Virus record (IMG/VR): IMGVR_UViG_3300035670_008481
Coordinates: 1 to 24,353 of that record
DNA length: 24,353 bases
DNA from: a virus
Reading direction: 5' to 3' (one strand)
In this document: positions 1-24,353 of the stretch, in pieces
Layout of the letters: every line of letters begins with the position of its first letter
Numbering within the stretch: position 1 is the first letter of the stretch
Made by a program: the position numbers and the translations under genes
Notes under the pieces: generated by a model
Told to the model about the DNA's origin: nothing
Databases searched by the model: none
What the model saw: only the letters and a program-made list of their open reading frames with translations

Positions 1-47
1 GTCTGCCCGACGAACGACCCCCAGCGGTGGGGGGCCATCGGTTGACG

Positions 48-177
48 GTATTTCGCAATCGAAATACCGTCGCGGCTGGAGTATTTCGCAACCGCAATAC
101 GGAGCCGGCCGGGGCCGTCGGCCAGTATTTCGCAACCGCAATACGGCCGCGGCGGGAGTATTTCGGAGCCGCAATAC
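48..177. repeat. Array of four 20-base palindromic repeats
   Basis: Four copies of a 20-base dyad lie at 48-67, 81-100, 125-144 and 158-177. The first copy has perfect 8-base arms (GTATTTCG/CGAAATAC) around CAAT. The others read GTATTTCGCAACCGCAATAC, or a variant with centre GAGC, and have one mismatch in the arms. Start-to-start distances are 33, 44 and 33, all multiples of 11, so the copies lie on the same helix face. The 44-base step breaks any reading frame, so the array is not coding. It looks like a cooperative protein-binding array: operators, replication iterons or a partition-like site. Which of these it is cannot be told from sequence. Confidence 0.75.
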
Positions 178-219
178 GGGGCCGACGCGCGACCGTTTTT
201 CTCATTCTGCCAAGTGTCC

Positions 220-271
220 AAACACAATATATTGCTCCGCAACGCTTGCAGCAGCACAAAATATTGTGTTT
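220..271. repeat. 11-base inverted repeat upstream of the rightward promoter
   Basis: AAACACAATAT at 220-230 is exactly mirrored by ATATTGTGTTT at 261-271, with 30 bases between the arms. The arms are AT-rich islands in GC-rich surroundings and sit just upstream of the promoter at 285-313. This suggests a pair of regulator half-sites about four helical turns apart. A long-loop RNA stem is also possible if transcription enters from the left. Confidence 0.55.
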
Positions 272-284
272 CTCTACTTTTCTC

Positions 285-313
285 TTGCGGCGGCCGATGC
301 TATAGCGTATACT
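285..313 (+). promoter_or_regulatory. Sigma-70-like promoter for the rightward operon
   Basis: TTGCGG (285-290) and TATACT (308-313) are separated by exactly 17 bases. The predicted transcript would start near 320, about 48 bases before the first ATG at 368. It is the best sigma-70 match I found in the window and sits directly downstream of the inverted repeat at 220-271. Confidence 0.55.
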
Positions 314-367
314 TGTGTCGTCGCGGCGGAACCCGCGGCCGGCTCTCAACTCGAAAGGTACGGAAAA

Positions 368-748
368 ATGGACCCCAACACTACATACGAAAACTTGCTT
401 CACGGTATCGCGGTCGATGATACGGAGGCCGTGTCGGAAGCCGCGGAAAACTTGTCGGCGTGGATCGACCGCGGCGGCTTTCTCCCCGATGAACTGGAGT
501 CTATCGCGGTTCATCTTTTCAGTCTGGCGAGAGACTACGGAAGCGAAGCCGACGGCATCGACTTCCGATTCTATCTTTTGGAGTCTGGCGACTTGCGGCC
601 GGCTTTTGGTGATGCTTCATACGATCCAGACCATAGGGGCTATTGCGGGGCCGGCTCCGTTGCTGCCGATTCAACGCTCGACGATTGCAGGAAAGCCGTA
701 GCGGCTTGCTTGAATGATGCCGTCGAGTTCTATTTTTGCGGACGATAG
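368..748 (+). CDS. Hypothetical acidic phage protein, 126 aa
   Basis: First gene of the rightward operon. The start at 368 is chosen because the ATG follows the ribosome-site sequence CTCGAAAGGTACGG, which recurs before the next genes; longer upstream readings lack a ribosome site. The protein is acidic and looks helical at the N-terminus (residues about 5-45). The C-terminal part has an aromatic stretch and cysteines near FYFCGR. I recognise no catalytic motif or family. No membrane segment or signal peptide is visible. Probably a small early phage protein of unknown function. Confidence 0.75.
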   Translation: MDPNTTYENLLHGIAVDDTEAVSEAAENLSAWIDRGGFLPDELESIAVHLFSLARDYGSEADGIDFRFYLLESGDLRPAFGDASYDPDHRGYCGAGSVAADSTLDDCRKAVAACLNDAVEFYFCGR

Positions 749-757
749 CAGACGGGC

Positions 758-825
758 CAACACAACCGGAAGCCGCGGCCGGTTCAACTCTCGCGGCTTT
801 TTGCTTCAACTCGAAAGGTACGAAA
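758..825 (+). promoter_or_regulatory. Leader copy A: competing stem-loops and terminator-like stem
   Basis: This intergenic leader has an 8-base stem AAGCCGCG (770-777)/CGCGGCTT (792-799) running into a T-tract (798-802), which is the layout of an intrinsic terminator. A second stem, AACCGG (764-769)/CCGGTT (779-784), encloses the left arm of the first in its loop, so the two compete or form a pseudoknot. The ribosome site GAAAGGT follows before the ATG at 826. About 29 bases at the 5' end are identical to leader copy B at 1294. Confidence 0.6.
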
Positions 826-1284
826 ATGATGGCAACGACAGTAGAAAAGCAAGTATTGTGCGATATGCTCCGCAAGTTTATTGCGCAGCGTAGCGGTATG
901 GACTACCGGAACTATGGAAGCCGTGAAAGTTTTATGGAGGACTACCGGCCGATACTTCAACACGGCCGCGACGCGCGGCGGTTGCTGGAGTATGTCGAAA
1001 AACGCGACGGCATAACGGCCGACGACATTATCAGGGCTACCAGCGGGAATGGTCGGCTGGAGTTTTGCAAACTTGGCGACGGCTTGCGGCTTGACTATTG
1101 CACGGGCCAGTATTTTCCGACGGAATACCGGGCCGCGGCGTGCTCGATGCTTGCTGGCCTAGTCTGGCGATACCTGGTAGACGGATATTCCGACTTGCCG
1201 AATACGGGGGAGCAAGCCGCCGCAATTCGGCAACGTGCGCGGCGGCTGTTTGGTCGCGGCGTGGCTTCCCGCTGGTTTGCATAG
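826..1284 (+). CDS. Conserved phage-type hypothetical protein, 152 aa
   Basis: The start at 826 is the first of two adjacent ATGs (826, 829) after GAAAGGTACGAAA. Residues about 18-45 include the stretch QRSGMDYRNYGSRESFMEDY followed by HGRDARRLL. From memory this resembles a protein found in many tailed phages, where a short NYGD-like motif is followed by a region about arrays of Arg and Asp. No enzymatic function is known to me. The rest is helical, with cysteines at scattered positions and no clear metal site. It is the second gene of the rightward operon, behind a terminator-like leader, so its expression may be attenuated relative to the first. Confidence 0.8.
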   Translation: MMATTVEKQVLCDMLRKFIAQRSGMDYRNYGSRESFMEDYRPILQHGRDARRLLEYVEKRDGITADDIIRATSGNGRLEFCKLGDGLRLDYCTGQYFPTEYRAAACSMLAGLVWRYLVDGYSDLPNTGEQAAAIRQRARRLFGRGVASRWFA

Positions 1285-1293
1285 GCAACGCGG

Positions 1294-1357
1294 CAACACA
1301 ACCGGAAGCCGCGGCCGGTTCAATCCCGCGGGTTTTGCTTCAACTTGAAAGGTACGA
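1294..1357 (+). promoter_or_regulatory. Leader copy B: second attenuator-like leader
   Basis: The 5' half repeats leader copy A. The stem AACCGG (1300-1305)/CCGGTT (1315-1320) is preserved exactly. The terminator-like stem is rebuilt from a different sequence: CCGCGG (1309-1314) pairs with CCGCGG (1326-1331) and runs into TTTT at 1333-1336. A GAAAGGT ribosome site follows before the ATG at 1358. The structure is kept although the right arm differs from copy A, which argues that the structure matters. Confidence 0.6.
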
Positions 1358-1570
1358 ATGATGGACGGTTCAACTTTTGCGGCTGGCACATTTTGCGAAC
1401 AATGCGGAGCGGCTTGTGTTTCCGGCGGTTTCGCCGCGGGGTACGCCGTAACGAATGACAACCGCCGCATATGCTACGGTTGCGCAAACGAACGGGAGAA
1501 AGCCACCTTTGCAAAGTCGGGAGTTTACTTCGCATATATGTCGGCTCCCGGTTCAACTCTTGAAAGGTAG
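1358..1570 (+). CDS. Small zinc-finger-like protein, 70 aa
   Basis: Adjacent ATGs at 1358 and 1361 follow GAAAGGTACGA. The sequence has CEQCGAAC near residues 13-20 and CYGC about 25 residues later. Two CxxC pairs spaced this way form a treble-clef or zinc-ribbon-like metal site, usually used for nucleic-acid or protein binding. The last residues (GSTLER) are encoded by a copy of the GGTTCAACT/GAAAGG leader of the next gene, and the TAG stop lies inside that ribosome site. This gene and the next are therefore probably translationally coupled. Function is unknown beyond probable metal binding. Confidence 0.7.
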   Translation: MMDGSTFAAGTFCEQCGAACVSGGFAAGYAVTNDNRRICYGCANEREKATFAKSGVYFAYMSAPGSTLER

Positions 1571-1574
1571 AAAA

Positions 1575-2174
1575 ATGACAACCGCGGAATACAAAAGCCG
1601 CGCGGCCGAAGCCGGCCTAGACTGGCCGGCCGTGCGGGCGATATATGACGACGTGCGCGCACAAGAGAAAGCCGCGATTGAGCGAACGATTGAGAGCCGC
1701 CGTGTAGCCCTGCAAGCCTTAGGTTTCGGCAACGGCGGTCAGTTCCGGCTTGCGAAAGGTCTAGGCCGCGGAGCTGACGCCGACTCAATACGGCATTTTG
1801 ATTGCGTTGCACGGGAACTATCGGCAACCGAAATACCGGAACTAGGCGCCGACGATCCATCGGCAGCACTGTGGGAACTGGTAACGGCTCCGGCTCCCGT
1901 TATGCCGACGCAAGCCGAAACAATGGAAAAGGCTATCGGAATTGCAATCGAGCAAGCCCCGCCGGCCCCGGTATCGCCCGACGACTTGCTGCCCCTGCCG
2001 CTTGCTGCAAGCCAGGCAGACATAACGGAGCAATGGCTGCGGATTCTCGTAAAGTCTGGGAAAGTTCGTGGCTTTCAAGTCGGCCGGTTTTGGCTGGTCG
2101 ACCGCCGGAGTATTGCAAATTTTCAACGGCACCCTACGGCCGGCCGGCCGCGGCTGGAGCCGGTGCCGTTCTAA
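1575..2174 (+). CDS. Putative DNA-binding protein with excisionase-like C-terminal domain, 199 aa
   Basis: The ATG at 1575 follows TTGAAAGGTAGAAAA, the same ribosome-site family as the preceding genes, and lies 4 bases after the upstream stop. Residues about 1-60 are helical and charged. A Pro/Ala-rich linker follows (around 110-150). Residues about 155-190 contain TEQWLRILVKSGKVRGFQVG, then RFWLVDRRSIANF. This is the helix-turn-helix plus wing pattern of MerR/excisionase-like DNA-binding domains. It could be an excisionase, a transcriptional regulator of this operon or a replication accessory factor. The N-terminal domain is not recognised. Confidence 0.7.
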   Translation: MTTAEYKSRAAEAGLDWPAVRAIYDDVRAQEKAAIERTIESRRVALQALGFGNGGQFRLAKGLGRGADADSIRHFDCVARELSATEIPELGADDPSAALWELVTAPAPVMPTQAETMEKAIGIAIEQAPPAPVSPDDLLPLPLAASQADITEQWLRILVKSGKVRGFQVGRFWLVDRRSIANFQRHPTAGRPRLEPVPF

Positions 2175-2193
2175 AACAGACTCGACAACACAA

Positions 2194-2223
2194 CACGAAC
2201 GGAGAGCCGTACCCCAGTTCGTG
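2194..2223 (+). other. Intergenic hairpin
   Basis: CACGAAC (2194-2200) pairs with GTTCGTG (2217-2223), a 7-base stem with a 16-base loop, in the gap between the genes ending at 2174 and starting at 2268. No T-tract follows, so it is not a classic terminator. It may be an RNA-processing or stabilising element. The segment just before it (from about 2185) partly resembles the 5' end of leader copies A and B. Confidence 0.4.
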
Positions 2224-2267
2224 GAAACCTATATCCCGTGCGGCGAAACGATAGAGGAAAAATTGAA

Positions 2268-2483
2268 ATGAGTATGGCATACATTCAGGCGAGGAGAGGG
2301 CGGGACGGCGGCTGGCGGCTCTTTTACCGTGGGACAGAAAATGAGGTCTACGCCGGCCGTGTTTTTGCGGACTGCGCATCGGCACGCAAGTATGCGGCGG
2401 CAAAAATTGCCGCCGCCACTCAAGAGTTTCGGGAAGCCCGTGGAAGAGTCACAGAAACGCTTTCGCTTGACTCTGGCCGATAG
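2268..2483 (+). CDS. Hypothetical small basic protein, 71 aa
   Basis: The ATG at 2268 follows AGAGGAAAAATTGAA; a second ATG at 2274 is also possible. The N-terminus (IQARRGRDGGWRLFYRG) reads like a beta-hairpin with aromatic and basic residues, similar in style to the AP2-like or integrase N-terminal DNA-binding fold, but it is too short to assign. The C-terminal half is a helix rich in Ala, Lys and Arg. First gene of the operon with the second leader type. No further function recognised. Confidence 0.65.
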   Translation: MSMAYIQARRGRDGGWRLFYRGTENEVYAGRVFADCASARKYAAAKIAAATQEFREARGRVTETLSLDSGR

Positions 2484-2514
2484 GGTAAATAGACTACGCG
2501 ACACGACTATGGCA

Positions 2515-2574
2515 GGGGCCGCGGTGGCCCCGAACGTGGAAACGATAGAAACCCCCGAGAGAGGAAACGAGACG
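2515..2574 (+). promoter_or_regulatory. Second leader type, copy 1: GC hairpin plus GAGAGGA ribosome site
   Basis: GGGGCC (2515-2520), loop GCGGT and GGCCCC (2526-2531) form a tight 6-base hairpin, followed by GAACGTGGAAAC and then the ribosome site GAGAGGAAACGA before the ATG at 2575. The hairpin and GAACGTGGAAAC recur at 3281-3310 before another gene. The shared layout suggests a common post-transcriptional control. Confidence 0.5.
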
Positions 2575-2907
2575 ATGAAAACTCTGAACGCGACGATTCT
2601 GTGGCTCGAACTACGAGACGTGCCGGTGTGGTCGACACTGGCCCGGCACTGGCGGTTCACGATCCCCGCGATCGTCGCCGTGGCGAACGGGTGTCGGCGG
2701 GTAGGGTTGCGGCGGGCCGCGTGGCAGGTTGCCGCGCTGGCCTGGAACGTGTGGGACAACGTGGAAGACTCGACGCCGGCATACCACGAGACATTCCGGC
2801 TCATGCCCTGGAGCGGCGGATGCGACTGCGCCTGGCAGGTTGCGGCCGGCGTGCCGGAGGAAACCGTAGGCCGGCACCTGCCGGTCTACTACCAGTTCGA
2901 TGAATGA
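2575..2907 (+). CDS. Hypothetical protein rich in Trp and Cys, 110 aa
   Basis: The start at 2575 is set by GAGAGGAAACGAGACG upstream. The protein has many tryptophans and alanines, with a hydrophobic helical stretch at residues about 25-60 (PAIVAVANGCRRVG, AAWQVAALAWNVWDNV). It ends with a Gly/Cys segment (WSGGCDCAWQ). The hydrophobic parts are broken by Arg, so a membrane protein is not certain. No family recognised. It lies behind the repeated GC-hairpin leader. Confidence 0.65.
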   Translation: MKTLNATILWLELRDVPVWSTLARHWRFTIPAIVAVANGCRRVGLRRAAWQVAALAWNVWDNVEDSTPAYHETFRLMPWSGGCDCAWQVAAGVPEETVGRHLPVYYQFDE

Positions 2908-2999
2908 CCCCCGCCCCGGCGCGTTGCCGGAGCGGCGAAACCTTGAGACGATATCACAACCAACCCCCGAGCGGGGGACCCAAACGAGAGGAACGAACG

Positions 3000-3230
3000 A
3001 TGCTTACCGAGGAACAGATGATCCGGCTTGATGGCACCGGCTACGCGAACGGCGACACGTTCAGCGGCGAGGCCGAGGTTCGGAAATATTTCACGGTGGA
3101 GAACATGATCCATATGTTCGGCAAACCTGACGATCCTATGACGCCGGAGGTGATCGCGGAATGGCAGGAGGAACTCAATCAGATGGCCGACGCAGTCATC
3201 GAAAACGGATGGCACATGGAAGGCCGATGA
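3000..3230 (+). CDS. Hypothetical acidic protein, 76 aa
   Basis: The ATG at 3000 follows ACGAGAGGAACGAACG, matching the ribosome-site layout of neighbouring genes. A hairpin CCCCC/GGGGG (2964-2977) sits upstream in the leader. The sequence is acidic and Met-rich (FTVENMIHMFGK, then EWQEELNQMADAVIENG) and predicted mostly helical. It has no Cys cluster, membrane segment or recognised motif. Small phage protein of unknown function. Confidence 0.7.
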   Translation: MLTEEQMIRLDGTGYANGDTFSGEAEVRKYFTVENMIHMFGKPDDPMTPEVIAEWQEELNQMADAVIENGWHMEGR

Positions 3231-3280
3231 CGACCCGCCCCTGACCCCCGGCCGGCGAAAACGGCGCGGGGCGATGGGGC

Positions 3281-3339
3281 GGGCCGCGGTGGCCCCCGGA
3301 ACGTGGAAACAAGAAACCCTAGAGCGAGAGGAAATGACG
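3281..3339 (+). promoter_or_regulatory. Second leader type, copy 2
   Basis: GGGCC (3281-3285), loop GCGGT and GGCCC (3291-3295) repeat the hairpin of 2515-2531, and GGAACGTGGAAAC follows at 3298-3310. A GAGAGGA ribosome site (3326-3332) precedes the ATG at 3340 by 7 bases. It is a near-duplicate of the leader at 2515. The two bracket unrelated genes, so the leader, not the genes, was copied or conserved. Confidence 0.5.
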
Positions 3340-3705
3340 ATGAATACAAAAAAGCACACCCCCGGCCCATGGCGTTGGGCATATCGGCAAATCGACCACG
3401 GCGGTGGGGTAGTAAAAACAGCCGCCGTCATGCTTGAGACGCAAGGCTGCGGCGGCGACGAGAGCTACCCGCACTCAACAATCATGGCCGTGCGGGACGA
3501 TTGGCTCGGCTGGATGAACAACGACGTCTCCGCTGGCGATCGTGCCGTTATAGCCGCTGCGCCAGAACTCCTTGACGCGCTGCGCGCTTGTGCCGACACG
3601 CTGCGGATGCAGAAGATTTACCACAAAGGGAAATCCCCATGGTGCCAGCGTGACGATGATGCACTCGCCGCCGCCGAGTCTGCAATAGAAAAGACGATGA
3701 AATAA
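3340..3705 (+). CDS. HTPGPW-motif phage hypothetical protein, 121 aa
   Basis: Two in-frame ATGs exist (3334, 3340). The second is preferred because the spacing from GAGAGGA then matches the sister genes. The N-terminus carries HTPGPWRW, and residues about 68-85 read DRAVIAAAPELLDALRACAD. From memory, the pair HTPGPW ... IAAAPELLEAL marks a widespread small protein of tailed phages and prophages with unknown function. The C-terminus is a helix with acidic residues. Nothing catalytic is seen. Confidence 0.85.
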   Translation: MNTKKHTPGPWRWAYRQIDHGGGVVKTAAVMLETQGCGGDESYPHSTIMAVRDDWLGWMNNDVSAGDRAVIAAAPELLDALRACADTLRMQKIYHKGKSPWCQRDDDALAAAESAIEKTMK

Positions 3706-3782
3706 GATACGAAACCATCGCCCCGGCGGCCCGCCGCCACCCCGGAGCGTCGAAACCCAGTGCGGCGAAATGAGAGGAATCT

Positions 3783-3974
3783 ATGAACCGACTGAATCCC
3801 TACGAATCCGGCTGGCTCTCGATGCTGGTCGCCCGCGGCCTGGCGACGGAGGCCGAGGCCCGCGAGGCCCAGCACCGCGTGGCCCGAGCCGCCATCGACG
3901 AGATGGAGGCCCGGAGAGCGGCGAAACGAGCACTGAAAAGGCGGCTCAAGAAACGCCGCCCACACGACGATTGA
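3783..3974 (+). CDS. Small Arg-rich helical protein, 63 aa
   Basis: The ATG at 3783 follows GAGAGGAATCT. The first 25 residues are a neutral helix (NPYESGWLSMLVARG), followed by a long charged helix rich in Ala, Glu and Arg. It ends in a strongly basic tail (KRALKRRLKKRRPHDD). The tail could bind nucleic acid, but this is composition only. No family recognised. Confidence 0.6.
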   Translation: MNRLNPYESGWLSMLVARGLATEAEAREAQHRVARAAIDEMEARRAAKRALKRRLKKRRPHDD

Positions 3975-4026
3975 CTACTGGCCGATACTTCCCATAGGCT
4001 TCACGCCGGCACAAGGAACCCCGAGC

Positions 4027-4359
4027 ATGGAAACGCGAGAAGAGCAGGAATACCGATTGTCGCCGCGAGTGACACTGCGGCCTGGCGACACGATCGCCGT
4101 GAGCCGCGGGCCGTACTGGCGGGCTGCCGGTGGCGAGAAGCTGCCGATGGCGGCGAGGGGGAAGTTTCGCTTCCTCCACGCTCTCCGCCGGGGGCGGCTC
4201 GTGTTGCTCGTGGCGGTCGGAAAGCAAGGCGTCGCCATCCTTCACGTTGAGGGGCGGCGGCGGAATCGAATGATGCCCGAGATGGTTTGCCGTCCATATC
4301 GGGTACGGAGAGTCGGCGGCGTTCGCCGGCCCCGCATGAAGAAACGGCAGGAGGTCTGA
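4027..4359 (+). CDS. Hypothetical basic beta-rich protein, 110 aa
   Basis: The ATG at 4027 follows AAGGAACCCCGAGC. The segment RVTLRPGDTIAVSRGPYW (residues about 14-31) and the later LVLLVAVGKQGVAILHV read as beta strands of a small barrel, and the C-terminus is very basic (RVRRVGGVRRPRMKKRQ). A small SH3-like or KOW-like nucleic-acid binder is possible, but I recognise no family signature. It is the first of four closely linked genes ending at 5314. Confidence 0.65.
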   Translation: METREEQEYRLSPRVTLRPGDTIAVSRGPYWRAAGGEKLPMAARGKFRFLHALRRGRLVLLVAVGKQGVAILHVEGRRRNRMMPEMVCRPYRVRRVGGVRRPRMKKRQEV

Positions 4360-4362
4360 GCG

Positions 4363-4668
4363 ATGGAAGACGGAATGACGATATACCTGGGCGCGGCATA
4401 CTTCGCCTATTCGGGCGGGGAGCCGACGTACCATATCCAGCAGGTGAAGCGGTTCATCGGGCCGAGCGGGGCCGTTTTATACGAGCGAGAGGACGGCAGC
4501 CGCGACCGGCAGTATGGGTACACCCACGAGTTCCCAACGCTCGCCGAGGCCGAGGCGTGGTGTGCCGACAAGTTGGAGAGGCTCATCGCCCCGACCGTGG
4601 AAACGATTCGCGTGCTGCGGGAGCAGGCTGCGGCCCGCGTTGCCGCGGAGGAGGTTGCGACTGTATGA
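4363..4668 (+). CDS. Hypothetical protein, 101 aa
   Basis: The ATG at 4363 follows a strong AGGAGGT (4349-4355) and lies 4 bases past the upstream stop. The first half is beta-like with aromatic residues (IYLGAAYFAYSGGEPTYHI). The second half is a helix beginning FPTLAEAEAWCADKLERL, a style common in phage proteins that follow a beta-sheet core. It overlaps the next gene by 4 bases (ATGA), so they are translationally coupled. Function unknown. Confidence 0.7.
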   Translation: MEDGMTIYLGAAYFAYSGGEPTYHIQQVKRFIGPSGAVLYEREDGSRDRQYGYTHEFPTLAEAEAWCADKLERLIAPTVETIRVLREQAAARVAAEEVATV

Positions 4669-4931
4669 ACGCCATAGCCCGCGATACCTGGCGGGCGGTT
4701 CTGGTCGTCGTCGTCGCGGTCGTGCTGCGGGAGGTTTTCTCGCAGCCGCCGCGGCAGACGGCACCGCCCCCGCAGCCAGCCGTATATTATCAGCCCCCCG
4801 TGAGTGGAAACTTTTACCAGCCGCAGCCGCCGCCCCCCGTGCAGATAAACGAGCCAGAGCGGCCACTTCGACGAGTCGGCGGTGCCTTTGTAGACTTGGC
4901 CGATGCTCTCATAGGAATCGTGCGACGATGA
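4665..4931 (+). CDS. Small membrane-anchored Pro-rich protein, 88 aa
   Basis: The ATG at 4665 overlaps the previous stop. Residues about 8-25 (TWRAVLVVVVAVVLREVF) form one probable membrane helix. After it comes a Pro/Gln-rich, probably unstructured segment (residues about 27-62, with repeated PPP and QP) and an amphipathic C-terminal helix (FVDLADALIGIVRR). The layout fits a small single-pass inner-membrane phage protein with an extended tail. A role in lysis or host-envelope contact is possible but not shown. Confidence 0.65.
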   Translation: MNAIARDTWRAVLVVVVAVVLREVFSQPPRQTAPPPQPAVYYQPPVSGNFYQPQPPPPVQINEPERPLRRVGGAFVDLADALIGIVRR

Positions 4932-5314
4932 AAATAGAAACAGACGATTACATCAAAGTCGGTGCAGTTGCCGCGGAGGCAGGATTCAGCCCCTCGACGG
5001 CCTACAGAATCGCCAGACGGCTTGGCCTGGCTGTCGAGGTGTTCGGAGTCCTCGTCATGCACAAGGCCGGCATCGAGTCTCTGAAGGCCGCCTTCAACGG
5101 GGCGGCCGGGAACCCCGACTGGGTAAAGGACGGCGAGAAAGCAGCCGACGCGGCCATCAAGGCAGTCGAAAGCCGGATGGCTCGAATCGAGCGGGAGGGT
5201 CTGACGAAACAGGAGGTCTTCCGCAACAAGATGCTCGCCGAGCACGGCAGGGCGTCGGGGGGCCGTCCGGCGAAAACTGTCGTCCGAACCCGAGCGGCGA
5301 AACGCGACGCCTAG
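4928..5314 (+). CDS. Helix-turn-helix DNA-binding protein, 128 aa
   Basis: The ATG at 4928 overlaps the previous stop by 4 bases. Residues about 9-50 (VGAVAAEAGFSPSTAYRIAR, then RLGLAVEVFGVLVMHK) give a clear helix-turn-helix followed by a hairpin wing, as in MerR/excisionase-type domains. A central helix rich in Ala, Lys and Glu follows (about 68-105), then a basic Gly/Arg tail (GRASGGRPAKTVVR). It is the last gene of the rightward operon and likely a phage regulator or DNA-packaging accessory protein. Its stop (TAG in CTAG, 5311-5314) is shared with the opposing gene's stop on the other strand. Confidence 0.75.
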   Translation: MKIETDDYIKVGAVAAEAGFSPSTAYRIARRLGLAVEVFGVLVMHKAGIESLKAAFNGAAGNPDWVKDGEKAADAAIKAVESRMARIEREGLTKQEVFRNKMLAEHGRASGGRPAKTVVRTRAAKRDA

Positions 5315-5598
5315 CGGCTTTCCAGAGCCGTCTTCCTGCTATGGCACTCGTGATGAAGCAGTTGGAGGTTTTCGAGGCGGTCGGTGCCACCTTGGGCCTT
5401 CGGCACGATATGGTCGATATGAGCCTGTCCCGTCACGATCCGCCCACACGCTCGACAGATACCCCCGTCCCTAGCAATGACTTGCTTCCTGAGCCGCCTC
5501 CACGCGGCGGAGCAGTAGCCCCTGGCCGCGGCGGTCGGGCGGTTCTCTGGCGGCCTGACTTGTGCTCGTGGCCTAAACGTCGGGATTCTGCGCGGCAT
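5311..5598 (-). CDS. HNH endonuclease, 95 aa
   Basis: Metal-dependent DNA nuclease of the HNH family. Visible features are a CRAC zinc pair (C48, C51), HIDHIVP with H63 as the general base, N77 in ENLQLL, and HHECH (82-86), all in the standard order. The start at 5598 follows CAGGGTGGGCTA; an upstream GTG at 5634 would add 12 residues but lacks a good ribosome site. It is the last gene of the leftward train. Phage HNH proteins of this size often sit near the packaging genes and support terminase, so terminase may lie elsewhere in the genome. A free-standing homing nuclease is the alternative. Confidence 0.9.
   Translation of the reverse strand: MPRRIPTFRPRAQVRPPENRPTAAARGYCSAAWRRLRKQVIARDGGICRACGRIVTGQAHIDHIVPKAQGGTDRLENLQLLHHECHSRKTALESR
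5315..5335. terminator. Weak hairpin at the convergent gene ends
   Basis: CGGCT (5315-5319) pairs with AGCCG (5326-5330) and is followed by TCTTCCT on the + strand. It lies inside the HNH gene's last codons, immediately past the TAG of the rightward operon. A short 5-base stem with a mixed pyrimidine tail could slow RNA polymerase but is a poor intrinsic terminator. Confidence 0.3.
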
Positions 5599-5926
5599 TA
5601 GCCCACCCTGCCATGAGAACACGGTGAGAGCCACGCTCCCACCACCACTCCAAGACGAGGCGAACGAGATAATTCGCCAGCACGCTGATCAAGAAGCTAG
5701 CGAGCACGCCGGAGTAGCGTTCGCGGATTCGGACAGCCACCCGTGCGTGGACAACATCGGGAATGTGCTCGATCGGGCAGTCGGTGGGCCATTCCTCGAC
5801 GATGACCTCGACGAGGCGATCCCGCATCCCCCCGTGGAGCGAAAAACGGAGGCCGGCGCGTCTCGCGACGAATGACTTCAGCGGACGATATTTCGCGTCG
5901 GCCACTGACACGTTCCGTTCGGGCAT
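5573..5926 (-). CDS. Small membrane protein, 117 aa
   Basis: The N-terminal 60 residues are soluble and mixed (WPTDCPIEHIPDVVHARVAV). Residues about 71-96 (YSGVLASFLISVLANYLVRL, then VLEWWW) form one probable membrane helix with an aromatic belt. The start at 5926 gives a 49-base overlap with the upstream gene; an internal ATG at 5827 (MRDRLVEVIV) is an alternative that removes the overlap. It is next to other membrane-anchored proteins and a peptidase, so a lysis or envelope role is possible. No family recognised. Confidence 0.6.
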   Translation of the reverse strand: MPERNVSVADAKYRPLKSFVARRAGLRFSLHGGMRDRLVEVIVEEWPTDCPIEHIPDVVHARVAVRIRERYSGVLASFLISVLANYLVRLVLEWWWERGSHRVLMAGWANAAQNPDV

Positions 5927-6255
5927 GGCGAGACGCTCGCTTTCGTGACGGGGGCGGCGGCCGGGGGCGGCGAGACGGGGGCGGATTTCGTTGCCTTCCC
6001 AGTTCCATCGCAGACGGGGCACTCGACGCTCACTCTGCCGTCCGACACGCGGCCGACTCCATTGCAATTGGAGCACTTGTCGCCCGGCGTCGGGGCTGGC
6101 GTCGGGCCGGCTTCGGCCGACATCAGCGCATATGCCCCGGCAGCCGCAATCATCGGCTGGAGGTCTTGTCGCTGCGTGACCTGAACGCACGACATCGGTG
6201 CCACGAGCGCGGCCAGCATGATTGTTGATCCGATACTGTCGACGATCGCTTTCAT
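5878..6255 (-). CDS. DnaJ-type zinc-finger (CxxCxGxG) protein with hydrophobic N-terminus, 125 aa
   Basis: The start at 6255 overlaps the upstream stop by 4 bases. A hydrophobic N-terminus (STIMLAALVAPMSC) suggests a signal peptide or anchor. Two CxxCxGxG units follow (CSNCNGVG and CPVCDGTG), the pair that binds one zinc ion in DnaJ-like proteins. Next come a Pro/Ala-rich linker and a last pair CPNGTC. From memory, such short CxxCxGxG proteins are frequent in phage genomes, with no settled role. An exported redox or zinc-binding accessory to the neighbouring peptidase is one possible reading. Confidence 0.75.
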   Translation of the reverse strand: MKAIVDSIGSTIMLAALVAPMSCVQVTQRQDLQPMIAAAGAYALMSAEAGPTPAPTPGDKCSNCNGVGRVSDGRVSVECPVCDGTGKATKSAPVSPPPAAAPVTKASVSPCPNGTCQWPTRNIVR

Positions 6256-7250
6256 ATGCGTCCCTTCGCCCCGTAGTCGGGAAGTCTTCTCGCCGGCCAG
6301 CCAGCAACACTCGACAGGGCAATGCACGAGCACTTGTCGATGGTCGAGGCCAACGCCCAGAAGGCACCGTGCGGGATATCAATGTTCGTGCCCATCACCC
6401 GCCGCGGGCCTTTGTTCCAGATCGACCAGGAGTTTTGCCAGCCGACCAGAGCCTGGCCGTACTTGCGGATCGTCTCCGGTCGGTCGTCATACGAGTGGAA
6501 GAGTTGGGCATGATGCCACACCCCGACCTGGCGGCTCACGCCGTCTTCGTTTCGCGTTCGCTCGAATCCCAGAGCACTACAGTTGAAAACGGCATAGCCA
6601 GCGGCGAGGAAGTCTCTCACCTGCTCGCGGCCTTTCACGACCGTGGCGGTGCGTGCGATGTATTGCTTCGACTCGTCGAGCCACTTCTGCGAAGGAGGCT
6701 TCGACCCGCCGAGGCGGATCGTGCGTTCGGTGTATCGGGTCAGGTCGATGCCAAGCTCTGGGTATGGCTTGCGAACCAAAAATCCTTGATTGGTCGCAAC
6801 TTGGGCAGACTTCGAGCACACCCATCCGTCGGAATCGTACCCCCTCCAAGCCCAAAGGCTTTCGGGGGCCACGACGCCTTGCGTGATCCCTTCGGCGGGC
6901 AACTCCGGCGGCCCTTCAATGACACCAGTCACCTCGTCGGGCTTGCCGTCATGGATTTCGCAGGCCATCGTCGTGAGCAGGCAGTTCGCCGTGGCTCTGG
7001 CGACGCAGTCTCCGGTCAACTGGGTCGGGCCGGGGAACGCGCCTGGGAACACCTTCTCGACCAGCGGGAAGAGCAGCGTGAGCTTGCCGGCCCCGCGGCC
7101 CTCGAACTCCCACTCATACGCCACTGTTCCGCCGTCCGGGTTTCCGCCATGACGAATGATCGAGTCGACGAACTCCTCGTCGGCGCGCAAATCCTGGCGG
7201 CACCCCATGAGGCCGCTGGAATACGCCTCTACGGGGTTGAAGCTACTCAT
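6252..7250 (-). CDS. Papain-like cysteine peptidase, 332 aa
   Basis: Residues match the C1-type catalytic set in order: Q77 (oxyanion) and C82 in QLTGDCVARA, H246/H247 in VGVWHHAQL, and N273 in the segment WQNSWSIWN, which mirrors the NSW of papain. The expected reaction is thiol-dependent peptide-bond cleavage. No signal peptide is seen and the first 75 residues are not recognised. The start at 7250 is chosen because longer readings run into the upstream gene; it overlaps that gene by 8 bases. Upstream neighbours are membrane-anchored proteins and downstream is the zinc-finger protein. It could be a lysis enzyme acting on wall or surface protein, a virion maturation protease, or an inactive fold relative used structurally. 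Confidence 0.75.
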   Translation of the reverse strand: MSSFNPVEAYSSGLMGCRQDLRADEEFVDSIIRHGGNPDGGTVAYEWEFEGRGAGKLTLLFPLVEKVFPGAFPGPTQLTGDCVARATANCLLTTMACEIHDGKPDEVTGVIEGPPELPAEGITQGVVAPESLWAWRGYDSDGWVCSKSAQVATNQGFLVRKPYPELGIDLTRYTERTIRLGGSKPPSQKWLDESKQYIARTATVVKGREQVRDFLAAGYAVFNCSALGFERTRNEDGVSRQVGVWHHAQLFHSYDDRPETIRKYGQALVGWQNSWSIWNKGPRRVMGTNIDIPHGAFWALASTIDKCSCIALSSVAGWPARRLPDYGAKGRI

Positions 7251-7725
7251 CCCGGTGAATCCCAAACGTCCACGAGAGCACCCCGCACGCGGCAACCAGT
7301 TTCGTGCGGAGGTCGGCGTCCACCGGCTTCACTTCGGCCCCGACTGCGGAGAAAAAGACGCCGTCGATCGCCTCGCCCAAGCCGGGGTACTTCCCGACGT
7401 TCGCCCGGTCGATCGCCAGCCGAAGGGTGCCACTATGGAAATTCACGAACTTCGCTGTGTCGGTGAGCACCGGCTGATCGTAGGTGCCGTCACGCAGCAG
7501 GACGAACGCCATCGAGTCGTAGAGGTTTTCGAGGTACGCCCTGTCCTTCGGCAGCATCGTCGCGACGACCGGCCGGAGGTCTTTCGCCCACACGAGCAAC
7601 TCCTTCGGCGGCCCCTCGCCGTTGATGACCGTCCCCGTCGGGGGCCACGGCACCTTCAGTTCGGCACCCTTCCACGCGAACAGCAGAAGAACCGCCACGG
7701 CGATGTACCTCAGCGTCGGGGTCAC
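7243..7725 (-). CDS. Membrane-anchored protein, 160 aa
   Basis: An N-terminal hydrophobic helix (LRYIAVAVLLLFAW, residues about 5-18) is followed by a long soluble domain containing WAKDLRPVVATMLPKDRAYL and LRLAIDRANVGKYPGLGEAI. The layout is an N-in anchor with the domain outside the membrane. The start at 7725 overlaps the upstream stop by 4 bases. Not recognised as a known family. It belongs to the run of anchored proteins 7243-8266 directly upstream of the cysteine peptidase. Confidence 0.7.
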   Translation of the reverse strand: MTPTLRYIAVAVLLLFAWKGAELKVPWPPTGTVINGEGPPKELLVWAKDLRPVVATMLPKDRAYLENLYDSMAFVLLRDGTYDQPVLTDTAKFVNFHSGTLRLAIDRANVGKYPGLGEAIDGVFFSAVGAEVKPVDADLRTKLVAACGVLSWTFGIHRDE

Positions 7726-7985
7726 TTGTCACTCCCATCGACGAGGGCGAGCGTCAGGGCGTCAATCGCCTGACGTTGGGAGTCTTCGAGGTGGCCGGTC
7801 GCCACGATCCTCGTCCGCACCAGGCTCAACGCCTCGATCGCGGACTTGAATGAAGGCACCGGCGAAGCGGGCGATGAGGGAGTCGGCGACGGCCACGAAA
7901 AGCCGGCGAGCACTTCGCGAATCTTTGGCGAAGCGGCGATGATGATCGCCAAGACGACCGCCGCGTACTGAATCCATACGCTCAT
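7722..7985 (-). CDS. Small single-pass membrane protein, 87 aa (holin-like size)
   Basis: The ATG at 7985 overlaps the upstream gene by 4 bases. Residues about 4-19 (WIQYAAVVLAIIIAAS) form the membrane helix. A Pro/Ser linker (SWPSPTPSSPASPVP) follows, then a helical C-terminal domain. Size and layout would suit a holin or spanin-like accessory, but one helix plus a soluble helical domain is not diagnostic. Co-located with the peptidase. Confidence 0.65.
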   Translation of the reverse strand: MSVWIQYAAVVLAIIIAASPKIREVLAGFSWPSPTPSSPASPVPSFKSAIEALSLVRTRIVATGHLEDSQRQAIDALTLALVDGSDK

Positions 7986-8266
7986 TCCTCGACCCCCGTG
8001 ATCTTGTCCGCAGCCCACTTGAAGAACGCCGCGCCTTCGGGGGTCTTTAGCACGGCCTCCAGATGAAACAGAGCCTCGTCATCAAGGGCGGTCTGGCTCT
8101 TCCCAGCGGCCCACTGAAGTGCCTTCACGATGGCGAGCGCCTGGTCGTGCGGAGTCGCCGCCGATGTCACCGCCTGGAGCCTGCCAAGAAGTGGTGCCCA
8201 CTCGGCGAGCAACTTCAACTTCTCAAGGAGCGGGAACCCCGCGCCGTAGACTTCTTCATCCGTCAC
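7982..8266 (-). CDS. Hypothetical helical protein, 94 aa, GTG start
   Basis: The GTG at 8266 is chosen because it follows a perfect AAGGAGGTG ribosome site, while upstream ATGs have none. The protein is mostly alpha-helical (PLLEKLKLLAEWAPLLGRL and ALFHLEAVLKTPEGAAFF) with amphipathic helices and no strong membrane segment. It overlaps the next gene by 4 bases. No family recognised. Confidence 0.7.
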   Translation of the reverse strand: MTDEEVYGAGFPLLEKLKLLAEWAPLLGRLQAVTSAATPHDQALAIVKALQWAAGKSQTALDDEALFHLEAVLKTPEGAAFFKWAADKITGVEE

Positions 8267-8453
8267 GCTGCACCTCCTTGTGCTTTTTCCCGTAGAAGAA
8301 CCGCAAATAGGCTTCGCTTTCAAACCTGTTTCCGCTTGTCCGGTTGCCCCAGTGGCTTGGCGGCGGCTCAGGCACCTTATTGAACAATGGCGGCGTGTCG
8401 TCGCCTCCGCGAGCGGGCAGTTCGGCCTCGTCGATTCGATCATCACTTGCCAT
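8256..8453 (-). CDS. Small hydrophilic protein, 65 aa
   Basis: The ATG at 8453 lies within a hexanucleotide repeat shared with the end of the upstream gene (11-base overlap). The protein is charged, Pro-rich in the middle (KVPEPPPSHWG) and ends with YLRFFYGKKHKEV. It appears to be disordered with one short aromatic segment. Function unknown. Its own end overlaps the GTG gene below by 11 bases. Confidence 0.55.
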   Translation of the reverse strand: MASDDRIDEAELPARGGDDTPPLFNKVPEPPPSHWGNRTSGNRFESEAYLRFFYGKKHKEVQRDG

Positions 8454-8685
8454 CGCTATCGCTATCGCTATCGCCGTACACGCTGAATTGCATCATGTCG
8501 AAGCAGTCATCGAACATGGCCCGTGCGATCTCACTGGCCTCCGTTCTTGACATCTTCCCGTCAAACGTCCAAAGCTCGGCCTCGACGAGCGTCTCGCCTT
8601 TTTTGAGCACTAGCCGCGCCTCTTTCTGCGCGACGATAAGACGTACTTCCGCCAGCATAGTTGTCTCGTCGTGTGCTCTTTCCAT
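8443..8685 (-). CDS. Hypothetical protein, 80 aa, with Asp-Ser repeat tail
   Basis: The start at 8685 lies directly after the upstream gene's stop, which favours coupling; a second ATG at 8658 is possible. The core alternates strands and a helix (MLAEVRLIVAQKEARLVLKK, then EAELWTFDGKMS). The C-terminus ends SDSDSDSDGK, encoded by a (ATCGCT)n-type repeat on the + strand. Acidic and unrecognised. Confidence 0.6.
   Translation of the reverse strand: MERAHDETTMLAEVRLIVAQKEARLVLKKGETLVEAELWTFDGKMSRTEASEIARAMFDDCFDMMQFSVYGDSDSDSDGK
8452..8476. repeat. Hexanucleotide tandem repeat
   Basis: ATCGCT is repeated about four times on the + strand, the last unit ending in C. It codes the DSDSDSD tail of the gene at 8443-8685, and the start codon of the next gene (8453) touches its end. 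Unit length is a multiple of three, so gain or loss of units would lengthen the tail without a frameshift. Confidence 0.7.
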
Positions 8686-8686
8686 T

Positions 8687-8977
8687 CTAGTCGATGGGCC
8701 TGCCGCCCAGGCGTGATTCACGCTCGGCCTGCGTCCACCCCGCGCGAAAACTCGCACACTGCAAACGAATCTCGTCATGAGACGGCAAATACTGCTCAGG
8801 CTCCGGTCGCTCCCCCAGCCCCAGCGAGTCGGCGAACGCTCGCACCTCGGCGGCGCTCATCCCCGTCTCATCGCAAAGTTCGTCGAGGGTGCAGTCCGAT
8901 GCCCAGAGGCGTCGAAACTGTCGCTTCCTGTTCGCGGCGGCCTTGCCTTCGGGGGTGAGCTTTTTCCCGTCAGGCAT
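8687..8977 (-). CDS. Single helix-turn-helix protein with conserved Trp-Glu-Arg tail, 96 aa
   Basis: Residues 21-54 (FRRLWASDCTLDELCDETGM, then SAAEVRAFADSLGLGER) form a helix-turn-helix that matches each unit of the triple-helix-turn-helix protein at 10777-11469. The C-terminal tail (residues 70-90, with CASFRAGWTQAERESRL) also matches that protein's tail. A 19-base stretch (8901-8919) is identical in DNA to 11258-11276, so the two genes share recent ancestry. A sequence-specific DNA-binding role is likely; GcrA-like or small-terminase-like use is possible but unproven. The ATG at 8977 overlaps the upstream gene by 8 bases. Confidence 0.75.
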   Translation of the reverse strand: MPDGKKLTPEGKAAANRKRQFRRLWASDCTLDELCDETGMSAAEVRAFADSLGLGERPEPEQYLPSHDEIRLQCASFRAGWTQAERESRLGGRPID

Positions 8978-9839
8978 CCTCGCTCCCGTCGAGCCAGACC
9001 GCGATGTAGCGGCAGCCGGGGTTCAAGAACAACTGCCAGCCGGCCTCGTGCATCCGCCGATGGTGAGGGACGTGTTCACAGTCTTCGCCGGAATATCCGC
9101 CGGCCAGGAACGCCCGTGTGTAGTAGACGCACAAGCCCCCAAACGCCGAGTTCATCGGGATCGGCTTCGACCCCACGGGGGGCAGAAGCATCGAAAACCA
9201 GCCCATACCGACCTTCTCGCGACGATCTTCCCACCAGTTGAGCCGCGCCGCCCACGCATCGTAGTGGGCCACGCGAGGCGTTCCTTTGTCGTTCACCATC
9301 CAGAGGCTATAGCTCGCCATCCCGCCGGCCGAGAGGCCGCTGCACGCCATCGAGGCGTTCGCCAGGCACCCGATCGAGTTGAAGACGCCGTCGACATCGA
9401 AGCCACCGTGGGGATCAAGGTCGAGCACGATCGTCCACGTCGTGTCGCTGGCGTGATTCCTCACCCACTCCAGGCAGATGTTCCTCGCCCGCGCCAGCCG
9501 CTCAGTCCGAGACTGCTCGAACCCGCGAGTGTCTTCGACGCCCAGAAAATCATGCTGCACCGAGAGCCACGGATTTCGCTGGGCGAAGGCGTCGAGCACC
9601 TGCGGAGTCGGGTCGGTCGAATCGTTTTCGTAGATGAAGCCTTTAAAGCTGCGAAACGCTGGGGCCACCTGCTCGACGAGGGCGAGGGTGTTCACCAGAT
9701 GGGAGCAGGCGTTGCGGGCGATGCCGACGACGCAGGCGTCGAGTTCCTTCGCTGTCTCCCGGCCGATCCGAACCATCGAACTGTACCGTTCTTGGTACAT
9801 CGGATCGACGGGCCAGGCGTGGTTGATGTCGAGCATCAT
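8970..9839 (-). CDS. Putative GT-A-fold glycosyltransferase, 289 aa
   Basis: Transfers a sugar from a nucleotide-sugar donor, if the fold call is right. Residues 70-76 (YENDSTD) and the DLD at 140-142 (WTIVLDLDPHGG) look like the acceptor-loop and metal-binding DxD of GT-A enzymes, similar in style to Anp1/mannosyltransferase-like proteins. Later parts include FGGLCVYYTRAFLAGG. The start at 9839 overlaps the FkbM gene stop by 4 bases (ATGA). A tight pairing with a methyltransferase suggests joint modification of a glycan, virion protein, DNA base or host surface. Acceptor unknown; the length is normal for the fold. Confidence 0.65.
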   Translation of the reverse strand: MMLDINHAWPVDPMYQERYSSMVRIGRETAKELDACVVGIARNACSHLVNTLALVEQVAPAFRSFKGFIYENDSTDPTPQVLDAFAQRNPWLSVQHDFLGVEDTRGFEQSRTERLARARNICLEWVRNHASDTTWTIVLDLDPHGGFDVDGVFNSIGCLANASMACSGLSAGGMASYSLWMVNDKGTPRVAHYDAWAARLNWWEDRREKVGMGWFSMLLPPVGSKPIPMNSAFGGLCVYYTRAFLAGGYSGEDCEHVPHHRRMHEAGWQLFLNPGCRYIAVWLDGSEDA

Positions 9840-10456
9840 GTGCCCTCCGAGAAAACCCAGAAGTGCCGCGGGTGTGCAAGTGGCTCCGGGTGTTTCATGA
9901 TCCGAATGTCATCGCGGCAAAGCCGGCGAAGCTGCTGCCCGACGGCCTCGGCCGTGTCATGCACCTCGATGAGAAACTTCGTCGACCGGAACCACTCCGG
10001 CGTCGCTCCGGCCAGCACGAGAGCCTCGGCCCCCTCCACGTCGATCTTGACGAAGTCGATCGCCGTCGAACCGCCGCGGTCGCCGCAGATGAATCGCAAG
10101 AAATCGAGCGGCAGCGTCGTGATTCCGATCGTCTCGGCCACCGGGGCATCGGCTTGGTCACCGGCCCCGATCGGATGGTCGACCAGAAGCGACGATTGCA
10201 GTGGGTCGGGCCGGAGGTAGAAATCAGCGACGCCGTGACGATCCGCCGCCGCGACTTGCAGGCAGTGAACATTCTCAGGCACGTTCGCCTGGAGCGTGGC
10301 GAACGCCCGCGGGTCTGGCTCGACGGCCAGAACGAAATCGAACCAGTCGGCCATCCAGCGAGTCCACTCGCCTCGGTTCGCACCGATGTCGATGGCGACT
10401 CGACGCTCTCCATCCAGCGCCCGCTCCTGAAACTCCGCCAGCCAGTGCTCGCTCAC
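9836..10456 (-). CDS. FkbM-family SAM-dependent methyltransferase, 206 aa
   Basis: Class I methyltransferase. AIDIGANRGEW (residues 21-31) is the SAM-binding motif I, VEPDPR (45-50) ends the second strand, and FVKIDVEGAE (135-144) is the FkbM signature. FkbM-like enzymes usually O-methylate sugars or small molecules. The GTG at 10456 is chosen because it overlaps the upstream TGA by 4 bases (GTGA); longer readings would run into the upstream gene. It forms a two-gene unit with the glycosyltransferase. Confidence 0.85.
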   Translation of the reverse strand: MSEHWLAEFQERALDGERRVAIDIGANRGEWTRWMADWFDFVLAVEPDPRAFATLQANVPENVHCLQVAAADRHGVADFYLRPDPLQSSLLVDHPIGAGDQADAPVAETIGITTLPLDFLRFICGDRGGSTAIDFVKIDVEGAEALVLAGATPEWFRSTKFLIEVHDTAEAVGQQLRRLCRDDIRIMKHPEPLAHPRHFWVFSEGT

Positions 10457-10752
10457 GCTATCGCCTCCAAAAACTCTTTCGCATCCCCTGCCGAACACAC
10501 GACCGCCACGGGGCAGCCGAACCCGATCAGTTCCCGATGCCGGTGCGTCTGTATCCGCGTCGGCTCCTCACCAGGCCTCTTGACCTCCATCCAGGCCGCC
10601 TTGCCGTCCTTGATGCAGAGAACGTCAGGCAGCCCGACGACGGAGCCGTAGCCGCCGCCGTGGGTTTTCATCACCCACCAGCCGGCGGCTCTCGCGGTTG
10701 CCATTACCGTGGCTACGATCGTTCGCTCCAGTGGAGCTTTGCGACCGGGCAT
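10453..10752 (-). CDS. VRR-NUC domain nuclease, 99 aa
   Basis: Small stand-alone PD-(D/E)XK-type nuclease of the VRR-NUC family. D43 in GLPDVLCI, E56 and K58 in WMEVKRP, and Q68 in TRIQTHRHRE match the metal-binding core in order. VRR-NUC proteins cut flaps or branched DNA and in phages usually sit with replication genes. The start at 10752 has no good ribosome site; the next ATG (MATARAAGW) would cut into the first helix. Confidence 0.85.
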   Translation of the reverse strand: MPGRKAPLERTIVATVMATARAAGWWVMKTHGGGYGSVVGLPDVLCIKDGKAAWMEVKRPGEEPTRIQTHRHRELIGFGCPVAVVCSAGDAKEFLEAIA

Positions 10753-10776
10753 TTATGTATTGTGGCGGCGAGTTGC

Positions 10777-11469
10777 TTATACGTCTACGGCAGTTCCAGC
10801 AAACGCAGCGTATCTTCCATCGTATGAGAAAGCTGGAGGCGTCCACGACTGCCCTGGAGCGTATCCAACCAGCCTCCGCTCGGCCTCCCCCTCCGGCCAA
10901 GACCGCCGCACCTCGGCGGCCCGCTCGGCGATCTCTTCCAGCGTGGGGTCATCCTCGTGGTTTGCGTAAAACTTCTCCCGGCCGGGGAGCTTGTGGCGCT
11001 TCGCGAGGGCGTAAAGGTGCGACTGGCTGATGCCGCCAAGCTGCCGGCATATCTCGGCCACCGGCATCGTCTCGGCCGATTGATGCCAGAGGCGATAGAG
11101 CGTCGGGATGTCAGCGGCAACCTTCGCGCTCACTCGCGGAGGGTAGACGAACTCACGGCGCGGGAGCCGCCACCGGCACCGCAGCGACGACACGGTCGAC
11201 GGGCTGATGTTGAAATGAGCCGCGATGTCCTTCGTCGGCATCTTAATTGCGGGCATGGCCCAGAGGCGTCGAAACTCAGCCTCGTCGACCTGCACCTTTA
11301 GGGAGCCTCGCATCGTCGACACGCGACGCCGCGGCGGCAGCCCCAGTTTCTCTCGCTTCTTGTGAACCATCGAAATGCCGCATCGCAGCCGCTTCGCGAT
11401 CTCGTGCGTCGGCATCGCGATCGCGTCTTGGCTCCACAGGTCAATCAGCATCTGGTCTTCAGCCCGCAT
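10777..11469 (-). CDS. Triple helix-turn-helix DNA-binding protein, 230 aa
   Basis: Three similar units of about 35-40 residues are visible: LIDLWSQDAIAMPTHEIAKR (8-27), FRRLWAMPAIKMPTKDIAAH (66-85) and LYRLWHQSAETMPVAEICRQ (124-143). Each has LW, MP and an acidic-Ile-(Ala/Cys) core, and ends LPxR. The tail (180-200, with EVRRSWPEGEAERRL) is shared with two other proteins of the window, followed by SWTPP. Such tandem units resemble GcrA-like or resolvase-like helix-turn-helix folds. The ATG at 11469 follows AAAGGAGTGG, a good ribosome site. It probably binds extended DNA with several half-sites, as a regulator or DNA organiser; target unknown. Confidence 0.75.
   Translation of the reverse strand: MRAEDQMLIDLWSQDAIAMPTHEIAKRLRCGISMVHKKREKLGLPPRRRVSTMRGSLKVQVDEAEFRRLWAMPAIKMPTKDIAAHFNISPSTVSSLRCRWRLPRREFVYPPRVSAKVAADIPTLYRLWHQSAETMPVAEICRQLGGISQSHLYALAKRHKLPGREKFYANHEDDPTLEEIAERAAEVRRSWPEGEAERRLVGYAPGQSWTPPAFSYDGRYAAFAGTAVDV
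11258..11276. repeat. 19-base direct repeat shared by two HTH genes
   Basis: GCCCAGAGGCGTCGAAACT occurs at 11258-11276 and again at 8901-8919, in both cases coding (on the minus strand) the same FRRLW part of a helix-turn-helix. A shorter relative lies near 11085-11100 in the third unit. The identity supports recent duplication of a helix-turn-helix unit. Confidence 0.75.
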
Positions 11470-11698
11470 CCTTCCACTCCTTTGGTAATCGACGCCTGTC
11501 GCACATGCCGCAGTGATCGCACGCTGCGATCGCATCCCGGCACACCTTCAGTTGGCCCTCTAGTTGCTCGATCCTGTCGGCCGCTTCGAGCAAGGCAGCA
11601 CGCTGCACGTCCTGCCCGTAGATCAGGGTCTTCAAACGCTCGACCAAGTCGGTGCCACCGTGGTAGCCGGCTAGCTCACGAAGTTTTCTTGCGTCCAC
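11459..11698 (-). CDS. Coiled-coil and Cys-rich small protein, 79 aa, GTG start
   Basis: GTG at 11698 gives the full-length reading; no downstream ATG precedes most of the protein. Residues about 20-60 form a heptad-like helix (ALLEAADRIEQLEGQLKV), and the end carries CDHCGMC, a possible metal site. From memory, leucine-rich repeats of the form LLxEAADRIExLE are common in small phage proteins. It overlaps the gene below by 11 bases and the gene above by 23. Confidence 0.65.
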   Translation of the reverse strand: MDARKLRELAGYHGGTDLVERLKTLIYGQDVQRAALLEAADRIEQLEGQLKVCRDAIAACDHCGMCDRRRLPKEWKDAG

Positions 11699-12092
11699 GC
11701 TTCGCTTTCTTCTTCGTGGGTTTCGTTTCGGTGACGACCGGCTCGGCCGGAGGCTCGACGTCTGGAGTCGCCGCGTAGGCGAACATCTGCGTCACGTCGG
11801 CGTACTCCATTGCCGGCGGCCGGTCGCTGAAAACATCGACGACCTTCACATGCTTCGAGAGGTCGTCGTGCTTCACCTGGGCGATGTGCTCGCGGGCCTC
11901 CTCGATCGTCTCGAAGCGTCGTGGGCTGTCGTACTTCAGCCGGGCGGCAAGTTCGCCACCCCCGCCGATGCTGCCGACGGAGAGCCACGGCCACGAGCAG
12001 TCCCACTTCCAGAAAAAGCCGTAGCGGGTCGTCTGAACTTGATACCACTGATCCCCGTTGCCGTCTTCCATCTGACAGATTCGATACTTCAC
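11676..12092 (-). CDS. Hypothetical protein with basic tail, 138 aa, GTG start
   Basis: GTG at 12092 follows CAGGAGAAAAAGC. The first 70 residues are beta-rich and aromatic (QWYQVQTTRYGFFWKWDCSW). RFETIEEAREHIAQVKHDD looks like a short helix that ends a sheet domain. The tail is basic (KPTKKKAKRGRKKTS) and may bind nucleic acid. Not recognised. It overlaps the new 56-residue gene upstream by 4 bases. Confidence 0.7.
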   Translation of the reverse strand: MKYRICQMEDGNGDQWYQVQTTRYGFFWKWDCSWPWLSVGSIGGGGELAARLKYDSPRRFETIEEAREHIAQVKHDDLSKHVKVVDVFSDRPPAMEYADVTQMFAYAATPDVEPPAEPVVTETKPTKKKAKRGRKKTS

Positions 12093-12259
12093 GCTTTTTC
12101 TCCTGTCCCAAACTTCTCTTCGTACTCTTCGACGATTCGACGCATCGTCCCGATCTGGATCGCTCTGGCACACAGTCGTGTGACGACCTTGTAGGCGGCG
12201 ACAGCCCCGCACACGAAGCCTCCGATGAACCAGAGAATGCAGAGCGGCAGCGACGTCAC
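12089..12259 (-). CDS. Very small membrane protein, 56 aa
   Basis: This reading fills an otherwise empty gap of about 165 bases exactly: GTG at 12259 overlaps the upstream TGA by 4 bases, and its TGA overlaps the downstream GTG by 4 bases. The protein has one membrane helix (residues about 4-22, LPLCILWFIGGFVCGAVAA) and a charged helix after it (MRRIVEEYEEKFG). The perfect double coupling is the main evidence that it is real. Function unknown; possibly a small membrane-acting phage peptide. Confidence 0.65.
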   Translation of the reverse strand: MTSLPLCILWFIGGFVCGAVAAYKVVTRLCARAIQIGTMRRIVEEYEEKFGTGEKA

Positions 12260-12492
12260 TTCCCGGCCTCCTCGTTCAGGAACCCCGTGGTGAACCGTGC
12301 CAGTTCCTTTGAGAACACCTGAATGCTCTCACCAAGCATGTACGTCGCCAGCGCCAAGCCTTCGGCCCCCGCCTCCCGTGCGATCTTTCCGTTCGCCTCG
12401 GCCAGGTCGCTGACGGTGCGTAGCGTCTGCATCATCACAAGCAGTCGCTGCAAGATGTCTGCGCGTTCGCTGGGGGTCACGACATTCGCCAC
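12256..12492 (-). CDS. Small helical protein, 78 aa, GTG start
   Basis: GTG at 12492 follows AGGAGGGCCAGTC, a strong ribosome site. The sequence is helical throughout (ERADILQRLLVMMQTLRTVS and LALATYMLGESIQVFSKEL), without a clear membrane segment or motif. It overlaps the upstream gene by 16 bases. Function unknown. Confidence 0.65.
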   Translation of the reverse strand: MANVVTPSERADILQRLLVMMQTLRTVSDLAEANGKIAREAGAEGLALATYMLGESIQVFSKELARFTTGFLNEEAGK

Positions 12493-12914
12493 GACTGGCC
12501 CTCCTTGACAAAGAGCGTCGGGTGATAGCCGCTGGCGCGGGCAACGAGGAGCATGTGCGGGTGGAACACCGCGACCGAATGAGCCGACTGGTCGTAGAGG
12601 TAGTCGACGCCGAGAGCGGTCGCCGCCAGTCGGGAAACGCCGCGGCCCCGGTAGTCCTCAGCTACGAACGATTCGAGGGTGTCCCAGGTGATGCCGCTCT
12701 CGTGATCCAGCCACTTCTCCGTGCGCGCCCAGCCGATGAGCCGGCCGTGGTCGCGAACCGTCGCGATCCAGCGTTCGTCGGCTGAGAAGCCGTCGCCGCG
12801 GATGATCCAGCCGAGCATCCGGTGAAAATCGCTGCCACGCTTGGTCAGGTGGCTCCGCAGATAGCGAAGGTCGCGTTCTTCGAGGTCGGCGAGGTGGAGG
12901 GTGCGGGTGATCAC
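12477..12914 (-). CDS. GNAT-family N-acetyltransferase-like protein, 145 aa
   Basis: Predicted to transfer an acetyl group from acetyl-CoA. The segment LESFVAEDYRGRGVSRLAAT (about residues 81-100) matches GNAT motif A, with the pyrophosphate-binding RGRG loop. The flanking strand order (WIATVRDHGRLIGWART, then AVFHPHMLLVARASGYHP) fits the fold. GTG at 12914 overlaps the upstream stop by 4 bases. Phage GNATs may modify host or phage proteins or tRNA; the target here is unknown. Confidence 0.7.
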   Translation of the reverse strand: MITRTLHLADLEERDLRYLRSHLTKRGSDFHRMLGWIIRGDGFSADERWIATVRDHGRLIGWARTEKWLDHESGITWDTLESFVAEDYRGRGVSRLAATALGVDYLYDQSAHSVAVFHPHMLLVARASGYHPTLFVKEGQSWRMS

Positions 12915-13372
12915 TTAGTAGCCCTCCAAATCCTCGACGCCAACTCACTCATCGGCCGCAGATTGTCTCGTGGAATGAACCTCGACGATATGCCGTGGCC
13001 GAGATCGCGAACCTCTGCTCGTTCGACCTGGCTTTTCCAAACCCAGCCAACGAGCGTGGCGTGGTCGCCGTGGTTGTCGGCGAGAACGTAGATGTCGGCG
13101 GCCACAGGCTTGTCCTGTCGGTGGATCAGATTCCTCCCAGCCTCAGCGGTCTTCACGTCGACCGTGTAGAGCAGGGGGATCACGAAATCGACGCCACCGT
13201 CGCCTTCATGGCGATCGAAAGAGAAGTCGGGGCAGACGCCGCTGAAGTCGCCGAACGCGACTTCGCCGAGCAGGCCGATGTCGTCGCAGTTGCCGACGAT
13301 CGCCCGATGCTTTTCGTGCCGGTCGGCGTGAGCGTCGGTGCGCTTCGCGGCGAAGACCGTGATGACGTTCAC
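12911..13372 (-). CDS. Putative PD-(D/E)XK nuclease, 153 aa
   Basis: GTG at 13372 follows GGGAGGTGACAAA, a strong ribosome site, and overlaps the upstream TGA by 4 bases. E37 (GLLGEVAF), D62 (GGVDFVIP) and D72-x-K74 (YTVDVKTA) could form the metal-binding set of a restriction-endonuclease-like fold. The DVK strand and the ADIYVLAD strand after it fit that core. Its function would be DNA cutting or binding. Order and spacing fit, but the family is divergent and the call rests on few residues. Confidence 0.55.
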   Translation of the reverse strand: MNVITVFAAKRTDAHADRHEKHRAIVGNCDDIGLLGEVAFGDFSGVCPDFSFDRHEGDGGVDFVIPLLYTVDVKTAEAGRNLIHRQDKPVAADIYVLADNHGDHATLVGWVWKSQVERAEVRDLGHGISSRFIPRDNLRPMSELASRIWRATK

Positions 13373-13572
13373 TTTGTCACCTCCCATGTGTAGACCGCTT
13401 CCTTCCCTTCCTTGCGATAGCCTGTGAGCCGGTAGCACCCGCCCCGCACGAACATGAACACCTTGATCGCGTCATACGGCAGCGAGCACCACTGGAGGCC
13501 ATCCATCGGCCCGCCGAGAAAGACGGGCGTTTGGAAGTAGGCCGGCTTTTGTGTCGTCGCGTGGTCAGTCAT
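13369..13572 (-). CDS. Hypothetical phage protein with GGPMDG motif, 67 aa
   Basis: The ATG at 13572 lies inside the last codons of the overlapping micro-gene. The segment FLGGPMDGLQWCSLPYD resembles, from memory, a GGPxDG segment in small phage and actinobacterial proteins of unknown function. The rest is beta-like (VFMFVRGGCYRLTGY, AVYTWEV). No catalytic residues are recognised. No strong ribosome site, so translational coupling to the upstream micro-gene is likely. Confidence 0.65.
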   Translation of the reverse strand: MTDHATTQKPAYFQTPVFLGGPMDGLQWCSLPYDAIKVFMFVRGGCYRLTGYRKEGKEAVYTWEVTK

Positions 13573-13669
13573 TGCGAGTCATGTAAGGAATCAAACTGAG
13601 ATAAAAACACCCACCCACGATCACGAGCAGGGTGGCGATATTCAGCCAGGCGTGGAGAGCGTCGTGCAT
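13565..13669 (-). CDS. Micro-protein with one membrane helix, 34 aa
   Basis: The ATG at 13669 follows AGGAGGCGGCGAA, one of the best ribosome sites in the window. Residues about 9-28 (LNIATLLVIVGGCFYLSLIP) are one membrane helix. The reading overlaps the csrA end (28 bases) and the start of the 13369-13572 gene (8 bases). The strong ribosome site plus hydrophobic helix make it a likely real gene despite its length. Confidence 0.6.
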   Translation of the reverse strand: MHDALHAWLNIATLLVIVGGCFYLSLIPYMTRND

Positions 13670-13830
13670 TTCGCCGCCTCCTTGGGCTGAAGCTCGTTGC
13701 GAACGATAGCCACATTCGGCGGCGCTTTGATGGCGAGCCTGACGTTGCCGTCGACAATTCGCGTCACCATGACTTCGATGTCAGGGCCGATCCGAACCTT
13801 CTCGCCGCGGCGACGGGTGATGACCAACAT
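13642..13830 (-). CDS. csrA: CsrA-family RNA-binding regulator, 62 aa
   Basis: Homodimeric RNA-binding protein that recognises GGA in hairpin loops, often at ribosome sites, and changes translation or mRNA stability. The sequence aligns without gaps to E. coli CsrA. MLVITRRRGE matches the first strand (position 4 Ile instead of Leu, R6 kept), R31 is present, and R44 in AIVRNEL, the main RNA-contact residue, is kept. Length is standard (62 aa), with a divergent tail after residue 48. The ATG at 13830 follows GAAAGGATTCAGCAC, which itself contains GGA, so autoregulation is possible. It sits inside a phage replication operon, which is unusual. Confidence 0.93.
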   Translation of the reverse strand: MLVITRRRGEKVRIGPDIEVMVTRIVDGNVRLAIKAPPNVAIVRNELQPKEAAKCTTLSTPG

Positions 13831-13843
13831 GTGCTGAATCCTT

Positions 13844-13996
13844 TCAGGCTTGGTAATACCGCTTCCTCAGATGCTTCTCTTCGGCAGTCCACTGCCGCTG
13901 GAGCTTCCGGCACTCGATGCGAATCGTGATCGGCGTAGGGTCAGGGGCACGCTTCGTGTAGCCGCCACGCTGGCCGAGGTTTTCTTTGATGCTCAT
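13844..13996 (-). CDS. Small basic protein with shared Trp-Glu-Arg motif, 50 aa
   Basis: The ATG at 13996 follows GGAACGGACTCC. The first half is basic and disordered (GQRGGYTKRAPDPTP). The second half (IRIECRKLQRQWTAEEKHLR) matches the C-terminal tail of the helix-turn-helix proteins at 8687-8977 and 10777-11469. This suggests that the motif is a module used on its own as well as fused. It lies 14 bases upstream of csrA in the same train. Function unknown. Confidence 0.6.
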   Translation of the reverse strand: MSIKENLGQRGGYTKRAPDPTPITIRIECRKLQRQWTAEEKHLRKRYYQA

Positions 13997-14024
13997 GGAG
14001 TCCGTTCCAGTTGTGTCGCGGCGT

Positions 14025-14053
14025 AGTCTAACGAGCGTTTTGTTGTGAGGCAA
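14025..14053 (-). promoter_or_regulatory. Possible internal promoter for the csrA segment
   Basis: On the minus strand TTGCCT (14048-14053) and TAGACT (14025-14030) are 17 bases apart. Each matches about four of six consensus bases. It would start transcription near 14018, ahead of the 50-aa gene, csrA and the downstream genes, in one of the larger gaps of the leftward train (13997-14027). Confidence 0.35.
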
Positions 14054-14516
14054 GCCAAGTTTTCGAGGCTTCTCGGACGGCGTCTATGCCGCACTTTTCT
14101 GCGGCCCACTTGATGTAGTCGACTCTGCCGGCCGCAGAGACCTCGTCGAGCGTCATGCCGACGAAGGTGTCCCGCACCCCTTCCGGCAGCCGAAACACGT
14201 CATCCTCGACGACCTCTGGCTCCTCATCCTGCTCGATCGCGTCGACCCACTGGCCTGTCCCGCAAAAGCAGCACTCGACGTACCAGCGGCCTCTGGCCTT
14301 CTCCCAAATGTCGTGGCACTCGGCCCGGCACGTTTCGTCGAGGCACCGATAAGTGTGGTCAATCGTGCCCAGAGCCTTTGGAACAGCCGCGATCGACGCT
14401 TTCGGCCGATGCGTGAACGCAAGCTCCTCCGCGACCGCCGGAGCCGATTTCCGGCGTCCTTTGGCCTTCTTCTTCTGCGGCTCTTCGGTGGGCGAGATGT
14501 CAAATAGCAGGCTCAT
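14028..14516 (-). CDS. Putative zinc-binding phage protein, 162 aa
   Basis: The start at 14516 overlaps the helicase stop by 4 bases (ATGA). The N-terminal 40 residues are basic (KKKAKGRRKSAPAV). The middle has CLDETCRAEC and, 20 residues on, ECCFCG, a possible zinc ribbon. The C-terminal region ends in a helix (WAAEKCGIDAVREASKTWLA). Coupled to the UvrD-like helicase, so an accessory in DNA processing is likely. Not matched to a named family. Confidence 0.65.
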   Translation of the reverse strand: MSLLFDISPTEEPQKKKAKGRRKSAPAVAEELAFTHRPKASIAAVPKALGTIDHTYRCLDETCRAECHDIWEKARGRWYVECCFCGTGQWVDAIEQDEEPEVVEDDVFRLPEGVRDTFVGMTLDEVSAAGRVDYIKWAAEKCGIDAVREASKTWLASQQNAR

Positions 14517-16150
14517 AGCGGCAACCTCATCTTGTAGTCGGCCCCTTGCTCCGTGGCGACGATCAGCGTCTTGCGTGCCCTCGTGACGCCGACGTACTCG
14601 ATGCGTCGCTCCTCGTCATGCTGGGCAGAGTCGATGCCTTGTGCCTCGTGGATGCGGCGGCTGATCGTCGTCGACAGCACGACCGTGTCGGCCTCCATGC
14701 CCTTTGCAGCGTGGATCGTGCCGACCCTAATGGCTGGACGTGTCGCCAATTCAGGGCCGTACTTTTCGGCGGCTCGACGCCAGCGGGCCGCGCCGTGGAA
14801 CAGATCGCCCCATCCACCCTTCCGCAGTTTTTCGGCGAACTCAGGCTTCATGCCCGTATCCTCCAAGTCCGCCGGAAACACGACCTCCCACCGCTGGAGC
14901 GTGTCATCACGCCCCCAGGCTGCCTTCGTGCCCTTGACCATGTTCCCGGTCGCCGGCAGGAGGTCAACAGCCGCAGCGAAGTCCTCGGACGATGCGGGGT
15001 TCCCGTGCTCGATGTCCCAGAGGGCATTGGCGGCACGCAAAAACTTCGTATTGTCCTTTGCCTTGAGCTTCGCGAACGGCAGACGCTTCTTCGCCAGCAC
15101 CGCCTCCCAAATCTCGGCGGTGTAGTTGCAGCGGGCGATCACGAGGGTCTGGTCGGTCGCCGACAGGCTCGCCGCCACCGTTTCGGCGTACCCCCCGCGA
15201 ACGACCTCCCCCTCATGGTCGGCCGGCGCGATGCCTCGATCCCAATACCCCTCCCGCATTCGCTTCAGGCAGCCTTCGCCCAGCGAGAGCACCGGAGCCG
15301 GGCATCGCCACGTTTTCGGCATGATCTTCTGCTTGTGAACGTCCCAGGCCATGAAGAGCCGCGAATCCGACCCACCGAAGCCGAAGATGCTCTGCATGGG
15401 GTCGCCGGCCAGGTACACCCACTTCACGTTCTCGCCGGCCGCCAGCCGGCGGCAGCACACATCGACCAGCGGCGAGGCGTCCTGCTGCTCGTCCATCACC
15501 CATGCCTTCACACTCGGCGGCAACTCCCCCTCGGGATCGGTCTGCTCGAAACCCTCCGGCGTGAATCGAATCCCGCCGAACCTCGCCAGAAGGTCAGTGA
15601 AGTCGCAGCGGCACTCCAGACGCTTCGCCGACTCGTACTTTTCGATGTATTGCTTGCAGGCCGCGTAGGAGGGCACAGAATCACCCAGGCGGGCCGCTCG
15701 ACGAATCGTCGACTCCAGAGGCTCCATCCTCGATCTGGCCTGCTCCCAAGCGTTGAGGGCCGCCGCAGCCGACTTCTCGCCGGTAAACCTCGCGTAGCCG
15801 CTGTCTTCGTCGATGATCGTCCTCACGTTGACGCCGAGAGCGTTGGCGATCCACTCTGCCGACCCCTTGGTGTCGTCGAGCAATTCCCCCTTCTTGACGC
15901 CAAGCTGCCGGTAGGCGATCGAGTGGACGGTCTTGAACCAACCATCTTTCGCCAGCACCTCCGGCGGCACGTTCCAGTTGGCGCTGGCCCGCTCGACGGC
16001 CTCGGCTCGGGCGGCGCGGGTAAAACTCGTGAATCCAATCGAAAAAGGGCTTCCACCGAGCTTTTCCTTGGCTTTGTCGATGGTGCCCATGAGTTCGGTT
16101 GTTTTTCCTGTTCCGGCCCCGCCGACCAGCCGCGCTTTGATTGATTCCAT
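14513..16150 (-). CDS. UvrD/Rep-like superfamily 1 DNA helicase, 545 aa
   Basis: ATP-driven 3'-5' DNA unwinding enzyme by family. Motifs in order: GGAGTGKT (Walker A, residues 10-17), FTSFTRAARAEAVERA (Ia), VMDEQQD (II, 219-224), AGDPMQSIFGFGG (III, about 248-260), VGTIHAAKGMEADTVVL (V) and YVGVTRARKTLIV (VI). The ATG at 16150 is used; an in-frame TTG at 16234 would add 28 unlikely residues. A divergent, compact helicase (UvrD has about 720 residues), as often seen in phages. Next to the primase-polymerase, so it probably serves replication or recombination. Confidence 0.9.
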   Translation of the reverse strand: MESIKARLVGGAGTGKTTELMGTIDKAKEKLGGSPFSIGFTSFTRAARAEAVERASANWNVPPEVLAKDGWFKTVHSIAYRQLGVKKGELLDDTKGSAEWIANALGVNVRTIIDEDSGYARFTGEKSAAAALNAWEQARSRMEPLESTIRRAARLGDSVPSYAACKQYIEKYESAKRLECRCDFTDLLARFGGIRFTPEGFEQTDPEGELPPSVKAWVMDEQQDASPLVDVCCRRLAAGENVKWVYLAGDPMQSIFGFGGSDSRLFMAWDVHKQKIMPKTWRCPAPVLSLGEGCLKRMREGYWDRGIAPADHEGEVVRGGYAETVAASLSATDQTLVIARCNYTAEIWEAVLAKKRLPFAKLKAKDNTKFLRAANALWDIEHGNPASSEDFAAAVDLLPATGNMVKGTKAAWGRDDTLQRWEVVFPADLEDTGMKPEFAEKLRKGGWGDLFHGAARWRRAAEKYGPELATRPAIRVGTIHAAKGMEADTVVLSTTISRRIHEAQGIDSAQHDEERRIEYVGVTRARKTLIVATEQGADYKMRLPL

Positions 16151-16156
16151 GTTTCG

Positions 16157-16241
16157 ACCAACTTTCCAAGGGGGGTAAAAAAACGTGGTAGACGCAAACT
16201 CCTGCCATTCAATGACTTGCGTCAAAAAAACCAACTTTCCA
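16157..16241. repeat. 12-base direct repeat in the primase-helicase gap
   Basis: TGGAAAGTTGGT (minus strand) occurs at 16157-16168 and 16230-16241, 73 bases apart, in the 99-base gap between the helicase start and the primase stop. The copies flank homopolymer tracts (seven A or T). They may be regulator sites or a duplicated ribosome-site region. No promoter is evident between them. Confidence 0.5.
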
Positions 16242-16249
16242 CAAATCCA

Positions 16250-17980
16250 TCACTTTTTTTCGATTTCAAAATCGACCTCCTCGTGAATAGAAAAGGCGGT
16301 AACGGATTCGGCCCCGAACTCACCCGCAGCCAGGCTCTCCAGTGCCCGCAGGTGAGCCGCTGTGAACCGGATGAAGCGACGGCTGCTTCCGCCCTCTCCG
16401 GCCCCTCTGGAGGCCGGCAGTGCGTTCTGGCCGACGGCTGCGAGGATCATCTTCTTGATGGTCTTGATGTCGCCGTCTTCGAGCTTCCGCCGGCCGCGGT
16501 CGACCATCTCCCACGCTTTCATCCAGCCGAACCACAGTTCCCACACACCGTCGCGACCACGAACCCACGCGGGCATCCCGGTCACGTCAGGCGAGCCGTC
16601 CTCGTCAGCGTCGTCATCGGGCTTCGGCGACATCGAGAGCACCTCCAGAAGCCACCCCGCCACCGTCGCGAAGCGGCAGTTCTCCGCGGTCGCGGCCTCC
16701 TGCGACGCCCTGTCCATCAGCTTGGCCTTTAGGCCACGAATCGCCTTCTGGCCCTTCTTCTTGCCCTGCCCGTTCCAGATGCCGAACCACTCTTCCGGCA
16801 CTGCATCGACGATCACGGTGTGCGTCGCCTCAAGGATCGCCTGGGCCACCTTGGCCGCCGAGCGAAACGACTCGGCATTGAGCGGCACCGCAACTCGCAC
16901 CGTCTTCTCCTCGCCGTTTACTTCCCGATAGACGGGTACCGTGAGCGTGTAGGACACAGGGTCGCCGTGGATGACCTTCAGGTGCCACTGGCCAGGCATC
17001 CATTCCTCTCCGTCCCAACGCAGGCCGTTCATCGTGAACGGGAGCGACTTGTCTTCGCCCTCAGTCGGCGGCTCGACGCCGTTCTCCAACCGATCGGCCA
17101 ACGCCTTCGACTTCTCGACCTCGTCGGCGGCACCCTGCGCCCGTTCGCGAATGGCCCACGCCAGTTCGTGCCGAAAGATGTTCTCGATCTCGTCGTCATC
17201 CTTCGGCGGCTTGCACCTCGTCTCGTTCATCGCCTTAATCATTTCGAGCACGTCCTGCTGCTCGACCGGATCATGGACGTTGAGCATATTGATGCACATG
17301 CGAGCCGCGAATCGCACCAGTGAGTCATGCCGATCGCCCTTGCCCATCGGCGTGTAAAGAATCTTGTTGGCCGATGGCTTCCGCTCCCCGTCATCACTCG
17401 CGGAGCCGCTGGCCTCGTTGATGATCGCGACCAGCAACTCCTTCGGCAGTTCGGCGACCTCGCAGTCCTCGCAACTCATCCCTTCCACCCACGAGTAGCT
17501 CGCGCCGCTGGAATGCGAACTGGGAGGGAAGATCGACTGAGCACCGCGCTTCCCGCCGCCGATGCGAATCTCCAAGCCGGCGAGCTTGTAGACCGCCTGC
17601 TGCGGCAGCCGCCTGTCCCACTTGAATAGTCGATGCGTCGAACGCTTCGATGTGAACGTCGGCGTGTACGCTTTGTCGATGCCGAACCGCTCGGCCGTCT
17701 TCCGGCCCTGGTCGGTATCAAACTCGATGTCGATGATGCCGCTCTTCTCGCCAAGCTGCACCCCGACGTTGTAGTTCTTGACGCCGTCGTACCAGTGCGA
17801 CAGTTCGTCCTCGTCGGTCATGCTCTTGTGCTGCCAAGCGTTCAGCACCGGGTGCTTACCGGGCGTCGCGCACTTGTCGTTCCGGCAGGTGCATTTATCG
17901 CCGTCCGACCCGTGGCACGGGACGATGTGCCAGCCCTTGGCAGCATAGGTGGCCGCCCACTTGAACCTCATATCGCTCAT
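16250..17980 (-). CDS. Bifunctional primase-polymerase (Prim-Pol/AEP), 576 aa
   Basis: Archaeo-eukaryotic-type primase-polymerase that makes primers and can extend DNA. Features: a Cys set near 22-37 (PCHGSDGDKCTCRNDKC), then ATPGKHP, D84/E86/D88 in IIDIEFDTD (catalytic acidic motif), STHRLF with H116, and GGGKRGAQSIFPPSSH (about 141-156) of the Prim-Pol core. The rest (about 170-576) carries additional domains, probably the PriCT-like region and others not named. The ATG at 17980 follows AGAAGGAGCG. It is coupled to the upstream DUF3223 gene by ATGA. The gene ends with a slippery-looking heptamer directly before the stop (16253-16259). Confidence 0.85.
   Translation of the reverse strand: MSDMRFKWAATYAAKGWHIVPCHGSDGDKCTCRNDKCATPGKHPVLNAWQHKSMTDEDELSHWYDGVKNYNVGVQLGEKSGIIDIEFDTDQGRKTAERFGIDKAYTPTFTSKRSTHRLFKWDRRLPQQAVYKLAGLEIRIGGGKRGAQSIFPPSSHSSGASYSWVEGMSCEDCEVAELPKELLVAIINEASGSASDDGERKPSANKILYTPMGKGDRHDSLVRFAARMCINMLNVHDPVEQQDVLEMIKAMNETRCKPPKDDDEIENIFRHELAWAIRERAQGAADEVEKSKALADRLENGVEPPTEGEDKSLPFTMNGLRWDGEEWMPGQWHLKVIHGDPVSYTLTVPVYREVNGEEKTVRVAVPLNAESFRSAAKVAQAILEATHTVIVDAVPEEWFGIWNGQGKKKGQKAIRGLKAKLMDRASQEAATAENCRFATVAGWLLEVLSMSPKPDDDADEDGSPDVTGMPAWVRGRDGVWELWFGWMKAWEMVDRGRRKLEDGDIKTIKKMILAAVGQNALPASRGAGEGGSSRRFIRFTAAHLRALESLAAGEFGAESVTAFSIHEEVDFEIEKK
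16253..16259 (-). other. Possible -1 frameshift slippery heptamer A AAA AAG
   Basis: Read on the minus strand in frame, GAA AAA AAG TGA ends the primase gene, so the heptamer A AAA AAG sits directly before the stop. This is the dnaX-type slippery sequence. A -1 slip would add 14 residues (VMDLWKVGFFDASH) before the next stop at 16209-16211. No clear stimulating stem is seen, so it may be chance. Confidence 0.3.
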
Positions 17981-18696
17981 CGAATCGCTCCTTCTTCTCG
18001 CCAACTTGTTTCGTTCTCCCTCGCCGAAACCAACCGAAATGTTTTGTTCGCGTCGTGGTATCGCTCCCAGCGATCCCGAAGGTCGTCATCCTGCATCGCC
18101 ACGCCGCACTGCTCGTCCGATCGCGTCTGCACGTCACCCAAGGAAACTCCGGCCTCTTCCAGAAACGAGTCCCGAAGAAACGCAAAGGTTTTCGGGTAGT
18201 GGTCAACGCGACTGTCGCCCCAAGTCAAAGGCTGCCCGCTGGCGTCGCTGGTCACGCTGCCGGAGCTGGAAAGAAATCGGAGCCGCTTGTATTCGCAGAC
18301 TTGGCCGTGAATGGCTCGACGCATTGCAGAGTTCGCGATTGCCTCCGGCTTGAAGCCTGCGCAGCACTTCTTCCAACTGAAGTCGATTTCCATGCCGTTT
18401 GCGTAGGCCACAAACAGGTGATTCACGTTCGTCGGCGAGTTGCCGTAGAACCGATAACCATCGTTGTGGCGAACGCGGATGCCTATGACCTCGCCCTCAA
18501 GGCCAGGCAGTATTTTCTTATGCGGCCTGTCGTGCCGTTCGAGGATCAGCGACAGCAAAAACATCGCGTGCTCAGAAGACACAAGCTCACCGCTCGCGTA
18601 GCCGCCGATCATCTCGCGACATCTCCGTTCCAGTGCCGCCTTCGAGGCAAATTCCTCGCCGGCAACAATCACAGGGTTCCGTCCCAGTCTCGGCAT
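17977..18696 (-). CDS. DUF3223 family protein, 239 aa
   Basis: The N-terminal half matches the DUF3223 pattern: a segment FASKAALERRCREMIGGY, then HAMFLLSLILERH, then GIRVRHNDGYRFYGNSPT and the end FSWKKCCAGF. Relatives include plant DCL-like plastid RNA-processing proteins and many phage proteins near HNH or replication genes; a role with RNA or DNA is suspected but not established. The ATG at 18696 follows AGAGGACATTCGATCC. It overlaps the primase gene by 4 bases. The C-terminal half (about 130-239) is not recognised. Confidence 0.75.
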   Translation of the reverse strand: MPRLGRNPVIVAGEEFASKAALERRCREMIGGYASGELVSSEHAMFLLSLILERHDRPHKKILPGLEGEVIGIRVRHNDGYRFYGNSPTNVNHLFVAYANGMEIDFSWKKCCAGFKPEAIANSAMRRAIHGQVCEYKRLRFLSSSGSVTSDASGQPLTWGDSRVDHYPKTFAFLRDSFLEEAGVSLGDVQTRSDEQCGVAMQDDDLRDRWERYHDANKTFRLVSARENETSWREEGAIR

Positions 18697-18729
18697 GGAT
18701 CGAATGTCCTCTTGCTCGCAAGAAAATCC

Positions 18730-18766
18730 CCCTCCCCTCCAGCCTTGGGCTTGCTGGAGGGGAGGG
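18730..18766 (-). terminator. Strong 14-base perfect hairpin, possible attenuator
   Basis: CCCTCCCCTCCAGC (18730-18743) pairs perfectly with GCTGGAGGGGAGGG (18753-18766), loop of 9. On the minus strand the stem is followed by GATTTTCTT, so it could stop leftward transcription between the 19685 gene and DUF3223. The long leader (18697-18902, about 206 bases) holds nothing else I can identify. One strand of the arms is all-purine, so triplex or G-rich structures are also possible. Confidence 0.6.
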
Positions 18767-18902
18767 AGGAAGAGTCGCCGGCTGCCGTGGTGGAAAGGTG
18801 ACACCAGAGGGTTCAGCCGACTTCCGCAGTTACTTCGCCACTCGCGGCTTGGCGACCGGCCTGCGTTGCAGCAGGTTTCGGGCCGCCGGCCCAGCCGCAA
18901 GA

Positions 18903-19685
18903 TCACTCGTCGTCGTGGTCGCCTCCGGCCTCGACGACGGCACCGGCCGGGGGAGCCGAGAACATCCGCTTCAGGGGATCGGTGTAGATGCGCGATGCGA
19001 TCTCACCTTCCTCCTCGCTGATGACACCGACCATGCGCGGCACGATCTGGTTGTAGGGCTGACCGTTCTTGCCCTTCGCCTTTTCGAGCCGCAGCCCCAC
19101 CACGCACTCGTAGTGAAAGCTCGCCAGCCCCGTCTTCTGGAACTTCATCCAGTTCTGGAGGCTGCCCGGCCCGACCGTCACGAGGATCGGCCACGTCTCG
19201 CCGTCGCGAAGGATCGCCAGCACGCGGCTCTCCTTCACACGCTTGCCGGCACCGCCACGAGCGGCCCCGTAGCCAAACTCGGGACTGGTCGACAAAGCGT
19301 GCCAGTCATAGCGACGGTCGCCGATCCTGTACTTCTCCAGAGCCGCTGGGTCGATGGAGCCGAGATCATCACTGACCCGATAGCCGACCAGCAGGTCGTT
19401 CGTCACGACCACCGGCCTCTGATCGGTCGGGTCTTCACTTGGCCACAACGTGCCCTGCTTTGCGATCGCCACGAGCAGCCCGACGATCTCGTCACACGCT
19501 TCCGTGTTTCCGGCGATCTCGACGTTCCACTTCGTGCCACCGCCGGCCGGGGTCTTCACCCTGACCAAGTCCTGAATCTGGATCGGCTCACCTTCCAGAT
19601 TCGCCTCAATGATTCGCATCTGCCGCGAACCAGGCCGCAGAGCGGCCAACGAAACACTCGGAACACTCAACGCTGTTGTAGTCAT
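18903..19685 (-). CDS. Putative phage single-stranded-DNA-binding protein, 260 aa
   Basis: The ATG at 19685 follows TGCAGGAGTAAAAGC. The body is beta-rich with basic segments (GGAGKRVKESRVLAILRDGE and KFQKTGLASFHYECVV). It ends in a Gly/Val linker and an acidic tip (GGDHDDE), as in SSB and T7 gp2.5-type proteins, where the tip contacts partners. Position between the coiled-coil protein, helicase and primase supports a role in replication. No OB-fold signature can be read with certainty, so this is a contextual call. Confidence 0.5.
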   Translation of the reverse strand: MTTTALSVPSVSLAALRPGSRQMRIIEANLEGEPIQIQDLVRVKTPAGGGTKWNVEIAGNTEACDEIVGLLVAIAKQGTLWPSEDPTDQRPVVVTNDLLVGYRVSDDLGSIDPAALEKYRIGDRRYDWHALSTSPEFGYGAARGGAGKRVKESRVLAILRDGETWPILVTVGPGSLQNWMKFQKTGLASFHYECVVGLRLEKAKGKNGQPYNQIVPRMVGVISEEEGEIASRIYTDPLKRMFSAPPAGAVVEAGGDHDDE

Positions 19686-19721
19686 GCTTTTACTCCTGCA
19701 TGAACCTCTCGAACCACGCGA

Positions 19722-20171
19722 TCACCCCACCGTGAGGTGTCGCAACTTCGGCTGGACGTATTCGCCCACAAGCCCCTCAAACACCGTTCCCTGTGACCAC
19801 GGCGTGCGGGCGTCCGTGCCCGCTTCTGTTGCCATCTCCTTCAGCAGGCTTTTCAGCCTCGCCGTGTTCACCTGCGTCACTGCATCCTTCAGCCCCGCAG
19901 ACTCCGCGGCCTCCATGACCGCCTGTTTCCGTGCCTCCGGCACAGAGCACGAGTGAGTCCATTCCACCCGCCACGAACGCCCGGCGGCGCGAACGCCGTC
20001 AAGACGCTGTGTTGTCAACTCTTCGACGGCGATCGACTCCAAGTGATCCCGTCGCTTCTTCAGTTCGTCGATCTGGTCGCTCAGAACCGCGACTCGCTTG
20101 TCGATCTCGGTGATTTCAGACAACGCCGTTTGTAGCGGCGTGTCGCTTTTTGAATCCGTCGATGATGTCAT
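19722..20171 (-). CDS. Coiled-coil protein of the replication cassette, 149 aa
   Basis: The ATG at 20171 follows TAAGGAGGTTCTCA, a perfect ribosome site. Residues about 20-55 form a coiled coil (ITEIDKRVAVLSDQIDELKK). The C-terminal half contains VNTARLKSLLKEMATEAGT, a pattern I recall in phage proteins that sit next to helicases and recombination genes. It overlaps the helicase gene end by 56 bases. A nuclease-protecting or partner role (Gam-like) is possible but not demonstrated. Confidence 0.7.
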   Translation of the reverse strand: MTSSTDSKSDTPLQTALSEITEIDKRVAVLSDQIDELKKRRDHLESIAVEELTTQRLDGVRAAGRSWRVEWTHSCSVPEARKQAVMEAAESAGLKDAVTQVNTARLKSLLKEMATEAGTDARTPWSQGTVFEGLVGEYVQPKLRHLTVG

Positions 20172-21507
20172 TGAGAACCTCCTTACGCTCTCTGAGGGCT
20201 TGGTACACACGGCCGTCCACGGTGGATCGCCCGTTGATCGTTGCGACGAGATGGTAGATGTGCGTGGTGGCCGCTTGCCCCGGCCGGTGGAGGCGGGCGA
20301 CGGCCTGTTCGTACTCGCTTAGGCTGAAGCCGAGGCTGTAGAAGAAGCAATACGCTGCCCGCGTTAAATCAATTCCGATGCCTCCCGACTGAATCTGAGC
20401 GACGAGGGCATTGGTCTTGCCGGCCTGCCAGTCGGCCAGTTCGTTGGCGTGGCCGGATAGCTCGCTCACCGCCCGGTTGTTGTCTCGGCAAGCCGCCTTT
20501 GCGGCGGCGATATCACTGGTGAAGCGGCAGAAGATCACGACAGGCTCGGCTGAAGGCAAGTCCTCCAATCTATCAGACAGCACCGCTGCCTTGCTGGCCT
20601 TCTCGCAGATTTGCGTTGCTGTTGAAGCCTCGTCGAACTTCACGCTGCCGCCGCATATCTGCTGGATGCGGAGCAGTTGCACCAGGGCGTTCGACGGCGT
20701 GACGGTGCCGGCCTCGCAGATGGCACAAAACTCCGTCTCCACCGCGCGATACAGTCGAGCCTCGCGAGGATCGAGTTCGCATGGGATATCGTCAAACATG
20801 ATCGGCGGGAGATCGAGCACGTCGCCGGATTTCACATGATGCGTCGTCGCGGCGATCTTGGCGTGGGCCTTGTCGAGGTTTTTGTAGCCGACGACGAACT
20901 TCTGCGGGCCGTTCGCCAGGATGGCGTGTTCTGCCTTGTGGAGCGTGTATGACGAGTTCCACGTCACAAGCGGGTATTCGACCGCCGCCCAGACGGCCCA
21001 GGTGTCGAGGATCGAGTGGGGGATGAGCGTACCCGACAGCCCCAGCCGCTTCGCCCGCTGGTGATTAGCCTTCGTGAGTTTCCTCGCCCACCGGCTGGCG
21101 ACGCCGGTCGGAGACTTGAGCCGATGGATTTCATCCCACACGATCACGTCCCAAGCGACCTTCTCAAGCTGCTTGATCCGCCACATCGACTCGTAGTTCG
21201 TGACGATGATCACTGGCGACAGGTCGGCGAGGGCCGCCGACAGGTCATCGGCCTTTCGCTTGCTGGAGCCGCGGTCGAGCGGAACAATCCGCACGCCAGG
21301 CAGCCAGAGGCCGACCTGCTTCACCCAAGCGGCAATCACCGCTTTCGGGCAGGCGACGAAGATGCGGGTGGCACCGGCTTCAATCCGCCTTTCGATGTAG
21401 GCGAGGGCCGACTTCGTCTTGCCGGAACCCATCCCGTGGTGCCAAAGGATCGCGTCGCGGCCCTCGGCCCAATCGTTCGCTTCCTGCTGATGCTTCCAGA
21501 GTTCCAC
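20116..21507 (-). CDS. SNF2-like superfamily 2 helicase, 463 aa
   Basis: DNA translocase or helicase. LWKHQQEANDW at the N-terminus is the Q-motif-like element. HHGMGSGKT (about 23-31) is Walker A, VIVWDEIHRLKS holds DEIH (125-128, motif II), and LSGTLIPHS is motif III (about 157-165). Near the end, SGGIGIDLTRAAYCFFYSLG and HRPGQ are motifs V and VI. The start is the GTG at 21507, because AAGGAG lies 8 bases before it; the GTG at 21516 is too close to that site. Phage SNF2 enzymes usually act in replication initiation, recombination or repair. First enzyme gene of the leftward train. Confidence 0.9.
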   Translation of the reverse strand: MELWKHQQEANDWAEGRDAILWHHGMGSGKTKSALAYIERRIEAGATRIFVACPKAVIAAWVKQVGLWLPGVRIVPLDRGSSKRKADDLSAALADLSPVIIVTNYESMWRIKQLEKVAWDVIVWDEIHRLKSPTGVASRWARKLTKANHQRAKRLGLSGTLIPHSILDTWAVWAAVEYPLVTWNSSYTLHKAEHAILANGPQKFVVGYKNLDKAHAKIAATTHHVKSGDVLDLPPIMFDDIPCELDPREARLYRAVETEFCAICEAGTVTPSNALVQLLRIQQICGGSVKFDEASTATQICEKASKAAVLSDRLEDLPSAEPVVIFCRFTSDIAAAKAACRDNNRAVSELSGHANELADWQAGKTNALVAQIQSGGIGIDLTRAAYCFFYSLGFSLSEYEQAVARLHRPGQAATTHIYHLVATINGRSTVDGRVYQALRERKEVLNDIIDGFKKRHAATNGVV

Positions 21508-21558
21508 GCAACTCACTCCTTCGAGGCTGCGTGAATCTATCGACCATCAGGCAACTCG

Positions 21559-22146
21559 TCAACACAACTTTTTTCTGGGCCGCCCAACTTTCTTGCCGGC
21601 GGCTTCGAGGGAGCGGACTTCCCTCGCATTCTCGACGCATGATTGACGCGAGATGATGTAGATTCGCGAGCCTGAGCCGCGCCGGCTCCACGGCCGCCGG
21701 CCAACGATTTCACCGCGGGCGATGAGCCGCGGGATGAAGGACACCACGACCTTCAGAATCTTCGCAGCCTCGGCCACGCCGATCGCGTCGTTGAAGGCGA
21801 TAGGGCGCTCGACTTTCTGGAGGTGCCGGATTGCCTCCGGCCGGAGGTGGAGCCACGCCCGCGGGCGTTTGCCGTGCTCGCCGGAGTCCATGAGTTCCTC
21901 GTATTCGGCGACGTCCTTTTCGCATTCTCTGGAGTCGTAGATCGCTTGGTGCTTGGTGAGGCTCTTGACGTGGACACTTTCCTCGACGCGATGAACCGAC
22001 AGCTTTCCCTTCTCGACGAGTTTCTGCGGGCGGGAATAGTGGACGCCCATGAGGGCCGCGGCCTCGTAAGCCCCGACGGCTTGTGGGGCGTACAACTGTC
22101 CGCTGGGCTTCCTTGCCGGTTTTGCCTGTTTTGCCGGCTTTCGCAT
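21559..22146 (-). CDS. DNA-binding regulator with two HTH segments and AT-hook-like tail, 195 aa
   Basis: The ATG at 22146 follows AAAAGGGGCCGCAG; a GTG at 22164 is less likely. Two helix-turn-helix-like segments are visible: YEAAALMGVHYSRPQKLVEK (N-terminal) and GVAEAAKILKVVVSFIPRLI, followed by a basic wing. The last residues (KVGRPRKKLC) resemble an AT-hook. It is the first gene of the leftward train, facing a rightward gene across a short gap, so it may be the control protein for the divergent promoters. No family name is certain. Confidence 0.7.
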   Translation of the reverse strand: MRKPAKQAKPARKPSGQLYAPQAVGAYEAAALMGVHYSRPQKLVEKGKLSVHRVEESVHVKSLTKHQAIYDSRECEKDVAEYEELMDSGEHGKRPRAWLHLRPEAIRHLQKVERPIAFNDAIGVAEAAKILKVVVSFIPRLIARGEIVGRRPWSRRGSGSRIYIISRQSCVENAREVRSLEAAGKKVGRPRKKLC

Positions 22147-22239
22147 CTGCGGCCCCTTTTGCACTTGAAATGAAATGGAGGATAGGGGATTCTACATCGC
22201 AGGCGGTTACGAAAACCACGAAACGGAGTTTTGCCTGCA
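22147..22239. promoter_or_regulatory. Divergent control region
   Basis: The 93-base gap lies between a leftward regulator (from 22146) and a rightward gene (from 22240). It includes, on the + strand, TTGAAA (22165-22170) with GATTCT 17 bases on, and, on the minus strand, a weak TAGAAT box. Neither is a strong promoter, but both directions must start here. No clear operator dyad was found. Confidence 0.35.
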
Positions 22240-22446
22240 ATGCACAGGAAGCACGTAGTCATCATTGATTGGATCGACGGCAAAGTCGAGGACTCGGATG
22301 AGATTACCGTCTTTGCCGATTCGCCAGAAGAGGCAATCAGAAAGGCTCGTACCAAATGGCGCATGACCATCGGTGCCAAGTGGCCGTCGTGCCGCATCAC
22401 CGATTCAAAAATCTTGACCAGGCGGTCGACCCACCAGTTTGCGTAA
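22240..22446 (+). CDS. Hypothetical small protein, 68 aa
   Basis: The ATG at 22240 lies 11 bases after GGAG, a longer spacing than usual; a TTG at 22231 is a less likely alternative. The fold looks like strand-strand-helix: VVIIDWIDGKVEDSDEITVF then SPEEAIRKARTKWRM, a style seen in small phage proteins with a PEEAIRKAR-type helix. It precedes integrase 1 on the same strand. Function unknown. Confidence 0.65.
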   Translation: MHRKHVVIIDWIDGKVEDSDEITVFADSPEEAIRKARTKWRMTIGAKWPSCRITDSKILTRRSTHQFA

Positions 22447-22467
22447 CACCCGACTGGGTGGCACAGT

Positions 22468-22492
22468 CCCTCTACACCAGTGAGGGGCAGCC
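22468..22492 (+). promoter_or_regulatory. Hairpin that may mask the integrase 1 ribosome site
   Basis: CCCTC (22468-22472) can pair with GAGGG (22482-22486), the ribosome site of the GTG at 22493. A further hairpin CACCC/GGGTG lies at 22447-22460. Masking would lower integrase translation. The stems are short (5 bases), so this is a suggestion only. Confidence 0.35.
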
Positions 22493-23341
22493 GTGAAACT
22501 GATCGACGTTGTCCGCGATTTGTATGCACCGCTGCGAGGTATAAGCGACCGCACGGTCGAGATTTACGCCGGCACTTTCAGGCGGTTCGCAGAGTTCCTC
22601 GGCCACGAGCCGACGGTCGGCGACCTCGACGAGATCACGGTGGCGAAATATTTGGCGCATCGCGTCCGCACCTCGTCGCCCGGATCGGCGGCGAAATGCA
22701 GGGCGTGCCTGCGTGCCGTCTGGGAATTCTGCGCGAGACGCAAGCTGACCGAAACCTGGCCGGAGGTTCGCACGATCCGCGTGCCTGAGCGGGTGCCGCG
22801 AGCCTGGCTGATCGAGGAGTTTCAGCGGCTCCTCGATGCCTGCGAGACGGAGTACGGCGAAGTGGTCGGCGTGCCGGCGAAACTCTGGTTTCGAGCGATC
22901 GTGCTCACGGCGTATTGGACTGGCGAGAGGATCGGCGCGTTGCTCACGCTTGAGTGGGCAGATGTCGAGCCGGAGGCGATTTTGTTTCGAGCCGAGAATC
23001 GGAAGGGCCAGAGAGAAGATATTTACCGGCCGATTCCGCCTGAGTGCTACGAGGCCATTCAGGCGATTCGCACGAAGCGAAAGCTAGTGTTCGACTGGGA
23101 CAGGTCATACACGCTGATCTGGGGCCGCCTCGGCAAAATCTGCGAGAGGGCTGGGCTGCCGAATGACAGGATGAGTAAATTTCATCGCGTCAGGAAAACG
23201 TCCGCGAGCTATTTTCAAGCCGGGGGTGGGTCTGCCCAAGCTCTGATGGGGCACCGGAATCCTGCAACGACGCGGCGATACCTAGACCCAAGGATCGTCA
23301 AGACGCCGGCTGCGCCGGAGATTCTGCCGAAGGTCAGCTAG
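22493..23341 (+). CDS. Tyrosine recombinase (integrase 1), 282 aa
   Basis: Site-specific recombinase with an N-terminal core-binding domain (about 1-95, SDRTVEIYAGTFRRFAEFLG) and a catalytic domain. Catalytic residues in order: R146 (GERIGALLTL), K171 (ENRKGQ), H231 and R234 (KFHRVRKTS), H254 (LMGHRNPATTRRY) and Y263. The set is complete, so it should be active. GTG start at 22493 after TGAGGGGCAGCC. It converges with integrase 2, and their coding ends overlap by 8 bases. Likely the phage or element integrase; which att sites it uses cannot be seen here. Confidence 0.93.
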   Translation: MKLIDVVRDLYAPLRGISDRTVEIYAGTFRRFAEFLGHEPTVGDLDEITVAKYLAHRVRTSSPGSAAKCRACLRAVWEFCARRKLTETWPEVRTIRVPERVPRAWLIEEFQRLLDACETEYGEVVGVPAKLWFRAIVLTAYWTGERIGALLTLEWADVEPEAILFRAENRKGQREDIYRPIPPECYEAIQAIRTKRKLVFDWDRSYTLIWGRLGKICERAGLPNDRMSKFHRVRKTSASYFQAGGGSAQALMGHRNPATTRRYLDPRIVKTPAAPEILPKVS

Positions 23342-24155
23342 GGATTAGCTCCGGTGTGATCGGCGTGTTCTTCCGAATCTGTGCCCAGTCGGCGTAGGCT
23401 GTCTCGAACAGCCCGACAGAGCGGTGCCCCAAGTGCAGCCGACCGCTGCCCGCCTTCGCGATTTCGCAGTGCGTGGCCCCCGACCGTCTCAGCCACTTGC
23501 TGCTTCCGTCGAGGCCGCAGGCGTCGAGGTGCTGGCGCATGTGCCTCATTGCCATCCGCTTGCCGCAGGCCCACCCGACGATCCTTCCGTCTGGCGAGTT
23601 CTTGAGCATCTTCGCCACAGCGGCTTGGCAGGCCGGCGACAGCACCTTCGCCAGCGGGTCGCCAGTTTTGTGCTGCGTCCACCGGATCGAATCGCCGTCA
23701 ATGTTCGCCTTGGTGAATGCGAAGATATCGCCCCACCTAGCCCCCGTCTCGTAGCCGAGAAGAATCCACGCGAGCATGAAGTCTTTTCGCACGGCCCCGC
23801 TTCGTAGTCTCGTCGCGTCGTATTTGTCGCAGTGCATAATCGCCGCACGAAGCTGCTCGATCGTCCACGCTCTCGTGGGCTTGCGGATTGTCTTGATTTT
23901 GGCGATTCCCTTCGGCGGGTCGGCGACAATGTCGGCCTCCCACGCGAACTTCCAGAGGGACAGGAGAATCGTCCGCTCCGACCGTACCGTGACGGTGGCG
24001 TGAGTCTCCAGCCGCTTTCTGAGGTAGGCGTTTACCCTAGCCGCAGAAATGTCGCGGCACTGGCCGGCAACCCTGCGAACATTTGCCGCGTGTGCCCCGG
24101 AAACCATGCGGGCGTCGAGGTACGCTTCTGCGATCTTTGAGAACGTCATTGCCAT
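23334..24155 (-). CDS. Tyrosine recombinase (integrase 2), 273 aa
   Basis: Second, clearly different recombinase. R140 (ETGARWGDIF), K163 (TQHKTGDPL), R223 (KWLRRSGATHCEI), H244 (HLGHRSVGLF) and Y254 (FETAYADWAQ) are present. In the usual HxLR box the first His is Lys (K220), a change that some active recombinases tolerate. The ATG at 24155 follows AAGGAGGGCTACACGAC; an ATG at 24149 is possible. It may be the true integrase, a resolvase of dimers, or a relic from an adjacent element. Confidence 0.9.
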   Translation of the reverse strand: MAMTFSKIAEAYLDARMVSGAHAANVRRVAGQCRDISAARVNAYLRKRLETHATVTVRSERTILLSLWKFAWEADIVADPPKGIAKIKTIRKPTRAWTIEQLRAAIMHCDKYDATRLRSGAVRKDFMLAWILLGYETGARWGDIFAFTKANIDGDSIRWTQHKTGDPLAKVLSPACQAAVAKMLKNSPDGRIVGWACGKRMAMRHMRQHLDACGLDGSSKWLRRSGATHCEIAKAGSGRLHLGHRSVGLFETAYADWAQIRKNTPITPELIPS

Positions 24156-24157
24156 GT

Positions 24158-24195
24158 CGTGTAGCCCTCCTTGCTAGGCGGCCATAGGCTACACG
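24158..24195. promoter_or_regulatory. Inverted repeat upstream of integrase 2
   Basis: CGTGTAGCC (24158-24166) pairs with GGCTACACG (24187-24195), with a 20-base loop that holds the integrase 2 ribosome site. The right arm overlaps a possible -10 (TAGCCT, minus strand, 24186-24191). It could be an operator or an attachment-type core binding the recombinase. Confidence 0.5.
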
Positions 24196-24213
24196 CCGAC
24201 ATTCACTCGTCAA
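24186..24213 (-). promoter_or_regulatory. Possible promoter of integrase 2
   Basis: On the minus strand TTGACG (24208-24213) is 16 bases from TAGCCT (24186-24191). The spacer contains one arm of the CGACATTCAC repeat, so a regulator at that site would block the promoter. The -10 match is weak (about 3 of 6). Confidence 0.4.
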
Positions 24214-24283
24214 GGGGTGGCATCACCTGACGGCAGTAGCGCACTAGCCGGGCAGTTCCGCGTGCTTTCCAGCGTGAATGTCG
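24197..24283. repeat. 10-base inverted repeat flanking the integrase 2 control region
   Basis: CGACATTCAC at 24197-24206 is mirrored by GTGAATGTCG at 24274-24283. The second arm lies inside the partial gene at 24244-24353. Ten bases is long for chance in this small area, but the second arm may be coding coincidence. Confidence 0.45.
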
Positions 24284-24353
24284 CAGCGGCGAATCAAGGC
24301 TTGCAGCACTTCGACCGTTTCTTTGTATGGATCGCCTGCCTCTGCCGTGTCGC
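24244..24353 (-). CDS. C-terminal fragment of a leftward gene (5' end off the window)
   Basis: An open reading with no stop runs from the window edge to a TAG at 24244-24246. The readable end includes DPYKETVEVLQALIRR and then CDIHAGKHAELPG, a helix-like segment. Composition matches the neighbouring leftward genes. No function can be assigned from 36 residues; it is the gene preceding integrase 2 in the leftward direction. Confidence 0.5.
   Translation of the reverse strand, partial: DTAEAGDPYKETVEVLQALIRRCDIHAGKHAELPG

Follow-up and report, generated by a model that had tools for sequence, protein, structure and literature searches.

Short sequences repeated immediately before phage gene starts have been described in the Cluster K mycobacteriophages, where the SAS precedes 13-19 genes and about half of its copies also carry an inverted repeat (ESAS) and SigA-like promoter hexamers (PMC3203893, PMC11373665). 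In bacteria, 5'-terminal stem-loops stabilise the ompA and papA mRNAs, according to two studies listed in PMC3997798 (Emory 1992; Bricker 1999). The DNA analysed here, referred to as the window, is a complete IMG/VR record of 24,353 nt, and by analogy of layout the nearest precedent for the leaders of its early region (Table 1) is the SAS/ESAS system. As in Cluster K, a short repeated block lies right before the start codons of many small phage genes of different families, and a subset of the blocks has an inverted repeat upstream, with sigma-70/SigA-like promoters in the extended form. However, the SAS reads GGGATAGGAGCCC, whereas the blocks aligned in this analysis, compared by eye with the published consensus, read GAAAGGTACG and AGAGGAAACGCGACG; GGGATAGGAGCCC together with the 17-bp inverted repeat consensus of the ESAS was not found here, where the stems are variable. 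In the ESAS, the inverted repeat follows a subcluster consensus and shares a motif of 46-47 bp with the promoter, whereas the hairpin described here begins at about +1 and has no fixed sequence. Since the sequences differ, the window leaders were not filed as a member of this system. If the reading proposed below holds, the lineage-wide stem-loop leader at predicted transcript starts would provide a second, independent case beside SAS/ESAS on the role of inverted repeats at phage gene starts. The first-pass annotation of the window had regarded a repeated leader before successive small genes as unusual for phages, a view that the Cluster K elements contradict.

Table 1. Early-region features of the window.
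Feature	Position	Strand	Remarks
Early promoter P1, TTGCGG-17-TATACT	285-313	+	Predicted transcript start ~320; read from sequence
5'-terminal stem-loop of gene 1 mRNA, UCGCGG(CGGAAC)CCGCGG	321-338	+	
Start-associated block CAACTCGAAAGGTACGGAA, copy 1	347-365	+	1 mismatch against copy 2; 0 expected by chance
Gene 1 (126 aa)	368-748	+	67% identical protein in L183
Leader A	758-825	+	S1, S2, U5 and start-associated block 807-825; read from sequence, folding
Gene 2 (151-152 aa)	826-1284	+	60 relatives in other viral contigs
Leader B	1294-1357	+	S1, S2, U4 and start-associated block 1341-1359; read from sequence, folding
Gene 3 (69-70 aa)	1358-1570	+	L142 and L183 relatives, each behind a different leader
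Start-associated block only, CGGTTCAACTCTTGAAAGGTAG	1549-1570	+	In the last part of gene 3; precedes gene 4
Gene 4 (199 aa)	1575-2174	+	HTH_17/excisionase-like C-terminus, weak; 63.5% identical in L183
Further leader, AACACAA, CACGAAC/GTTCGTG hairpin, GGAAAC	2187-2267	+	
Second-type leader, GGGGCC/GGCCCC hairpin, CGTGGAAAC, AGAGGAAACGAGACG	2508-2574	+	Promoter-like TTGACT-17-TAGACT at 2467-2495
Second-type leader, two hairpins	2908-2999	+	
Second-type leader, GGGCC/GGCCC hairpin, CGTGGAAAC	3270-3339	+	
Second-type leader, CGTCGAAAC, CGGCGAAAT	3715-3782	+	92% identical to L099:3064-3136

Direct searches with the leader sequences in viral contigs and GTDB genomes gave no matches or chance-like ones (four in viral contigs, which were inspected, and four in GTDB genomes), and direct searches with the proteins of genes 1, 3 and 4 gave no viral relatives. 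A search with the Prim-Pol protein, on the other hand, returned six relatives with 77-92% identity. In one of these (G001), the right end carries a leftward putative small terminase gene, named from the resemblance of its sequence to the P27-like family, followed by a promoter and the early genes. An alignment of this terminase protein led to 80 further loci, among them L183, which encodes relatives of gene 1, gene 3 (34%) and gene 4 and contains the single leader A homologue that the analysis revealed. None of the comparisons gave a close match to an isolated phage.

Promoters placed like P1 occur in G001 (TTGACA-17-TACAAT) and L183 (TTGACG-17-TAGATT), and the stem-loop of gene 1 has counterparts with the same position and stem, CCGCGG(CGGAAA)CCGCGG in L183 and L169 and CCGCGG(CCGGAAAA)CCGCGG in G001. 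Upstream of this promoter, positions 48-184 of the window hold a palindromic repeat array (GTATTTCG-CAAT-CGAAATAC), possibly an operator or packaging-site array, which is likewise present in L183 and L168, where it separates the terminase gene from the early promoter. An inverted repeat at 220-271 (AAACACAATAT...AATATTGTGTTT), just 5' of P1, is perhaps a bidirectional terminator; G001 has a near copy, and L183 has a different sequence in which the pairing is retained. The single sub-threshold Rfam match near these leaders, to the family c4-a1b1 at 307-357 (19.4 bits against a gathering threshold of 46.7), is most likely due to chance.

Leaders A and B had been annotated as two look-alike leaders sharing AACCGG/CCGGTT and a second stem, and both the positions and the stems are correct. 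The first stem (S1) lies at 764-769/779-784 in A and, in identical sequence, at 1300-1305/1315-1320 in B. The second (S2) lies at 770-777/792-799 in A (AAGCCGCG/CGCGGCTT), lengthened by G-U pairs to 768-778/791-801, and at 1309-1314/1326-1331 in B (CCGCGG/CCGCGG). Runs of five and four U follow at 798-802 and 1333-1336, respectively, in each case directly 3' of the G+C stem, the arrangement expected of an intrinsic terminator. The right arm of S2 in B was also correctly reported to differ and still pair: it has two substitutions and pairs one register inward, with 6 bp instead of 8. As the left arm is the same in both copies, this difference is not compensatory covariation. The claim that the stems are unable to form together holds in so far as S1 and S2 cross, but they share no bases, giving the topology of an H-type pseudoknot in which the two stems are not strictly exclusive. 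Of the reduced relatives of the leader proposed elsewhere, the one before gene 1 is supported (346-366, a 95% match to the SD block), and the one before gene 4 consists of the CGGTTCAACTCTTGAAAGG block only, within the last part of gene 3. The duplication of A and B is certain, with 89% identity over ~77 nt (E 1.7e-23), well beyond chance, and the block CAACTCGAAAGGTACGAAA occurs three times against 0.00 expected. The structure of A and B taken alone is not beyond chance, as neither folds better than its shuffles (z of -0.47 for A and +0.48 for B), and Watson-Crick stems that cross, with a minimum of 6 bp, turn up in 1.3-1.6% of shuffled sequences as well as in 1.3% of the 68-nt windows of this genome.

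The core of leader A is identical to that of L183 at 27 of 29 aligned positions, compared with 72% identity for gene 1, so the leader core appears to be under constraint. The L183 leader retains CCGG...CCGCGG...CCGG...CCGCGG, and the order CCGG...CCGCGG...CCGG...(C/U)CGCGG is common to all three leaders. Six pairs of S2 are kept there, S1 is reduced to its four inner pairs by loss of the outer A-U pairs, and the U-run is missing. The gene behind the L183 leader differs from that behind leader A, and the gene-3 relative of L183 has another, unrelated-looking leader; the leader therefore keeps its position and is not attached to the gene that it would control.

The duplicated, structured leader that had been recognised in the window proves to be a habit of the whole lineage. 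In G001, G004 and G006, many small early genes are preceded by a GC stem-loop of varying sequence, CGTGGAAAC or CGGCGAAAC, the SD block AGAGGAAACGCGACG and ATG. In the alignment of the window with its relatives, the second-type leader copies at 2517-2572, 2909-3003, 3218-3350 and 3715-3786 are conserved and the intervening genes often are not. Hairpins of at least 6 bp were present in 71 of 115 early leaders, compared with 27.4 (sd 4.2) in shuffles, in a G+C-rich sequence that makes hairpins common and among loci of which many are interrelated, so that the counts are not independent. Promoter-like TTGAC...TANNNT sites numbered 28 in early sense regions and 2 in control sequences, and 20 of the 28 are followed by a hairpin with 6 bp or more whose start lies 4-13 nt past the -10 element, at about +1 of the predicted transcript (3.8% in shuffles). 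Stems of different sequence keep their pairing, such as ACCGCGG/CCGCGGT, TGCGGCCGG/CCGGCCGCG, TCGGGG/CCCCGA, CGGCCGA/TTGGCCG and GCGGGGCG/CGCTCCGC, the last with a G-U, and G-U pairs in varying stems point to the RNA rather than the DNA level. MAFFT misplaced the arms when aligning these hairpins, so no formal covariation score is claimed and pairing is argued from position and shuffles. The S2 of A, B and the L183 homologue, CCGCGG(CCGGUUCAA...)(C/U)CGCGG, matches the stem of the first gene in G001, L183, L169 and the window, and the best interpretation of S2 is therefore this stem-loop, copied to sites between genes.

On balance, leaders A and B are probably copies of a repeated start-of-gene stem-loop cassette that would act on the RNA, in protection or insulation and in translation start. 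Such a cassette would combine a GC stem-loop with a conserved linker, both short, and an SD block directly before the start codon, and would be used throughout the early region of an uncultured, terminase-bearing phage lineage. The stem-loop of A and B would be S2 (CCGCGG ... C/UCGCGG), the stem that the window and its relatives share at the predicted start of the gene 1 transcript, and S1 would exist because the CCGG in the S2 loop can also pair with a CCGG just upstream. Behind a promoter, it is at about +1 of the mRNA that the stem-loop would stand, and for later genes with no clear promoter it would stand between two genes. The hairpin may shield the 5' end, or one produced by processing, against decay, and may separate the ribosome-binding region of each gene from upstream structure, with the outcome that every exchangeable small gene would become its own stable, translatable unit. 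The ompA and papA stem-loops offer a mechanistic model by analogy, given that in both cases a hairpin a few bases from the transcript start, here a predicted one, is followed by single-stranded sequence and an SD; unlike those single-gene cases, the element described here recurs throughout the early region of a phage and also lies between genes, and stabilisation here is putative. If this reading holds, a whole phage group starts its early mRNAs with a hairpin of free sequence, reused before small, often-exchanged genes, which would account for the insertion of new genes with immediate expression. Against the cassette, neither A nor B has a clear promoter of its own, no good candidate having been found just upstream of them by eye or in scans, and the S1 4-mer conserved in L183 is not accounted for. 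The putative homology of A and B to the second-type leaders draws on architecture and short shared words.

The main rival for A and B, the two copies with U-runs, is that they are constitutive partial intrinsic terminators, in which S2 and the U-run end a fraction of transcripts and produce a downward step after each gene without a switch. Both lie just past gene stops, S2 is the dominant fold and the U-run follows the stem directly; A and B would have to protect or insulate despite these runs if they act as a cassette. However, the L183 homologue keeps S2 and loses the U-run, a stem followed by TTTT occurs in only 2 of the 115 lineage leaders (a set from which leader A was dropped by the gene picker), and the loops are long (11-14 nt); a terminator scan allowing loops of 3-8 nt left A and B unlisted. 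We regard partial termination as unlikely, if worth serious attention. The attenuator or switch logic originally proposed for the two leaders, with S1 as anti-terminator, S2 as terminator and a choice made by ligand, protein or ribosome position, fares worst and is the least supported reading, very improbable in our estimation. A G+C stem with a U-run and a crossing alternative stem in both copies does resemble an attenuator, and L183 could likewise form the four inner pairs of S1 and six of S2. In the folding comparison of the copies, however, S2 wins outright and is predicted to dominate at equilibrium, with a mean pair probability of 0.92 in A and 0.98 in B (0.56 in the L183 homologue) against 0.00-0.01 for S1 in all three, and the stems of A differ in stability (-7.1 kcal/mol for S1, -14.8 for S2), although S1 could form first during transcription. 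The covariation expected of such a switch did not appear, as the single homologous leader available, L183, has no compensatory changes and shows the losses in S1 and the U-run given above. Crossing stems in the lineage leaders are only slightly above chance (8 of 115, compared with 3.65, sd 1.8, in shuffles). No sensor was found: positions 748-826 contain no visible leader peptide starting with ATG, and within the window no match to an Rfam family reached the gathering threshold, hence no known riboswitch or cis-regulatory RNA. The independence of the leader from the gene behind it also argues against regulated attenuation.

Gene 32 of phage T4 has an autoregulatory leader pseudoknot, and A and B could likewise be H-type pseudoknots, with S1 and S2 formed together, that bind a phage protein for translation control. 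Like the T4 leader, they would place a putative pseudoknot ahead of an unstructured stretch and an SD, and, once S2 is stripped of its weak A-U pairs, the geometry appears workable in A, B and L183 (4-6 bp for S1, 2-3 nt, 6 bp for S2, 0-1 nt, 5-7 nt), the four words of the core being retained in all three. However, there is no sequence relation to the T4 leader and no known binding protein, the variation is too slight for an informative pairing test, the arms are self-complementary words frequent in this genome, and the arrangement is not clearly seen in other lineage leaders; we consider a pseudoknot quite improbable. A function of the repeats as DNA, either as palindromic operators immediately 3' of promoters or as recombination boundaries for the exchange of small genes, is improbable as well. 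Several promoter-proximal hairpins are perfect palindromes (L141, L142 and L145, for instance GCGGCCGGACGTCCGGCCGC, with the L143 and L149 leaders listed alongside), which makes a DNA-binding role possible, and genes between conserved leaders are replaced among relatives. Nevertheless, the stems are too varied for one repressor, G-C gives way to G-U in L159, L191, L194 and A, a change that preserves pairing in RNA but not symmetry in DNA, and exchange at the leaders can follow merely from their repetition. An intermediate possibility, in which structure-selected stem-loop leaders define an early region of exchangeable units and A and B have evolved into a two-helix element (pseudoknot or switching) read by a phage factor to set the expression of successive genes, strikes us as similarly doubtful.

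The genes behind the leaders also gave several minor observations. The N-terminus of the gene 1 product (residues 1-42) matches phrog_865, labelled HNH endonuclease, a label that looks doubtful because no HNH signature was recognised by eye. The first early gene of G001 and G002 (L109:4135-5148 and L111:17971-18996; 337 aa, 70% identical) is missing from the window, which has gene 1 instead. Leader A is absent before the 60 relatives of gene 2 in other viral contigs. Just 5' of a gene 2 relative, L054:3920-3975 (+) matches the type II hammerhead at 34.5 bits (gathering threshold 37; E 9.6e-6) and is likely, as judged from this match, to be a type II hammerhead ribozyme; a similar CTGATGAG...CGAAAC sequence occurs in L050, which has no Rfam match, and in L053 and L048.
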